From: Methanobrevibacter sp.
GTDB lineage: Archaea; Methanobacteriota; Methanobacteria; Methanobacteriales; Methanobacteriaceae
Direction: 5' to 3'
Length of the DNA: 64,000 nucleotides
Assembly: GCF_017468685.1 (NCBI RefSeq)
Contig: NZ_JAFUHT010000054.1
Coordinates: 1-64,000 of the forward strand
In this document: one piece after another, positions 1 through 64,000 of the stretch
Layout: each line of letters opens with the position of its first letter
How positions within the stretch are numbered: position 1 is the first letter of the stretch
Notes under the pieces: generated by a model
What the model saw: the letters and a program-made list of their open reading frames with translations, nothing else
Databases searched by the model: none
Told to the model about the DNA's origin: nothing
Made by a program: the position numbers and the translations under genes

Positions 1-105
1 TATAATCTTATTCGAGGAGAGCAAAACAATAAAGAAGATATTGTAGATTTTTGCGAAAGTGTATCCACTACACATCAATTAAAGCTTGATGTAAACATTT
101 ACTAA
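1..105 (+). CDS. C-terminal end of an unknown protein (partial)
   Basis: The first 102 bases read as 34 sense codons in frame 1 and end in TAA at 103-105; the last residues are LDVNIY. The gene starts before the window. The fragment is too short to recognise a family, so no function is given. Confidence 0.5.
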   Translation, partial: YNLIRGEQNNKEDIVDFCESVSTTHQLKLDVNIY

Positions 106-585
106 AACTCAATACTCAAAAATCAGTTTTGACGGACACCCCTAGAGTAAAACAATAAGTGTTTAAATCTTTTAATTGGAATTGGATGTTCTATAAATTT
201 GCATATTCAATTTAAGGTATGGAATATATTTTAAACATTTTTATCAGCATATTGTCTGATTATTTTTCAACATTAACCTCGTTGATTTAATGTTCAAAAC
301 TTCCTTTTTAAACTTCGTTCATATATATCTCAGTGCAGAATCCATTTTAATTTCAAAAATGCTGCCGTTAATGTTGTTTTATTGAATTAAAATCTAAAAA
401 AGTAATCCTTGAATTATCAAATGTATGTTAATGGAAATAGGGTGATTATTATATTCAGTTAAATCATTAAATAATTTAAATATAATTAGGATGGTGATTA
501 CAAAATATCTTCATAATTATCATCTCAAAAAACAACTAAAAAATATGTCTAAATTAGAAATATTTAAAATTACTTTATTATTCAA
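106..585. other. AT-rich gene-free stretch
   Basis: No open reading frame with coding character is seen on either strand. Both flanking genes end here, the fragment at 105 on the plus strand and the HEPN gene at 586 on the minus strand. A GC-richer patch near 130-150 (GACGGACACCCCTAG) stands out from its surroundings and could be a mobile-element end, but no partner repeat was found in the window. Confidence 0.4.
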
Positions 586-951
586 TTAAATGAATCTTTC
601 AGCTTCGGCAATAAATTCTTCTGCTTGTTTAATTCTTTTTCTAGCAATTCTTTCATCAATTCCATCAAATGCATCATAATCAGCATCTTCACGGTCAGAT
701 TGAGTGTCTGCTAGATAAACATATTTTTCATATGAAAAATCATCTTGGTCAATGTAATTGACTTTAAAAAGATAAATTAGCCCTTTATGTGTTTTAGGAG
801 CCTTGACTCCTTTTTTTAGTATCAAAGCTTTTGCAACCAAAAACATGGCATAATAAGATAAACTAACTGCAGAAGAATAATCCTCTAAATCATATGATGA
901 ATGAGCACTAAGCAATTTCTTTAGATTTTTCAAAAAATAATTGAGTTTCAT
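586..951 (-). CDS. HEPN domain protein (toxin-like partner of MNT)
   Basis: A 121-residue all-helical protein matching the HEPN family in length and pattern: an N-terminal helix with SLSYYAMFLVAKALIL, then KTHKG, and a C-terminal acidic helix ending IKQAEEFIAEAERFI. In known HEPN/MNT pairs the HEPN protein acts as a toxin (an RNase, or a target of AMPylation) and the nucleotidyltransferase is the antitoxin. Its ATG overlaps the stop codon of the upstream MNT gene (ATGA), so the two are translated together. The classical R-x4-6-H RNase motif of other HEPN toxins is not evident, so activity may be weak or differ. The family call is firm; the toxin role is inferred. Confidence 0.8.
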   Translation of the reverse strand: MKLNYFLKNLKKLLSAHSSYDLEDYSSAVSLSYYAMFLVAKALILKKGVKAPKTHKGLIYLFKVNYIDQDDFSYEKYVYLADTQSDREDADYDAFDGIDERIARKRIKQAEEFIAEAERFI

Positions 952-1253
952 CCAATTTCAACACCTTCTGATAGAACATTGGATAAAAAAGAGAAATGTT
1001 GTGTGTTGATGAATCTGTCTTCAGACATAATGTGAGCAGAAATTAACTCATTTTTATCATACATAATCCATGCCACTTCCTCAGCGATAACATCTTCAAT
1101 ATTTTCACGATGATTAGATACAATCAAAATATCAATATCAGATTCTTCTGTATCATCGCCACGAGCAACTGATCCAAATAAAATGATTTTAATAATCTTA
1201 TCTGAATTTATTGTCTTTGCAAACTCATGAGCAATCTCTTTTCTATTATTCAT
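948..1253 (-). CDS. MNT-type nucleotidyltransferase (antitoxin-like)
   Basis: A small nucleotidyltransferase of about 101 residues with the diagnostic motif GSVARGDDTEESDIDILIV: GS, then two metal-binding aspartates in SDID. MNT proteins paired with HEPN proteins are known antitoxins that transfer nucleotides to the toxin. It is the first gene of a two-gene minus-strand operon and overlaps the HEPN gene by four bases. The in-frame TTG at 1259 is unlikely as the start: GGTGATT just upstream is a ribosome-binding site spaced for the ATG at 1253. Confidence 0.82.
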   Translation of the reverse strand: MNNRKEIAHEFAKTINSDKIIKIILFGSVARGDDTEESDIDILIVSNHRENIEDVIAEEVAWIMYDKNELISAHIMSEDRFINTQHFSFLSNVLSEGVEIG

Positions 1254-1386
1254 AAACAATCACCAACGATTATTCTTATAATATCCTATTTCAATTTCAT
1301 TAACAATAAATATTTTTGAAGTGCGACTTTATGAAAAAACGTACTGGTTTGAATTGGATATTTTTAGTATCAAAGCTGATATCAAT

Positions 1387-1412
1387 GTCACTTAATTAGT
1401 ATAATTAGTGAC
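1387..1412. promoter_or_regulatory. Inverted repeat, likely operator of the TrmB-type gene
   Basis: GTCACTTAATTA, three bases, then TAATTAGTGAC forms a nearly perfect inverted repeat with one extra T. It lies about 63 bases before the start codon at 1475 and just before a TATA-like stretch near 1417-1435. Position and symmetry suit a regulator site, probably bound by the TrmB-type protein itself. Confidence 0.5.
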
Positions 1413-1474
1413 AAAATTTTTTAATAATATAATTTTGAAATCTAAATTTGAAAATGATTGGTGGAAGTTTTTAA

Positions 1475-2257
1475 ATGGAAAAATTGATAAATTCTCTTAA
1501 AAAATTAGGTTTAAGCAGATATGAATCACAGGCATACATAGGACTGAATCAGATAATTGCCGGACAGGCAGAAGATATTGCCAAGGTTTCCAATTTGCCG
1601 AGATCAAGAATATATGATATATTGAATGGTCTTGAAGAAAAGGGTTTTGTTGAAATCGAAAGGGGAAGGCCAATGAAATATACAGTAGTTGAACCCTCAG
1701 TAATATTCAGAAAACAGAAAGAAAAGCTGATTGATGAGTTGGAAGCAAGCGAAACCAAACTGGAAAACATATACACTAATGAAATATCCGAAGTCCAAGC
1801 ACCAGTATGGCTGATTCACAATCCTGTGAGAATCATTGAAAGCGAAACCGAACTTATCAGAAAAACTCAAAAATCAATAACATTACGTGCAGGTTTTTTA
1901 CTTGAAGGGGAAGCACAGGCAATAATCAAAGCCATTAAGGCAAATCCTCGAAAGATAACTGTAAAAATCCTTGCAAATCCAATATGCTATGTGGAAAACG
2001 AAAAAATCGAAATTGTCAACACATTTGAAAAATCAAAACTGCCAAATCTTGAAATCATTCAGACTGAATTGCCGATGATAAAAATGTTGATAAGTGATGA
2101 AAAGGAGCTTATGGGAACATTTGCACAATTCAGTGGCGAAAACAATTCAATCATTCCAGAAACTGCAATAGGAGTCAACAACAAGTATGCTGCAATATGT
2201 AAAAACTTCAATGATCATTTTTTAAAACAATTCGAGAAAATGAAAAAACTGATGTGA
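1475..2257 (+). CDS. TrmB family transcriptional regulator
   Basis: 260 residues. The N-terminal 75 or so form a winged helix-turn-helix typical of TrmB/TrmBL proteins (LGLSRYESQAYIGL, then LPRSRIYDILNGLEEKGFVEI), followed by a coiled linker and a C-terminal ligand-sensing region of the TrmB type. Family members sense sugars or other effectors and repress or activate nearby operons. The stop overlaps the ribosome-binding region of the flavodiiron gene, so the two are co-transcribed, and this protein likely controls that gene. An inverted repeat at 1387-1412 is its probable site. The effector is unknown. Confidence 0.85.
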   Translation: MEKLINSLKKLGLSRYESQAYIGLNQIIAGQAEDIAKVSNLPRSRIYDILNGLEEKGFVEIERGRPMKYTVVEPSVIFRKQKEKLIDELEASETKLENIYTNEISEVQAPVWLIHNPVRIIESETELIRKTQKSITLRAGFLLEGEAQAIIKAIKANPRKITVKILANPICYVENEKIEIVNTFEKSKLPNLEIIQTELPMIKMLISDEKELMGTFAQFSGENNSIIPETAIGVNNKYAAICKNFNDHFLKQFEKMKKLM

Positions 2258-2262
2258 TAAGT

Positions 2263-3489
2263 ATGAAAGCGGAATCTGTAAAAATAGCTGATGGCGTATA
2301 CTGGGTAGGGGCGCTTCATTGGAACACAAGAAGTTTCCATGGATTTGCAATACCTGGAACAACATACAACTGTTATCTTGTATTCGGTGAAGAGAAAGTT
2401 GCATTGATTGACAATGTATTCTCTGACGGAATGATTAATCAGTTAAATGCAAGAATCAAGGACGCATTTGCAAAAGAAAATCGCGAAGAAAAAATAGACG
2501 TGTTCATTCAATGCCACACTGAACTAGACCACTCAATAGGACTTAAAGAAACCATTGACCGGTATCCTGAAGCAGAAGTTTATGCATCCCCGAAAGGTGC
2601 AGAATTTTTGCAAAAGCAATACCACACCTACTCTGATGTTGAAATTACAACTGTAAAAACAGGTGATGAAATTGATTTGGGCGGCAAGACTTTAGCTGTT
2701 GTGTCTGCTCCAATGCTTCACTGGCCGGACAGCATGTTCGTAATGCTTAAGGAAAGCGGAATATTATTTTCAAATGATGCATTCGGACAGCACTTGTGCT
2801 TATCCAAAAGATATGCAGAAGATTACTCTGAAGACTACATAATGACTGCTGCTAAAAAATTCTTCGCCAATCTCGTGGTTTTAGGTTCTCCAATGCTTAG
2901 AATGAAATTCCAGGAATTGACTGATGCTGGAATTGTAGAGCAAATTACAATGATTGCACCATGTCACGGACAAATCTGGAAAGATCCGTCAAAAATAATT
3001 CAGGCATACTCTGACTGGGCAAGCGGCGTATGTGAAGATAAAATCACAATCGTTTATGATACAATGCACCATTCAACCGAGAAATTGGCATTCCAGATTG
3101 CCGAAGGAATAATGAGTGAAGGCGTTGAGGCCGTGATGTATCATATGGAAAATGATTATGAATCAGAAGTAGTTACAGACATCCTTGATTCAAAGGCAAT
3201 AGCATTAGGCGCTCCAACAATGATGAACAAACCTTTCCCAAGAATCGGAAACATCATGTACTGGCTTGACTGCCTTAATTTCAAAGGCACCACAAGTGAA
3301 AAGAATGCACTCATATTCTCATCCAAAGGATGGGGAGGAGGAGCTGTTAAAAAACTCCAGGATGATTTAGAAAGTGCAGGCTTTACAATATTCGACACAT
3401 TGGATGCAGTATTTGTGCCTGATGAGGATGTTTATGGGGAAGCATATCAAAAAGGAGTTGAACTTGCAAAATCAATAAAAGGTGAATGA
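2263..3489 (+). CDS. fprA: F420H2 oxidase, flavodiiron protein
   Basis: About 408 residues. The N-terminal metallo-beta-lactamase-like domain carries the diiron ligands: HTELDH (His85, Glu87, Asp89, His90), the His in MLHWPDS, the Asp in LFSNDAFG and the His in PCHGQIW. The C-terminal flavodoxin domain begins near ITIVYDTMHHST and includes GAPTMMNKPFP. In methanogens FprA reduces oxygen to water with F420H2 and protects oxygen-sensitive enzymes in the cytoplasm. The in-frame GTG at 2254 is part of the site GTGAT; the ATG at 2263 has correct spacing. It follows a TrmB-type regulator and precedes a small acidic protein. The oxygen-reducing role follows from the family, not from the sequence alone. 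Confidence 0.92.
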   Translation: MKAESVKIADGVYWVGALHWNTRSFHGFAIPGTTYNCYLVFGEEKVALIDNVFSDGMINQLNARIKDAFAKENREEKIDVFIQCHTELDHSIGLKETIDRYPEAEVYASPKGAEFLQKQYHTYSDVEITTVKTGDEIDLGGKTLAVVSAPMLHWPDSMFVMLKESGILFSNDAFGQHLCLSKRYAEDYSEDYIMTAAKKFFANLVVLGSPMLRMKFQELTDAGIVEQITMIAPCHGQIWKDPSKIIQAYSDWASGVCEDKITIVYDTMHHSTEKLAFQIAEGIMSEGVEAVMYHMENDYESEVVTDILDSKAIALGAPTMMNKPFPRIGNIMYWLDCLNFKGTTSEKNALIFSSKGWGGGAVKKLQDDLESAGFTIFDTLDAVFVPDEDVYGEAYQKGVELAKSIKGE

Positions 3490-3491
3490 TT

Positions 3492-3740
3492 ATGGCTAAT
3501 TTAGACAAAGACATTGAAGCAAAAATTGAAGAAATTATTGGCAAATACCAAAAAAGGGAAACAAAACTTCTAAACTACCTGATTGTGGATGATGAAATAA
3601 CATTCTTCTTGCCATTGTCTGATGATGAAAAAATATCTGATGATGATTTGAATAAAATTTCAGAGCTCATTGATGGTGAGTACATTCAAACAGATTCAGT
3701 CAATCAGGAATACAGAATCAGATTCAGATACGGATTATAG
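3492..3740 (+). CDS. Small acidic protein downstream of fprA
   Basis: About 82 residues, rich in Asp and Glu, no membrane segment or Cys. The fprA stop codon overlaps the first possible ATG (3486), but GGTGA at 3481-3485 is better spaced for the ATG at 3492. Co-transcription with fprA is likely. I do not recognise the family. Confidence 0.65.
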   Translation: MANLDKDIEAKIEEIIGKYQKRETKLLNYLIVDDEITFFLPLSDDEKISDDDLNKISELIDGEYIQTDSVNQEYRIRFRYGL

Positions 3741-3827
3741 AGCATTTGCTCATAATCCCTTCTAATTTTTTATAAAACTCTTTTCCAAATCAGTAATGAT
3801 TATTGAAAAAATAAAATAAAAAAAGAT

Positions 3828-3855
3828 AAATAGAGATAGTGTTTAATCTCTATTT
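3828..3855. terminator. Hairpin terminator between convergent genes
   Basis: AAATAGAGAT, an eight-base loop and ATCTCTATTT form a perfect 10-bp stem followed by a T run. It overlaps the stop codon of the minus-strand adhesin gene (3850-3852) and lies 88 bases after the small acidic gene, so it can serve both directions. Confidence 0.6.
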
Positions 3856-6800
3856 TTTAATGGTTATTTTTTTGCTGACAACATCTTTTCCATATGTGAC
3901 TTTGTAGGTGTATTTTTTGCCCACTTTAAGTTTTTTGAGCACATTCTTTTTGATTTTAAATGTTGCTACGCCTTTTTTGCTGGTTTTTACTTTATAGGTT
4001 TTGCCTTTGAATTTTAGGGTTACGTATTTGCCTTTAATGTATTTTTTGTTAACCTTTTTCAAAGTCACTTTGATTTTCAGGACTTTTGCAGATTTTTTAG
4101 CCTTAATGTTTTTAGCAACAACAATACTTTTAACCTTAACCTTATTCTTAACAGTAACACCACCATATGTTGCACTGATTGTGTATTTGGTTGATTTTGG
4201 TTTTACTGTAGGTATTTTGTATGTTGCATAACCATTGCTGTCTGTTTTAACCTTTTTGGTGACACCATTGAATTTGAAAGTCACATACACGCCACTTACT
4301 GCTTTGCCGTCAACAGTTACACGAACCTTATAAGCAGTTCCTGCAGAGTAAAGCATGGTGACATCCTTGTTGCCGCTGAGGACAGGTTTGGATGGAGTAG
4401 GCTCAGGCGGAATTACTGGCGCATTAACAGTGTATACTTTCAAGATTGCAGTTGCATTTAAAGTTTTCATATCAACCCAGTTACTACCGTCAGTACTGAC
4501 AAATGACACGTTATCTTGCCAGTGTTGTCTTGAATATATCATATAAGGCACATTACTGCTTTTAAATACAACCTTGAATTTATCATTGGCTGAAACTGAG
4601 ATATTTTCAGTTAATTTAATAGTATGGAATCCTGAAAATGGACTTACGCCTTTTTGTGTATGTTTTAAAACATCATTGACATAAATGCTTAATTCATACT
4701 CTGTACCTTCATCGCTGAAGTATGTACCGACAGCTGCTATCAAATCATCTGATAGGGAAGTGTAGGTGTTTGAGTAGTAAGTGTAGTTTTCATTGAACCC
4801 ACATAACTCTCCAGTGTCTGTCTGATAGTTTTTAGTGTATTTTTCAGTGTTGTTAATTAAAAATGCCAATGAAGGTTCCTGGCCTATAAATGAATTGTCA
4901 TAATATGAAAGGTAGAAGTATCCTTCATCTCCGAAACTTGTACCCCAACTGTTTTTAACAATCCAAGCACCATCGCCAGGAGGGGTTATTAGGAAATTGT
5001 CCTTTGAAAAATTATCATCCCATCCTACAAGAGATACAGCATGGTCTACATCATCACTTTCATTGTAATACTGAGCGGATGTTTTCACATTATAATATGG
5101 TGCATCTGTTTGAGCATTGTAGCACATGAACAGTGATCCGTATTTGATTAATGCATTTTTGAATATATCATTGTCCAGTGCATTTTCACGTGGAGGCAGG
5201 AATATTACATCCTGAATGTGAATAATTTCATTTGCAATATTTAAATGTTGAGACACTTTTCCAAGTTCATCATAGGTGTCCAGTTGTGTTGGGTATGGAC
5301 CATACCAGTTTATGAAGTATCCTGCACCGGTGAATGAATCTCCACCTTCATCAAGCATGTCCAATCCGTAAATGGAATATTGTAGCATAGTGTTTTGAAC
5401 ACTGTCTTCTGAAAAGTCATATAATATTCCTGTTGCCTTAAGAAGTGCTGATTCCAGTGCACCACATGAACCAAATGTCCAGCATGCACCCATTGCGCCC
5501 TGGTCTTTAATAGGACTTAACCATCCCCAATCTTTTAAGTTGAATTTGGATGGTAATTTATCAAAAGAAATTGTATTGTTGATTAATTTTATTTCAATTC
5601 CCTCATTAACGATGATTGTTGAATAAAATGTATTGTTTAAGGATATTGTATCATTATTAAATACATTATCTTCACTTATATTGTTTGTTCCGAAAACTGA
5701 GTATAGGGCATTACCATTATCTGTGAAGGTATTGTTGGATAAAATCAGATTGACATCATATGTGTAGATTGCATCGCCGATATTTGATCCGTGATTATCA
5801 ATGAATTTTGAATCTTTAATCATAACATTTCCATTATCAAGATATAAAACCCCGCCTACTTCCAAATCAACCATAACATTATTGTTTCTTTTGAATGTGG
5901 AATTTTGAATACATACATTGGCATAGGATGTCCATATTGCAGCACCATCAAATGTTGCAGTGTTATCCTCAAAAGTTGAGTCAGTTATATTCAGATTACC
6001 TGACAACTGCATTACGGCTCCAAATTCAGATTTACAGTTTTTAAATATTGAATTTGTAATTGTTAGATTTGATGTAAAAACACCATGGTCCTCATCAAAC
6101 AAATCTGCAAAAATTGCACCACCGTCTTTACCAGCAGTCAGATTTGTAAATTCACAATCAACAATTTTAAACCGACAATCGTTTTTCATACCAATTGTCC
6201 CACCAGTTTCCGTTACTGTGAGGTTGTTGAATTTGCTTTTGCGAATATTAGCAGTAGTCATTTCACTGTAAATTGCATTGCTGTAGCGGGAATTTGAATT
6301 TGTGAATGTGGAATTTTCAACAATTAAATTACCCAAGTAAGTATAAATATGGGACCAATTGGAATTTCCCCCTTCAAAAGTACAATTATAGACAGTTAAA
6401 AGCCCCATAAATACTTTAATGTCTGATGTTTGACTGGCAGTATTTGAAATGAATCTGGAATTAATAACAGTTAAATCACTTTCTTGTAAAATAATTCCAG
6501 CATATGTATCTTGTTACGAACAATTTACAATGGTAATATTGTCAAACGTAATGTTATTTACCATTGTAAATTCTATTGTTCCATTGTATGCATTTTTAAA
6601 AATAAGATTTTTAATTGTTACATTACTTCCAGTTATACTAAATATACTTGCTTTGTTATTTCCATCGATATAATGTCCTTTACTGTCCAGTGTGAAATTA
6701 TTCTTACTAATTACAACACCAGAAGTAAACTTAGTATCTCTATCAGAATCATAAACGTAATCCTGATTGAGTGAAAGTTCATCTGAACTTTCAGATATTG

Positions 6801-6969
6801 TATTATTCAAATCATTAAAGTTTCCAGTTGAAGAATCAGTTGCCAATAAATCAGCACCTTCATTAATGTCAGTTATGTTTTCTTCAGCAGAAACTGATGA
6901 TATGGCGAATAATGCAATTAGAATTAAACTAATAATAACCAATTTATTTTTAATATTATCATCCTCCAT
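3850..6969 (-). pseudogene. Secreted adhesin-like protein with papain-family protease domain, interrupted by one stop codon
   Basis: One reading frame of 1,040 codons is broken only by TAA at 6514-6516 (codon 152); the frame continues unchanged on both sides. The order is: signal peptide (residues 1-28, ending ISSVSA), a long Asn-rich beta-helix region with repeated N-x-T/F turns to about residue 450, then a C1A cysteine protease domain with Cys496 (GACWTFGS), His643 (DHAVSLVGW) and Asn673 (KNSWGTSFG), and two C-terminal Lys-rich Ig-like repeats. This architecture is known among Methanobrevibacter adhesin-like proteins, thought to act at the pseudomurein cell surface. The downstream 852-codon part has no signal peptide, so without readthrough it would not be exported. 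Sequencing error is a possible alternative. Confidence 0.8.
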
Positions 6970-7023
6970 TTTTAAATAAAATTAATCAATTGAAAACAAT
7001 TGTTAATTAATTTCTCCTTTTGT

Positions 7024-7659
7024 TTAAGCTCCCAATATTATCTCTGAAAATGGAACTGAAACATATGCTTCAATCGGAGCAGCAATAATCAGCAGTATTG
7101 TTGCAAATATCATTAGCATTATGCTTTGAATCAATACCTTTTTGGTTTCATCAAGTGCATCTGAAGCTCCCTGTGTCTGGTCGCCCATCCAGGATTTTAT
7201 GAATTTCCAGATGAACAAAAACAGCAACACTCCTGCCACTGACTGAAGAACAGTTGCAGTAATTTCAAATATGCCATGAGGAATTAAATAAACAATGAAT
7301 TTAAGACCACCATTAGGCATTGCCTGATTAAAAAGTTGTCCGATAGCTCCCAGATTAACTCCATTGTATACTAGCATTATTATTGCAGGAATTGCAAAGA
7401 ATACTGAAGAAATATATGTTACAATGCCTCCCCATTCATTATTAATGAAAAGTTCACCTGCACCAACATTGGCGCTCATGTTTGGAGCCGTTGTATTCGC
7501 AGCGGGCATATTGCTTATGACAGATCCGATTCTTGCACCGGATAAGATCCATGCTGCAACAAAAGATATTATAAACAAAAGATACAATCCAATTATCAAT
7601 TTCCAATTGTCTTTCAATGATTCAATTGTTAAATCTTTAAACTTTGTTAAAAAATTCAT
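7024..7659 (-). CDS. SpoIIM (DUF95) family membrane protein
   Basis: About 211 residues with an N-terminal cytoplasmic stretch, a first membrane helix (WKLIIGLYLLFIISFVAAWIL), a loop with NEWGG, and four further hydrophobic segments including the VYLIPHGIFEITATVLQSVAG motif typical of stage II sporulation protein M relatives in archaea. The function in non-sporulating archaea is unknown. The TTG at 7668 is rejected in favour of the ATG at 7659. It lies 32 bases after the DUF4013 gene on the same strand, so they probably form an operon. Confidence 0.8.
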   Translation of the reverse strand: MNFLTKFKDLTIESLKDNWKLIIGLYLLFIISFVAAWILSGARIGSVISNMPAANTTAPNMSANVGAGELFINNEWGGIVTYISSVFFAIPAIIMLVYNGVNLGAIGQLFNQAMPNGGLKFIVYLIPHGIFEITATVLQSVAGVLLFLFIWKFIKSWMGDQTQGASDALDETKKVLIQSIMLMIFATILLIIAAPIEAYVSVPFSEIILGA

Positions 7660-7691
7660 AAAAATCAAAAAAAAGAAAATTAAAGGTTTAT

Positions 7692-8402
7692 TTATACGTC
7701 AGAGTATAATAAACCAGTTGCTCTTCCGACAAAGAATACTAAGTAAACTGATAGAATACCTAATATTATTCCGCCGACAGTTGAATTCCATTGAGCGATA
7801 AGTCCGCAAATGAAAAACAATATAAATGAAATTATTGCAAGAATAATAATGAATAAAATAACTTTTAAAAATCCAACTCTGGAAATGTCTCCAATTGCTT
7901 CACCAACAGCTAATGCATTACCTAATTCATCTGTTTTAGCTAATCTGCATTGTGCCATTATCAAAGCCAATGAGAATATTATTGCCAATATTACTCCTAC
8001 GATAGTAACTATCCAGTTCTGGAAAATTACAGATAAGACAGCAGTTATGATGATTGGAATAATCATGTAAACGATGTTTACAACTAAGTATTTAACACCA
8101 TTGATGAACTGTCTTACAAAGTCGATTCCCGGACTGTCAGCTCTTCTGTCAATACCGTATTTTATGATGTCCAATTCGTAACCTGTTATTACAAATCCTA
8201 TTACAAGTGAGATGATGATTCCGATAATTCCAGATCCGGCAAGTGCCCAGACATTATCTGCTGTAACTCCTGCCAGGACTCCAACGAGAGTTCCGGCAAT
8301 CGCAATTCCTAAAATAATTCCTAAAATAACGTATAGAACTAATGCTTTGATATTACTAAACGGATATGCTAAAGCATCACTAAATATTTCACCTAATTCC
8401 AT
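7692..8402 (-). CDS. DUF4013 family membrane protein
   Basis: 236 residues, very hydrophobic, with about six membrane segments. The cytoplasmic loop YGIDRRADSPGIDFVRQFINGVKYLVV is typical of DUF4013, a family common in Methanobacteriales and of unknown role. A GGAGG site lies well placed before the ATG. The next gene on the strand is SpoIIM-like, another polytopic protein, which suggests a shared membrane function. Confidence 0.8.
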   Translation of the reverse strand: MELGEIFSDALAYPFSNIKALVLYVILGIILGIAIAGTLVGVLAGVTADNVWALAGSGIIGIIISLVIGFVITGYELDIIKYGIDRRADSPGIDFVRQFINGVKYLVVNIVYMIIPIIITAVLSVIFQNWIVTIVGVILAIIFSLALIMAQCRLAKTDELGNALAVGEAIGDISRVGFLKVILFIIILAIISFILFFICGLIAQWNSTVGGIILGILSVYLVFFVGRATGLLYSDV

Positions 8403-9061
8403 TTCTCTTTTCCTCCATTAATATTTTATTAAATAAACATAGTATAGAAAACATGTAATCACATGAATTTCCCTATGAGTCTGATATTCACTAGATTATA
8501 GTTTTTATTGAATAATACTTAATTTTCAAGCATTATATTGCTCTTATGAATATATTTTGTTTTTAAATATGTTACATTATTTTTTATGCAAATATTAATT
8601 TACAATTATATACATTCTAATATAAAATATTTTTCATTTTAACATATACAAATTAATAATAAATAGAAATAATGTGTATATTTAATTAATATGCATATTA
8701 TATATTATTAAATCATTTTTAATCTAAATAAACTAAATTTAAAAAGAATAAATCTATAATAATTGATTAAATATTGACAAGATATGTTTACATTAATATA
8801 ATGTTTTTTATAGCTAATTAGGCTATTATAATTATTTTAATTTTATTAAATACATATTAAAAAACAAAATGAGACATATTAATAAAATACTCTTTTTTGT
8901 AATGTTTATATTTATTTTAACTTGTTTTATGGTGATTTTTCATCTGATTTATATTTAAATATTATGAAATATAAACATAATGCTTAACTCAATTAATTGA
9001 GTTTATAGTGCATTTTCTAATATGTCTGTTACAATTAAGAAGTTAATTATGAGGTGTTAAT
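8403..9061. other. AT-rich divergent intergenic region
   Basis: About 660 bases, extremely AT-rich, between divergently transcribed genes. No reading frame is supported. It holds promoters for both sides and one clear palindrome at 8986-9003. TATA-like stretches occur near 8951-8962. Confidence 0.5.
8986..9003. promoter_or_regulatory. 18-bp perfect palindrome upstream of the PRC-barrel gene
   Basis: AACTCAATTAATTGAGTT is its own reverse complement. It lies 58 bases before the PRC-barrel start codon and about 25-35 bases after a TATA-like stretch, so it probably overlaps the transcription start, as a repressor operator would. Confidence 0.45.
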
Positions 9062-9319
9062 ATGAGAATTAAAAATTTAATTGGAGCTATTGTCTTAGAT
9101 GTATCCGCTAATGAAGTGGGAAAAATAATTGATGTTGATTTCAATAAAGAAGATGGTAAGATCAACTCAATTATAATCTCTTTGAGAAAAAACATGTTGA
9201 ATACTGATGAGATTAATGTTGATTATAATGACATTAAAACTATTGGTAAATTCGTTTTATTGAACATTGAAATATCAAAAGAAGAAAAAACTGAAACTGT
9301 GGATGATGTAGTAGAATAA
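9062..9319 (+). CDS. PRC-barrel domain protein
   Basis: 85 residues that match a single PRC-barrel domain: an opening beta-strand pair RIKNLIGAIVLDVSANEVGKIIDVDFN, then KINSIIISLRKN, and a closing strand KFVLLNIEIS. PRC-barrel proteins in archaea are small adaptors of uncertain role, some linked to cell division or RNA processing. AGGTG at a normal spacing precedes the ATG. The gene stands alone. Confidence 0.8.
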   Translation: MRIKNLIGAIVLDVSANEVGKIIDVDFNKEDGKINSIIISLRKNMLNTDEINVDYNDIKTIGKFVLLNIEISKEEKTETVDDVVE

Positions 9320-9373
9320 AACAGTATACTAATACAAAAATAATGTTGGACAAACATGCTATGATAAATTATA

Positions 9374-9388
9374 ACTATATATATAATT
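9374..9388 (+). promoter_or_regulatory. TATA box of the chimeric HTH/DUF4013 operon
   Basis: ACTATATATATAATT lies about 65-75 bases before the ATG at 9451 and is the strongest archaeal TATA box candidate in the 130-base gap. Confidence 0.45.
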
Positions 9389-9450
9389 TAAGTTAGATAT
9401 CTTAATAAAAAGATTCATCTGCTTTAAAATTTATATTATATAGGATTATT

Positions 9451-10050
9451 ATGAAGAACAATGTTAGGATTTTACGAAAAGCAATGGGATTAACCCAGGA
9501 ACAGCTTGCAAAAAAGGTAGGCATTTCCCGCCAATCCCTATCTAACTTAAATAATTTTAAAACCCTTCTGAAAAATGGTATAAAAATATTCTTTGTAAAA
9601 TTCATATATCTGATTTTCCCACTGGTTTTATTTCTTTTAACTGTTACAGGTTCAATTCCAAGATTTGCAGGATTAATAATAACTGGTGTGCTTTTTGTAG
9701 TCCTATACGTATATTGTTTTATAGCTATTGCAAATATGGTTTATCATGATTCATTTAAAAAAGCATTTGCACTAAATGAGATAAGTATTGTGAAAAATAA
9801 TATCGGTTGGCTATTATTATTCGGATTGTTAATGACCATTTTATTCATATTTTATGGAGTTACAGCATTTCTGGATGAATTCATAATCTTTTTAGGCAAT
9901 TTCATAAACATTAATGCAATACTTTTCGACTCATTTACAGTCTATAAGTTATTGCTATTATTAATTTCAAGCTTAACCGTTCAGCCGTTCATTGATATTT
10001 TAACTGCAAGAATTGCAGGAGTTATTTATGAAAATGGAAGTGAAACATGA
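9451..10050 (+). CDS. Chimeric protein: start of an XRE-type HTH joined to the C-terminal half of a DUF4013-like membrane protein
   Basis: 199 residues. Residues 1-30 are the opening of an XRE regulator (ILRKAMGLTQEQLAKKVGIS followed by RQSL), which normally continues into the rest of a five-helix domain. Here it runs directly into LNNFKTLLKNGIK and then five membrane segments. The next gene has the same LNNFK...DGVK segment at residue 84 and the same YHDSFKKAF motif, so this gene is a paralogue that lost its first 80 or so residues and gained a truncated HTH. It overlaps the next gene by four bases. Whether the HTH piece still folds is doubtful. Confidence 0.7.
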   Translation: MKNNVRILRKAMGLTQEQLAKKVGISRQSLSNLNNFKTLLKNGIKIFFVKFIYLIFPLVLFLLTVTGSIPRFAGLIITGVLFVVLYVYCFIAIANMVYHDSFKKAFALNEISIVKNNIGWLLLFGLLMTILFIFYGVTAFLDEFIIFLGNFININAILFDSFTVYKLLLLLISSLTVQPFIDILTARIAGVIYENGSET

Positions 10051-10742
10051 TATTTGATATTCTGACAGATTCTGTAAGGTATGCAATTTCAAAACCTAAA
10101 ACTATACTAATTCTCGGTGTTTTTAATTTATTTGATTTTCTTGTTGTCCCATTACTTTTTGCATTGGGATACTATTATAAAATCACAAAAGAATCAACAA
10201 GAGGCATGATAAATTGTGATGAAAAAATGCCTCCTTTAAATAACTTCAAACAACTTTTTATAGATGGGGTTAAAGTTCTTTCAGCTGGTTTGATATATTT
10301 AATACCTCCATTTGTTGTATTTATCAGTCTTTTATTTTTGTCTGAATTGGGTTATCTTGAATACGATTTGGTTGATCCTCTTTCAAACTGCATATTCTTC
10401 ATATTCTTCTGCTATTTCTATATTGCCCTTCCAAATATGGCATATCATGACTCATTTAAAAAAGCATTTGATTTTAAACAAATTAACAGGATAATAATTA
10501 AAAAAATAGGGGTTCTCCCATTAATTATCGTATTATTAGCTATTAATTTCATGGAATATATATTTGGAAGCATCAGTGCAGATATTGTTCAAATATTAAA
10601 CATTATATTTAGTCTTGATGCTGTTTCTCTACATGCATTGACATTTGTCTTTGGAACAGTTATGATTGCCCTTTTCATCACTCCATTTATAGATGTCCTA
10701 CTGTCAAGGGCTACCGGTCTGTTATACGTCAGTGATGATTAA
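10047..10742 (+). CDS. DUF4013-like membrane protein
   Basis: 231 residues with about six hydrophobic segments, a cytoplasmic loop around residues 65-90 (GMINCDEKMPPLNNFKQLF) and the motif NMAYHDSFKKAF. It is a paralogue of the upstream chimeric gene and overlaps it (ATGA), so both are translated from one message. An ABC transporter operon follows about 100 bases later. Function unknown. Confidence 0.7.
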   Translation: MIFDILTDSVRYAISKPKTILILGVFNLFDFLVVPLLFALGYYYKITKESTRGMINCDEKMPPLNNFKQLFIDGVKVLSAGLIYLIPPFVVFISLLFLSELGYLEYDLVDPLSNCIFFIFFCYFYIALPNMAYHDSFKKAFDFKQINRIIIKKIGVLPLIIVLLAINFMEYIFGSISADIVQILNIIFSLDAVSLHALTFVFGTVMIALFITPFIDVLLSRATGLLYVSDD

Positions 10743-10848
10743 TGATTAAATTAAATTTGAATTTTATGCTTATTAATTAACAATATTGTTAAATATTATT
10801 AATAAATTAAATAAAATTAGAATAAATCAAACTAATAGGGTCTTAGAA

Positions 10849-11553
10849 ATGAATACATTAATTGAAGTTAAAAATGTTTCCAAGGAATATCAAACTGGAA
10901 ACCAGATAGTTAAAGCGGCGAACAATCTTAATTTCACTATTGATAAAGGGGAGCTTGTAGTAATTCTTGGACCATCCGGAAGTGGAAAATCCACACTGCT
11001 CAACCTTTTAGGAGGACTTGACAAAGCCACAAATGGTGAAATCATTATCGACGGTGAAAACATCACAGCATTTTCAGACAAGAAACTCACACGCTACAGA
11101 GCAAAGGAAATAGGATTCATCTTTCAGTTCTACAACCTGATTCCGAACCTAACAGCTTGTGAAAATATTGAGATACTGAATGATATTGTTGATGAAAACA
11201 TTGACGGAAAAGAAGTCTTGGCACAGGTTGGCCTTTCACAGCACGTTAACAAATTCCCATCAGAACTGTCCGGTGGAGAACAGCAAAGAGTATCTATTGC
11301 AAGAGCTATCGCTAAAAAGCCAAAAATGCTTTTATGTGATGAACCAACTGGAGCACTGGATTCCCACACTGGAAAAATCATTATTGAACTGCTGATTAAC
11401 TTATGTGAAAGCGAAAATACAACTGTCATTATAGTAACACACAACAGTGAATTTGCAAAAGTTGCAAACAAGGTTATACACATAAAAAACGGTCAGGTTG
11501 AAAACATTGAAAACCATGAAAATCCGCAAACGGTAGATTCCATAAACTGGTGA
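10849..11553 (+). CDS. ABC transporter ATP-binding protein (LolD/MacB type)
   Basis: About 234 residues with all nucleotide-binding motifs: Walker A GPSGSGKST, Q-loop FQFYNLIPNLTA, signature LSGGEQQRV, Walker B MLLCDEPTGALD and the switch His in VTHN. The length and the next gene place it in the MacB/LolD class that works with FtsX-type permeases and moves lipids, peptides or drugs or acts mechanically. The long upstream frame starts with TTG and has no family match in its first 21 residues, so the ATG at 10849 is chosen. It lies seven bases before the permease. Confidence 0.9.
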   Translation: MNTLIEVKNVSKEYQTGNQIVKAANNLNFTIDKGELVVILGPSGSGKSTLLNLLGGLDKATNGEIIIDGENITAFSDKKLTRYRAKEIGFIFQFYNLIPNLTACENIEILNDIVDENIDGKEVLAQVGLSQHVNKFPSELSGGEQQRVSIARAIAKKPKMLLCDEPTGALDSHTGKIIIELLINLCESENTTVIIVTHNSEFAKVANKVIHIKNGQVENIENHENPQTVDSINW

Positions 11554-11559
11554 TAAAGT

Positions 11560-13851
11560 ATGTTATTTAAAAAGATGTTTCGTGACATTAAGGAAAACAA
11601 GATGCAGTTCATAGCCATTTTTCTAATGTCATTTATCACACTGCTTGCCTTTGCAGGAATCGGATCTGAAGTTCAGGGTCTTCAGGACAACCTAAACAAT
11701 TATTATAATGAAACCAATATGGCCGATGCATATGCATTCGGAAGCAACTTCAATGAAAGCGTAATCAAAGACTTTAAGAACATGGACACAACAACAGGCA
11801 TTGAGTCCCAGTTCGTTGTAAAATCCATTGCTGATTTGGAAAACGACCCCACAGTAACGCTGCATTTTCTTGAGAAAAATAATATCTCCCAATACTATCC
11901 GGTTAAAGGAGATGCAATTGATTTTGATGATGAGGATGGAATATGGCTGGATGCAAGATTTGCAGAGGTAAAGAATCTGACAGTGGGAGATGAAATCACT
12001 CTGGAATTTAACGGAATCACAATAACAAAAACAATCCGTGGTCTTGGATATTCACCGGATTATGTTTATGAGGAACCTGAAAACGGTCTGGTTTCAGATT
12101 TCAAATATCAGGGATTCGGATACTTATCAGATAAGGCATATCCTGCTCCAAATATGCCTCACAACAAGCTACTGATGACAACCAATGTCAGCAATCAGGA
12201 ATATTATGACCAGACACGTGAAATGCTTGAGGACAAGGGATATGATGACATAATTGATGGTGCTGCATTCATGCCTCGTGAAGACACAGGCAGTGACAAC
12301 CAGATACAGGATGAAATCAAACAGCACATCATTTTAGCGGTAATGTTTCCAATCATATTTGTCGTTGTGGCACTTCTGATTCTTTTAACTACAATGACAC
12401 GTATTGTAAGTCATCAAAGAACACAGATTGGAACATTAAAGGCAATTGGATTTGAAAACAGACCATTAATAATACATTACTTATCCTATGGTTTTATTTT
12501 AACATTGATTGGTAGTGTGCTTGGAATAATTGTTGGCCACTATACGATACCCTACATTTTTATTGGCACTATGCAGTCATACTATACTTTGCCTAGCTGG
12601 AATCCGGGATTAAACATGAACTTTATTTATGTAGCACTTCTAATCGTTTTGGGATCAGTTTTATGTTCATATTATGCAGTTGCAAGTATTATGCGTGAAT
12701 CTCCTTCTGCTACACTAAAAGCAAAGCCGCCAAAAATAAATAAGATAGGTTTTGTTGAAAACACATGGATATGGGAAAAATTCGGATTTAACCTCAGATG
12801 GAATACACGTGACGTTAACCGTAACAAGTTAAGGGCAATCATTACATTATTTGGAGTTATCGGTTGTACTGTGCTTCTTATTTCAGCATTCGGTATGCAT
12901 GATGGTGTCAATGATTTGAAAACATGGAAATATGATGACATTAACCATTATGAAACACAATTGGTCTTGCAGGATGATGTTTCACAGTCTCAGATTGATT
13001 CAATAATCGATGAAGTTAATGGGACTCCCGTCATGACTAAATCCATTCAGATTGATGCAAATGGTGTTAAAAAAACGCAGGTGCTGACGGTTCATGACAA
13101 AACTCCGCTGATTACGCCTACAGATAAAAACAGACAGGAAATGACATTACCTGAAGACGGAGTTTCCATTTCCCAAAAGACTGCTGAGTTTTTTGACCTT
13201 GAAGTAGGTGATACAATCAAATGGCACATTTATGGAAATGAAACATGGATAACTTCAACTGTTGATGCCATTTATGGTGATCCTTCAGTTCAGGGAATTA
13301 CAATCTCTGTTAGTGAAGCGGAAAACAATAATATGTCATTTGTACCTACAGAAATCGTTACCAAAGAAAAGGTTACTGATAAATTGGATGGTGTTGGAAG
13401 CGTCAACACTCATAACGACTTGACAAGCAGTTGGGATAAGCTCACACAAACTGCTAATCTGTTGATTATAATATTGGTAATATTTGCGGTCCTGTTGGCA
13501 GTTGTTGTCCTTTACAGTTTGGGCCTTTTAGGATTTACTGAAGTGGAAAGGGATATGGCAACACTAAAAGTATTAGGATTCCAGTTGAATGATTTAAGAA
13601 AACTCTTCATGACACAATATCTTGGAATCTCACTAATAGGATTTGTAATTGGAATTCCAACCGGATATTATGTATTGGAGTCAATCAGAAGCAATACGGA
13701 TAAACTTTATTATCCGACAAATTATTCACTTACTACAATAGCAATAAGCTTTGTAATAACAATAATTGTGTCAGGAATAGTTAACTGGCTTCTTGCCAAT
13801 AAACTCAGAAATATTGATATGGTTGAAGCGCTTAAAAAGGAAAGGGAATAA
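11560..13851 (+). CDS. ABC transporter permease with two FtsX domains
   Basis: 763 residues. It has an N-terminal membrane helix, an extracellular domain of about 220 residues, an FtsX core with three helices (near residues 260-380), a short link, then a second unit with a helix at RAIITLFGVIGCTVLLISAF, another extracellular domain, and a last FtsX core ending in KERE. This two-FtsX-domain layout is common in archaeal and Gram-positive exporters. It forms a transporter with the ATPase encoded just upstream. The substrate cannot be told from sequence. Confidence 0.85.
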   Translation: MLFKKMFRDIKENKMQFIAIFLMSFITLLAFAGIGSEVQGLQDNLNNYYNETNMADAYAFGSNFNESVIKDFKNMDTTTGIESQFVVKSIADLENDPTVTLHFLEKNNISQYYPVKGDAIDFDDEDGIWLDARFAEVKNLTVGDEITLEFNGITITKTIRGLGYSPDYVYEEPENGLVSDFKYQGFGYLSDKAYPAPNMPHNKLLMTTNVSNQEYYDQTREMLEDKGYDDIIDGAAFMPREDTGSDNQIQDEIKQHIILAVMFPIIFVVVALLILLTTMTRIVSHQRTQIGTLKAIGFENRPLIIHYLSYGFILTLIGSVLGIIVGHYTIPYIFIGTMQSYYTLPSWNPGLNMNFIYVALLIVLGSVLCSYYAVASIMRESPSATLKAKPPKINKIGFVENTWIWEKFGFNLRWNTRDVNRNKLRAIITLFGVIGCTVLLISAFGMHDGVNDLKTWKYDDINHYETQLVLQDDVSQSQIDSIIDEVNGTPVMTKSIQIDANGVKKTQVLTVHDKTPLITPTDKNRQEMTLPEDGVSISQKTAEFFDLEVGDTIKWHIYGNETWITSTVDAIYGDPSVQGITISVSEAENNNMSFVPTEIVTKEKVTDKLDGVGSVNTHNDLTSSWDKLTQTANLLIIILVIFAVLLAVVVLYSLGLLGFTEVERDMATLKVLGFQLNDLRKLFMTQYLGISLIGFVIGIPTGYYVLESIRSNTDKLYYPTNYSLTTIAISFVITIIVSGIVNWLLANKLRNIDMVEALKKERE

Positions 13852-13968
13852 ATCTTCCCTTACTTTTTCAATTATTGATTCACAAACAAGTATGGATTAA
13901 CATTTATTAATAGGGAGTTTTTTGGACATTTCAAATTAGTTGGCTAAAAACTAAATCAGGAGAATTCA

Positions 13969-14769
13969 ATGGTAAAAAATATAATTAAAGAATCATTTCT
14001 AAAACCTTTTAGGGAGTATAAGACATTTATTTTTGTAATCGGATTAGCTGTCATATGTGATGTTATCTCTCATGAATTCTATTCTCTCCATATTGGGAGA
14101 TGGTCATTGCCTTTGATGATAGCCACATCATTGGTTATTCTCATGATTGTGGGAATCATGCTGAGCCATGTCAATCGTACCGTGTATAAAACGGATGTGG
14201 AATATTTTAATGTTAAAGATAATGTCATGGAAGGATTAAAGGAGTATATTATCAATCTATACTATGTGGTTTTGTCTTCGCTGCTTTCACTACTTTTTAC
14301 CATTCCTACAGGAGTTTACACCAAGTTAACTCATATTCAGGATTATGTCTTAAGCAATGACATAAGCACCACATTTCTGACTCTGCATGAATTGTCTGAA
14401 AGCATTCCAATCAATTTGCAAGTTGATTTGGTCCACAGCTTACAGATCAATTTGATTTTTGGTATGCTGATGGCTATAACATTGATTTCATTCGGATTCA
14501 TTGGAAGAATCATCCTGATTAAGACAGGCAGTCTAAAAGAGGCTTTGAACTTAAGAAATGTTTATAATATTATCAAAGAAATTGGTTACATGAGATATAT
14601 TCAGTTCATACTTGCTAGTTCTGTAATTATAATTGTCATGTTCAATATTTTGATTTCTTTGAAATTTTTCCTAAGTGATATATTGATTTCAGCAATATTT
14701 GAAGCTTTTATCTTGATATTTGCAACCAATGGATTTTATTTGATTGTTTCAAAAAGAAATTCTGATTGA
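13969..14769 (+). CDS. Polytopic membrane protein, possibly DUF4013-related
   Basis: 266 residues with about six membrane segments. AGGAG lies eight bases before the ATG. The overall layout (short N-terminus, helix pair, a segment with NVMEGLKEYIINLYYVV, further helix pairs) resembles the nearby DUF4013-like proteins, but sequence similarity by eye is low. Function unknown. Confidence 0.6.
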   Translation: MVKNIIKESFLKPFREYKTFIFVIGLAVICDVISHEFYSLHIGRWSLPLMIATSLVILMIVGIMLSHVNRTVYKTDVEYFNVKDNVMEGLKEYIINLYYVVLSSLLSLLFTIPTGVYTKLTHIQDYVLSNDISTTFLTLHELSESIPINLQVDLVHSLQINLIFGMLMAITLISFGFIGRIILIKTGSLKEALNLRNVYNIIKEIGYMRYIQFILASSVIIIVMFNILISLKFFLSDILISAIFEAFILIFATNGFYLIVSKRNSD

Positions 14770-14952
14770 TATTCATTCGACAGGTTATGTCGGATTGATA
14801 AATTTCAAAATTGATTTTTTCATAGTGTTTTGTTTAAACAGTGTCATGTTCACAAAATTGAAATCAGTGGATATTGCACAAACTTAATTAACATTCAAGT
14901 TCATATTTTATATTGAAAAAAGCATTAAACAACTGATGATTAAGTGATTATT

Positions 14953-15954
14953 ATGGAATTTCCAACTACAAGAATGAGAAGATTAAGAAAAAATCAAAAG
15001 ATTAGGGACATTGTTCGTGAAACTAAACTGTTAAAGGAAGACTTGATTTATCCGATTTACTTTAAGGAGGAACTTGAAGGCGATGAAAAGGAAGAGATTT
15101 CATCACTTCCAGGTGAATTCAGATACTCCTTGGATTCAGGTGTTGAGTTTGCAAAACAGCTTGAAGCTAAAGGATTAAAATCAATCATTGTATTTGGAAT
15201 ACCAAAAGAGGAAACCAAGGATGAAATTGCTTCACCTGATTACTCAGCAACAGGAATTGTTCAAAAGGCAATTAGAAGACTTAAAAAGGAAACAAATCTT
15301 GTAATTATCTCAGATGTATGCCTGTGCCAGTACACTTCCCATGGCCATTGCGGAATGATAAAAGAAAACGATGACACTGACGACGGAATTGAAATTCTAA
15401 ACGATGAATCTCTTCCATACATTGCAAAGGTTGCCTTGTCTCATGCTGAAGCCGGAGCTGACATCGTAGCGCCTTCCGACATGATGGATGGAAGAGTCGG
15501 TGCAATCAGACAGACTTTAGACGATAATGGATATGAAAACGTCATGATAATGTCATATTCAGCAAAATACGCATCAGCATTCTATGAGCCATTCAGGGTG
15601 GCTGCCTGCTCATCACCTCATGCAGGGGACAGAAAATCATATCAGATGGATCCTGGAAATGCCATTGAAGCAATCCGTGAATGCGAACTTGACGTGATTG
15701 AAGGGGCTGACTTTTTAATGGTCAAACCTGCACTCCCGTACCTTGATGTGGTCAGAATGGTCAGGGATGAGTTCATGCTTCCTTTGGTTGCATATAACGT
15801 AAGTGGAGAATATTCCATGATTATGGCTGCAATCGAAAAGGGATACTTGACTGAAAGGGCTATTCTTGAAGCATTACTTTCAATTAAAAGAGCTGGAGCA
15901 GATTTGATAATCACCAATTTTGCACCATACCTGCTTTTGAATGATGTGATATAA
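14953..15954 (+). CDS. hemB: Porphobilinogen synthase (delta-aminolevulinate dehydratase)
   Basis: About 333 residues. It joins two 5-aminolevulinate molecules into porphobilinogen in the cytoplasm, the second step to uroporphyrinogen III, needed here for F430, corrinoids and possibly siroheme. The metal-binding motif [11 protein letters not shown], Schiff-base Lys205 in [13 protein letters not shown] and Lys258 in [12 protein letters not shown] are all present. The GTG at 14944 belongs to the site GTGATT, so the ATG at 14953 is preferred. Its stop overlaps the next start by one base. hemD (35624) and cobA (43949) of the same pathway are elsewhere in this window. Confidence 0.95.
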
Positions 15955-16832
15955 TGGATGTAAATGAAATTGCAAAAATCGCTCAAATCGCTTCAGCATT
16001 GGAAGTGAGCGGATATCCAAAGCCGGGTAATGTTCACCGTACACGTGACTATGATGATATGGAATTTGAGGATTTCATCATAAGCGGAATAGTCATTGGA
16101 GATACCATACGTGAGGCATGCAGTGATGTGGATGTTGAAAACCCTCAATTGGGCAAATACATTCTGCAGGCTGTAGCTGAAACCGACAGATGGATTAAAA
16201 ACAACACTAACTTGGGAATTGTCATGATGACAACACCAATTGCCGTTGCAGCATCCATCAGCGATTCATTTGATGATATGAGAGAAAACATTAAATTATT
16301 GATGGCAAACACTTCAGTGGATGATGCATGCGACTTGTATGATGCAATCAACATTGCAGATGCCGGTGGAATGGGCGATCAGGATGAGTATGATGTTGCA
16401 AGCGACAATGCAAAACAGGAGTTAAGGGACAATAATCAGACCATGTATGATGTTTTGAAAATATCTGCTCCATGGGACATGCTTGCACGTGAAATGACCA
16501 GTGATATGCCTGCCGTGTTTGAAATAGGCTATCCGACTTATCATGAACTAAAAGAAGAGAAGTCTAAAAATGAAGCCTGTCTTTTGACATTTTTAACTAT
16601 TTTGTCACATGTTCCGGATACTTTGATTTCAAGAAAGTACGGGGATGATGAGGCTCTCAAAATATCTCTCATGACAAGGGATTTGCTTAAGATGAAAGAT
16701 TCTGCTGACTTTATAGATAGGGTTGCTGAATTTGACGATTATTTATTTAAGAATAAGTATAATCCTGGAACAACTGCAGATTTAACAGCTGCTTCTATTT
16801 TTGTAAGTTATTTGAAATCCAATTTCAAATAA
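15954..16832 (+). CDS. Triphosphoribosyl-dephospho-CoA synthase (CitG/MdcB) family protein
   Basis: 292 residues with the family opening ALEVSGYPKPGNVHRTRD, an acidic pair in DACDLYDAINIADAGGMG and a C-terminal NPGTTADLTAAS. Bacterial CitG and MdcB make the prosthetic-group precursor of citrate or malonate lyase from ATP and dephospho-CoA. No such lyase is seen here, and archaeal members probably do a related nucleotide-sugar transfer of unknown purpose. It overlaps hemB by one base, so the two are translationally coupled. Confidence 0.85.
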   Translation: MDVNEIAKIAQIASALEVSGYPKPGNVHRTRDYDDMEFEDFIISGIVIGDTIREACSDVDVENPQLGKYILQAVAETDRWIKNNTNLGIVMMTTPIAVAASISDSFDDMRENIKLLMANTSVDDACDLYDAINIADAGGMGDQDEYDVASDNAKQELRDNNQTMYDVLKISAPWDMLAREMTSDMPAVFEIGYPTYHELKEEKSKNEACLLTFLTILSHVPDTLISRKYGDDEALKISLMTRDLLKMKDSADFIDRVAEFDDYLFKNKYNPGTTADLTAASIFVSYLKSNFK

Positions 16833-16848
16833 TTTTTTTTAAATTTTA

Positions 16849-16895
16849 AACTAACAACCGTTAGTTTTTTATAGTATAACTAACAACTGTTAGTT
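16849..16895. promoter_or_regulatory. Two palindromic operators in front of the TetR gene
   Basis: AACTAAC-AACC-GTTAGTT (16849-16866) and AACTAAC-AACT-GTTAGTT (16878-16895) are two copies of one 18-bp palindrome with centres 29 bases apart, close to three helical turns. The second ends one base before the start codon at 16897. TetR proteins bind such paired palindromes as dimers, so autorepression of the downstream operon is very likely. Confidence 0.85.
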
Positions 16896-16896
16896 A

Positions 16897-17511
16897 ATGA
16901 AAGTAAATAATAAAGATAAAATTTTCAATGTTTCAATTGATTTGTTCTCAGAATATGGATATGATGGTGTTTCTGTTCGACAAATCGCCGGAGAAGTTGG
17001 AATAAAGGAAAGCTCAATATATAATCATTTCAAAAGTAAAGAAGCTATTCTGGATTCTATTTTAAATTATTATATCGAAAAGATGATGTCTGAAGACATT
17101 CCAATTGAAGAGGCAAGCACAAATCTCGATGTAGGTTTTGATTATTTTTACCAAACTGGGCTGGACGCATTTGCAGGTCAGCTAAAAGATGAGAAAATGT
17201 CAAAAATCACAAGAATAATATTGATAGAATCATATCACAATGAAAAAATTAACGGATTTCTTAAAAAAAGCATACTTGATGAGGCAATCAATGGTTGGAT
17301 TAAGTTATTTGATTTGATGAAGTTCAAAAAAGTGATTCGCGAAGATGCCGATTCAAGACAGCTCGCAGAATCATTTTACAAATACGGCCTGTTCCTTTTA
17401 TATGAACATTACATCATCAATTATCCTGAAGATGATGGGAAATTCATCGAAAAGCTTTGTAAAAAGTCACAAAATCACATTAAGCTGTTATATGATTCCG
17501 TAAGGAGGTAA
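16897..17511 (+). CDS. TetR/AcrR family transcriptional regulator
   Basis: 204 residues. The N-terminal helix-turn-helix is complete (FSEYGYDGVSVRQIAGEVGIKESSIYNHFKSKEAILDSIL), followed by a helical ligand-binding domain. The start ATG lies one base after an operator, leaving no room for a usual ribosome-binding site, so the message may be leaderless. The gene leads an operon with an acetyltransferase (three bases apart) and a flavoprotein; it likely represses all three until a ligand, perhaps a toxic compound, binds. Confidence 0.9.
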   Translation: MKVNNKDKIFNVSIDLFSEYGYDGVSVRQIAGEVGIKESSIYNHFKSKEAILDSILNYYIEKMMSEDIPIEEASTNLDVGFDYFYQTGLDAFAGQLKDEKMSKITRIILIESYHNEKINGFLKKSILDEAINGWIKLFDLMKFKKVIREDADSRQLAESFYKYGLFLLYEHYIINYPEDDGKFIEKLCKKSQNHIKLLYDSVRR

Positions 17512-17514
17512 CAC

Positions 17515-18126
17515 ATGAAAATTCGACTTGAAAATGAAAATGATTATTGGGAAGTGGAAAATCTTGTAAGAAACTCCTTTTGGAATGTATATCGTCCAGG
17601 GGCATTTGAACATTATATCGTTCATAATTTAAGAGATGATGAAAGTTTCATCAGGAATTTGGCCTATGTGATTGAAGATAACGGTAAAATAATTGGTCAT
17701 ATTAATTATTCAAAAGGTTTCATTGACTACACTGATGAAAAAATTGATGCAATCGTTTTGGGACCAGTTGCAATTGATGAAAATTATCAAAATAAGGGAC
17801 TGGGATCTAAACTCATCAATTTCACTCTTAAATTGGCAAGTGATAATTTTCCATTTGTTTTTGTCATCGGTGATGAAAACTATTACTCCAGATTCGGTTT
17901 TCAATCTGCATCAGAGTATAATCTGTTTCTGGAAGGAACAGATGTTAATGAGGAATCTCCGTTTTTCATGATAAGATTATTTGATGAGAAAAATTTGAAA
18001 GATAAACCGGGAATTTTTCACAATCCTGAAGTATTCAATATTAATCAGAGAGATGTTGATGAATTTGACAAGCAATTTGAATTTAAGCAAAAAATGATTC
18101 TGGATTCACAGCTTAAGGAGATATGA
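17515..18126 (+). CDS. GNAT family N-acetyltransferase
   Basis: 203 residues with a GNAT fold: N-terminal EVENLVRNSFW, the acetyl-CoA loop VAIDENYQNKGLGSKLI (Q/R-x-x-G-x-G) and VFVIGDENYYSRFGFQSA, typical of the YhbS-like subgroup. The last 30 residues are an extra helical tail. It has an AGGAGGT site and sits between the TetR gene and a flavoprotein gene with which it overlaps by four bases. The substrate is unknown; small-molecule detoxification fits the operon. Confidence 0.87.
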   Translation: MKIRLENENDYWEVENLVRNSFWNVYRPGAFEHYIVHNLRDDESFIRNLAYVIEDNGKIIGHINYSKGFIDYTDEKIDAIVLGPVAIDENYQNKGLGSKLINFTLKLASDNFPFVFVIGDENYYSRFGFQSASEYNLFLEGTDVNEESPFFMIRLFDEKNLKDKPGIFHNPEVFNINQRDVDEFDKQFEFKQKMILDSQLKEI

Positions 18127-18128
18127 TT

Positions 18129-18860
18129 ATGAAATATGTTGTTATTAACGGTTCTCCAAGACGTAAAAACACTTGGAAAATGGTCAAACAGGCAAAAACA
18201 AATTTGAATGGGGATTTTGATGAAATTCATTTAATGAAGGAAAAAATCCCTTTGTGTAACGGTTGTTTCAAATGCATAGTTGAAAGTGAAGAGAAATGTC
18301 CTCACATAGATATAATCAAGCCTATCGTTGATAAGATGATTGCTGCGGATGGTATTATAATTGCCAGTCCGGTATATGCAATGAATGTGACAGGACTTTT
18401 AAAGAATTTCTTTGACCACACTGCATATTTTTATCACCGTCCTGAATTTTTCACGAAAAAAGCACTGGTAATCGTATCTACTGCAGGAGCAGGTCATAAA
18501 AAAGTTGCAAACTATATTGATGAAACATTGCGTCATTGGGGTGTAAATAAGGTTTATAAAATTTCAATTGCATGTGGCGGAAAAGATGTATTGGATGTAT
18601 CTCGAATAGATAAGATTTCAAGAAAATTTAATCGGGATATGGAGTCAAATAAACTACATAATCCCAAATTAGGAGATATCATATTTTTTGATGTGTGGAA
18701 GGCAATGGCATTATCAGATAATCCGATTGAAGTGGACCGTCAATTCTGGATTAAAAACGGCTTGGCCAATAATGATTTTTCACCGGAAATAAATTTAAAC
18801 ATTTTTAAAAAGTTATTTTCAAAGGTAATGTTTTTCATATTAAAAATAGTAATTAAATAA
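18129..18860 (+). CDS. NADPH-dependent FMN reductase/flavodoxin-like protein
   Basis: About 243 residues. It opens with the flavin-phosphate loop NGSPRRKNTWKM and has a Cys cluster (LCNGCFKCIVESEEKCPH) of the iron-sulfur flavoprotein family, then ADGIIIASPVYAMNVTGLLKNFFD. The C-terminal 60 residues form an extension with a hydrophobic end. AAGGAG at 18115-18120 is spaced eight bases from the ATG at 18129 and only two from the one at 18123, so the later start is chosen. Last gene of the TetR operon; probably a reductase for quinones or similar compounds. Confidence 0.82.
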   Translation: MKYVVINGSPRRKNTWKMVKQAKTNLNGDFDEIHLMKEKIPLCNGCFKCIVESEEKCPHIDIIKPIVDKMIAADGIIIASPVYAMNVTGLLKNFFDHTAYFYHRPEFFTKKALVIVSTAGAGHKKVANYIDETLRHWGVNKVYKISIACGGKDVLDVSRIDKISRKFNRDMESNKLHNPKLGDIIFFDVWKAMALSDNPIEVDRQFWIKNGLANNDFSPEINLNIFKKLFSKVMFFILKIVIK

Positions 18861-18913
18861 TAGTAGATTAGTAACAAGTTTTTTGTTCGTTGACTATAAT
18901 TAGAGAGGTTATT

Positions 18914-19297
18914 ATGTGTGAAAAAATTGCTTTGGCACCATGTAACGGTATGAGTGCCAATGGATTGGTGTCTCGTGTTGCAGTCGGAGATTGCAGAAAA
19001 GAAAATGATGGGGCAATATCAATTTGTATGGGTTCCACTTCGGCAGATATTGAAGGAAAAAACAATGAAATGCTTAAAAAATATCCTATAATTGCTGTAA
19101 ATGGCTGTCCGAACGGATGTGTAAACAAGATTTTGGAAAATAAAGGAATTGATGTAGCTGGAACAGTTGCTGTAAATGAAGTTTTACAGGATTATGATGT
19201 ATCTGCAAAAGACCCTTTAAGATTAGATGGCGAAGCTGAAAAGTGTGTTGAAATAATTGTCGATAAATTAAATAAAACAATTCATGATTTGGTGTAA
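18914..19297 (+). CDS. DGC-domain putative zinc-binding protein
   Basis: About 127 residues with the conserved cysteines of the DGC domain family: APCNGMSANGLVSRVAV, GDCRKE, ICMGSTS and VNGCPNGCVNKIL. These proteins are thought to bind zinc or another metal; their role is unknown. An in-frame TTG at 18890 adds eight residues but the ATG at 18914 has GAGAGGTT before it. Small flavoprotein genes flank it on both sides. Confidence 0.8.
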   Translation: MCEKIALAPCNGMSANGLVSRVAVGDCRKENDGAISICMGSTSADIEGKNNEMLKKYPIIAVNGCPNGCVNKILENKGIDVAGTVAVNEVLQDYDVSAKDPLRLDGEAEKCVEIIVDKLNKTIHDLV

Positions 19298-19331
19298 TAA
19301 TTTATGTATTATGAATTGTATATCTTACATC

Positions 19332-19991
19332 ATGAATGTTGTAGTAATTAATGCAAGTCCGAGAAAAAGAGGAAATACTGCACAGTTATGCAAAAGTGTC
19401 GCTGATGGCGCAATGGATAGCGGTGCTGATGTGGATTACATTAATTTGTACAGTTATGATTTTAAGGGATGTATGAGCTGTTTTGCATGTCATCTGAAAA
19501 AAAATTTTGAAAATCCTCTATGCTTTTGGAGAGATGACTTAAAAGAAATCCTTAAAATGTGTCTAAAAGCCGATGCAATAGTTATTGGAACTCCAATATA
19601 TTATGGATCAATTTCATCATATGCTCAGGCTTTTCTTGAAAGACTTTTGTTTGCAGCGGATACCTATCTGATTGATGAAGATGGAAACAGAGTGTCCAAA
19701 ATCAAAAAAGAAATCAAAACTGCAATGATTTATACCATGAACGTAACAAAAGAAATGGATTACTTCAACGGTGAAGATCAGCTTGCCATCATGAGAGGAT
19801 ATCTGACAAACATATTTGGGGAATGTGAAGCATTATACGCTTATGATACCAAGCAGTTCAAACATTATTCCGCTTATGTCAACAACATGTTTGATCCGGA
19901 ACTTAAAGAGAAAAGCGAAAAAACACAATTGCCAAAAGACCTTAAAAAGGCTTATGAATTAGGTCAGAGAGTGTCCCTCAATGAAGAATAA
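19332..19991 (+). CDS. Flavodoxin-fold NADPH-dependent FMN reductase family protein
   Basis: About 219 residues. The flavin loop NASPRKRGNTAQLCKS opens the protein, then CMSCFACHLKK (Cys cluster of iron-sulfur flavoproteins) and ADAIVIGTPIYYGSISSYAQAFLERLLF, the classical middle motif. The C-terminal half is longer than in minimal flavodoxins. Several in-frame upstream start codons exist (19284, 19311); the ATG at 19332 is chosen because the beta-strand starts right there. No clear ribosome-binding site is seen, so the start is uncertain. Confidence 0.8.
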   Translation: MNVVVINASPRKRGNTAQLCKSVADGAMDSGADVDYINLYSYDFKGCMSCFACHLKKNFENPLCFWRDDLKEILKMCLKADAIVIGTPIYYGSISSYAQAFLERLLFAADTYLIDEDGNRVSKIKKEIKTAMIYTMNVTKEMDYFNGEDQLAIMRGYLTNIFGECEALYAYDTKQFKHYSAYVNNMFDPELKEKSEKTQLPKDLKKAYELGQRVSLNEE

Positions 19992-20443
19992 TTTTACTTC
20001 ATGTAAAAATTATTTGATAATGGATTGTTTTAATGTAATGACATTGTTTCGTTATTTTAAAACAATTTTTTCTTATTTATTTTTGGTTATTTGTATAGAT
20101 ATTTCCTTATTGTTCTTATTTTAAAAATATCTTATTGATTTTACAATTGATTTTTTTAATCATGATTAATTATGATTAATTGTTAATTTTTTGATTTTTG
20201 AAACTATTTAATCGATTTTCAGATATTATGCCTTATTTTCAATTATAATTGCTTGATAATAAAGTTTTATTTATATAAATATTGTATAATCATTTTTTAT
20301 AAATTTGAACAGTTATTTATTATTTTTATAATATTTTATAATTTGTATAGAAATGTTTATATATTAATAATGGGGAATATATCCTTGACTTAACTTTAAT
20401 TGATAAAATTAAGTTAAGTCGAAAAATAAAGAGGTTAAATTAA
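19992..20443 (+). other. Long AT-rich upstream region of mtrH
   Basis: About 450 bases without a supported gene. A small hairpin just after the previous stop (ATTTTAC/GTAAAA near 19991-20008) may end the upstream message. A TATA box TTTATATATT lies at 20356-20365, followed by the inverted repeat at 20387-20420. The length is unusual for this compact genome and suggests regulated transcription of mtrH. Confidence 0.55.
20387..20420 (+). promoter_or_regulatory. Inverted repeat at the expected transcription start of mtrH
   Basis: GACTTAACTT (20387-20396) and AAGTTAAGTC (20411-20420) are perfect 10-base arms around a 14-base centre that can itself pair in part. The repeat begins about 25 bases after the TATA box at 20356-20365 and ends 23 bases before the ATG. 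It can be an operator or a hairpin in the 5' leader. Confidence 0.65.
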
Positions 20444-21382
20444 ATGTTTAAATTTGATAAAGAACAAGAAGTTTTTGACTTCGCTGGAGTCAAAATGGGT
20501 GGACAACCTGGAGAATATCCTACTGTTTTAGCAGGAACTATTTTCTACGGTGGACACAACATTCTTAATGATGAGTTAACCGGAGACTTCGATAAAGATA
20601 GAGCTGAACAGTTAATCAACGATATGGCATCTATTTCCGATGTAACCGGTAATCCATACATCGTACAAGTTTTCGGACAAACTGTAGAAGCGCTTCCAAA
20701 ATACATTGAATATGTAGGAGACATCTGTGATGCTCCGTTCCTTATAGATTCAACATCCGGTGATGCAAGAGTTGCTGGTGCACAGTACGCTGATGAAGTC
20801 GGATTAACCGAAAGGGCAATCTATAATTCAATTAACATGGCAGCAGACAAATCTGAATTAGATGCATTAGCTGAAACCAACATTTCCGCATCCATCATTT
20901 TAGGATTCAACCCAATGAATGCAACCGTAGAAGGTAAAATGAATATGTGGGAAAACGGTGACGATGGTGCATACGAAAAAGGTTTGCTTGAAGTAGCTGA
21001 AGAATGTGGAATTGATAAATTCATGATGGATACTGCAGTAACTCCTTTAGGTCAAGGTGCAGGTATTGCTGCAAGAACCTCTTTTGCTGAAAAAGCAAAA
21101 TGGGGATATCCTGTTGGATCTGGTATTCACAACGTTCCATCAGCATGGGACTGGTTAAGAGAATACAAAAAAGCAGGAAACAAAACTGCATTTACTGTAT
21201 GTGATATTGGTGCAAATATCGTACAAGTAATGTGTGCAGGTGACTTCGTTTTATTTGGACCTATTGAAAACGCAGACATCGCATTTCCAGCAGTAGCTCA
21301 AACAGATATGTTCATCTCTGAAGCTGCAAAACCATTAGGAACTGAACCTGTCGAAGGACACCCAATGAACAGATTATTATAA
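20444..21382 (+). CDS. mtrH: Tetrahydromethanopterin S-methyltransferase subunit H (stand-alone copy)
   Basis: 312 residues, full length for MtrH, with the TIM-barrel methyltransferase pattern: FAGVKMGGQPGEYPTVLAGTIFYGGH, FLIDSTSGDARVAGA, SIILGFNPMNATVEGK, DTAVTPLGQGAG and FVLFGPIENA. MtrH moves the methyl group from methyl-H4MPT to the corrinoid of MtrA in the sodium-pumping Mtr complex. The other seven mtr genes, normally directly upstream as mtrEDCBAFG, are absent here. The gene has its own promoter and hairpin. It is either the sole displaced mtrH or a second copy serving another corrinoid protein. Confidence 0.92.
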   Translation: MFKFDKEQEVFDFAGVKMGGQPGEYPTVLAGTIFYGGHNILNDELTGDFDKDRAEQLINDMASISDVTGNPYIVQVFGQTVEALPKYIEYVGDICDAPFLIDSTSGDARVAGAQYADEVGLTERAIYNSINMAADKSELDALAETNISASIILGFNPMNATVEGKMNMWENGDDGAYEKGLLEVAEECGIDKFMMDTAVTPLGQGAGIAARTSFAEKAKWGYPVGSGIHNVPSAWDWLREYKKAGNKTAFTVCDIGANIVQVMCAGDFVLFGPIENADIAFPAVAQTDMFISEAAKPLGTEPVEGHPMNRLL

Positions 21383-21476
21383 TTTGTCAAAATTTTTTCA
21401 TTTGCAACCTCAACGACTTTGTTCGAATATCTTAGGATATTTAACAAATCTAAACATTAATCCAAAATACCGAATT

Positions 21477-21506
21477 AGCACTGGATATTGAAACACATCC
21501 AGTGCT
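21477..21506 (+). terminator. Hairpin with T-rich tail after mtrH
   Basis: AGCACTGGAT (21477-21486), a ten-base loop and ATCCAGTGCT (21497-21506) form a perfect 10-bp stem, GC-rich for this genome, followed by a T-rich stretch to 21530. It lies about 95 bases after the mtrH stop and is the likely transcript end. Confidence 0.6.
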
Positions 21507-21622
21507 TTAAAAAAGATTTTCTATTTTTTTGTGCTTTCGTGCTTTTGTGCAAAGTCGCACTTCCACAATTTGTATTTGCTATTTTAAACAACATCTTCAA
21601 CACGAAATATGGGGATGAGAAA

Positions 21623-21805
21623 ATGAAAGTTAAATCACAAAAAACAACTAATTGTGGCAAAAATTGCAATACAAATGATTCATGCGAAATTTCACGTGTT
21701 TGCACTCAATGTTTTTCACCATCTTTTTTCCAGTCAATGATTATTGACAGGGCAGAGAAGAAAAAATCATATGCACTTTTCAGGCAGTATGTGTCTGAAA
21801 TTTAG
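21623..21805 (+). CDS. Small Cys-rich protein (hypothetical)
   Basis: 60 residues starting at ATG 21623. The middle holds five Cys in CGKNCNTNDSCEISRVC and CTQCF, followed by a basic helix AEKKKSYALFRQYV. The long frame reaching up to 21488 runs through a hairpin and a T tract, so the short version is preferred. The Cys spacing suggests metal binding. No family recognised; it may be a remnant. Confidence 0.4.
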   Translation: MKVKSQKTTNCGKNCNTNDSCEISRVCTQCFSPSFFQSMIIDRAEKKKSYALFRQYVSEI

Positions 21806-22048
21806 TGTTGATGGAGAAATATAATAGAATTGGGTGTGATTGATTTTATATTTGTACAACAAACAAAGATGTATTAGGCAATGGCTTTTACTGAACTGGT
21901 CATGATGAATCATAAGATTTGTTTTTAATGATTTGGAATTGAATCTAAAATTTGGTGAAGTTGTTGTAATTGGGGAATTAACACTATCTTTATAAATTAC
22001 TAAAAACATATACTATTATATTATCAATTTATAAATTATGGTGTTTAA

Positions 22049-23590
22049 ATGAGTGAGGATATTAAAAAAACCATTAGTGAATTACATATCTATGAAAAGA
22101 AACTTTTAAAAGAGCTGGAAAATAATTCAGAAGCAACTCCTGAAGAAATAGCTGAAAAAACCGGTATGGACATTAAATCCGTAATGAGTGCAGCAGGATC
22201 ACTTGCTTCAAAAGACATTATTGAAGTGGATAAGGAAGTTCAAAAAACATATTCCTTAACCGAAGACGGTCTTAAATATGCAGAAAACGGACTTCCGGAA
22301 AGAAAAATATTGGACGTTCTTGCAGAAAAAAGAGAAATTGCCATGAAAGACTTGGCAGCAGAAGCAGGAATTGATAAAAAAGAAACTGGAATTGCTCTTG
22401 GATGGTTACGTCAGAAAAACTGGGCTCAAATAGATCAGGGTGTAATCAACATCACTGAAATGGGTAAGGAATTTGCCGATAAAGCTGGTGTTGATGAAAA
22501 GGTGCTTGATTATCTTAAGGCAAATGCCGAAGGAGTAAAACTTTTCACTGATGATTTAATGGACGGATTTAAAAAATTAACTGGAAGAAAAAACATTTTA
22601 AATGTTAAAAAAGAAACCTCACACTCATTTAAAATTCTACCTAAAGGTGAAGAAATCCTTAAAGTGGGATTCACTATTCAAGAACAAGCTACTCAATTGA
22701 CTCATGACCAATTAAAGGATGGGGAATGGAAACGCCTGCAGTACCGTCCGTATGATATTACTGCAGAAGCACCAACTGTCTTTGCAGGTAAAAAACATCC
22801 ATTGAGAGAAATCATCGATGAAATCCGTGAAATCTTTTTGAACATGGGTTTTGTAGAGGACAATGGTGAATATGTGGAATCTGCATTCTGGAACTTTGAC
22901 TCACTCTTCCAGCCACAGGATCACGCAGCCCGTGAAATGCAGGACACATTCTATTTGAAAAATCCTTTGACCTGTGATTTGCCTGATGATGAATTGGTCA
23001 AACTCACAGCAGAAACTCATGAAAATGGTGCAGATACCGGTTCTGTTGGATGGCAATACGATTGGAGTGAAGACATTGCACGCCAAAGTGTCTTAAGAAC
23101 CCACACAACAGGAATATCAACCAAACACTTATATGAGCATGAAGCACCTATGAAAATGTTTTCAGTAGGTAGAGTGTTTAGAAGAGAAACTTTCGATTAC
23201 AAGCATTTGCCTGAATTCCATCAGGTCGAAGGACTTGTTTGCGGTGAAGGAATCAGCTATCAGAATCTTTTAGGTACTCTAAAGGAATTCTATAAAAAAC
23301 TTGGTTTTGAAGTAAGATTTAGACCTGCCTACTTCCCTTACACTTACCTTTCCACCGAGTCTGAAATCTATTTGGAAGAAAAAGGAAGTTGGATTGAACT
23401 TGGTGGTGCCGGAATGTTCAGGCCAGAAGTATTAAAACCATTAGGAATTGACAAACCTGCACTGGCATTCGGTATGGGTATTGAAAGATTGGCAATGATT
23501 AGGTATGATGTTGAAGACATTCGTATGCTTTACAAAAGCGATATCAAATGGCTTCGTGAAGTTCCTCTTTCAAAAGGAGTCAGATTATAA
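22049..23590 (+). CDS. pheS: Phenylalanyl-tRNA synthetase alpha subunit
   Basis: 513 residues, the usual archaeal length. The N-terminal 180 or so hold winged-helix repeats used for tRNA binding (EEIAEKTGMDIKSVMSAAGSL; KDLAAEAGIDKKETGIALGWL). The catalytic class II core follows with motif 2 (KMFSVGRVFRRETFDYKHLPEFHQVEG) and motif 3 (AFGMGIERLAMIRY). It charges tRNA-Phe together with the beta subunit, which is not in this window. It overlaps the exonuclease III gene by one base. Confidence 0.96.
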   Translation: MSEDIKKTISELHIYEKKLLKELENNSEATPEEIAEKTGMDIKSVMSAAGSLASKDIIEVDKEVQKTYSLTEDGLKYAENGLPERKILDVLAEKREIAMKDLAAEAGIDKKETGIALGWLRQKNWAQIDQGVINITEMGKEFADKAGVDEKVLDYLKANAEGVKLFTDDLMDGFKKLTGRKNILNVKKETSHSFKILPKGEEILKVGFTIQEQATQLTHDQLKDGEWKRLQYRPYDITAEAPTVFAGKKHPLREIIDEIREIFLNMGFVEDNGEYVESAFWNFDSLFQPQDHAAREMQDTFYLKNPLTCDLPDDELVKLTAETHENGADTGSVGWQYDWSEDIARQSVLRTHTTGISTKHLYEHEAPMKMFSVGRVFRRETFDYKHLPEFHQVEGLVCGEGISYQNLLGTLKEFYKKLGFEVRFRPAYFPYTYLSTESEIYLEEKGSWIELGGAGMFRPEVLKPLGIDKPALAFGMGIERLAMIRYDVEDIRMLYKSDIKWLREVPLSKGVRL

Positions 23591-24363
23591 TGTCAATTAA
23601 ACTGGTTTCTTGGAATGTGAATGGAATCAGGGCAGTTTCAAAAAAAGATGAATTTTGGGACTGGTTTGATAATACTGATGCAGATATTATTAACTTTCAG
23701 GAAGTAAGAGCAACACAGGATAAAATTCCAAAGAAACTGGTTGATGTTGACGGATATCATCAGGCATTTAATGAGGCTGAAAAGAAAGGATACAGCGGAG
23801 TGGGAACATACTCCAAAATTGAACCTGTCGAAGTTGTAAAAGGATTGGGCGTTGAAGAGCTTGACAGTGAAGGCAGGGTTTTAAAAATTACCTATCCAGA
23901 TTTTATTTTATACAATATCTATTTTCCGAACAGTGGAATGAATGCTAAAAGGCTTGATTTTAAAGTTGATTTTTGTGAGGCTCTTTTAAAGCAATTGGTT
24001 GAGCTTAAAAATCAGGGCAAAAATGTTGTCATCACTGGTGACTATAATATTGCTCATCATCCGATTGATGTTTACAATCCTAAAAACTGCGAAGGAAAAT
24101 CCGGATATTTGCCTGAGGAACGTGCATGGTTGGACAAGTTAGAGGAAGCCGGTTTTGTTGATACATTCAGAATGTTTGATGAAGGTGAAAACAACTTTAC
24201 CTGGTGGAGTTATAGGACAAAAGCACGTGACAGAAATGCCGGCTGGAGACTTGATTACTTTTATGTAAATGAAGAAATGAAAGACAATGTAAAATCTGCT
24301 AAAATATTGTCTGAAATTTACGGTTCTGATCACTGTCCGGTGACTTTAGAATTAGAATTTTAA
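23590..24363 (+). CDS. xth: Exodeoxyribonuclease III / AP endonuclease
   Basis: 257 residues of the EEP nuclease family, with SWNVNGIRA, the catalytic Glu in NFQEVRA, the conserved Tyr region YNIYFPNSG, GDYNIAHHPIDVYNPKNC, and the final SDHCPVTLE. It cuts DNA at abasic sites in base excision repair and acts as a 3'-5' exonuclease. Its start overlaps the last base of pheS, so translation is coupled. Confidence 0.94.
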   Translation: MSIKLVSWNVNGIRAVSKKDEFWDWFDNTDADIINFQEVRATQDKIPKKLVDVDGYHQAFNEAEKKGYSGVGTYSKIEPVEVVKGLGVEELDSEGRVLKITYPDFILYNIYFPNSGMNAKRLDFKVDFCEALLKQLVELKNQGKNVVITGDYNIAHHPIDVYNPKNCEGKSGYLPEERAWLDKLEEAGFVDTFRMFDEGENNFTWWSYRTKARDRNAGWRLDYFYVNEEMKDNVKSAKILSEIYGSDHCPVTLELEF

Positions 24364-24370
24364 ATGGTGA

Positions 24371-25066
24371 TTATAAAATTGTATTTACATCACCAATATT
24401 GTCAATAAGGGTTATATCTAATTTTTCTTGTTTAATATAATCCCTGTCTTCTTCAGTGATATCTGAATTTAGAAGAATTGCACTCATTCCGGCATTGACT
24501 GCTCCTAATGCATCTTCTTTAAATTTATTTCCTATCATCACTGACTTTTCAGGATTTCCTTTCATTTTTCTAAGTGCCACATCATATATCAGTTTATTTG
24601 GTTTGTTTTTGCCCACTTCTTCGGATGTAATCACTTCATCGAAAAATGAATGGATGTTGAGTCTTACTAATTTTTCCCATTGTTTGATGGTTATTCCATT
24701 GGATATAACTGCCAAACGGTATCCTTGACTTTTAAGATAAATTAATGTTTCAATGGTTTCTGGAAACGGTCTTAAAAGTGCCATTTTAACATTGTGGTAG
24801 GTAATCATTCCAAGTGCTACAAGCATGGGGTCTTCGTGGCCTAAAACAACCTGGGTCAAAACATTGAAATGTTTTCCATAATTTGATCCTTTTTCACGGA
24901 TAATAGTTTTTAATACACCATATGCTTCATCTTTATCAAGTGGCAATCCATTATCTACCATTAATCCTATAGCTGCTTTTCTTGCAGTTTCTGCAAAGTC
25001 GGATGTGTCAAGCAGTGTGCCATCTACATCAAAAAATACAACACGGTCATCATCATTTTGAATCAT
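24371..25066 (-). CDS. HAD superfamily hydrolase (subfamily IA)
   Basis: 231 residues with the four HAD motifs: VFFDVDGTLLDTS (nucleophile Asp), VISNGITIKQW, the Lys in GKNKPN, and MIGNKFKEDALGAVNAGM. The helical cap lies near residues 18-85. Such enzymes are mostly phosphatases of small metabolites; the substrate is unknown. It converges on the exonuclease III gene with an eight-base gap. Confidence 0.88.
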   Translation of the reverse strand: MIQNDDDRVVFFDVDGTLLDTSDFAETARKAAIGLMVDNGLPLDKDEAYGVLKTIIREKGSNYGKHFNVLTQVVLGHEDPMLVALGMITYHNVKMALLRPFPETIETLIYLKSQGYRLAVISNGITIKQWEKLVRLNIHSFFDEVITSEEVGKNKPNKLIYDVALRKMKGNPEKSVMIGNKFKEDALGAVNAGMSAILLNSDITEEDRDYIKQEKLDITLIDNIGDVNTIL

Positions 25067-25101
25067 ATGGTGATATGTTTATTTTAAAAATATTTAAATT
25101 T

Positions 25102-25788
25102 TTAGAAAAATGCATCAAGACTTTGTTGAACCTCGCCAACTGCCATGTCTTGCAGGTCCTTTTTAGTATATCCGAATGAATACATAATTCTTTCAACAGC
25201 AGGTATCAACTGATTGTTGATATAATAGTCTTTATCATAATCATATCCTTCACTGTATTCATAAGGCATTGCCCTCTGGCTGATTGAACCTTTTCCTTTG
25301 ACGATGATGTATTGGATGATGGTGCCTCTGGATACTTTAATACCATGTTCTTCTATTCTTTGAGCTGCAACAACATGGGGGCCAACCTGTTTGTATTGGT
25401 TTAATGGTTTTGTTATTTGGGTGTGGATAATAAGTTCTTTATTTTCAACTTCCCCTTTTCTAAGTCTTTTTAGGACTTTTTTAACTTCACTGATAGCTTT
25501 ATCTGAGTCTCCTTCTTTTAAAATAGCCATCAGTACTGCTTCTTGGGTTTGTTTTACGATAGGTGCCCAGTCTCTTCTGACTAACTCCAATCCTTTTGCT
25601 ATAATCTCTCCATCTTCGATTACAGCATATCTTTTTTTGCTTACAAAGAATCCTCTTCTGTAAAATCCTTCGTATTCTAACTCCATGCTTTCAGGTAAAG
25701 TTGAATTAAGATACTTTAAGAATTTTTGAGCCTGTGCTTTAATTTCTGCTTCAAGTTCTAACTGTTCTTTTGTCTCCTGAACCATCAT
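25102..25788 (-). CDS. polB2: DNA polymerase family B, small C-terminal subunit (PolB2)
   Basis: About 228 residues equal to the thumb end and C-terminal part of a family-B polymerase, with the KKRYA motif ([13 protein letters not shown]), [12 protein letters not shown] and [25 protein letters not shown]. In Methanobacteriales this polymerase is split into PolB1 and PolB2, which assemble for activity; the larger piece is not in this window. AGGTG lies before the ATG ATG pair at 25788/25785, so the upstream in-frame ATG at 25812 is less likely. Split-gene status follows from the family. Confidence 0.9.
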
Positions 25789-25975
25789 GACACCTAATTT
25801 AATTATATTCATTATTGTTTTAATAGTTTTCTAAAACAATTTTACGAAATGATTTCAATTTTATTGTATTGATATAACGTTATTTACTTTAAAAAAACTT
25901 AATATTACTTTTCAAATGCTCTTGGACTTTCATTATAAGTTATGTAAGTCATAATAATGTTTGAGGTTTGATATA

Positions 25976-26320
25976 ATGAAAAAAAGATTAATCTCAAGTT
26001 ATGATGAAATAAACGATACATTTGTAGGCAAAGTAGATGGTGAAAAAGGATATCGTGCAGATTATGGAATTTCAGACGGAATTTATTTAGGTATTAATAA
26101 TTCCAATATGCCAACTTCAGTTTTCATTCCGAATGCATCAGAAGTTTTTAACACTTCTAAAGAACTGTTGGAAAGTGCAGATGTTAAGATTAATATTGAT
26201 TGCAGCGAATCATGCTTATGTTTTGACATGTGCATAGAAAATTCCAAAATCTGCTCAATTAAATGCAAAAACAGTTTCGGAATTCCAAAAATGAAATGTT
26301 TAATAGATAGTAACATCTAA
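25976..26320 (+). CDS. Hypothetical protein with a Cys-rich tail
   Basis: About 114 residues. The first part (SSYDEINDTFVGKV, SDGIYLGINNSNMPTSVFIPNASEVF) resembles the small beta-sheet proteins of the DUF2283 type, but the match is loose. The second half holds six Cys (DCSESCLCFDMC, then SIKCKN and MKCLID). The ATG at 25976 is preferred over one at 25961. The stop lies in the loop of a strong hairpin. Confidence 0.6.
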   Translation: MKKRLISSYDEINDTFVGKVDGEKGYRADYGISDGIYLGINNSNMPTSVFIPNASEVFNTSKELLESADVKINIDCSESCLCFDMCIENSKICSIKCKNSFGIPKMKCLIDSNI

Positions 26321-26333
26321 CGGTTACTATCTA
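26304..26333 (+). terminator. Perfect hairpin over a stop codon
   Basis: TAGATAGTAAC (26304-26314) and GTTACTATCTA (26323-26333) are perfect 11-base arms with an eight-base loop that contains the TAA stop (26318-26320) of the preceding gene. No long T run follows. It separates this gene from the next promoter. Confidence 0.5.
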
Positions 26334-26395
26334 AAACCTTTAAATATGACTAACTTTAATATTTATATAATTATAATCAATAAGGAGGCAAAATC

Positions 26396-26689
26396 ATGAA
26401 AGATTCAAAAATAGATATTAACTCTGGTGATGAAATTGTCATTGTAGTTCCTGAAGATGCAATTGAAGACGGCGAGTTAGAAATTGATTTGGATGAATTA
26501 GGTATTGATGTAGAATCTTTAGGCGAGGATGTTAATATTGTTATTCAGGTTGAAGGCGCTGAAGATGTTGATGTTGATGATGATATTTTAGATGATGAAG
26601 ATTTCATTGAAGAACCTAATGAATGGTATTTTGATGATGATCCTTATGGAATAGTTTATTATGAATTTGTTGATGACGATGAGGATTAG
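26396..26689 (+). CDS. Very acidic small protein
   Basis: 97 residues, about 40 percent Asp and Glu, no Cys; the start has an excellent AAGGAGG site. The middle reads as strand-forming segments DEIVIVVPEDA and VNIVIQVEG, and the end is YEFVDDDED. It is followed after three bases by a second acidic protein. I do not recognise a family. Confidence 0.65.
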   Translation: MKDSKIDINSGDEIVIVVPEDAIEDGELEIDLDELGIDVESLGEDVNIVIQVEGAEDVDVDDDILDDEDFIEEPNEWYFDDDPYGIVYYEFVDDDED

Positions 26690-26692
26690 ATA

Positions 26693-26926
26693 ATGAAAGA
26701 AGTTCCTTACTATATACTTGATGAAGACGGCAATTCTAAAGAAATTACCTCCGCTGAAGCTTACATTGATGATGATGACTTAAGAGAGTTATTAATTGAT
26801 CTTTTGGGAGATAAGGTTTCTGAAAGTGAAATTCAGGAAATTCTTGATGCTGCATCAAATAAAGATATGAGCGAAGAAGAATTCGATAAACTAATAGATG
26901 ATTTTATTTCAAATTCTAAAAATTAA
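26693..26926 (+). CDS. Acidic small protein, partner of the previous one
   Basis: 77 residues, acidic, with a predicted strand-then-helix layout (VPYYILDEDGNSKEI, then DLRELLIDLLGD and SEIQEILDAA). Starts three bases after the stop of the upstream acidic gene and so is co-translated with it. Function unknown. Confidence 0.6.
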   Translation: MKEVPYYILDEDGNSKEITSAEAYIDDDDLRELLIDLLGDKVSESEIQEILDAASNKDMSEEEFDKLIDDFISNSKN

Positions 26927-26951
26927 CTTATTTTTCCATTAAAATAAAACA

Positions 26952-26961
26952 TTTATATATA
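26952..26961 (+). promoter_or_regulatory. TATA box of a possible small RNA or rps8e leader
   Basis: TTTATATATA is a strong archaeal TATA box 26 bases after the acidic gene. Transcription would begin near 26980-26990, just before the structured region. A second TATA-like stretch (TTTATATATT, 27083-27092) lies 20 bases before the rps8e ATG. Confidence 0.55.
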
Positions 26962-26989
26962 ATGAAAAAGTAATATTTTATTATCATTA

Positions 26990-27075
26990 TTCTTTAAGGC
27001 TCTTTTTTGCTCTCAAAAATTAGGCTGTAAATTTTCTTGCATTCAGCTTAATTGAAAAGAGGCTTACAGACAGCG
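26990..27075 (+). ncRNA. Candidate structured RNA upstream of rps8e
   Basis: Two nested stems are possible. Outer: AAGGCTCTTTT (26996-27006) with AAAAGAGGCTT (27055-27065), eleven pairs with one mismatch. Inner: AATTAGGCTG (27018-27027) with CAGCTTAATT (27044-27053), ten pairs with one G-U. ACA follows the outer stem directly (27066-27068), as in H/ACA guide RNAs, where the box sits 14-16 bases from the guide pocket. A TATA box lies at the right distance upstream. It could instead be the folded leader of the ribosomal protein message. No typical kink-turn is obvious, so the H/ACA class is unproven. Confidence 0.45.
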
Positions 27076-27112
27076 ATTATTATTTATATATTATATTTAT
27101 TTAGGTGAAATA

Positions 27113-27487
27113 ATGGCAATTTCTCAAGGAAAATCAACTAGAAGTCCATCCGGTGCAAGAAATGTTGCAAACCGTGGAAAAAGAAAAGCTGAGTTAGGAA
27201 GAGACCCAGCAGAAACTAGATTAGATGAAAAAAGATTAAGAAAAATCAGAACCCGTGGTGGAAACGAAAAACTCAGATTAGCTACAGGTAATAAAATCAA
27301 TGTTACTGATGCTAACGGTAAAACCCAAGTTGTTGACATTTTAGGAGTAATCGAAAACACTGCAAACCCTAACTACGTAAGAAGGAACATTATTACCAAA
27401 GGGGCTATTGTAGAAACTCCTGAAGGTAATGCTAAAGTAACATCTAGACCTGGTCAAGACGGTGTTATTAACGGAATTTTAATTTAA
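27113..27487 (+). CDS. rps8e: Ribosomal protein S8e
   Basis: 124 residues, the archaeal length of S8e, beginning AISQGKSTRSPSGARN and with RKRKAELGRDPAETRL-type basic N-terminus, then the beta-rich part (VTDANGKTQVVDILGVIENTANPNYVRRNIITKGAIVETPEG). Part of the small ribosomal subunit. AGGTGA precedes the ATG. It stands between a possible structured RNA and hypE. Confidence 0.96.
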   Translation: MAISQGKSTRSPSGARNVANRGKRKAELGRDPAETRLDEKRLRKIRTRGGNEKLRLATGNKINVTDANGKTQVVDILGVIENTANPNYVRRNIITKGAIVETPEGNAKVTSRPGQDGVINGILI

Positions 27488-27592
27488 AGATTTTTCTTTA
27501 AATTCTCTTTTTTTTTAACTTTTTTTTAACTAAAATTATATACTTGTTTTTACAAATATTATTTCATTAAAAATAATTTTTTAGGAGATAAA

Positions 27593-28612
27593 ATGTCAGA
27601 CGATAAAATTAGTATGAATCATGGTGCTGGTGGAGAAGTAATGGCTAATTTAATTGCCAGCACAGTTTTAGATAATATCACTAAAAAAAGTGTTAATGGT
27701 GGTATTAGCTTAGATGACTTAGATGATGGTGCATCTATCCCAATGGGAGATTATGAAATTGTTTTAACTACTGATGGTCATACTATTGATCCTTTGTTTT
27801 TCCCAGGAGGAGACATTGGTAGGATTTCAGCTGCAGGAACAATCAATGATGTTTCTGTAATGGGTGCTCAACCGTTGGCTATTTCTAATGCTATAATCAT
27901 GCAGGAAGGTTTTCCTATTGAAGATTTGGACAAAATCATCAAATCTTTAAATGAAACTTGTGAAGAAGTTGATGTTGCAGTAATTACTGGTGATACAAAA
28001 GTCATGCCTCAAGACAAGCTTGACGGTATTGTTATGGTTACAACAGGAATTGGAATAGCTAAAAAAGGTGAAGTGGTCCGTGATTCTGGTCTTGAAGTAG
28101 GTGATAAAATTATTATCACAGGCAGTCTCGGAGACCATGGTATGAGTTTAATGTCATTTAGGGAAGGATTCGGTTTTGATACTGATTTGAAATCAGATGT
28201 TGCTCCTATGTGGAATATAATTAAAAAAGCTTTAGAAATTGGTGGAGTTACTGCTATGAAAGACCCAACTCGTGGGGGCTTTGCTAATGCAATCAATGAA
28301 ATGGCTTCAAAAGCAGGTGTTGGCGTGGTTCTTGAACAGGAAGCGATTCCTATCAAAGAGGAAGTTCATGCAGTATCTGAAATGTTAGGTATTGATCCAT
28401 TTGAAGTAGCTAATGAAGGAAAAGTGGTTATGGGTGTTAAGGCAGATAAGGCTGAAGAAATCCTTGAAGCTATCAAAAGCGAAAAATATGGTGAAAATGC
28501 AGCAATCATTGGTGAAGTTGTTGAAGGAGATTATGTTGTTGTAAACACTCCGATTGGTGGTGAAAGAATTCTTGAAGCACCGATAGCTGATCCGGTTCCT
28601 AGAGTTTGTTGA
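27593..28612 (+). CDS. hypE: Hydrogenase maturation protein HypE
   Basis: 339 residues of the PurM-like ATP-binding fold, with SMNHGAGGEVMANLI, LTTDGHTIDPLFFPGGDIGRISAAGTINDVSVMGA, MKDPTRGGFANAINEMA, and the C-terminal Cys in DPVPRVC, which receives the carbamoyl group from HypF and is dehydrated to thiocyanate. It provides the cyanide ligand of NiFe hydrogenases, used in H2-dependent methanogenesis. An RDD-family membrane protein follows nine bases after its stop. Confidence 0.96.
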   Translation: MSDDKISMNHGAGGEVMANLIASTVLDNITKKSVNGGISLDDLDDGASIPMGDYEIVLTTDGHTIDPLFFPGGDIGRISAAGTINDVSVMGAQPLAISNAIIMQEGFPIEDLDKIIKSLNETCEEVDVAVITGDTKVMPQDKLDGIVMVTTGIGIAKKGEVVRDSGLEVGDKIIITGSLGDHGMSLMSFREGFGFDTDLKSDVAPMWNIIKKALEIGGVTAMKDPTRGGFANAINEMASKAGVGVVLEQEAIPIKEEVHAVSEMLGIDPFEVANEGKVVMGVKADKAEEILEAIKSEKYGENAAIIGEVVEGDYVVVNTPIGGERILEAPIADPVPRVC

Positions 28613-28621
28613 GGAGATAAT

Positions 28622-29023
28622 ATGGCTACTGTATTTACAAGAAGAGTAATTGCATATGTTATTGATTTTTTTGTGGTTTCAGCAATAATGTGGATTTTAT
28701 CATATTTCCTGTTTGCTATTGTTGGTGCAAAAAATATTTATCAAGTTTATCAGTTTTTACCGGTTATAGTTCCAATTTTAATCATGGTTTACTTTGTATT
28801 AACTGAAAAGCTTTTTGCAGCCAGTGTCGGTAAATCATTAATGTATTTGGAAGTTAAATCAAGCAATGGTGCAGATATTTCATGGATACAAGCTATTGTT
28901 CGTAATTTAACTAAAATATATTGGGTTCCAATTATATTTGATTGGATTATCGGTAAGATTTTACGCACTGACAGATTATTTAATTCAATTACAAGAACTA
29001 CCGTTGTTAATGATAGGTATTAA
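28622..29023 (+). CDS. RDD family membrane protein
   Basis: 133 residues with the RDD layout: an N-terminal RRVIAYVIDFFVVSAIMWIL helix with Arg and Asp, a second helix pair, and GKSLMYLEVKSS just after the third helix. GAGGAGAT precedes the ATG and only nine bases separate it from hypE. Family function is unclear; ion exchange has been proposed for some members. Confidence 0.85.
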   Translation: MATVFTRRVIAYVIDFFVVSAIMWILSYFLFAIVGAKNIYQVYQFLPVIVPILIMVYFVLTEKLFAASVGKSLMYLEVKSSNGADISWIQAIVRNLTKIYWVPIIFDWIIGKILRTDRLFNSITRTTVVNDRY

Positions 29024-29036
29024 GCATTTGATTTTC

Positions 29037-29675
29037 ATGATAAAAAAAGTTCAGGTACTTTGGTATTTAAATAAGGAAGATTTGGAAAATTATTGCATAG
29101 ATTTTAAGGAATACAAGTCCCATAAGCTAGAAGGTTATGAAATTGTTGATGTGGATGAAGATTTAATCTATGATTTATGTGATCGTGACCCTGATAGATT
29201 GGAGCCTTTAGGTTATTTTAAAAATATCAAAGAACTTGAAAATTATTTGTCCGACACTATCACTAACAATGAATTTGATTTAGAATTGGATTCTCCTGAA
29301 CTTAAAGCTAAAATTCAAAAGGCAATTGATTCAATCGAGTTTTCAGGAGAAGATTATTATATTTCCATTGGTGAGGGCATTGGCGAAGACAATACTCAAA
29401 TTGCAAGTTGGTATGATGCCCTTAGACGTGAATATAACAGTTCTTCAAAAGATAATGTGTGGGTTTTAGCGGTAACCGGTTATGATCCATATGATTTGTC
29501 TTTAACCGGCAGGACATTATCTTATGTTCTTGCAGATATTTTGAATGTTACTGAAGCTTCATTGGATAATTTAATTCCAAACAAAGGACATATTTCAATT
29601 GAAGAGTGGAATTCCATTTTGGATAAAGTGTATAAGAAAAACAAAATCTATTTAGGTTTAAATAGAGTTGTTTAA
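29037..29675 (+). CDS. Hypothetical protein
   Basis: 212 residues from ATG 29037, acidic, soluble, with YLNKEDLENYCIDFKEYKSHKLEGYEIVDV at the start and a C-terminal half containing YYISIGEGIGEDNTQIASWYDALRREYN. The longer frame from 28938 overlaps the RDD gene and its first 33 residues look non-coding, so the shorter form is used. No family recognised. Confidence 0.6.
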   Translation: MIKKVQVLWYLNKEDLENYCIDFKEYKSHKLEGYEIVDVDEDLIYDLCDRDPDRLEPLGYFKNIKELENYLSDTITNNEFDLELDSPELKAKIQKAIDSIEFSGEDYYISIGEGIGEDNTQIASWYDALRREYNSSSKDNVWVLAVTGYDPYDLSLTGRTLSYVLADILNVTEASLDNLIPNKGHISIEEWNSILDKVYKKNKIYLGLNRVV

Positions 29676-30140
29676 CTATACTTCTCCTTTTTTAAATTCA
29701 CTTGGTGAAAAATAGGATACTTTTGCCAGGTTATTTTTAATTAATTCTCTGTTTATATCGGTATCATTGGTATACACAATAGCTAATGTACGACCGTATT
29801 TGTCTTTTGGCTGTTTATCGTCTATATCCAAATAAACTGTTTTTCCAAGACATTTGTCTTTAACGAAATTTTTTGCCAGGCTCATTTGAGGTTCTGTATC
29901 TGGTGTTTTTACTTGAATTAATTGTACTCTTCCAACCCCATATACCTGAATTGTATTTCCGTCAATCACTTCAAGACATTTTCCCACTTTTTCATAGTGC
30001 TTGGTTTCATTGTTGATTGTTAATGTGCCTGTTTGATTTTCGGAGGTGTTGGAATCATCAAGGAATACGTTGGCTAATGTTAATATTATTGTTATTGTGA
30101 AAACTATTAGCAATATTATAGAAATTGTTTTTTTATTCAT
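29676..30140 (-). CDS. Membrane-anchored staphylococcal-nuclease-like protein with altered active site
   Basis: 154 residues. A single membrane helix (residues 5-27) is followed by an SNase-fold domain: CLEVIDGNTIQVYGVGRVQLIQVKTPD, KTVYLDIDDKQPKDKYGRTLAIVY. Compared with staphylococcal nuclease, the metal-binding Asp21 is Asn (DGNT), Arg35 is Gln, Asp40 is Lys (VKTP) and Glu43 is Asp; only the Arg of KYGR is kept. It therefore looks catalytically dead or changed in activity. It overlaps the Cas4-like nuclease gene by four bases and lies outside the membrane or on its surface by topology. Family call is firm, activity doubtful. Confidence 0.75.
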   Translation of the reverse strand: MNKKTISIILLIVFTITIILTLANVFLDDSNTSENQTGTLTINNETKHYEKVGKCLEVIDGNTIQVYGVGRVQLIQVKTPDTEPQMSLAKNFVKDKCLGKTVYLDIDDKQPKDKYGRTLAIVYTNDTDINRELIKNNLAKVSYFSPSEFKKGEV

Positions 30141-30823
30141 TTTGCATGCTCACAATCATTTTTGAATCTGCAGGAATTGCATTTTTTCTTATTTTTTGTT
30201 GGAACAAATGGCTTGATTCCTTCAAACAAACCGTGCATTCGCTCAATTGTGAATTTGATTTGTTTTTCAACTTCGGGTGTAAATACTTCAATCCAAAATA
30301 GGTTTTCTGTTCCTCTTTCCCTTAGCGCAGCTTTAATTTTACGTTCATCTCCGGTCATGTCCTTGTAGGCAAGACAATATGCTCTTACCTGATTCATTGT
30401 TGATTCGTAGGGTGTTCTTCCAGGTTTGTCGTCAATTATCACGATTTCCTCTGGTTTCATCCATATTTCATCAATATATCCTCTTATACCGTAATCTGGA
30501 GCTACCACAAAACATTCTCTTGACATTGAAGCTTCTGTTTTTGATTCGTTTACTGCATCTTCAAATGTTGATGGTGTTGAATCCTGTTTAAATATGTCTT
30601 CGAGTTGGTTGTGAATTTGGCTTCCATGGGTCATTGCTGCAGTTGGTGCAGTTTCAATGCCTTTCATGTATTCGAGATATAGCTGGTATTCGCAATATCA
30701 CTGCTGGTTGAGCCAACTTATTGGGAAATTGTTTTTACCTTCAATTATTTGAATGCCTTTTATTGAAGGATGCTTTTTAACAACATACTCCTTATCATAT
30801 CCTATAATATTTTTTTGTTTCAT
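30137..30823 (-). pseudogene. Cas4-like PD-(D/E)XK nuclease gene with an in-frame stop
   Basis: A single frame of 229 codons from ATG 30823 is interrupted only by TGA at 30698-30700 (codon 42), between ISWLNQQ and YCEYQLYLEYMKGIE. The rest reads as a RecB/Cas4-type nuclease: MTHGSQIHNQLE, the metal-binding GIRGYIDEIW and IVIIDDKPGR, QVRAYCLAY, and C-terminal CNSCRFKNDC. The first iron-sulfur Cys follows directly after the stop, and the other Cys form the rest of the cluster. Restarting at ATG 30667 would lose that Cys. No CRISPR array or other cas gene is near, so a stand-alone DNA-repair role is more likely than adaptation. Could be a one-base sequencing error (GGA to TGA). Confidence 0.8.
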
Positions 30824-30910
30824 AATGTTATATTTGTAAATATTATTAAATATTATTTTTCAAATGCTCTCGGCATTATTTTATATAACATTAAAAATTA
30901 ATTTTAATTC

Positions 30911-31771
30911 ATGCATTTCATAAATTCTAAAAGCATTCTATCTTCCAACAATGGAATGAATCTGTACAGGGGATGCACTCATGGTTGCATTTATTGCGAT
31001 TCACGTAGTGAAAAATATAATATGAATCATAAATTTGAGGATATAGAAGTTAAACGTAACTCTCTGGATTTACTTAAAAAAGAGCTTCTTAAACGCAAAC
31101 CTGCCATGATTGGAACAGGTGCAATGACTGACCCGTATATTCCTCTTGAAAAAAGGTTAAAATATGTTAGAAATGCATTGAAGTTAGTGGACAGATACGG
31201 TTTTGGGTTCACATGTATTACAAAATCCGATTTGATTTTAAGGGATTTGGATTTGCTTAAAAAAATCAATCAAAAGACAAAAGTAGTTGTACAGATGACA
31301 TTAACAACAGCAGACGATGATTTATGTAAGATAATCGAGCCAAATGTTTGCCCGACATCAAGACGGGTTGAAGTATTAAAGACTTTAAATGAAGCAGAAA
31401 TTCCGACTGTAGTTTGGTTGTGTCCGATATTGCCTTATATAAATGATGATGAGAAAAACATCAATTCAATTTTGGATTTCTGCATTGAATCGAATGTTAA
31501 AGGAATAGTGTGCTTTGAAATGGGGCTTACTTTAAGAAAAGGCAATAGGGAATATTTTTTTCACAAGCTGGATGAGCATTTTCCCGGATTGAAAGAAAAA
31601 TATATTAATCAATATGGCAATGATTACAAGATTCCCTCTCCAAACAATGAGAGTCTGATGAGGATTTTTAAAAAAAGAACAAATGCAAATAATATTTTAA
31701 ACACTCCTCAGGATGTTTTCGAGTATTTGTATGAGTTTCCTCAAAAATCACACCAAACCAGATTAATATAA
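30911..31771 (+). CDS. Radical SAM protein (SPL-like)
   Basis: 286 residues with the iron-sulfur motif CTHGCIYC in the second dozen residues, after NLYRG, as in the spore photoproduct lyase-like radical SAM group. IGTGAMTDPYIPLE and VVVQMTLTTADDDLCKIIEPN follow, together with a WLCPILPYIND motif. It likely acts on nucleic acid or a small molecule; the substrate is not known. Divergent from the Cas4-like gene. Confidence 0.85.
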   Translation: MHFINSKSILSSNNGMNLYRGCTHGCIYCDSRSEKYNMNHKFEDIEVKRNSLDLLKKELLKRKPAMIGTGAMTDPYIPLEKRLKYVRNALKLVDRYGFGFTCITKSDLILRDLDLLKKINQKTKVVVQMTLTTADDDLCKIIEPNVCPTSRRVEVLKTLNEAEIPTVVWLCPILPYINDDEKNINSILDFCIESNVKGIVCFEMGLTLRKGNREYFFHKLDEHFPGLKEKYINQYGNDYKIPSPNNESLMRIFKKRTNANNILNTPQDVFEYLYEFPQKSHQTRLI

Positions 31772-31798
31772 ATAACTTGTTTTTCAAATATTAAATTG

Positions 31799-33073
31799 AT
31801 GAATTTCAACGATTTAAACATTTCAGATGAAATTAAAAAAGCTATTGAAGATATGGGTTTTACAAAGTTAACTCCAATTCAAAATAATGCAATACCTGAA
31901 ATATTAAAAGGTAAGGATATTATTGGGCAGGCTCAAACGGGTTCAGGTAAAACTCTGGCATTTGCGATTCCAATTATTGAAAAGATTTTCATACCTGACA
32001 AATCTCCGCAGGCAATTATTTTATGCCCAACTAGGGAGCTTTCCATGCAGGTTGCATCTGAAATAGAAAAAATCGGTTCTAAAATTAAAAAATTTAAAGT
32101 TTTGGCTGTTTATGGAGGTCAACCAATAGGCAAACAGACAAGAGTCCTTAAAAAAGGAGTTCATGTTGTTGTCGGAACTCCGGGAAGAGTTATTGATCAT
32201 ATTCAAAGAGGCAATTTGGATTTGATTGGTGTCGAAAGCGTTGTTTTAGATGAAGCGGATGAAATGTTGGAAATGGGCTTTAGGGAGGATATTGAAACAA
32301 TTTTGGAAAAAACACCTTCTCAAAGACAAACATTGCTTTTTTCAGCAACCATTCCTTCTGAAGTGCGAAAAATAGCATTGACCTATCAAAAAAATCCGGA
32401 ATTTATAAAAATCGCCAATAAAAAGAAAACTGTTCCAAAAATCACTCAATATTCTTTTAAATGTGATATTAAAAATAAATTTATTGGACTGACCAAACTG
32501 ATTGAAGCATATGATGTAAAATTGGCATTGATTTTTTGCAATACTAAAAAAAGTGTTGATTATGTTGCAAAACACTTAAAAAAGCATGATTTTAAGGTTG
32601 ATAGTCTCCATGGTGATATGACTCAGCAAACAAGGGACAAAGTAATGAACAAATTTAAAAATGGCAATATTAAGATTTTGGTGGCAACTGATGTGGCAGC
32701 TAGAGGATTGGATATTGCCGATGTTGAAGTGATTATAAATTATGATGTTCCGCAAAACAGGGATGATTACATTCACAGAATTGGGAGAACTGCCAGAGCA
32801 GGAAAAAGAGGTTATGCATTTACATTAGTTTCAAAAGATGAGCTTTCAAGATTTAACAACATTAAAAAACAGAATATTGGAAAAATTGTTGAAAAGGAGT
32901 TTCCCACGCTTCAGGAAATAGAAGAGATTAAAATTCGGAAAATTTTGAAAAATGCAAATGATCTTGTAAATGATGGAGATTTAAGTAAATATTTGAATTA
33001 TCTTAAAAAAGAATATAATAATGATGGTTTGGATATTGCAGCGGCGTTATTAAAGATGTTATTGGAAAATTGA
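31799..33073 (+). CDS. DEAD-box RNA helicase
   Basis: About 424 residues with all helicase motifs: Q motif FTKLTPIQNNAIP, Walker A AQTGSGKT, PTREL, DEAD, SATIP, then VATDVAARGLD and HRIGRTARAGKRG. It unwinds RNA with ATP, as cold-shock and ribosome-assembly helicases do. The TTG at 31796 just before ATG 31799 is not needed. It converges with the wHTH gene. Confidence 0.95.
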   Translation: MNFNDLNISDEIKKAIEDMGFTKLTPIQNNAIPEILKGKDIIGQAQTGSGKTLAFAIPIIEKIFIPDKSPQAIILCPTRELSMQVASEIEKIGSKIKKFKVLAVYGGQPIGKQTRVLKKGVHVVVGTPGRVIDHIQRGNLDLIGVESVVLDEADEMLEMGFREDIETILEKTPSQRQTLLFSATIPSEVRKIALTYQKNPEFIKIANKKKTVPKITQYSFKCDIKNKFIGLTKLIEAYDVKLALIFCNTKKSVDYVAKHLKKHDFKVDSLHGDMTQQTRDKVMNKFKNGNIKILVATDVAARGLDIADVEVIINYDVPQNRDDYIHRIGRTARAGKRGYAFTLVSKDELSRFNNIKKQNIGKIVEKEFPTLQEIEEIKIRKILKNANDLVNDGDLSKYLNYLKKEYNNDGLDIAAALLKMLLEN

Positions 33074-33880
33074 TTATTTTCCACCATCAATAATGTTAAA
33101 TTTGATTTTTTCAGTTTCAAGTTCTCTGGTAAATGCTTTACTCATGTCTCCAACACATATTGCTAAAACGTTTAAACCTTTGCGAGCAGCATTTGCAGTT
33201 GCCTGAGGAGCAGCGTATTCAATATCAATTGGTAAATTAAGTTTATTCACAACAGCACGTGAAACAGTACCTGCAACTGCGATTTTATCAATTTTTTCGC
33301 CACTGTTTGTTCCTTTTTCATAGACTTTTTTGATTAATTCCAAATCACAGGTTTTTGATCCGCCGTCTTTTATTGTAGGGACATTAATAACAGTTACTTC
33401 ACCAACGCTCATGTCAATGAGACCAGTTAGGTTAGTTAATGCGACATCCATCCCTTCTTCAGCATCGTCAAGTACAACACCGGTTGCATTTTCTTCTTTT
33501 TTATGAGCATACAGAACCCCATCATCCATAAATAAACCTACGATGTCATCTTTTTTGAGTTCTTCTCTTGCAATTGCCGGCCATATTGTTTTGTAGTGGT
33601 TCATGGTTTCCAATACTGTGTCAGTATATTTTCTTAAGCTAATTGCATCTTTTTTAACTTTATCTATACCGGTTTGGGTTATTTTGTATGGGGATCTTCC
33701 ATCTTTGGATGTTATATATCCTAATTCAATCAATGTTTTTATATTTTCGGAAACCGCCTGTATTGTAATTCCTAGTTTTTCAGCCAAATCTTTTTGTTTG
33801 AGGTGTGGGTCCTGTTTGGATATTTCACTTAATATTTGGAAATGTGTAAGTGCACCTCTTTTTTTAAATGCTTTCATCAT
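33074..33880 (-). CDS. Winged-helix transcriptional regulator of an archaeal conserved family
   Basis: About 268 residues. The first 80 form a winged helix (ILSEISKQDPHLKQKDLAEKLGITIQAVSENIKTLIELGYITSKDGRSPYKIT); the rest is a mixed alpha/beta effector domain (GLIDMSVGEVTVINVPTIKDGG, AVAGTVSRAVVNKLNL, AAPQATANAARKGLNVLAICVG). This layout is found in conserved methanogen regulators of unknown target. GAGG is best spaced for the ATG at 33880 rather than 33886. A palindrome lies about 50 bases upstream. Confidence 0.75.
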   Translation of the reverse strand: MMKAFKKRGALTHFQILSEISKQDPHLKQKDLAEKLGITIQAVSENIKTLIELGYITSKDGRSPYKITQTGIDKVKKDAISLRKYTDTVLETMNHYKTIWPAIAREELKKDDIVGLFMDDGVLYAHKKEENATGVVLDDAEEGMDVALTNLTGLIDMSVGEVTVINVPTIKDGGSKTCDLELIKKVYEKGTNSGEKIDKIAVAGTVSRAVVNKLNLPIDIEYAAPQATANAARKGLNVLAICVGDMSKAFTRELETEKIKFNIIDGGK

Positions 33881-33926
33881 ATTCATTCCTCAATTAAAAT
33901 TGATTAATTTTTATTTTTATCTTTAC

Positions 33927-33940
33927 TAGTATATATACTA
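33927..33940. promoter_or_regulatory. 14-bp palindrome in the promoter of the wHTH gene
   Basis: TAGTATATATACTA is a perfect palindrome and contains a TATA box for the minus-strand wHTH gene. It also covers the stop codon of the RecJ-like gene (33938-33940). It suits an autoregulatory site that masks the TATA box. Confidence 0.5.
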
Positions 33941-35344
33941 ATTTGTTAGTTTGCCTTGAAGTTCATTGTTAAATCGTTCAATAAATTCTTCTTTTTTGTC
34001 AATCGGAATGTATGCACCGCAAGCCATTGAATGACCTCCTCCTGTGCCTCCAACACTACTTGATATCTTACGAATGATGTTTCCAAAGTGTATTCCGTCG
34101 TATGAGAGAAGTCTAGAACATCTAAGTGAAATTTTAAGGCCTTTATCATCTGTTTGAGTAAATCCTATGATTGGTTTTTTCCAATTACAATATCCAAGTA
34201 TCATTCCGGTAATTGTACCGACAATTTCGGGTTTAATGCCGGTTCCATCGAAATATTGCAGGTTTTCCAATTCAATTATATTTGAGTATTCATCTGATGT
34301 TACTTTTTCAATGGATTGGGCTAAATTGCGTCTGTGATCTCTGCTTACAGTTTCGAGATTATCTAATTCCAAAAGTCTGTCTCCCTTTAAAACTTCCATG
34401 GCGATTTTTTCTTCATGGTTTCTTCCACAGGCATTCATTGCGGTTGAAAATTCAGATGCATCCCTTAAAAAACTGTCTTTATCCTCTTTGATAAATGTAT
34501 ATGAATCTCCAATAATCAATTGAGGAATATATTGCACATATTTTCCCGGAACTACTTTTGAAATCATTCCGGAAAGACTTTGGTAAAGTTTGGATTTTTC
34601 ATCCATTGTAAGTTCATTCAGGGTTTTTCTGTGATGTTTTCTGTCAATTCCAAGGTCTTCTAAAAGTGCCATTGTTTCATTTGTGTTATTGGTTATCGGC
34701 AATTTAACATCGCTAAAGTATGAAAGAGCTACAAATAAAGGTCTTGTGTTTCTTCCATAAATGTTAATGTCATTTTTAATTACTTTTAGATATCCGCCAT
34801 CTATTGCATCTTGCTGGATTATTTCATTTAGTCCTTCAAAATGTCCGCTTCGGGTATTTTGCATATCTCCAATGGCTGATAATAATCCAATCCAACTTAA
34901 ATCATTGTATCCGAATTCTTTAGATAAAAAATAACATAATCCTCCTCCGCAGACATAATAAGATCCATCAATTCCATGATGAATCGGGTTAATTTCGAGG
35001 TAAGTGTATTCTTTATCATTTTTATAGTCTAAATCCCTAAGTGGAGGGTGGTGGTCCAGAATAATAATCTTTTGACCTTTTTTTGCTTTGGTATCAATTA
35101 ACTGGCCGGAACCCAAATCTGAAAAAATTGTCAGTTCATGGTCAAGTTCGATGTTGTCCAAAACATCCAAGTTTACAAATTCGATTTCATGGTCTTTATT
35201 TTGTCTGTCTAGTATGGTTGATAGTATTGCGCCTGAACAAATGCCGTCACAATCGATGTGAGAATAAACTTTAATGTCCTCAGATGATTCGATGATTTTT
35301 TTGGCTTGTTGGTATTGTTCAGACATTAATTGTGGTATTTGCAT
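33938..35344 (-). CDS. RecJ-like DHH phosphoesterase (single-strand exonuclease family)
   Basis: 468 residues. The N-terminal DHH domain has YSHIDCDGICSGAIL and the signature IILDHHPP; the DHHA1 domain near the C-terminus has SSSVGGTGGGHSMACGAYI. Archaeal RecJ homologues associate with the GINS/CMG replication complex or degrade single-stranded nucleic acid. It is the last gene of the minus-strand cluster hemD-srp19-recJ-like, starting five bases after the srp19 stop. Which archaeal RecJ subgroup it is cannot be settled by eye. Confidence 0.9.
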   Translation of the reverse strand: MQIPQLMSEQYQQAKKIIESSEDIKVYSHIDCDGICSGAILSTILDRQNKDHEIEFVNLDVLDNIELDHELTIFSDLGSGQLIDTKAKKGQKIIILDHHPPLRDLDYKNDKEYTYLEINPIHHGIDGSYYVCGGGLCYFLSKEFGYNDLSWIGLLSAIGDMQNTRSGHFEGLNEIIQQDAIDGGYLKVIKNDINIYGRNTRPLFVALSYFSDVKLPITNNTNETMALLEDLGIDRKHHRKTLNELTMDEKSKLYQSLSGMISKVVPGKYVQYIPQLIIGDSYTFIKEDKDSFLRDASEFSTAMNACGRNHEEKIAMEVLKGDRLLELDNLETVSRDHRRNLAQSIEKVTSDEYSNIIELENLQYFDGTGIKPEIVGTITGMILGYCNWKKPIIGFTQTDDKGLKISLRCSRLLSYDGIHFGNIIRKISSSVGGTGGGHSMACGAYIPIDKKEEFIERFNNELQGKLTN

Positions 35345-35349
35345 AGTAA

Positions 35350-35619
35350 TCAGTTTCTCATATTTTTAATCTCTAAACTAACTTCACGTAAAAGTTCTAA
35401 TTTTGTTCCTTCCCATTCAACAAGGATTCTGCCGGATTTTTCATACCATTTTCCAGGGTATGCAACATCTTTTTGAACGCTATGATGTAATCCAAGTCTT
35501 TTTACAGCTCTTTCAATATCTGAAAGTGAAGGTTCTTTAACTGCATGTTCCTTTGCAATTTTACGACCTTCCTTAAGGCTTAAATTTTTGTCTAAGTATT
35601 GTGGCCAAATAGTTATCAT
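35350..35619 (-). CDS. srp19: Signal recognition particle 19 kDa protein
   Basis: 89 residues, the archaeal SRP19 size, with TIWPQYLDKNLSLKEGRKIAK and VAYPGKWYEKSGRILVEW. It binds 7S RNA and helps assemble SRP54 for targeting of membrane and secreted proteins. GTGAT precedes the start; hemD is four bases upstream. Confidence 0.95.
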   Translation of the reverse strand: MITIWPQYLDKNLSLKEGRKIAKEHAVKEPSLSDIERAVKRLGLHHSVQKDVAYPGKWYEKSGRILVEWEGTKLELLREVSLEIKNMRN

Positions 35620-35623
35620 ATTA

Positions 35624-36385
35624 TCACTCGTTTAATTTTTTAAATAGTAATTCCATCATGTCTGGAACTGTGTAAGTGTCTGGGTAAATGTAGGAAATGC
35701 CATATTTCTCTAAAACTCTTGCAGTAATTGGACCGATGCAGACAGTTAATAAATTGTCAGATAGTAATTTGGCAATTTTATCTTTGTCATCAACTATTTC
35801 AAAGAAATTCTCTACAGTCAATGGACTTGTAAATGTGATTGCATCAATTTCTTTATTTTCAATTTTTGAAATTAATGTTTTTACAGCATTTTGATCCATT
35901 GGAAACAGTGATTTGTATGCTTCAGCTAGAATAACTTCATTTCCAAGTTTTTCTAATTCTTGCGGAAGAACAGGTCTTGCAGATGCTGTTCTTGGAATTC
36001 CTATTGTTTTTCCAGTAATTTTAGATTTTTTAAACTCTTCAACGAGTCCTTCAGCTGTAAAATCTTCGGGCATTAAATCAACTGTTAAACCATTTTTTTC
36101 GGCTAATTTGCCGGTCTTATTTCCTATAACTGCTAGTTTACAATTTAAGGTTTTTAAAAAGTCTGGGTGAAATTTATTTAATGAAACAATTGTTGTTGGT
36201 GAAGTAAAAATAATCCAATCAAGTTCGTCTTTTCTTGCAACCAATTCTTTAAGTGAATCTGTGTTCACTGGTTGTAAATCAAGAGTTGGAGCCAGAATGG
36301 CTTCACCGCCTAATTTTTCAACAATTTCACAGGCTTTTTGAGCTCTGTCTTTTGGTCTTGTTATTGCAACGACAGGTTTTGACAT
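35624..36385 (-). CDS. hemD: Uroporphyrinogen-III synthase
   Basis: 253 residues with the weakly conserved HemD pattern: VVAITRPKDRAQKACEIVEKLGGEAILAPTL, DWIIFTSPTTIVSLNKF, AVIGNKTGKLAEKNG, DAITFTSPLTVENFFEI and VCIGPITARVLEKYG. It closes hydroxymethylbilane into uroporphyrinogen III, which cobA (43949) then methylates toward corrinoids and F430. First gene of hemD-srp19-recJ-like. Confidence 0.92.
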   Translation of the reverse strand: MSKPVVAITRPKDRAQKACEIVEKLGGEAILAPTLDLQPVNTDSLKELVARKDELDWIIFTSPTTIVSLNKFHPDFLKTLNCKLAVIGNKTGKLAEKNGLTVDLMPEDFTAEGLVEEFKKSKITGKTIGIPRTASARPVLPQELEKLGNEVILAEAYKSLFPMDQNAVKTLISKIENKEIDAITFTSPLTVENFFEIVDDKDKIAKLLSDNLLTVCIGPITARVLEKYGISYIYPDTYTVPDMMELLFKKLNE

Positions 36386-36572
36386 TTTTCATTACCTTCA
36401 TTAATTTAATAATGTAATATATTATGTGTAAAGTGTTTAATATTATTTTTTATTACCAATTTAGTTTAAAAAATTGTTTTTAACTTAAAAAATTAATTAA
36501 ACTTAAGAAAGTTAATTGTTGTAATTGTAAACAATTATATAGTTTGAAAATATATTTTTAATTGGTGATAAA

Positions 36573-37037
36573 ATGAGCAATGTATTAGTGGCTTATTTTT
36601 CAGCAAGCGGTGTAACCAAAAATGTGGCTGAAAAAATAGCAAATGAAAACAGTTATGACATATTTGAAATCAAACCTGAAGAAATCTACACTCCAGAAGA
36701 CTTGGACTGGACAAACAAGGAGTCCCGTTCAACAATTGAGATGAATGACAAGGCATTCAGACCGCCAATTGCTGAGGTCTGTGATGTAAGCGGATATGAT
36801 ACAATTGTCATTGGTTTTCCGGTATGGTGGTATACAGCACCGACAATCATCAATACATTCATAGAAAGTGTTGATTTGTCAGGCAAAACAATTAAGGCAT
36901 TCTGTACCTCCGGTGGATCAGGTATTGACAAATGTGTAAATGATTTGCAGGACACATATCCTGAACTTAATTTTGCAAGAGGGCTCAGGTTCATGAGTGA
37001 TGTGTCAAAAGCAAAAGAATGGATTGAAGATGAATAA
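36573..37037 (+). CDS. Flavodoxin
   Basis: 154 residues of the flavodoxin-4 type, opening VLVAYFSASGVTKNVAEKIA (FMN phosphate loop) and with DTIVIGFPVWWYTAPTIINTFIES and FCTSGGSGIDKCV, all typical. A small electron carrier or FMN protein of the cytoplasm. It overlaps the aldo/keto reductase by eight bases, so they probably work together in redox detoxification. Confidence 0.9.
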   Translation: MSNVLVAYFSASGVTKNVAEKIANENSYDIFEIKPEEIYTPEDLDWTNKESRSTIEMNDKAFRPPIAEVCDVSGYDTIVIGFPVWWYTAPTIINTFIESVDLSGKTIKAFCTSGGSGIDKCVNDLQDTYPELNFARGLRFMSDVSKAKEWIEDE

Positions 37038-37992
37038 GAGGATTTTAGGAATAAGTGGTATTGATGTGTCTCCAATTGGGCTTGGATGCATGGGAATGAC
37101 ACATGCATACGGTCCTGCAAGGGATAGAAATGCCATGGTTGAACTTATTCAAAGGGCAGTTGAGTTAGGTTGCAATTTCTTCGACACTGCAGTTGTGTAT
37201 GGTGCAGAAAACGAAGAATTTCTAGGCCATGCAGTTAAGGACATAAGGGATGAAGTTGTTATTGCAACAAAATTTGGCATTGTGGGCCAGTCCAAAAACA
37301 GCAATGCACCAGTCAATCAGCTGGATTCAAGGCCCGAAACAATCAAACAGCAACTGGACGAATCCCTTGAAAGGCTGCAGACTGATTACATCGACATGTA
37401 TTATCAGCATAGAGTCGATCCAAACGTTGATGCAGAAACTGTAGCTAATCTGATGGCTGATTTCATTGATGAGGGGATTATAAAGGCATGGGGTCTTTCA
37501 AATGCACCCGTGGAATATCTGAAAAAAGCCCATGAGATATGTCCGATTTCAGCTATTGAAAACCAGTACTCAATGGTATTCAGACAGTCTGAAAACCTGT
37601 TTGGATTGTGTGAAGAGTTAAATATTGCTTTTGTTGCATATTCTCCTCTTGGAAACGGTTTTCTAACTGGAAAATATGACAATACTAATGATTATGAAGA
37701 TGGCGACTTTAGAAAAACAATGAAAAGATTTTCTAAGGAAAGTGTTGACAACAACAAAGAGTTGCTTGATTTGATTTCAAGTATTGCTCAGGATAAGCAG
37801 TGCACCAATGCACAGATTGTTCTGGCATGGGAACTTGCTCAAAAACCATTCATAATTCCAATTCCTGGCTCAACTAAAATGCATCGCCTTGAGGAAAATC
37901 TCAAATCATGGAATATTGAACTGTCAAAACAGGAGTTATCTGAAATCAATGAAAAACTCTCTAAACTAGAAATTGATGAATCCTTTTTCTAA
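37030..37992 (+). CDS. Aldo/keto reductase
   Basis: About 320 residues of the AKR TIM barrel, with GLGCMGMTHAYGP, FFDTAVVYGAENEEFLGHAV (catalytic Asp and Tyr), KFGIVGQSKNS (Lys), DYIDMYYQHRVDP (His), and the NADPH-binding IPIPGSTKMHRLEENL. It reduces aldehydes or ketones with NADPH. The ATG lies inside the end of the flavodoxin gene. Bacteria-like sequences of this sort in methanogens are often acquired by transfer, but that is not shown here. Confidence 0.92.
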   Translation: MNKRILGISGIDVSPIGLGCMGMTHAYGPARDRNAMVELIQRAVELGCNFFDTAVVYGAENEEFLGHAVKDIRDEVVIATKFGIVGQSKNSNAPVNQLDSRPETIKQQLDESLERLQTDYIDMYYQHRVDPNVDAETVANLMADFIDEGIIKAWGLSNAPVEYLKKAHEICPISAIENQYSMVFRQSENLFGLCEELNIAFVAYSPLGNGFLTGKYDNTNDYEDGDFRKTMKRFSKESVDNNKELLDLISSIAQDKQCTNAQIVLAWELAQKPFIIPIPGSTKMHRLEENLKSWNIELSKQELSEINEKLSKLEIDESFF

Positions 37993-38024
37993 AAAAATAA
38001 AATTAGGAAAGAATCACTTCTTTC

Positions 38025-39521
38025 CTATCCATTAAATGGATTGCTGTTGTTATAGGTTTGGCCGTTAACAGTCAATGAGTAATCACCATACTCAATATTT
38101 CCTGAAACCTCAAGGGAAGAAACGGAACTGTCACCAGTCAAAGTCCAGGTGGAACCTTCACCAACATTAACGGTAGTGTTTCCGGTTGAGTTAATGGAAC
38201 CATTAAACTCGGTATTTTTCATGTTCCAAGCTAGAGAACTGATTGAATCAACAATGATATTACCATCAATTTTTTCGTTATCAGTATTTAATTCAGCCAC
38301 TCCGCCGTTGGAGCCTTCGCTTCCCCATTGGTTTTGACCTGCGATTTGTAAAAATACTCCGCTACCAAAACTTAATTCGGTATTTTCCAAATCGATTACA
38401 CAAGCAGTATTGGTTACATGAAACATTGGGGCCTCGCTGTAAACGGAAGAATCTTCAGCAATTGATAATTTTGAATCTTTAGCAGTGAACAGTGATGTTC
38501 CAACATCAGCATCACCACTCATACTCTGATAAATGAATACTCCTCCTAAATCAACATATTCGCTTCCATCCTGTCTGTTACCTTCACCGTATCCGGTCAA
38601 CTCAGAATTTGTCACTTCGATGCTGTTTTTACCTTCAATACATGCAATCTGTGAAACATAGGAGGTACCTTTGGTATTGTTAACGGTGATGTTACCGGTT
38701 GAATATATTAAAGGTGAACCTCTACCACTCTCTTTACTGACTCCTGTATTAATGTTGGAGTTTTTAACATGTACCTGGCCTTCTCCACGGTCAGTTGCAA
38801 GAGCAGCACAGCTTTGACCGTCAGTATTGATTTCAACATTTTCAGCATTGATTATACCATTATATGTTGCATCCAAACCTCTTGACTTGTCGGAATGGGT
38901 TGTAATTTTCACGTTTTTAACAGTCGCTTCAGTTGTTCCTTCAAATGTAGTCTCACCAGGTCCTCCGCCATTTCCGCTAGGAGCTTGGCCTGCATCACCA
39001 GAACCCTGTGCTTCAGGAGGCTGTTCTCCTCCACCGTTTCCGGTTGCTTCAGGAGGTTGACCTCCTTCTCCAGCATTACTTTGGCTTGAATCTGTGGTTG
39101 AAGCTTCAGCATTTGTTACAAAAATACCATTTGATCCTTTTGAATTGGTGTTGATTTCAACATCAGAAATGTCTAATGTACCGTTGGTATTCACTAAAAC
39201 AGCAGAATTGATACCATAAAAATCAGCATCATCATCAGTGGATGCTGTGTCTCCGCTCTTGTTGATAATGGAGTTGGCCAGTTTTAGGATTCCTCCATTT
39301 TTAACCAGTACTGAGTTGACATCTGCACTATCAGTGCGATATAAACCATTACTTTCATCTAAACTATTAGAGTCAACAACAAGGTTTCCTCTATCTTCTA
39401 GTGCATTAGCATCCACACTAATTGAATTAGAACTTGTGTTATTTGAATTAGTTAGTAAGTATGCTCCTGCACAAACTATTATTATGATTGCAAGGATTGC
39501 AATTACTATTTTTTTGTTCAT
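38025..39521 (-). CDS. Surface-exposed beta-helix protein with a Gly/Pro/Glu-rich linker
   Basis: 498 residues. A membrane anchor or signal at residues 5-25 (IVIAILAIIIIVCAGAYLLT) is followed by parallel beta-helix repeats with short turns (VLVKNGGILKLANSIINKSGD; VLVNTNGTLDISDVEINT; NVEINTDGQS; SSLEVSGNIEYGDYSLTVNGQ). A linker near residues 150-195 is dominated by Gly, Gln, Pro and Glu (two copies of QPPEA-like blocks). The type resembles surface proteins of gut Firmicutes as well as archaeal adhesin-like proteins, so horizontal transfer is possible. The role is probably adhesion or matrix binding. Confidence 0.7.
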   Translation of the reverse strand: MNKKIVIAILAIIIIVCAGAYLLTNSNNTSSNSISVDANALEDRGNLVVDSNSLDESNGLYRTDSADVNSVLVKNGGILKLANSIINKSGDTASTDDDADFYGINSAVLVNTNGTLDISDVEINTNSKGSNGIFVTNAEASTTDSSQSNAGEGGQPPEATGNGGGEQPPEAQGSGDAGQAPSGNGGGPGETTFEGTTEATVKNVKITTHSDKSRGLDATYNGIINAENVEINTDGQSCAALATDRGEGQVHVKNSNINTGVSKESGRGSPLIYSTGNITVNNTKGTSYVSQIACIEGKNSIEVTNSELTGYGEGNRQDGSEYVDLGGVFIYQSMSGDADVGTSLFTAKDSKLSIAEDSSVYSEAPMFHVTNTACVIDLENTELSFGSGVFLQIAGQNQWGSEGSNGGVAELNTDNEKIDGNIIVDSISSLAWNMKNTEFNGSINSTGNTTVNVGEGSTWTLTGDSSVSSLEVSGNIEYGDYSLTVNGQTYNNSNPFNG

Positions 39522-39747
39522 GAAAGTAATAACTCGAATGTCATATTTAAGTATTATTATTTTTGAGTGAAATAATTTACATCATGTTCAATTTATTTTT
39601 ATATTAACTATATTTTGGACAATATTTCGCCAGTTGGTCTTTGGTCTAGTGAACAGTTAATGTTCAATCATTATTTCAAAAAACTAAATATTTTTATTGA
39701 TGTAATTATAAAAATTACTGATATAACATATATAGGAAAAATGAAAA

Positions 39748-41235
39748 ATGGCAGATAAAAACGAATGGGGCAGCAACTTGTCATTCATATTGGCAATGAT
39801 AGGTTCTGCAGTAGGACTTGGAAATATTTGGAGATATCCATACGTACTGTATTCTAATGGTGGGGGAGCTTTTTACATCCCTTATATTGTAGCTATTCTT
39901 TTGATGGGTATTCCATTTTTAATTCTGGAATATGGTGTAGGATATAATTTCAAATCTTCCTTTGCAAAAGCTGTTAAAACAATCAATGCTAAATGGGAAT
40001 ATTTAGGTTGGTTTTTACCAGTGGCAGTATTTATGATTATGATTTATTACTCAGCTATTCTCGGTTGGGATGGAATTTATATAATATTAAGTTTCTTTAA
40101 GGGTTGGGGTGCAGATCCAAACACTTACTTTGCAACCACACTCCTTCAATCTTCAGATTCTTACATGGGTTTATTGCAGTTCATTCCACTTATTGCTGTT
40201 GCAATGCTTGTCGGTTGGGTAATCATTTGGTTTATTTCACACAGGGACCTTGAATCAGGCCTTGGAAAAGTATCAAAAGTATTGGTACCTTTATTATTTA
40301 TTATAATGGTTGTTATTGTTGGGTTCTCATTGACTTTACCTGGAGCCTCAATAGGGCTTGCTGAACTTTTCAATCCTGACTGGTCACTTTTAGGCAATTT
40401 TGAGATTTGGATGGCAGCATTCGGTCAAATCATATTCTCCTTAAGTTTGGGAATGTCCATTGCATTTACATATGCAAGCTACACTAAAGACGATTCCGAT
40501 TTGATAACAAACACCATTTCTATTGCGCTTGCAAATTCATTGTTTGAAAATTTCGCAGCTTTAGGAGTATTTTCAATTTTAGGTTACATGTCAATGCAGT
40601 CAGGAACCGCAGTTGCAGACCTTGTAACTCAGGGAACAGGTCTAGTATTCGTCGTATACCCTACAGTATTTAATGTATTGGGCCAGTGGGCTTACATTTT
40701 AGGACCATTGTTCTTCATAACAGTGTACCTTGCAGGTTTAACAAGTATTTTATCCACAATCGAACCGTTATCCTTTTCAATCCAAAATAAGTTCGGACTT
40801 ACAAGAAAAAGGACAATGACAATATTAATCGTTGTCGGAGCGGTCGTTTCAATGATTTACGCTACAGCGTATGGTAGTTCTGTACTCGGTTATGTTGATA
40901 CATTCATTAACCAGATTGCTATCCTTCTTGGCGTAGTTGGTGAATGTATTGTATTTGCTTGGATATTCAAGGCGGATAAGCTAATAGACTTCCTGAATTC
41001 CAGAAGTAAAAGTTTAAAAGTCGGCAGATGGTGGATAGTTGTTGTAAAATACATCCTTCCAATTGTAGTTACAATAATTTGGATTGGCGGAATGGTCGAT
41101 GTTGTAAATAATGGTACAATGGATGAACTGATTTTCATAATCATTTCAGCTGCAGTACTGCTCGTTGCAACTTTAATATTCACAATTCTTCCTGCAAAAA
41201 ATCCTGATTGGGATAAAGCGGACGAAAGGGTTTAA
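39748..41235 (+). CDS. Sodium-dependent transporter of the neurotransmitter:sodium symporter family
   Basis: 495 residues with about 11-12 membrane helices. The N-terminal WGSNLSFILAMIGSAVGLGNIWRYPY holds the unwound helix 1 that binds sodium and substrate; AAFGQIIFSLSLGMSIAFTYASY matches helix 6. Bacterial and archaeal relatives take up amino acids with sodium. The substrate is unknown. Confidence 0.92.
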   Translation: MADKNEWGSNLSFILAMIGSAVGLGNIWRYPYVLYSNGGGAFYIPYIVAILLMGIPFLILEYGVGYNFKSSFAKAVKTINAKWEYLGWFLPVAVFMIMIYYSAILGWDGIYIILSFFKGWGADPNTYFATTLLQSSDSYMGLLQFIPLIAVAMLVGWVIIWFISHRDLESGLGKVSKVLVPLLFIIMVVIVGFSLTLPGASIGLAELFNPDWSLLGNFEIWMAAFGQIIFSLSLGMSIAFTYASYTKDDSDLITNTISIALANSLFENFAALGVFSILGYMSMQSGTAVADLVTQGTGLVFVVYPTVFNVLGQWAYILGPLFFITVYLAGLTSILSTIEPLSFSIQNKFGLTRKRTMTILIVVGAVVSMIYATAYGSSVLGYVDTFINQIAILLGVVGECIVFAWIFKADKLIDFLNSRSKSLKVGRWWIVVVKYILPIVVTIIWIGGMVDVVNNGTMDELIFIIISAAVLLVATLIFTILPAKNPDWDKADERV

Positions 41236-41435
41236 GTGAGAAAGTCACTTAACTCATTTTTTTCTTTTTTTTCTAAGGTAATGGCTAAAACACCGCTTGA
41301 GTCTTCACTAACTTCACCTAATGAATCTTCTTGAGAGTTATCACTACTGATGTCTTCAGAGTAGTAAACTCCAATAATCAATCCTAAAACGGACAGTAAA
41401 AATATAAGAAGTATCACGGTATTTTTCATGTTCAT
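41232..41435 (-). CDS. Small membrane-anchored acidic protein (hypothetical)
   Basis: 67 residues: one membrane helix (residues 4-24) followed by an acidic Ser-rich tail. It converges on the transporter gene and overlaps its end by four bases. A plausible short gene; no family recognised. Confidence 0.45.
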   Translation of the reverse strand: MNMKNTVILLIFLLSVLGLIIGVYYSEDISSDNSQEDSLGEVSEDSSGVLAITLEKKEKNELSDFLT

Positions 41436-41529
41436 GGTATTAATTATATTTTTTTAATATATAAATTAATAGAAAAATATTTTAATGAGATTTTTTCATA
41501 TAACTATTGAAAGCTTATGAGGTGAAAAT

Positions 41530-41913
41530 GTGAAAGGCTTTATTTTATTAATAATAGGCATTATCGTAGCTATTTTAGTTGTCGGTGGTGCAACAGCAGT
41601 TCATTTCATGAATGAAATGGGCGTTGGTGTTGAGGATATTGATTCTGATACAGTAAATGATGTTGTAGATAAAGTAAGTAATGTTGCATCTTCAGGAAGT
41701 TCCGAATCCTCTGATGGTTCTGATAATTCCATTTTGGATGATGTTAGTGACATTGTAAGTGAGGAAGTTAAATTTAATGCCCAAAATGGGGAAGGATATT
41801 ACCGTGAGGTCACATATAAAGACGGCGGATTCAGACAATATGATACAGAATCTGGTGAACTGATCGGTTCATCATATGATTCAGATCAAGACAAACTTCC
41901 AAGCATGGAGTGA
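41530..41913 (+). CDS. Small secreted or membrane-anchored acidic protein
   Basis: 127 residues: an N-terminal hydrophobic helix (FILLIIGIIVAILVVGGATAV), an acidic Ser/Asp-rich linker, and a C-terminal part YYREVTYKDGGFRQYDTESGELIGSSYDSDQD. The start is GTG at 41530 with GGTGA before it. It is followed five bases after its stop by the next small gene. Function unknown. Confidence 0.6.
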   Translation: MKGFILLIIGIIVAILVVGGATAVHFMNEMGVGVEDIDSDTVNDVVDKVSNVASSGSSESSDGSDNSILDDVSDIVSEEVKFNAQNGEGYYREVTYKDGGFRQYDTESGELIGSSYDSDQDKLPSME

Positions 41914-41917
41914 AAAA

Positions 41918-42202
41918 TTGATTTTAAAAGATTTGTTGAATCATTTTGATATTGAGGGAGATTTTCCTGAGTATCTTTTACAGCAAACTTTCAATAAAGT
42001 TTTCTTAGATGGAAAGTTATCCAAAAATGATGGTACATATAAAATAGTAGTTAAAACCAGACAGGATGTCACACATCAACTGTTTATAAATCCTGCGGAT
42101 GAATTTCCAGTAATTGTGCTGTCAGAACTTCCGAATGGTTTGTTAAATGGTATGAAATTTCCTCGTGAAGAATGTGTGGGAATTCCAATTAACAAATTAT
42201 AA
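41918..42202 (+). CDS. Hypothetical protein
   Basis: About 94 residues from a TTG start at 41918, placed just after the stop of the previous gene with GGAGTGA upstream. The frame extends further up to 41876 inside the previous gene, which is less likely. The protein has VFLDGKLSKNDGTYKIVVKTRQ and NGLLNGMKFPREECVG, a small mixed alpha/beta fold. No family recognised. Confidence 0.5.
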   Translation: MILKDLLNHFDIEGDFPEYLLQQTFNKVFLDGKLSKNDGTYKIVVKTRQDVTHQLFINPADEFPVIVLSELPNGLLNGMKFPREECVGIPINKL

Positions 42203-42290
42203 CTACTATTTTTTTCTATTTTTAACTACTTTTATATAATATTTCAATCAAAAATTATAATATAATAATTTAATAATTTTGTATGATATC

Positions 42291-43019
42291 ATGAACAAAA
42301 AAGAGTTAATTAACAGTGGAAAAGTGAAAAGTGTATTCACTACCGATAACGACGATGAAGTTATCATCGAGTTTAGAGACGACATGACTGCTGGTGATGG
42401 TGAAAGAAAAGAAGTTATGAATGATAAAGGAGCATATAATGCTGTAATTTCTGCTAAAATATTTAAAGTTTTAGAAGAAAACGGCGTTGCAACACAGTTC
42501 ATTGATTTGCCACAACCTAATGTAATGCTTGCAAAAAAACTTGATATGATTCCTATTGAAGTTATTGTAAGAAATATAGCTACAGGTAGCTTAGTTCGTA
42601 AATACCCAATTGCCGATGGTACAAGACTTGAACCTCCAATTGTTCAAATGGATTTCAAAGCAGATGAATACCATGATCCAATGCTAAATGATTCTATTAT
42701 TAAAGCATTAGGGATAGCTACTCAAGAAGAAATCGATATTCTGACCGAAAAAGCATTAAAAATCAATGACATTTTAACTAAATTCTTTGCAGATGCAGGA
42801 ATAATACTGGTTGATTATAAAGTCGAATTCGGAAAAGATAAAGACGGAAATATCTTGTTAGGTGATGAAATTTCCCCTGACGGATGCAGATTATGGGACA
42901 GTGAAACCTTGGAAATGTTGGATAAGGAATTATTTAGAAAAGGTAAAGATGACAAAGTTATGGAAGCTTACATAGAAGTTTATAATAGAATCATTCCAGA
43001 TGATGAAAAGGTGATTTAG
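42291..43019 (+). CDS. purC: Phosphoribosylaminoimidazole-succinocarboxamide synthase
   Basis: About 242 residues with GKVKSVFTTDNDDEVIIEFRDDMTAGDGERKE, QFIDLPQPNVMLAKKLDMIPIEVIVRNIATGSLVRKYP, VDYKVEFGKDKDGNILLGDEISPDGCRLWD. It joins aspartate to CAIR in purine synthesis. The ATG at 42291 matches the family start better than the TTG at 42279. First gene of purC-purS-purQ-cobA-glmS. Confidence 0.96.
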   Translation: MNKKELINSGKVKSVFTTDNDDEVIIEFRDDMTAGDGERKEVMNDKGAYNAVISAKIFKVLEENGVATQFIDLPQPNVMLAKKLDMIPIEVIVRNIATGSLVRKYPIADGTRLEPPIVQMDFKADEYHDPMLNDSIIKALGIATQEEIDILTEKALKINDILTKFFADAGIILVDYKVEFGKDKDGNILLGDEISPDGCRLWDSETLEMLDKELFRKGKDDKVMEAYIEVYNRIIPDDEKVI

Positions 43020-43286
43020 ATGTTATTTGATATTGAAGTTAAAATTTCTCTAAAAAGTGGTATGTTAAACCCTGAAGCAACTACAATTGAAAGATCTCTT
43101 GAACTTTTAGGTTATGAGGTAAGTAATGTTAAAACAAAAGAAATTCTCACATTCCAAATGGAAGGTGAAGACAGGGAAGTCATAAGAGCTAACGCTACTG
43201 ACATGTGTGAAAGATTACTTTGTAATCCTGTTATTCATGATTATAAAATTAATGTTATTCCACAAAATTCCGCTTGCGGTAAATAG
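43020..43286 (+). CDS. purS: Phosphoribosylformylglycinamidine synthase subunit PurS
   Basis: 88 residues with the PurS pattern [32 protein letters not shown] and [16 protein letters not shown]. It bridges PurL and PurQ in the three-part FGAM synthase. It begins directly after purC, and purQ starts eight bases after it; purL is not in this window. Confidence 0.94.
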
Positions 43287-43294
43287 GTGAAAAT

Positions 43295-43939
43295 ATGAAA
43301 ATTGGAGTAATTAGATTTCCGGGAACCAATTGTGACCGTGATGTTGCACAGGCATGTGAACTTGCAGGTCTCAGCCCAGAATATGTTTGGTGGAGTGAAG
43401 AGAAGCTCACAGATTATGATGGTATTGTAATTCCTGGTGGATTTTCATATGGTGATTATTTAAGAGCTGGTGCAATGGCTTCAATTACACCGGTCATTGA
43501 TGGTATTAAAGAACTGGTTAAAGAAGAAAAACCGGTTTTAGGAATTTGTAATGGAGCACAGATTTTAGGTGAAATAGGTCTTGTTCCGGGAATTTTCATT
43601 ACAAACGAAACTCCTAAATTTAATTGTGAATGGTCCAAATTAAAAGTTGCAACAAACAGGACTCCATTTACAAAAGCATTTAAAAAAGACCAAATCATCG
43701 ATCTTCCTATTGCACATGCAGAAGGAAGGTTTTACACAGAAGATATTGACTTGTTAAAAGACCAGGATCAAATCGTATTGCAATTTGAAGGAAAAAATCC
43801 TAATGGGTCTATGGAAGCAATCACAAGTGTTTGTGATGAATCCGGTCTTGTTTGTGCAATGATGCCTCACCCAGAAAGAGCATGTGAGGAAATATTCGGT
43901 TCAGATGATGGTTTAAATTTCTTTAAAGGATTCTTATAG
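43295..43939 (+). CDS. purQ: Phosphoribosylformylglycinamidine synthase subunit PurQ
   Basis: 214 residues, class I glutamine amidotransferase: [30 protein letters not shown], catalytic Cys in [11 protein letters not shown], and His-Glu in [10 protein letters not shown]. It releases ammonia from glutamine for FGAM synthesis. Confidence 0.96.
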
Positions 43940-43948
43940 TGTGATAAA

Positions 43949-44665
43949 ATGGTAGTTTATTTAATTGGTGCAGGACCTGGAGATGCTGATTTAATAACTC
44001 TTAAAGCTGTTAAAGCATTGAATAAAGCTGATGTAGTTTTATATGATTATTTGGCTAATGAAGAAATATTGGCTCATGCTCCGGAAACTGCTGAAAGAAT
44101 ATATGTTGGTAAAAAAGCAGGTGAGCATTATAAAACTCAGGATGAAATCAATGAGTTAATCATAAAACAGGCTCAAAATCATGAAAATGTCGTTAGACTT
44201 AAAGGAGGCGATCCTTTTGTCTTTGGTCGTGGTGGGGAAGAAATATTGGCTTTAATGGAACATGATATCAAATTTGAAGTAATTCCAGGTGTAACTTCAG
44301 CTATTGGAGCACCAACTTCTCTCGGACTACCAGTAACTCACAGGGCAGTTGCCACATCTCTTACTATTGTAACCGGTCATGAAGACCCGACAAAGCCTGA
44401 AAGTCAGGTGCACTGGGATTATACTGCAGATACTTTAGTGATACTGATGGGTATTGGAAATATTAAAGAAAATACTGCTGAAATTATGAAATATCGCTCA
44501 GCAGACACACCGGTTTGCGCTATAGAAAGTGGAACATTGCCTGATGAAAACTTGGTATTCGGTACATTGGGTGATATTTCAGATAAAAAAATCATCACTC
44601 CTGCTATTTTGATAATTGGGGATGTTGTAAAAATGTATAAGGAAATTTATGATTATCAAAGGTGA
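43949..44665 (+). CDS. cobA: Uroporphyrinogen-III C-methyltransferase
   Basis: 238 residues with [69 protein letters not shown] and LVILMGIGN. It adds two methyl groups from SAM to uroporphyrinogen III to give precorrin-2, the branch point to corrinoids, F430 and siroheme. It lies in an operon with purine and amino-sugar genes, starting nine bases after purQ. Confidence 0.95.
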
Positions 44666-44669
44666 TTAG

Positions 44670-46454
44670 ATGTGTGGAATTGTAGGATGCATACTAAAAG
44701 AAGATAGGGATGTTGCACCAATTTTATTTGATTGCATATCTAAATTAGAATACAGAGGTTATGATTCTATCGGTTTGGCTACTTTCAGTGAAGGTAAAAT
44801 CCATATTAAAAAGGATAAAGGAAAAATTGCTGAAGTGGATAAAAAACTAAACCTTACTGAAATGGATGGAAACTTTGGAATTGCACATGTAAGATGGGCA
44901 ACACATGGCGATCCTTCAAAATTAAATTCACACCCTCATGTTGATGAGGAGAATACTGTTGCTGTTGTTCACAACGGTATTATTGAAAATTACTTGGAAA
45001 TCAAAGAAAAACTAATTTTGGAAGGCCATGTATTCAAATCCGATACTGATACTGAGGTCATTCCACATTTGATTCAAAAGTTCATGGCTGAAAAATTCGA
45101 CCTGGAACATGCTGTGAGAAAAACCATCGATGTAATTGAAGGAGCTTATGCAATTGCAGCAATTTCAATAAATGAACCTGATAAGATTGTTGCAACACGT
45201 AAGGATTCTCCATTGATTGTAGGAATTGGTGATGACGGTTATTACCTTGCATCTGATTCTCCAGCTATTTTAAAATATGCCCGTGATATAATTTATCCTG
45301 AAAAAGGAGAAATTGTCATTTTGGACAGGGAAGGTGTTGTTGTTCATGATGAATTTGATAATGTTGTCAACAAGGAGATTGACACAATCAACTGGACACC
45401 TGAAATGGCTGAAAAGGAAGGCTATGATCACTTCATGATTAAGGAAATCAACGAACAGGCCACTGCTGTTAGAAATACCTTGACTCAAAAGGACAACATT
45501 CAAAAGATTATTGATGATGCTGGAGACATTCAAAGAATCTGTTTTGTTGCATGCGGTACATCTTATCATGCATCCCTGACAGGTAAATATTTAATAGAAT
45601 CTCTTGCAGGCATTCCAACCGATGTAATTCTGGCGTCTGAATTTAAGTATTCAGCCAACACTTTAAATGATAAGACATTGGTCATATTCATTTCCCAGTC
45701 CGGTGAGACTGCTGATTCTTTAAAAGCATTGGATGTTGCTAATGAAACTTCAAAGACACTGGGTATTGTTAATGTTGCAGGCTCTTCCATTACAAGAAGG
45801 GCAAAATATGTTATTCAAACTCAGGCAGGTCCTGAAATCGGTGTTGCAGCAACCAAAACTTATGTTGCACAATTGACTGCAATTTATCTATTTGCAGCAT
45901 TGATATCCAAAAATGTTGAACTTTTAAAAGAATTGGATAATGTTCCGGATTTCATAGATGATGCTTTAGAAAGTGTTGATTTAGTTAAAGAATTGTCAAA
46001 AAGATATAATTATGCTCGTGACTTCTTCTATTTGGGCAGGGGTTATTCATATCCTACTGCACTTGAGGGTGCATTGAAGCTTAAGGAAATTACTTATATT
46101 CATGGGGAAGGCTATGCTGCAGGTGAACTCAAACATGGTCCTTTGGCCTTAATTGATGAGGGAATACCTGTGGTTGTCATCATACCTCCGGGGGATAATT
46201 ACAGAAAAACAATTAGTAATTTGGAAGAGGTCAAATCCCGTGGTGCTAATGTATTGGCTATTGGGTCTGCAGATGACGAATCCCTAAAAGCTAAAGTGAA
46301 TGACATTATTCCAATAAATGGTAATGTTAAAGAAATTATTGCACCTTTGGTTTACATTGTACCTTTGCAGTTGATAGCATATTACATTACTCTTGAGAAA
46401 GGTCATGACCCTGACAAGCCTAAAAACTTGGCAAAATGTGTGACTGTTGAATAA
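44670..46454 (+). CDS. glmS: Glutamine--fructose-6-phosphate aminotransferase
   Basis: 594 residues. The N-terminal Cys after the initiator Met (MCGIVGCIL) is the glutaminase nucleophile; HVRWATHGDPSKLNSHPH and VVHNGIIENY follow. Two SIS isomerase domains occupy the second half (CGTSYHASLTGKYLIESLAGIP; SQSGETADSLKALD; GRGYSYPTALEGALKLKEI). It makes glucosamine-6-phosphate for UDP-GlcNAc, used in pseudomurein and glycans. Last gene of the operon. Confidence 0.96.
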   Translation: MCGIVGCILKEDRDVAPILFDCISKLEYRGYDSIGLATFSEGKIHIKKDKGKIAEVDKKLNLTEMDGNFGIAHVRWATHGDPSKLNSHPHVDEENTVAVVHNGIIENYLEIKEKLILEGHVFKSDTDTEVIPHLIQKFMAEKFDLEHAVRKTIDVIEGAYAIAAISINEPDKIVATRKDSPLIVGIGDDGYYLASDSPAILKYARDIIYPEKGEIVILDREGVVVHDEFDNVVNKEIDTINWTPEMAEKEGYDHFMIKEINEQATAVRNTLTQKDNIQKIIDDAGDIQRICFVACGTSYHASLTGKYLIESLAGIPTDVILASEFKYSANTLNDKTLVIFISQSGETADSLKALDVANETSKTLGIVNVAGSSITRRAKYVIQTQAGPEIGVAATKTYVAQLTAIYLFAALISKNVELLKELDNVPDFIDDALESVDLVKELSKRYNYARDFFYLGRGYSYPTALEGALKLKEITYIHGEGYAAGELKHGPLALIDEGIPVVVIIPPGDNYRKTISNLEEVKSRGANVLAIGSADDESLKAKVNDIIPINGNVKEIIAPLVYIVPLQLIAYYITLEKGHDPDKPKNLAKCVTVE

Positions 46455-46815
46455 TTGTATTTTATAGCTTAAATCTGATTTAGGCTATTTAAATTTATTA
46501 TTTTTATAAAAAACTTTTTATTTTTCCATTTTTTTATTTTGTATAATGATTATTGGGGATTTGATTGCAGTATTTTTTCTTTTTGTTTGTTAAATTGGGT
46601 TTTTATTTATCTTTTTTGAATATTGTTCATTTTAAATAGGTTCGGTCTTTTGATATTAATTTCATTCAGTTTAACCTTTTGATAATCAAAATTATTTTAT
46701 ATTGTCTTATTTATTTAAAATTGGGCTTATTTGAGGTTTTTTTAAAAATCAAAAGCTTTTTATACATTAAACTTATAATAATTTAACACGAACAAATGTT
46801 AAATGGAGTTAACGT
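46455..46815 (+). other. Intergenic region between glmS and an adhesin gene
   Basis: About 360 bases, AT-rich, with no supported gene. It holds the hairpin at 46464-46488, a TATA-like TTTTTATACATT near 46757-46768, and a small inverted repeat TTTAACA/TGTTAAA (46782-46803) shortly before the start at 46816. Confidence 0.5.
46464..46488 (+). terminator. Hairpin after glmS
   Basis: ATAGCTTAAAT, a three-base loop and ATTTAGGCTAT give eleven pairs with one G-U. It lies ten bases after the glmS stop, followed by T-rich sequence. Likely ends the purC-glmS message. Confidence 0.55.
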
Positions 46816-48687
46816 ATGTTTAATAAAAAAATTAGTTTATTTTTAATTACATTAGTTTTTATGTTATCTGTATCTGCAGTAGCTGCAGTTGATTCTAACT
46901 CAACAGATGATGTAATTACTAGTGAAGTGGATGAGGAACCTCCATCGGGTGATGTAGGAGTTTTATCCGCAAATGAAAGTGCTGCTGGTTCAGCTGATGA
47001 TTCTTATTCTTTATCTGGCAGTGATGTAAGTATGTATTATAAGGGTGGATCTAATTATCAGGTAACTTTATCCAATGGAAATAATCCGGTTAAAGATGCA
47101 AGCATTACTCTGGTTTTAAACGGGGTTACATATGTAAAAACTACCGATTCCAATGGTAAAGTTAGCATTCCAATAGATTTAAATCCTAATAATTATGAGG
47201 TATCAGTAAGTTATGGCAATACCACTACAAAAAATAAGATTAAGGTGTTGCCGGTTATAATTGCTAAAGATGTTTCTAAAACATATAAAAGCTCAAAAAA
47301 ATACACAGCCACTTTTTTAGATTCACAGGGTAAGGCATTAAAAAATACTAAGGTTAAATTTATTTTAAAAGGTAAAACTTACTCTGCAAAAACAAATTCT
47401 AAAGGTGTAGCTAGTTTAAAGCTTGATTTAAAAGTTGGAAATTATGTAGTTTATGCAGTTCATCCAAACGGTTATAAGATTTCCAATAAGATAACTGTTA
47501 AGTCATCTATTGCAACATCTGATTTGAAAAAGTATTATAAAGGTTCTAAAAAGTTTACTGCCAAGTTTTATGACAAAAACGGCAAGCTTCTTAAAAAGAA
47601 GTATGTTAAATTTTACTTGAAAGGATCTTATTATACCAAAAAAACAAATTCTAAAGGTGTAGCAAGCATTAAGGTCATTTCTAAACCGGGAACATATAAG
47701 ATTAAGTCAATCAATCCAAAAACCGGTGAGAAAAAAACCAACAAGATTACTGTTTTAGCACCGTTGTCTGCAAATTCAATGACCGTATTTACAGGAACAT
47801 ATTCCTATTTTAAGGTTACTCTTCACAAAAGCAATGGAAAACTTGCAGCAAACAAAAAGATGAAGATTTATGTTGACGGTTCTAAAAAGACTGTAAAGAC
47901 AAATTCAAAAGGTGTCGCAACTGTCAAGTTCAAATTAAGTAAAGGAACCTATGTCTTCAAGTCTGTTGACCCTTATACCAAATATACATTAAGCAAAAAG
48001 GTCACCGTCAAGCTGGCTTCCATTAAGGCCCATGATATTGGAGCAATCGCTAATGAATCCTCCACTTTCCAGGCACAGCTTTTAAAGCAAAACGGTAAGA
48101 TTGCAAAGAATACCAAAATGCAGATAACCATTGATGGAGTTTCACACACTGTTAAAACTAATTCCAAAGGTTTTGCAAGTGTTGACTTTAAACTTCCTGT
48201 TGGACAATATAGTGTTGTCTGTAAGGATTTAAGTACAGGCTATAAGGTTAACTGTAAGATTACTGTTGTAACAGATAAAATGGGAGTTGCCTATAGTAAA
48301 TATGGTGTTTCTGAAGATGGTAAAACCATTTTGGCAATTGGAAGGCCATCCGCTCCGGGCGAACAGTCAAAGTATGGCTATACATGGTACATGTGTGAAT
48401 TTGAAAGAACATGTCCTTATTGTGGAGGCCATAACCTGTATTGGGATGTCTTCTGGGCTGGAGATGAAACCACTGAAGTAGGTATTTTCCCGGCAACCGG
48501 TCATAGGGAACCTGGAAGTACTGAAGGTATGATTTTCTGTGCAGATTGTGACTGTGACTTTTCGATATTCGGTCTGGAACATGTGACTAATGATCATCCG
48601 TATCATCTGACTCTGATTGACGGGCCTGTCAAGTCATCAAAAGAAGTTGCATACATACTTAAAAGTGGAAATTATGTTAAAATTTAA
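46816..48687 (+). CDS. Secreted adhesin-like protein with five Ig-like repeats and a C-terminal zinc-ribbon-like domain
   Basis: 623 residues. Signal peptide 1-25 ([19 protein letters not shown]), a short acidic Ser-rich linker, then five Lys-rich Ig-like repeats of 80-90 residues each with the mark K-T-N-S-K-G-V-A-S (around residues 115, 195, 280, 360, 455). The C-terminal part is different: Cys529, CPYC (533-536) and CADCDC (575-580), plus several His ([17 protein letters not shown]). This looks like a metal-binding ribbon outside the cell. Ig-repeat adhesins are common in Methanobrevibacter; the Cys/His domain is not one I can name. Confidence 0.75.
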
Positions 48688-49894
48688 TTTTTTCATTTTT
48701 TACTTTTTTTAATCTTTTTTTCATTTCCAAAATTCTGGTTGTTGAGTTATTTTTCAAGTCTGTTTTTTCTGTGTAGTCGTTTTCAACTTCAACAATGTAA
48801 TTTGCTTCCTTTGAAGTTGTGGATGGAATGTTCATTTTAGCCAAATTACGCTCAACACGCCTTTTAAGTTTCTCGTCTTCCATTTCCTGACCTAAAAATA
48901 TTGGTGTTTTTACGGCTGATGAGATTTTGGTATTGTGTCGTGCATTGTGGCGCTCTTCAGTTCTTGCTTCTAGAATATAATCACTATCATTATTCAAGCC
49001 GGGGTCTCTAAATGGTATTCCAACATCGGATAGTGCTATTCTTATTTCATCATTTTTTGGAAGTGAGTAGTCAAGCATTAATGGATTTGGACTAGCCAGG
49101 CTTCCTCCCTGCATTCTTCCAAATATAGGTCCAAGTCCAATGTAAAATCCGGCTTCTATAAATGCTTGCCTGACTGGTGCGGATGAGGTGTATGTTGCAA
49201 TTATTCCATCGTCTTTAATAACTCTTCTGAATTGCTTGAAAAAATCAAGTGAAAACAGTTCCGGGGCCATGTTCTGGCTGAAAGGATCTAAAAATATCGC
49301 ATCGTAGCTGTTGTCATCCAGTTTTTGAACGGTTTGTCTTGCATCTTCAATGAACACGTTTATATTGATGTTTTCGGGCATTTCAGTTTTTTCAAGACTT
49401 AATGTTGCATAGTCCTGTGTGATTAACTCGTCTTCGATTGCCTTTTTTGTTATGTCATGTTCTGGAATGGGTGAGGGCACTAAAAGTCCACATGCCAATG
49501 TTGCCTTGGATATTTCAACCATATCTATTCTTAAGTTTTTATCTGAATTCTTCATAAAATCAGCAATTGCAGCTGAGGAATTGTAGCCCAGTCCTGCACA
49601 TATGTCTAAAATCGCAATGTCTGAGTCATAATCAAATTTCATAGGCTTGATGAATTTCTCAAATGACTCACTTATCGCACCGCTAGATGTATGTAATGTT
49701 TCAACTTTATGATTTATTTCTTTAGACTTAATAGAATAGGATCCATCATCAGTTAAAACAAAATAATCATTGTAAGTATCAAAAAAATTAAGTCTACTTT
49801 CATTATTTCGACCACTTCTTTCACGGTCGAAATATTCATTTACCAAATCAAAAATATCGTCGCTAATAACTCTAGCACTATCTTCATAACTCAT
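48677..49894 (-). CDS. MnmC-like SAM-dependent methyltransferase
   Basis: 405 residues. The methyltransferase core has [21 protein letters not shown] (SAM-binding), [14 protein letters not shown], and [54 protein letters not shown], close to the methyltransferase domain of bacterial MnmC. The last 90 residues are a Lys-rich helical tail. It probably modifies tRNA. The minus strand 3' end overlaps the adhesin end by 11 bases. Confidence 0.8.
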
Positions 49895-49970
49895 TTTATC
49901 TGGTGATATTTTAGTTACTATAACTTTAAATATTTGATTATTTCAATGAACCTGCATAGGTTGTGATGAT

Positions 49971-50198
49971 ATGGCAAGTATGATAATTTCATTGGTATTA
50001 TCGTTTTTCATAGCAGGTTTGGGCATAGCATATCTTGGAAATTTAACCTTAGGAATAGGACTGATACTTTTGTGGTTGATATTGTGTCTGATTGCAATAT
50101 ATTCTTTCGGTTTGATTTCCATTATTGTGGCATGTATCTCATTGATTGTGTGGGCATATAGTCTTTTCACCACATTTTTCATGGCTGTTTCAAGATAA
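49971..50198 (+). CDS. Small membrane protein with two helical hairpins
   Basis: 75 residues with four closely packed hydrophobic stretches and little polar sequence; it starts after GTGATGAT. The length and GLGIAYLGNLTLGIGLILLW pattern are like the small TM2-type proteins of archaea, but the assignment is loose. Function unknown. Confidence 0.55.
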   Translation: MASMIISLVLSFFIAGLGIAYLGNLTLGIGLILLWLILCLIAIYSFGLISIIVACISLIVWAYSLFTTFFMAVSR

Positions 50199-50341
50199 TT
50201 TAAAATTTTTAATTTCAATACAATTTATCAAATTACTTATTTTTTTACAAGCAGATATCATTTTTAAAGTCTTTTGTGAGCAAAATTTATATAATTTCTA
50301 ATTTAAATCTTATTTTAACTAATTATAGTAAGGTTAAATAA

Positions 50342-52321
50342 ATGTTTGAGATAAAAGCAAAAGATGGAAAAGGTCGTGTTGGAGTTTTAAAAACCAAACA
50401 TGGTGATGTTAAAACTCCTGCATTAATGCCTGTAATACATCCTCGTAAACAGGCTCTGGATGTAGGTAAATACGGTGCAGATATCGTAATAACCAATGCT
50501 TATCTAATTTATAAAGATGAAGAGCTAAAGAAAAAAGCCATTGATGAAGGTCTTCACAAATTAATCAACTTTGACGGGCCGATAATGACTGATTCAGGTT
50601 CATTTCAATTGTCTGTCTATGGGGATGTGGAAATAACAAACAAGGAAGTTATTGAATTTCAGGAACTGATTAAAACTGATATCGGAACAAGTCTGGACAT
50701 TCCAACTGCTCCTTTTGTTGAAAGGGAAAAGGCGGAAAGTGATATGGAAATTACTCTTGAAAGGGCTCGTGAGGCAATTGATTATAAAAAAGAACAGAAT
50801 ATGGAAATGCTTTTAAATTCAGTAGTTCAGGGATCAACATTTCTCGATTTAAGACGTGAATGTGCAAGGGAATTGTCCAAATTGGATGCTGACTTATATC
50901 CTATAGGCGCAGTTGTGCCGCTGATGGAGTCATATCACTACAAGGATCTGGTTGATGTTGTCATGAACTCAATGAAGGAGCTTTCAGACACTGTTCCACG
51001 TCATCTGATGGGTGCTGGCCATCCTATGATTTTTGCCCTTTGTGTGGCTATGGGATGTGACTTGTTTGACTCAGCAGCTTACATATTGTATGCAGAAGAT
51101 GACAGGCTACTGTCAACAAGAGGAACATTCAAACTTGAAAACCTTCAGGAAATGCCATGTTCATGTGAAGTGTGTACTAAATACACACCAGACGATTTAA
51201 GGGCAATGCCTAAGGACAAAAGAAGGGATTTGATTGCTCAACATAACCTGCATGTTTCATTTGCAGAGTTGAGATTGATAAGACAGGCAATATATGATGG
51301 TAATTTGATGGAACTTGTTGAGGAAAGATGCAGAGCTCATCCTGCACTTCTTGAAGCTCAAAGACAGCTTGGAAATTATTCCAAGGATTTGGAAAAATAT
51401 GATCCGAGAAGCAAAAAATCAGCATTTTTCTACACCGGTCCGGAATCATTGTGCAGGCCGGAAGTCCTAAGGCACATGCAAAAACTACGCAAAATGCCTA
51501 AAAAACGTGATTTGGTAATTTTACCTCCAACAAGAAAGCCATACTCCAAGTTCATATCTGGAAAACTGGGTGAATTCTATATTTATGGTGCAGAACAGGA
51601 AATTGACTTGGAAAACACAGACTTTATGGTATTGGATATTCCATTCGGATTGATTCCATTGGAAATTGATGAAGTATACCCTCTAAGTCAAAATGATGCT
51701 CCTAAAACTCGTGATGTGGACAGTATCGAGTTCATTGAAGATTTTGTCAATGAATTTGTTGAATACTATGAACAGGTATTTATTCATTCAAGAGTAATCA
51801 GGGATTTGGAAATTGGATTGTACAATAAATGCATATCCTCAGATGAAATAAGATATAAAAAAGATGATGTTAAAAAAATTAAGGCCATTGCAGATTACCA
51901 ATTTGGTGTTGGAGCAGGTGAAGCGTTATTTACAGGTAATATTAACATTGAAAAAAGTAAAAAAACAGGAAAAATCAGACACATCTACGATGATAAAGTG
52001 TTGCTTGTTAATATGAGGGCATCTGATTCTTACCTGATTTTATCAAAAGAAGGTGCAAAAAGACTTCACAATGCAATGCCTTATCCTCAAAATCGTGTTG
52101 TGGTCAATAAGGACTCAGAACCATTTGCACTTGACGGTAAAAGTGTGTTCTGCAAGTTTGTAGTGGAATGTGATGAAAACATCCGTGCTAAAGATGAGGT
52201 TCTGATAGTTAATGAGGAGGATAAGCTGCTTGCTTACGGTAAAGCACTGCTTGGTGCTTGTGAAATAGAACAGTTTGAAACCGGACAGGCTATTAAAACA
52301 AGAAAAGGAATGAAAAAGTGA
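50342..52321 (+). CDS. tgtA: Archaeosine tRNA-guanine transglycosylase
   Basis: 659 residues. The N-terminal TIM barrel has VIHPRKQALDVGKYGADIVITNAYL, IMTDSGSFQLSVYGD with the catalytic Asp, and the zinc motif CSCEVC followed by His. The C-terminal domain near residues 575-655 is a PUA fold that binds tRNA. It swaps guanine 15 of archaeal tRNAs for preQ0, a step to archaeosine. Overlaps nothing; the methyltransferase gene starts four bases after its stop. Confidence 0.95.
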   Translation: MFEIKAKDGKGRVGVLKTKHGDVKTPALMPVIHPRKQALDVGKYGADIVITNAYLIYKDEELKKKAIDEGLHKLINFDGPIMTDSGSFQLSVYGDVEITNKEVIEFQELIKTDIGTSLDIPTAPFVEREKAESDMEITLERAREAIDYKKEQNMEMLLNSVVQGSTFLDLRRECARELSKLDADLYPIGAVVPLMESYHYKDLVDVVMNSMKELSDTVPRHLMGAGHPMIFALCVAMGCDLFDSAAYILYAEDDRLLSTRGTFKLENLQEMPCSCEVCTKYTPDDLRAMPKDKRRDLIAQHNLHVSFAELRLIRQAIYDGNLMELVEERCRAHPALLEAQRQLGNYSKDLEKYDPRSKKSAFFYTGPESLCRPEVLRHMQKLRKMPKKRDLVILPPTRKPYSKFISGKLGEFYIYGAEQEIDLENTDFMVLDIPFGLIPLEIDEVYPLSQNDAPKTRDVDSIEFIEDFVNEFVEYYEQVFIHSRVIRDLEIGLYNKCISSDEIRYKKDDVKKIKAIADYQFGVGAGEALFTGNINIEKSKKTGKIRHIYDDKVLLVNMRASDSYLILSKEGAKRLHNAMPYPQNRVVVNKDSEPFALDGKSVFCKFVVECDENIRAKDEVLIVNEEDKLLAYGKALLGACEIEQFETGQAIKTRKGMKK

Positions 52322-52325
52322 TAAT

Positions 52326-52994
52326 ATGAGTGATAATGATAAGGTTAATACTGGCCGTCATGTTGAAGACAAGGAACTTATTAAAAATGCAAGAAAACCT
52401 GTTGGCGAATTGGGCCATCAAATCCTTGACAGGATGAACAAGTCCCATGAGTCAATGGCGCAGTGGGGAGTAAGCCATTTTGAAATCCAAAAGGACAGCA
52501 AAATCCTCGATATAGGATGTGGTGGCGGAAGAAACATTGAAAGATTTGCAGAACAAATCTCTGAAAATGGCCGTGTTGTCGGAATTGACTATTCAGAAGT
52601 CAGCGTTGAAAAATCAATTAAACTAAACCAGGATGCAATTGACAGAGGTATTGTCAATGTCCTTAAGGGATCTGTTTCTGACATGCCGTTTTACGATGAA
52701 ACATTTGATATTGTAACCGGTTTTGAGACAATATACTTCTGGCCGGATTTCATCAATGATTTAAAGGAAGTTAACCGGGTTCTTAAGAAAGGAGGTTTGG
52801 TGTTTTTCTGTAATGAAGCCGTTTATCGTGAAGGTGAAATGGAAAAATATGATGATCTGGTGGAATTATTAGATATGAAAATATATTCTGAGGATGTTTT
52901 AAAGGAATCTCTTGAAAAAACTGGCTTTAAAGATTTCAAGGCATATATCAATGAAGAGAATGATTGGATTTGTATTACTGCAGTAAAAATCTAA
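52326..52994 (+). CDS. Class I SAM-dependent methyltransferase
   Basis: 222 residues with the core SKILDIGCGGGRNIERFAEQI, VVGIDYSEVSVEKS, LKGSVSDMPFYDETFDIVTGFETIYFWPD and LKEVNRVLKKGGLVFFCNEA. It resembles small-molecule methyltransferases of the UbiE type. Its location right after tgtA does not prove a role in tRNA. Substrate unknown. Confidence 0.9.
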   Translation: MSDNDKVNTGRHVEDKELIKNARKPVGELGHQILDRMNKSHESMAQWGVSHFEIQKDSKILDIGCGGGRNIERFAEQISENGRVVGIDYSEVSVEKSIKLNQDAIDRGIVNVLKGSVSDMPFYDETFDIVTGFETIYFWPDFINDLKEVNRVLKKGGLVFFCNEAVYREGEMEKYDDLVELLDMKIYSEDVLKESLEKTGFKDFKAYINEENDWICITAVKI

Positions 52995-53027
52995 TTTTTC
53001 TTCATTTTTTCATTAAAAAACGAAACC

Positions 53028-53037
53028 TTTATATATA
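53028..53037 (+). promoter_or_regulatory. TATA box of the tRNA-Gly operon
   Basis: TTTATATATA preceded by CGAAACC (a BRE-like purine-rich stretch) lies 36-45 bases before the first tRNA, the right distance for an archaeal promoter. Confidence 0.75.
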
Positions 53038-53072
53038 ATTAAAACATAAGTTTATTTGTTGTTAGTTTTTAT

Positions 53073-53146
53073 GCGCCGTTAGTCCAGTCTGGTTAAGATA
53101 CTAGCCTGCCACGTTAGTGACCCGGGTTCAAGTCCCGGACGGCGCA
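53073..53146 (+). tRNA. tRNA-Gly (GCC)
   Basis: 74 bases form a full cloverleaf: acceptor GCGCCGT with ACGGCGC plus discriminator A, anticodon stem CTAGC/GTTAG around loop CTGCCAC (anticodon GCC), and T-arm CCGGGTTCAAGTCCCGG. CCA is not encoded. Ten bases separate it from the second tRNA. Confidence 0.95.
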
Positions 53147-53156
53147 TTTTTTATAT

Positions 53157-53230
53157 GCAGTTGTGGTATAGTCTGGTTATTACTTGGGCCTTCCAAGCCT
53201 ACAACCCGGGTTCGAATCCCGGCAACTGCA
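53157..53230 (+). tRNA. tRNA-Gly (TCC)
   Basis: 74 bases: acceptor GCAGTTG with CAACTGC plus A, anticodon stem TGGGC/GCCTA around loop CTTCCAA (anticodon TCC), T-arm CCGGGTTCGAATCCCGG. CCA is not encoded. With the first tRNA it covers GGN codons except those read best by CCC. Confidence 0.95.
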
Positions 53231-53376
53231 TCTTGAAATATTTTCTTTTTCTAAAATACTTATTTTGTTTAAAAAATACTCTATTTTTAGTTAGTTTTAT
53301 ATAATAATAAAAATATAATAATAATAATTAAATTAATTTTTAATTTACTTTTAAGATTATTATTTAAGGTGATTTA

Positions 53377-54414
53377 ATGGTAGGAATAGTAGGATATGGG
53401 GCACATGTTCCCTCATATAGAATTAAAGTAGAAGAAATCGCTAAAGTATGGGGAGATGACCCTGTTGCTTTATCAAACGGATTAGTCGTTAATGAAAAAT
53501 CCGTACCTTCTGCTGATGAAGACACTGCAACTATTGCAGTAACTGCTGCTAGATATGCTCTTAGAAGAGCTCAAATAGATCCATCAAAGATTGGTGCTGT
53601 TTATGTAGGTTCCGAATCCCATCCATATGCAGTTAAACCAACTGCTTCAATTGTTGCAGAAGCAGTTTGTGCAACTCCAAAATTAACTGCTGCTGATTTG
53701 GAATTCGCTTGTAAAGCAGGAACAGCAGGTATTCAAATGACTATGGGTCTTGTTGAATCTGGAATGATTGAATATGGATTGGCAATTGGTGCTGATACAT
53801 CTCAAGGTGCTCCTGGGGATGCTTTGGAATACACTGCATCTGCCGGTGGTGCTGCATACATTATAGGTAAGGAAAATACCATTGCAGATATCAATCACAC
53901 ATGCAGTTTTACAACAGATACTCCGGACTTTTACAGAAGGGAAGGTCAGGACTATCCGTCCCATGGTGGACGTTTCACAGGTGAACCTGCATACTTCAAG
54001 CATGTTTTAAGTGCAGCAAAAATGTTATTCGAGGAAACTGATTCAAAACCTGAAGATTACGATTACGCATGTTTCCACCAGCCAAACGGTAAATTCTACT
54101 TAAGGGCTGGTAAAAAATTAGGATTCACATCAGAACAAATCAAACAGGGATTACTTACTCCTAATATTGGAAACACTTATTCCGGTGCAGTGCCATTGGC
54201 TTTATCCAATATTTTGGATGTTGCTAAACCTGGTGACAACATATTTGTCATCTCATACGGTTCAGGTGCAGGAAGTGACGGTTTCACAATCACTGTTAAA
54301 GATGAAATTGAGGAAAGAAGAGAATTAGCTCCAAAAACACAAGATATCATTGATCAAAAAACCTATGTTGATTATGCTGTGTATGCTAAATTCAAAGGTA
54401 AAATTAAAATGTAA
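53377..54414 (+). CDS. Hydroxymethylglutaryl-CoA synthase
   Basis: 345 residues, archaeal type. It has the Cys112 nucleophile in [13 protein letters not shown], His234 in [11 protein letters not shown] and [22 protein letters not shown], all in thiolase-fold positions. It condenses acetyl-CoA with acetoacetyl-CoA for the mevalonate pathway, which makes archaeal lipids. The thiolase gene follows 12 bases later, as in other archaea. A DUF35 gene, which usually completes the complex, is not next to it. Confidence 0.96.
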
Positions 54415-55584
<1,170 letters not shown>

Positions 55585-55608
55585 TCTCTTTAACTTTTCT
55601 TTTTTTTT

Positions 55609-56532
55609 ATGATAATCAATTCAGGTACAAGAACTGACATTCCGGCTTTTTTTCACAAATGGTTCTTGAATCGCATCAACGAAGGTTTTGTAATCTCTAA
55701 AAATCCTTATAACAATCAACTTTATAAATATAATTTCAATCCAAAAACAGTCGATGTGTTATGTTTCTGCTCGAAAAATCCAAAGCCGTTGGTAAAGCAT
55801 TTGGATGAACTGTCCGATTATAAACAGTTCTGGTTTGTGACAATCACGCCATATGATAAGGACATTGAAGTAAATGTTCCAAGCTACAAAAGAGTTATCA
55901 AAACATTCAAGGAATTGTCCGATAATCTGGGAGTCAACAGCGTATCCTGGCGATATGATCCGATTCTCATCAATGAAAAATACTCTCTGGATTATCATAT
56001 TGACAAGTTTGAGGAAATGGCTTCACAATTGCATGAATACACTTCAGACTGTACAATAAGTTTCATCGATTTGTACCAGAAGGTCTTGAGGAACTTTCCC
56101 GAAGCCCGTGAAGTCACAACTGAAGAGCGTTTGATTATTGGTGAAAATTTCTCAAAAATAGCTAATAAATATGATATTCAGATGAAAACATGTGTTGAGG
56201 GGACATTGCTTGACCAATTCGGCTTTGACTCAACAGGGTGCATGACCCAGCAGGTACTTGAAAAAGCTATTGGAAATAATTTGAAAGTGCCTAAAGGAAA
56301 ATACCATAATCGCGAATGCAACTGTTTAATGGGAAGGGATATTGGATTATACAATACTTGTCTTCATGGATGCAGATATTGCTATGCCAACAGTAACATG
56401 AAACTGGTTAAAAGAAATCAGAAATTGCATAATCCGGATTCGCCCTTGCTGATTGGTGAGGTTAAAGATAATGATGTTGTAAGAGAAGTTTGCGAACCCA
56501 GCTATATTGACACCCAACAGAAATTATTTTAA
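55609..56532 (+). CDS. DUF1848 family protein (intact copy at a recurrent insertion point)
   Basis: 307 residues. It starts INSGTRTDIPAFF and shares the DUF1848 blocks FCSKNPKPL, FWFVTITPYDKDIE, VSWRYDPILIN and a C-terminal Cys set ECNCLMG...CLHGCRYCYAN, reminiscent of radical SAM iron-sulfur motifs but at the far end. Function unknown. Its last 157 bases (56376-56532) recur three times downstream in incomplete form, always starting near this Cys motif. The first block (56376-56390) is identical to one at 58147-58161. This suggests that its 3' end is an insertion target. Confidence 0.88.
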   Translation: MIINSGTRTDIPAFFHKWFLNRINEGFVISKNPYNNQLYKYNFNPKTVDVLCFCSKNPKPLVKHLDELSDYKQFWFVTITPYDKDIEVNVPSYKRVIKTFKELSDNLGVNSVSWRYDPILINEKYSLDYHIDKFEEMASQLHEYTSDCTISFIDLYQKVLRNFPEAREVTTEERLIIGENFSKIANKYDIQMKTCVEGTLLDQFGFDSTGCMTQQVLEKAIGNNLKVPKGKYHNRECNCLMGRDIGLYNTCLHGCRYCYANSNMKLVKRNQKLHNPDSPLLIGEVKDNDVVREVCEPSYIDTQQKLF

Positions 56533-56638
56533 TTAATTTCATGAATCATTTTTGATAAAATCATTTTTTTAGAATCACTTTAAATAAACCTCTAAAATAT
56601 ATTGAATTCAATTTGAATTTATATCACAAATTTCTTGG

Positions 56639-56743
56639 TTTATTTTATATTTTGTATGTTATACTTTTGGTTTATTTTTGTTTTAGTAATTTTGTAAGTT
56701 ATATTTTTAATTTATTTTTATTTTAGTAATTTTGTAAGTTATA
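56639..56743 (+). repeat. Three tandem repeats of 40 bases
   Basis: Copies two (56671-56703) and three (56711-56743) are nearly identical, with shared TTTTAGTAATTTTGTAAGTT and a 40-base period. A first, more diverged copy lies at 56639-56663. They sit just before the TATA box (about 56751) and start of the ATPase gene. Confidence 0.65.
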
Positions 56744-56796
56744 ACTGACAAATTTATATATGATTAGAATCTAATATCTTATTAAGATGTGATTGC

Positions 56797-58017
56797 ATGA
56801 TTAAAAGAGAAGATTATCTTAAGGTTTTTTATAACTATTTGGACACGGATTTTATTAAAATTATTATTGGATTGCGTAGATGTGGAAAAACAACATTTTT
56901 AAAAAGTATTATTGAGGAACTAAAGGTTTTAGGTATTGCTGATGAGAATATAATTTACATATCATTTGAAAATGTGAAATATAGACATATTAAGACATCA
57001 AAAGAGTTGGATGAAGTTGTTTTAGATAAGGTTAAAGACATTGAGGGTAAGGTCTATTTATTGTTTGATGAAATTCAATTAGTTGATGAATGGGAGGAGT
57101 CAATTAATTCATATAGGGTTTCTTTTGATTGTGATATTTATGTTACCGGATCTAATTCAAAATTGTTCTCATCTGAACTTTCAACATTGGTTGCAGGAAG
57201 ATATGTTCATATAAACATTTATCCTTTTTCATTTAAAGAAATTTTAAAGTATCATAATGAAATTAACAATATTGAAATGGATAAAATTAAGATATATGAA
57301 TATTTCATGCAGTACATAGAATATGGTGGAATGCCGTCATTGCTTTCTTTAAAAGATGAAGATGGAAAAATCAATGCGCTTCTCGACATCTATGATTCCA
57401 TCATTATTAGTGATATACTTTCAAGACATGAAATCAGAAGAATTGACACATTTAAAAGATTCGTTTATTATATTATGAATTCCATTGGACAAACATTCTC
57501 TAAAAAAAGTATAGCAAATTTTTTAAAATCTGAAAGTAAAAGAACTTCAAGAGAAACCATCAATAATTTTACAAACTTCATTGTTGAATCACTATTTTGC
57601 CATAGGGTGTTACGTGAGGATATACTTGGAAAAAAACTCTTATCTACAAATGAAAAATACTATTTAACGGATCATGGATTTCATCAGGCATTGGTTGATG
57701 AAAATAATAAATGGTTACCTAGAATAATTGAAAACATTGTGTATATTGAACTTTTAAGAAGAGGATATTCAGTTAAAGTGGGTTGGGTTAAAAATAAGGA
57801 AGTAGATTTCATAGCTAAAAATAAGAATAATAAAATTTATATTCAGGTTGCTTATCTTTTAGCTTCTGATGAAACAATAGAACGGGAATTCACTCCATTA
57901 TTAAATATTCCTGATAAATATGATGCATATGTATTGAGTATGGATGAATTTAACATGTCTAGAGATGGAATAAAACATATGAACATAATTGACTTTTTAT
58001 TAGGTGATGAAATTTAA
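56797..58017 (+). CDS. AAA-family ATPase with DUF4143 domain
   Basis: 406 residues. The ATPase domain has Walker A GLRRCGKTTFLKS, Walker B YLLFDEIQLVDEWE and sensor region YVTGSNSKLFSSEL. The DUF4143 part ends with ENIVYIELLRRGYSVKVGWVKNKEVDFIAKN, which has a PD-(D/E)XK-like nuclease core. Such proteins are common on mobile islands, with uncertain function. It lies between the intact DUF1848 gene and its first displaced 3' end. Confidence 0.9.
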   Translation: MIKREDYLKVFYNYLDTDFIKIIIGLRRCGKTTFLKSIIEELKVLGIADENIIYISFENVKYRHIKTSKELDEVVLDKVKDIEGKVYLLFDEIQLVDEWEESINSYRVSFDCDIYVTGSNSKLFSSELSTLVAGRYVHINIYPFSFKEILKYHNEINNIEMDKIKIYEYFMQYIEYGGMPSLLSLKDEDGKINALLDIYDSIIISDILSRHEIRRIDTFKRFVYYIMNSIGQTFSKKSIANFLKSESKRTSRETINNFTNFIVESLFCHRVLREDILGKKLLSTNEKYYLTDHGFHQALVDENNKWLPRIIENIVYIELLRRGYSVKVGWVKNKEVDFIAKNKNNKIYIQVAYLLASDETIEREFTPLLNIPDKYDAYVLSMDEFNMSRDGIKHMNIIDFLLGDEI

Positions 58018-58146
58018 GAAAATGGTTATTTGGGACTGTCCACTGAAACAAATTTCTCTAAAAAATAGTGGATAATTTCATTACTTTTAGGCATTTTTTG
58101 ATCGTAATTTACGAAATAAGATTTCGATTTTTAGTAGATAATTTTT
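58018..58146. other. Right-end region of the first insert
   Basis: Contains TAGTGGATAATTT (58066-58078) and TAGTAGATAATTTT (58132-58145); the second ends two bases before the displaced DUF1848 end. A close copy, TAGTGGATTATTT (60122-60134), lies six bases before the second displaced end. A GGGACTGTCCACTG patch near 58032 resembles an insertion-sequence end, but no partner was found. Confidence 0.4.
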
Positions 58147-58303
58147 ATATTGCTATGCCAATGCCAACATGAAGCTGGTCAAAAAGAACCAAAAGTTGCA
58201 TAATCCAGATTCACCGTTATTGATTGGTGAGGTTAAAGAGAGGGATGTTGTAAAAGAAGTTAGTGAACCAAGCTATATTGACACACAAACTAAATTATTT
58301 TAA
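58147..58303 (+). pseudogene. Displaced 3' end of a DUF1848 gene (copy 1)
   Basis: 157 bases matching the last 157 of the intact DUF1848 gene without a gap, in frame to TAA, and translating to YCYANANMKLVKKN then QKLHNPDSPLLIGEVK, ending SYIDTQTKLF. The first 15 bases (ATATTGCTATGCCAA) are identical; beyond that most changes are third-position. The rest of the gene is missing. It shows a former real gene end, cut off at the same point as the other copies. Confidence 0.85.
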
Positions 58304-58494
58304 ATTTTAACCAATTAAAAGTTTAGTTTTAAATAAAAAATTATTTAAAGTTAATAAATATGGAGATTGGGATTCTTAATATTATTGTAAACATTTTAAT
58401 TTTTAAAGTTAATAAAAATCCCTCCAAAAATTTAATCATTGTGAAATCAAATAGTAAAATATGTTAAAATTAATGTGTTGGAGGATTAATAAAG
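58304..58494 (+). other. Upstream region of the MFS exporter gene
   Basis: AT-rich, no supported gene. A GGAGG site lies at the end (about 58481) before the ATG at 58495. No operator-like palindrome was found. Confidence 0.35.
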
Positions 58495-60012
58495 ATGAAT
58501 GAAAGGGTTAACGAAAATTCTTGGATTCCATTAATAGTTGTGGCTTGTGCTTCTTTTATTATAGTATTGGACTCTTTATTCATGAATGTTAGCATTTCTC
58601 ACGTTGTTAGTGATTTGAATACTGATGTTAGTACTATTCAAATGCTTGTTTCGTTTAATACTCTTATTACGGCTGCGTTGATACTGCTCAGTACCAAACT
58701 TCAGGATATAGTTGGTAAAAGGAAACTGTTTTTAATTGGTGCTGCACTTTTTGGTATCGGCATATTTACTGCAGTAATGAGTTCAAGTGTTATAATGTTT
58801 TTTGTCGGATGGTCGGCGATTAAAGGTGTTGCAGGGGCATTAATGCTACCTGCCATAGTTTCAATAATAAGCGGAACATATTCCGGCAAAATGCGTACAA
58901 TTGCTTTGGCAACTCTAGGGATAGTGGCAGGACTTGCAGATACTTTTGCTCCACTCCTTGGAGGAGTTATTACAACTTATTTCAGCTGGAGATATACTTT
59001 TGCATTTGAATTAATATTCATTTTATTTATTTTAGTAATGCAAAATAAAATACCTAATTTTAAACCTACTGAATCTAAAAACGATTTGGATATTGTTGGT
59101 GCCATAATTTCCAGTATAGGACTTGTTTTGCTTGTGCTTGGTATTTTGACTTTGACTAAGGATGTTACTACAAGTATTGTCGAGATGATTTTTGGATTAA
59201 TAGTTTTGGCAATCTTTGTATGGTATGAACTTAAAAGAAAAAGGTCAGGCAAGGTGCCATTGCTTGATGTTGAGTTATTCAGAGACAAAAATCTGCGTTT
59301 GGGTACATCTATCAAGTTATTATATAATATTATAATCTCTGGAACATTTTTTGTATTGGTTCTGTTTTTCCAAAGTGTATTGCAGTTAAATCCATTCGAT
59401 ACGGGTGTGGCTTCACTTCCGTTCACTGTGGCTCTGCTTATTTTTTCACTGTTCGCTCCAAAATTAATTGGAAAACTGAATCATAAGAAACTCATAGCAA
59501 TAGGATGTATAATATCTATTGTTGGATGTCTGATTTTAAGTTATCAATTTAGATTAAATATATCAATGATGGGATTAATTCCTGGACTGTTTTTACTTGG
59601 GGCAGGAATTGGTTTCATGCTGGCTTTAGGTTCGGATGTTGCATTATTCGATATTCCTGCTGAAAGCCAAAATAACGCATCTGGTATTCTTACAACTGGT
59701 GAGACATTAGGTTCATCAATGGGTACTGCAATTATTGGAATAATTCTGATTCTTGGAGTTATTGGAGGTATTAGTACTGCAGTCGATACCTATGCGCCTG
59801 CTTATTCAGGAGACGAGCAATTCCATCAGGAGGTCTATGATTACTTCCAAAAATTAGATACTTTAGAAGGACAAGACAGTGTTGTTGTAAATACTGCCGA
59901 TATAATTATTCAGAGTGCAATGGCCTCTGTAATGATGGCATTGGCCATAGTGTTTGGAGTTATTTTAATTCTAACGCTGAGGATAAAAGATAAAAATATT
60001 AAAAAACATTGA
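58495..60012 (+). CDS. MFS transporter of the DHA2 (EmrB/QacA) type
   Basis: 505 residues with 14 predicted membrane helices, the DHA2 count. It opens VVACASFIIVLDSLFMNVSISHVVSDLNTDVSTIQMLVSFN; motif A is a variant LQDIVGKRKLFLIGA, and motif C is GLADTFAPLLGGVITTYFSWR. It likely exports drugs or other compounds with protons. It is the cargo between displaced DUF1848 ends 1 and 2 and ends in a hairpin terminator. Confidence 0.9.
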   Translation: MNERVNENSWIPLIVVACASFIIVLDSLFMNVSISHVVSDLNTDVSTIQMLVSFNTLITAALILLSTKLQDIVGKRKLFLIGAALFGIGIFTAVMSSSVIMFFVGWSAIKGVAGALMLPAIVSIISGTYSGKMRTIALATLGIVAGLADTFAPLLGGVITTYFSWRYTFAFELIFILFILVMQNKIPNFKPTESKNDLDIVGAIISSIGLVLLVLGILTLTKDVTTSIVEMIFGLIVLAIFVWYELKRKRSGKVPLLDVELFRDKNLRLGTSIKLLYNIIISGTFFVLVLFFQSVLQLNPFDTGVASLPFTVALLIFSLFAPKLIGKLNHKKLIAIGCIISIVGCLILSYQFRLNISMMGLIPGLFLLGAGIGFMLALGSDVALFDIPAESQNNASGILTTGETLGSSMGTAIIGIILILGVIGGISTAVDTYAPAYSGDEQFHQEVYDYFQKLDTLEGQDSVVVNTADIIIQSAMASVMMALAIVFGVILILTLRIKDKNIKKH

Positions 60013-60040
60013 GAGTTTATCTCTCACCTACTTTTTTTTT
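60010..60040 (+). terminator. Hairpin with T run on the stop codon of the MFS gene
   Basis: TGAGAG (60010-60015), loop TTTAT and CTCTCA (60021-60026), then nine T's from 60032. The TGA stop (60010-60012) is the start of the stem. Confidence 0.65.
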
Positions 60041-60137
60041 AATGGTTTGAGTGTTGGCAGAAATTATTGAGTTTTATTTTATTCCTTTTTTTCGTAATGT
60101 TGGAGCTAATTTTGCTTAATGTAGTGGATTATTTGAT

Positions 60138-60290
60138 GGTATTGTGCTAAACAGTAACATGAATCATGTGAAAAGAATCAGAAGTTGCATAATTTGGATT
60201 CACCGTTATTGATGGTGAAGTTAAAGATGTGATGTTGTAAAGGAAATTAGAGAACCAAACTATTTTGATTCTCAAACTAGGTTGTTCTAG
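60138..60290 (+). pseudogene. Displaced 3' end of a DUF1848 gene (copy 2, decayed)
   Basis: About 153 bases align with the end of the intact gene, beginning at the same boundary (ATTG-TGCTAAACAGTAACATGAA against ATATTGCTATGCCAACAGTAACATGAA) and ending at TAG 60288-60290. Several single-base deletions break the frame. It is more decayed than copy 1. Confidence 0.75.
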
Positions 60291-60401
60291 AGCATAATAT
60301 GTTCTTTTTATTTATCTATTAACTTTGTGATAGTATGCCGTTCAGTATTCAACGAAAAAAACATAATCTCCATATCTAATGATCAACATAAATTCAAGAA
60401 A

Positions 60402-60412
60402 ATATGGAGATT
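60402..60412. repeat. Inverted repeat partner (11 bases) of 60365-60375
   Basis: AATCTCCATAT (60365-60375) and ATATGGAGATT (60402-60412) are perfect 11-base arms around 26 bases, between the second displaced DUF1848 end and a small broken gene. Its role is unknown. Confidence 0.45.
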
Positions 60413-60471
60413 TCTATCGTATCATCTTCATCATAAACTTTAATCTATTTATCTGATTTTAATGGATTTTT

Positions 60472-60632
60472 TTATGTTGGATATTTTTTATACAATTCCA
60501 TTGAAGGAATGAATAGGCCACATGTCACACAAAGTTCCTTATAATCAAAATCGTCATGTTCATTTGGATTTTGAGTATAACTCTTCCAAAATTACTTTCG
60601 CAATCCCTAGCTATTGCATGTAATTCTCTCAT
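60472..60632 (-). pseudogene. Small broken gene with a CxxC motif
   Basis: Starting at ATG 60632 the minus strand reads MRELHAIARDCESNFGRVILK, then after one frameshift PNEHDDFDYKELCVTCGLF and a stop at 60472. The two parts together give a protein of about 53 residues; 161 bases are not a multiple of three. Not recognised. It lies next to the ThiF-like gene, on the same strand, and may once have been its downstream partner. Confidence 0.35.
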
Positions 60633-60649
60633 ATTAATGACTAAAACAA

Positions 60650-61315
60650 TTATTTGTTGCTATTATCGTTTATATCTCTTAATAGTTTCAATGCATTCAT
60701 TGTAATGATTTTTGCAACTTCATCTAAAGTATATGGAGTCACTGGCTCGTTATCTCTAATCAATTTATTTGTTGTTAAGATTAAATGATTTTCAGTTATG
60801 CCTTGTGCTCTTAGTTCTTCAATGGCAGGGTTGTTGTTGTCGTATTCTGAAATATCTTTAAATTCGATATTTTCATCACCGAATCCGAATATTCCTGCGG
60901 TTCCAATAGTTTTTGCTCCTCTTTGATGTGCATGTTTAATTATCTCTGCAGCAGTAGGGATGGTATTTCCTCCTGCAAGGATTAAAATCACTATGTCTCC
61001 TTGAACCAAGTCAATATTTTCTTTGGTTATGTATTCGGTATGGCTTTCGATGTTTCTAAACTCTTCGGGATGTGTGCAGATTCTTTTTAAAAAATCGGTT
61101 TTATATTCTCCAATTTCCGCTCCTAAAAGTGTGAAAATCACGTCACCTCCTGAGACTTCTTGTCCGTCAAAAGCGCCAATAATCTTCGGTCCACCTCTAT
61201 GGGCTTGCATTAAGTTAATACCAATTCGCAATCCTAATCTTCCAACACCAATTAAATCAATTCTTCCTTTTGGAATTCTTGAGTCTTCAATCTTTTGAAT
61301 TTTGTCTTCAGTCAT
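60650..61315 (-). CDS. ThiF/UBA-like Rossmann-fold protein
   Basis: About 221 residues. The N-terminal Rossmann stretch DLIGVGRLGLRIGINLMQAHRGG is followed by KIIGAFDGQEVSGGDVIFTLLGAEIGEYKTDFLKRI, in the order found in ThiF/MoeB-like adenylating proteins, and ILILAGGNTIPTAAEIIKHAHQRGAKTIGTAGIFGFG. No zinc Cys pairs or catalytic Cys of E1 enzymes are seen, so it may bind nucleotide without activating a protein. The GTG at 61324 belongs to GGTGAT; ATG 61315 is the start. Confidence 0.65.
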   Translation of the reverse strand: MTEDKIQKIEDSRIPKGRIDLIGVGRLGLRIGINLMQAHRGGPKIIGAFDGQEVSGGDVIFTLLGAEIGEYKTDFLKRICTHPEEFRNIESHTEYITKENIDLVQGDIVILILAGGNTIPTAAEIIKHAHQRGAKTIGTAGIFGFGDENIEFKDISEYDNNNPAIEELRAQGITENHLILTTNKLIRDNEPVTPYTLDEVAKIITMNALKLLRDINDNSNK

Positions 61316-61324
61316 GTTTATCAC

Positions 61325-62036
61325 CTATTTGTAATACTTTATTTTAATTTGGTATTATTATATAACTATTGTTATATAAATTTTTCTATATCTCTTTTAA
61401 TCAATGACGTCTGTAAAATGAGTATTACATTGGAAAACATTTGCTCCAAACAAAAAAACAGAATTGAAAACCTAGTTCAAAAAACATTGACTCAATCCGG
61501 AAAAAGAACATTCAATATCAAACTAGTTGTTTTATAATGAATGTATTGCAAAGATTTGATTTTGAATCAATCGAAAGGCCAATTTTTTAAATCAACAGAG
61601 TTTTGAAAGAATCTTATTATGGGAATTCTGATTAATTTTAGGACAAGTTTGCTGAACAATCATGTTGGGCTGTATAACATCAAGCACAGCTATTTAGGAG
61701 AAGATAAAAGAAAGCCTAGATTTGATAGAATAAATACTTGCCTTGATCTTTTTGATGCATTTACTCCTGTAATTAAAGGTGCAACAATATTCTGGCACGA
61801 TGTATACACAAAAAAATTAATGTATGAAGTGTAATTTCAGTAATAAAAAGCAGATTAAATGGAATTAACTTCAGTAGGAGTACACAATTGTATAATAAAG
61901 AAACAAAACTTAAAAATGTATTATACAACAGTTATGGTGCCATACATGTATTTTCAGGAGATGGCTTTTACAATGTTGGAAAACAAATTCTCTCATGAAC
62001 AGAAAAACTTATTTTTCTCCTTTAATATGGAAAAGG
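61325..62036. other. Gene debris between displaced ends 2 and 3
   Basis: Short frames at 61418-61537 (39 codons, SITLENICSKQKNRIENLV...) and 61619-61834 (71 codons, PRFDRINTCLDLFDAFTPVIKGATIFWHD) look like coding remains, as does a frame near 61884-62000 on the plus strand. None has a convincing start with a ribosome-binding site. They appear to be fragments of lost genes. Confidence 0.35.
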
Positions 62037-62236
62037 TCACGGTTCATATAGTGGAACCGTATTTTTTGTAAGTTCTGCACTTATCTTTGACAGTTCGCTG
62101 ATGTCATCATCCATTGCGTTTTCAATCCAGCAGATTGTTTTTCAAAAAGAACTCTATGTATTTATTGGAGGCTATTTGATTTATTCCAATCCATTTTTTA
62201 TTTTTCTTGTTAAGTTCACTGATAGATAATTGACAT
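62037..62236 (-). pseudogene. Broken small gene (two frameshifts)
   Basis: On the minus strand from ATG 62236 the codons read MSIIY, then SELNKKNKKWIGINQIASNK with YIEFFLK, then TICWIENAMDDDISELSKIS, ending KNTVPLYEP and TGA at 62037-62039. Two frameshifts are needed. A hairpin (62039-62060) with a T run covers its end. No family recognised. Confidence 0.35.
62039..62068. terminator. Hairpin with T run
   Basis: ACGGTTC (62039-62045), eight bases, GAACCGT (62054-62060), then ATTTTTT. Typical terminator form, read on the plus strand; it would end a message from the debris region. Confidence 0.45.
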
Positions 62237-62396
62237 AAAAAATAAATTATAACTTGGATAATAATTTATTTATTCTATTATTAACAGATTAGAATATGAT
62301 AACATAAAAATTTAAATTAGTTTTTTTTTGATACAAAATTAATTCAAACATTATTTCAGATAAATATTTGATAATGATATTTTAAACATTAAAAAA
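62237..62396. other. AT-rich spacer
   Basis: Nothing coding seen. TATA-like stretches near 62270-62330 could serve the small Cys-rich gene. Confidence 0.3.
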
Positions 62397-62414
62397 ATGG
62401 AGGATTTGGATTTT

Positions 62415-62669
62415 ATGAATGATATAATATTTAACGACTGTGAATTCCGTTATATTGATGATAACGATGAATTAAGCTGTAAAAATAAACATGGTATGGA
62501 CATTGGTTGTGATAACTGTCAGGAAAATATTCATTTAAACTGTGATAATTTCAATCCTAAAAAGGATTTCTGCTTAAAATTCTTTAGAGGTAACATAAGT
62601 GAGTTAAAAGAATGTCAGGAAAAAACTGTATTTAATGACACTGACTTAAGCCGTAAATGGTCAAATTAA
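62415..62669 (+). CDS. Small Cys-rich protein
   Basis: About 84 residues from ATG 62415, preceded by GGAGG 11 bases upstream; a second ATG at 62397 would add six residues. It has seven Cys, including CDNC and CKNKHGMDIGC spacing, typical of a small zinc-binding protein. Family not recognised. Last intact gene before displaced end 3. Confidence 0.6.
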   Translation: MNDIIFNDCEFRYIDDNDELSCKNKHGMDIGCDNCQENIHLNCDNFNPKKDFCLKFFRGNISELKECQEKTVFNDTDLSRKWSN

Positions 62670-62934
62670 CCATAATATAAAAGGATTGTTTAATCTTGGA
62701 TAAACTTGATATTATCTATTTAAAAAACATTTAGAGAATTTTTTATTAGAAAACTTTTAAAAATTATAGGAATGTAGTACAAAGAGTTAATGTGGATAAA
62801 TGGTATTCCACATAACACTTTAGATTTATTATCCTCTTTATATATTTTTAATATTTCTTGCCAAGAGTTAGTGTCTGCTTTAAATCAGTAATTTAAATCC
62901 AATCAAGATTATCTTTGGGGTCTTATCCATTTTC

Positions 62935-63075
62935 ATAGTATGCCAATACTAATATGAAAATGGTCAAACGGAATCAGAATTGCATGATCCTGATTGGCGG
63001 TTGTTGATTGGTGAAGTTAAAGATGATGATTTTGTTAAAGAAATCTCAGAACACAGTTTCATTTATAATAAATAG
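62935..63075 (+). pseudogene. Displaced 3' end of a DUF1848 gene (copy 3, diverged)
   Basis: About 140 bases aligning with the intact gene from TATGCCAA on: YANTNMKMVKRNQ, one base lost, then LHDPDWRLLIGEVKDDDFVKEISEHSFIYNK and TAG (63073-63075). The ending differs from the other copies (FIYNK instead of SYIDTQ.KLF), so it came from another version of the gene. It begins within a few bases of the same boundary as copies 1 and 2. Confidence 0.75.
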
Positions 63076-63092
63076 ATTAATTTAATCATGTT

Positions 63093-63282
63093 AAATAGTT
63101 ATTAAAGTGAGGAGTAACTTCAATAACTATTTCAAGAGAGATATTTGTCTCAAATCTATGTATAAGAATAGGTGTATTAATTTCAATTTTGACAATAAAA
63201 ATTGTAATTTTGTTTAGATAGAGTAGTGTAAATAGCTATGTTAGGTAGCTATTTACGAGGTGGCTAATTTATAATTGAGCCA
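63093..63282 (+). repeat. Cluster of perfect hairpins
   Basis: Three inverted repeats within 190 bases: AAATAGTTATT (63093-63103) with AATAACTATTT (63122-63132); GTAAATAGCTA (63228-63238) with TAGCTATTTAC (63246-63256), seven-base loop; and TGGCTAATT with AATTGAGCCA (63261-63282). Smaller ones lie between. No T run of terminator length follows them all. Could be a structured RNA, a recombination site or stacked terminators. Confidence 0.5.
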
Positions 63283-63709
63283 TGACATATTTAAATCATC
63301 ATAAAACTATGATAATCTATAAAGTACTAAGTAGTAATAACCATATAAATATTATTAAAGTATTACTCAATGTAATTGGACTTATAATGGATATAAGTGT
63401 CTTAATATTTTTTTAATTAATTTTAAACATTAATAGATGTTTTATATTAAAAAATAATCATTTAAATTTTTTATTTTTTCTTCAGTATTAATTGCCGATA
63501 ATGTAAAAAATATATTAATTTTGAAACTGGCCATTGAGGAATCTTTGAATGTTAGATTTATTTCAGATTATGATTTATTTTTAAAAATAAGTGTTGTGGT
63601 TGGTAATTAATGGATTCTGTTTTGAAATGTAAAAAATAAATAGTAATACTTTTTTTAAAAATAATACTATTTATCAATTACTTTTTCTTAAAAAAATATT
63701 ATTATATAT
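63283..63709. other. AT-rich stretch with a gene remnant
   Basis: Mostly non-coding. A plus-strand frame of about 43 codons (SSVLIADNVKNILILKLAIE, near 63480-63610) ending TAA looks like the end of a lost gene. Nothing else is supported. Confidence 0.3.
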
Positions 63710-64000
63710 TCAAACTATTGTCAAAGCATTCGGAACCTTTTTCAAAATATTGTTTTTCACAGGAATCATGGTTGATGAAGCAATTGAGAAGTTTGCACTG
63801 TTTGCTGCAATCTTGTCATCTTTTTCAGCGATTATTGTTGCATCCAATTCATTTTGAAGGTTGTCAACAGTGTTTTTCAATACCCATTCATCAACATCTG
63901 AAATGATGATTTCATCAACGTATCTGTCCAGTTCATTTGCAATAACCCATGAAATGAATCTTCCACCATGCAATGAAACAGTATTTCCATCTGCAAGACC
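63710..64000 (-). CDS. C-terminal part of an unknown protein (partial)
   Basis: The frame is open on the minus strand from the window edge to a stop at 63710, at least 96 codons: GLADGNTVSLHGGRFISWVI near the edge, then DEIIISDVDEWVLKNTVDNL and SIASSTMIPVKNNILKKVPN. The internal ATG at 63973 is not the true start, since coding sequence continues upstream. Not recognised. Confidence 0.6.
   Translation of the reverse strand, partial: GLADGNTVSLHGGRFISWVIANELDRYVDEIIISDVDEWVLKNTVDNLQNELDATIIAEKDDKIAANSANFSIASSTMIPVKNNILKKVPNALTIV

Follow-up and report, generated by a model that had tools for sequence, protein, structure and literature searches.

Probable integron-like movement of small gene cassettes into the 3' end of a DUF1848 gene in gut methanogens

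Introduction

Phage 21 and e14 integrate inside the coding gene icd of Escherichia coli, carry a replacement for the 3' end of their target and leave the displaced ends downstream. In staphylococci, the end of orfX (rlmH) holds tandem composite arrays of SCC elements, in which cargo elements lacking a recombinase are moved in trans; SCC relies on serine recombinases together with a short site at its terminus. Integrons and CALINs have been reported in Archaea as well (PMC9668308), and archaeal integrases of the SSV type split their own gene on integration (PMC8371274).

The locus analyzed here joins the icd trick and an integron array in one system: Cassettes of gut methanogens, many with candidate antiviral or efflux genes, move between sites and species in an integron-like manner. 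As at icd, the element supplies the 3' end of its target and displaces the old one, and crossover takes place at a short core marking the left limit of the duplicated end. Unlike the icd elements, the methanogen cassettes are many, small, devoid of integrase and virion genes, stacked, spread and shuffled between species, and also found at a second platform and secondary sites. An icd-type element carries a site-specific recombinase; here a candidate integrase adjoins the cassette right end (RE) on larger elements, and the cassettes encode none. The gene-end arrays are like those of SCC, but serine recombinases are nearly absent, and we rejected them as the mover since PF00239 occurs in just 2 of 67 genomes. 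One-direction arrays of mobile cassettes, recombinase-less cargo, probable movement in trans and interspecies shuffling are shared with integrons and CALINs, from which the system differs in that there is no IntI, the site consists of a gene 3' end plus RE, and the target gene is restored. In the literature searched, with subscription journals outside the search, we came across no previous account of a system of this kind and no mention of DUF1848, nor do the papers retrieved on archaeal integrons and proviruses describe one. The system offers the methane-producing archaea of ruminants a natural route for exchanging defence, efflux and metabolic genes, and its named integrase and ~10-bp core make it testable.

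Results and Discussion

A DUF1848 Gene Followed by Displaced Copies of Its Own End

The window, that is, the whole stretch of 64,000 nucleotides from Methanobrevibacter sp., contains a DUF1848 gene (gene A) downstream of HMG-CoA synthase-like and thiolase genes, in the same order as in relatives. An earlier note had placed the end of gene A at 56532 and three further copies of its last ~157 bp downstream, which PF08902 and sequence matches confirm. The features are as follows:

55609–56532, plus strand: DUF1848 gene A (PF08902, 320.7 bits), the primary insertion target
56377–56391, plus strand: attB-like core, TATTGCTATGCCAAC, placed by how markers at tail positions 6 and 9 segregate in pairs from different species
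56385–56532, plus strand: tail 0, the cassette-borne 3' end completing gene A, from tail/body decoupling in 25 gene A copies
56533–58147, plus strand: cassette 1 (spacer, DUF4143 ATPase, RE), from cross-species matches
56797–58017, plus strand: AAA_14/DUF4143 ATPase, candidate phage-defence gene PDC-S01 (Pfam; PADLOC E 2.9e-143)
58042–58147, plus strand: RE of cassette 1 (R1 model match 58042–58167, E 5e-24; alignment A1)
58148–58303 (match from 58147), plus strand: displaced tail 1, reading frame open to the stop codon
58304–60137, plus strand: cassette 2, with an MFS exporter (58495–60012) and a decayed RE (about 60118–60137)
60138–60290, plus strand: displaced tail 2, a decayed copy carrying frameshifts (tail model, 98 bits)
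60291–62937, no strand assigned: segment 3, with a 224-aa ORF, a fragment of the cl11 ORF family and the 90-aa cl15 ORF
60650–61324, minus strand: the 224-aa ORF, no Pfam match
62397–62669, plus strand: intact cl15 ORF (90 aa), a gene of the integrase-bearing element
62938–63075, plus strand: displaced tail 3, decayed (94 bits with the tail model)

Alignments bear out that tail 1 is gap-free (83% identity to the gene end over 157 bp, E 6.7e-41), while tail 2 (match 60150–60290, E 7.7e-23) and tail 3 (E 1e-16, local blastn) contain indels; allowing for an indel, the similarity of tail 2 can be traced back to about 60137. Tail 3 is the oldest tail of the array in the window. The equal left boundaries proposed earlier coincide within a few bases at TATTGCTATGCC (56377–56388), and since the same limit of 7–14 bases recurs across the genus, it is not a product of chance.

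The RE of cassette 1 includes two AAAGTAGTAGATAATT-type repeats (58062–58077 and about 58131–58144). Cassette 1 has counterparts with 90–93% identity in G004, G034 and G005, and also in G087, a member of another genus; MFS cassettes 87–90% identical to cassette 2 occur in more than 10 other genomes and in several contexts. The earlier note had named both the DUF4143 ATPase and the MFS gene correctly, but the label "ThiF-like" for the third cargo gene is unsupported because the 224-aa ORF has no Pfam match. In segment 3 (60291–62937) we looked for an RE and found none.

Tails Belong to the Cassettes on Their Right

Of the 67 genomes of the genus, 46 contain the tail according to a DNA search, and 170 tail copies were read in 42 genomes, 88 of them with an RE; in most copies, a displaced tail is preceded by this conserved element of ~110 bp. 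Comparison between species shows one RE followed by various tails and cargo, and one tail with its cargo preceded by various REs: 15 of 16 groups sharing left sequence join 2–11 different right-hand sequences, and 16 of 17 right-hand groups have 2–10 different left neighbours. Many of the genomes are draft MAGs in which these repeats interrupt the contigs, so that misjoins could mimic some junctions, although the same arrays are present in single-contig genomes (G004, G085). The switch point lies within a few bases of TTGYTAYGCC across species, cross-species pairs place the crossover inside tail positions 1–9 (usually 6–9), and marker segregation between species locates it in the window between 56382 and 56385. 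Among 25 gene A copies, identity of the thiolase correlates with that of the gene body (r = 0.78), that of the body hardly with that of the tail (r = 0.20); the histories of the gene body and its tail differ. From the RE/tail mosaics, the switch at the core and the failure of the body to predict the tail, it follows that each tail is part of the cassette to its right; gene A is intact because cassette 1 supplies its last ~150 bp. The linkage of tail and cassette, the crossover point and the decoupling of body and tail support the earlier proposal of serial, icd-like insertion in which each insert brings a new 3' end. That note had also pointed to strains in which the DUF1848 stop directly precedes sequence resembling 63076 onward, an arrangement seen in none of the loci read.

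No stop interrupts codons 2–45 in 92 of 129 displaced tails, and their differences by codon position (0.15/0.13/0.36) are close to those of gene A tails (0.13/0.11/0.36). In a second class of junctions the cargo is the same and the tail differs over its first ~110–140 bp; a core crossover alone is insufficient here, so that a contribution from gene conversion or homologous recombination is required as well.

The cassettes carry no integrase, and their commonest cargo is a candidate phage-defence ATPase. They have also entered a second platform and secondary sites, one of which is filled in G063, empty in the window, G004 and G010, and has only GTTAT in common with the core. The cl15 ORF of the window is the uninterrupted form of this site (GAATTCCGTTATATTGATG), which an array splits in G063. 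No circular cassette form was seen, viral contigs searched by exact RE pattern yielded no RE, and tracing the origin of the decayed LF leader of the second platform returned nothing.

An Integrase Adjoins the Same Right End on Larger Elements

A divergently oriented 384-aa tyrosine integrase adjoins the RE in six genomes. Members of its clade share 77–100% identity with the query across most of the parts that match, the sequence retains the R, K, HxxR and Y residues, and there is a weak match to Phage_integr_3. In one genome, the integrase ends a 21.5-kb element with a terminase, a type III restriction system and its own DUF1848 paralogue, which splits mrtB at the same core (the halves match MCR_beta 1–81 on the left and 80–249 on the right). 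Element ends lie in 11 DUF1848 genes and one mrtB, the left end interrupting the DUF1848 gene at the same base in all 11 species; the targets cl15 ORF and mrtB have only 5–11 bp in common with the core. An uninterrupted mrtB was sought by pattern in G007, where the match turned out to be an Ig-like gene. In the genome of the window itself, integrases are at most 54% identical to the RE-associated one, and the link to the integrase is therefore one of adjacency in other species.

With a terminase large subunit (TerL), an integrase, defence genes and no capsid family recognised among the larger ORFs of the G031 element, to which the scan was confined, the integrase-bearing element resembles phage satellites such as P4-like elements and PICIs; unlike these, it is archaeal and has small cassette followers of its own. 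A tyrosine recombinase is also shared with the pNOB8- and SSV-type integrases, but here, unlike in the SSV type, the integrase gene remains to one side and adjoins its right end.

Other recombinases were considered and rejected as movers. An IS200/605-like HUH Y1 transposase (PF01797) is present in only 11 of 67 genomes. The 330-aa SAM_4 integrases have neither RE nor core beside them and one adjoins an hsdS-like sequence, for which reasons they are probably restriction-gene invertases.

Proposed Mechanism and Alternatives

We consider it highly probable that site-specific recombination at the DUF1848 core has stacked small, non-autonomous integrative cassettes into the array seen at this locus, likely with the help of an integrase acting in trans. 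The recombination site would be the ~10-bp core TATGCCAA inside the DUF1848 gene, and a cassette would comprise the last ~150 bp of this gene, 1–4 cargo genes and the ~110-bp RE. In a putative circular intermediate, the site would read RE-core-tail: Crossover between its core and that of the chromosome would complete the gene with the cassette tail, place the cargo behind this tail, and displace the RE and the old tail to the right. Repetition would generate an array whose newest cassette adjoins the gene and whose oldest and most decayed cassette lies at the right; tails would be kept because insertion is presumably neutral. The likely enzyme is the archaeal tyrosine integrase found beside the same RE on the larger, terminase-bearing, satellite-like element with the same core; it would catalyze the movement of cassettes in trans, and these would also pass between cells by some means.

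An origin of the fragments from tandem DUF1848 duplicates that were once full-length, which would have refuted the earlier proposal, has a negligible probability. Full-length paralogues do adjoin truncated copies in 14 species, but they are ~40% identical to gene A, belong to the inserted element and are 86–95% conserved between species; being element cargo that scores 62–75 bits with the tail model versus ~150 for cassette tails, they are not the source of the tail pieces. The fragments, moreover, all start at one point, mostly after an RE, with junctions that are mosaic across species. Tails that are 75–90% alike, and class 2 junctions that break inside the tail, could suggest that homologous recombination between the ~150-bp tails shuffles the cassettes without a dedicated recombinase; we regard this as improbable, given that most junctions switch within a few bases of the tail's left edge and that the cl15 ORF and mrtB offer just that short likeness to the core.

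Two further alternatives retain recombination at a site and change the enzyme. The chromosomal XerA recombinase might move the cassettes as in Xer-exploiting elements, and nearly every genome does have a XerA-like gene of ~365 aa, also where arrays occur and no RE-linked integrase does; it is a different integrase, though, that adjoins the RE in six genomes, and XerA remains an unlikely candidate. A true integron or CALIN, with IntI acting on folded attC sites, is very improbable: Its one-direction cassette arrays, adaptive cargo, conserved repeats with inverted repeats and occurrence in Archaea would fit, but no integrase in 67 genomes reaches the IntI cut-off (TIGR02249), which led us to reject IntI as the mover, a paired-column test gave no convincing covariation, and the site here is a protein-coding gene end. 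RNAalifold predicted no structure on the RE; in hand-made hairpins of its inverted repeats 80% of cells were paired, with covariation mostly not beyond that of shuffles, and because of these two results we do not claim a folded attC-like site. Returning to site-specific stacking by an integrase in trans, we lean slightly towards regarding the system as an integron-like platform of independent origin in Methanobacteriaceae, in which a tyrosine integrase of satellite type would work in trans on a site including a host-gene 3' end, so that capture mends the gene and stockpiles defence and efflux cargo that gut methanogens share.

Elsewhere in the same genome, a second tail array lies on contig C14 and a tail on contig C4, which, like the RE at 58042–58147, go beyond the earlier note.

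Tail copies and the conserved right end

The insertions concern a DUF1848 gene (gene A), whose terminal segment, the tail (about 150 bp), recurs to its right as displaced copies:

55609-56532: DUF1848 gene (gene A), intact
58147-58303: tail copy (last ~157 bp of the DUF1848 gene)
60150-60290: tail copy
62938-63075: tail copy

The same genome carries four further tails on contig C14 and one on C4, and a tail-MFS-tail unit of C14 matches window 58121-60271 (83% over 2179 bp). By DNA search, the tail is present in 46 of 67 genus genomes with up to 11 copies each, often in same-strand runs, and its left limits concentrate at query positions 7-14. Among 170 copies examined in 42 genomes, a conserved right end (RE) precedes 88, another 25 form the terminus of an intact gene A and 16 follow LF, the leader of a second insertion platform. 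The RE (~110 bp) holds two copies of AAAGTAGTAGATAATTT, usually spaced 67-68 bp apart, the second of which stops a few bases short of the tail. It also contains two conserved inverted repeats (80% of cells paired vs 37-66% when slid); as their covariation is mostly not above shuffles, they may be protein sites or terminators. Named RE-bearing records are Methanobrevibacter, chiefly ruminant-derived, including M. millerae and M. thaueri; two more genera of the family also carry the RE, in one instance in a single-contig genome of 2,937,203 bp, and a single match in a bacterium is probably due to chance. Many of the genomes compared are drafts with contigs ending at these repeats, and misassembly may account for some single junctions; the same arrays are present in G004 and G085, which are finished genomes.

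Cassette mobility and origin of the tail

Sequence comparison shows that cassettes, consisting of tail, cargo genes and RE, have moved between contexts and genomes. Grouped by the 60 bp on their left, the copies form 16 multi-member groups, and in 15 of these the right-hand sequence varies (2-11 per group); 16 of 17 groups of right-hand cargo have 2-10 different left neighbours. G023 and G064 share an identical RE with tails 82% alike, while G041, G063 and G010 have unrelated left sides, yet tail and cargo are 97-100% identical. The first window cassette (DUF4143) recurs at 90-93% identity in G004, G034, G005 and G087, the last being of another genus, and the second (MFS) at 87-90% in more than 10 genomes and several contexts.

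The tail itself belongs to the cassette. Across 25 gene-A copies, identity of the gene body is predicted by thiolase identity (r=0.78), and the body does not predict the tail (r=0.20, a value equally high in 29 of 300 permutations). Moreover, codons 2-45 are free of stops in 92 of 129 displaced tails, whose differences by codon position (0.15/0.13/0.36) resemble those of gene-A tails (0.13/0.11/0.36). Open frames and third-position bias thus indicate that displaced tails recently served as functional gene ends, which would fit selection while a cassette adjoins the gene.

The commonest ORF family near tails is AAA_14/DUF4143 (78 members in 37 genomes, 71 of them within 3 kb of a tail), a PADLOC candidate (PDC-S01) whose defence role is a database label. 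Remaining cargo comprises MFS, ABC and MATE exporters, HxlR and MarR regulators, PdxS/PdxT, surface Ig proteins, RhuM, FMN reductase and TauE. A 224-aa ORF of the window (60650-61324) has no Pfam match; the surrounding region (60427-61308) has a 73% similar stretch at ~69.8-70.7 kb on the opposite strand of the same contig.

Crossover point and secondary sites

In pairs with the same left side the earliest difference is frequently at tail position 9 or 16, and the cleanest same-right pairs differ at positions 1-6 only, which places the switch within TTG[CT]TA[CT]GCC (window 56377-56388), in most cases from 56382 to 56385. Other pairs, forming a second class, keep the cargo but differ in the tail up to about position 110-140; these need gene conversion or homologous recombination in addition. 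The core overlaps the stretch (56360-56383) that encodes a CxxxCxxC motif (CLHGCRYC) in the DUF1848 protein, so the insertion point adjoins a likely metal-binding site.

In G063, an array splits a small ORF of family cl15 (left junction ...GAATACCGTTA|CGCCAAC, right junction ...TATTGTTAT|CTTGATG) that is unsplit in the window (62397-62669), G004 and G010. This target and the core have only GTTAT in common, a finding that speaks against homologous recombination. LF (L010:4070-4390, own contig C4 and relatives), a leader of ~320 bp followed by a tail, occurs in varied surroundings and more than once per genome, and the first ~150 bp of it are found more widely than the whole; this second platform resembles the beginning of a surface-protein gene that has decayed.

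Larger elements and the candidate recombinase

A divergently oriented integrase ORF adjoins the RE in G063, G010, G031, G059 and G043, with a remnant in G004. The G063 product (384 aa) matches phage integrases (PF00589, 30.5 bits; PHROG, 1.3e-12), and on inspection by eye it retains the R, K, HxxR and Y residues. Over matched parts, clade members share 93-100% identity with the query; the exception is the decayed G043 copy (51-79%, in pieces), and that of G041 is truncated by a contig end. In G031, the RE adjoins the 3' part of mrtB, and 21.5 kb leftward the 5' part adjoins core and left end (the 5' half covers MCR_beta 1-81, the 3' half 80-249). Between the halves lie:

DUF1848 paralogue
type III restriction system
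PDC-S31 and PDC-S60 phage-defence candidates
terminase large subunit
PIN gene
integrase

No capsid family was found among the ORFs scanned of this element. The same left end, TATGCCAATAGT..AAATTATCTACTACTTTTCTCTCACTAC, splits the DUF1848 gene of 11 species, at the identical base in each, and LF in one further case. It is followed by a paralogue (86-95% conserved), as though this were a substitute for the interrupted gene. Large elements thus disrupt the DUF1848 gene yet supply a paralogue, whereas small cassettes repair it. The paralogue begins ~210-250 bp past the left end (L209:3282-4250 and further species).

Through its adjacency to the RE, which constitutes its link to the cassettes, this integrase is the best candidate for their mover. 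Integrases below 70% identity were not seen within 1.5 kb of an RE among the matches listed, by comparison of coordinates, and the genus genomes contain few or no serine recombinases, IntI integrases or HUH transposases. XerA, found in nearly all genomes, remains a rival as the mover. No member of the RE-linked clade occurs in the window's genome, so the arrays there may either be silent or depend on visiting elements. In M. smithii, a 2.9-kb circle that carries metabolic genes and no recombinase is reported to be excised by an unknown mechanism (PMC12134362). A 330-aa tyrosine recombinase family (L059:10809-11795, G006, own contig C94), in some genomes beside or fused to hsdS-like sequence, probably inverts the specificity genes of type I restriction systems. 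In two genomes, group II intron reverse transcriptases occur near tails (L010:136-1650; L045:7524-9056 and 14713-16245).
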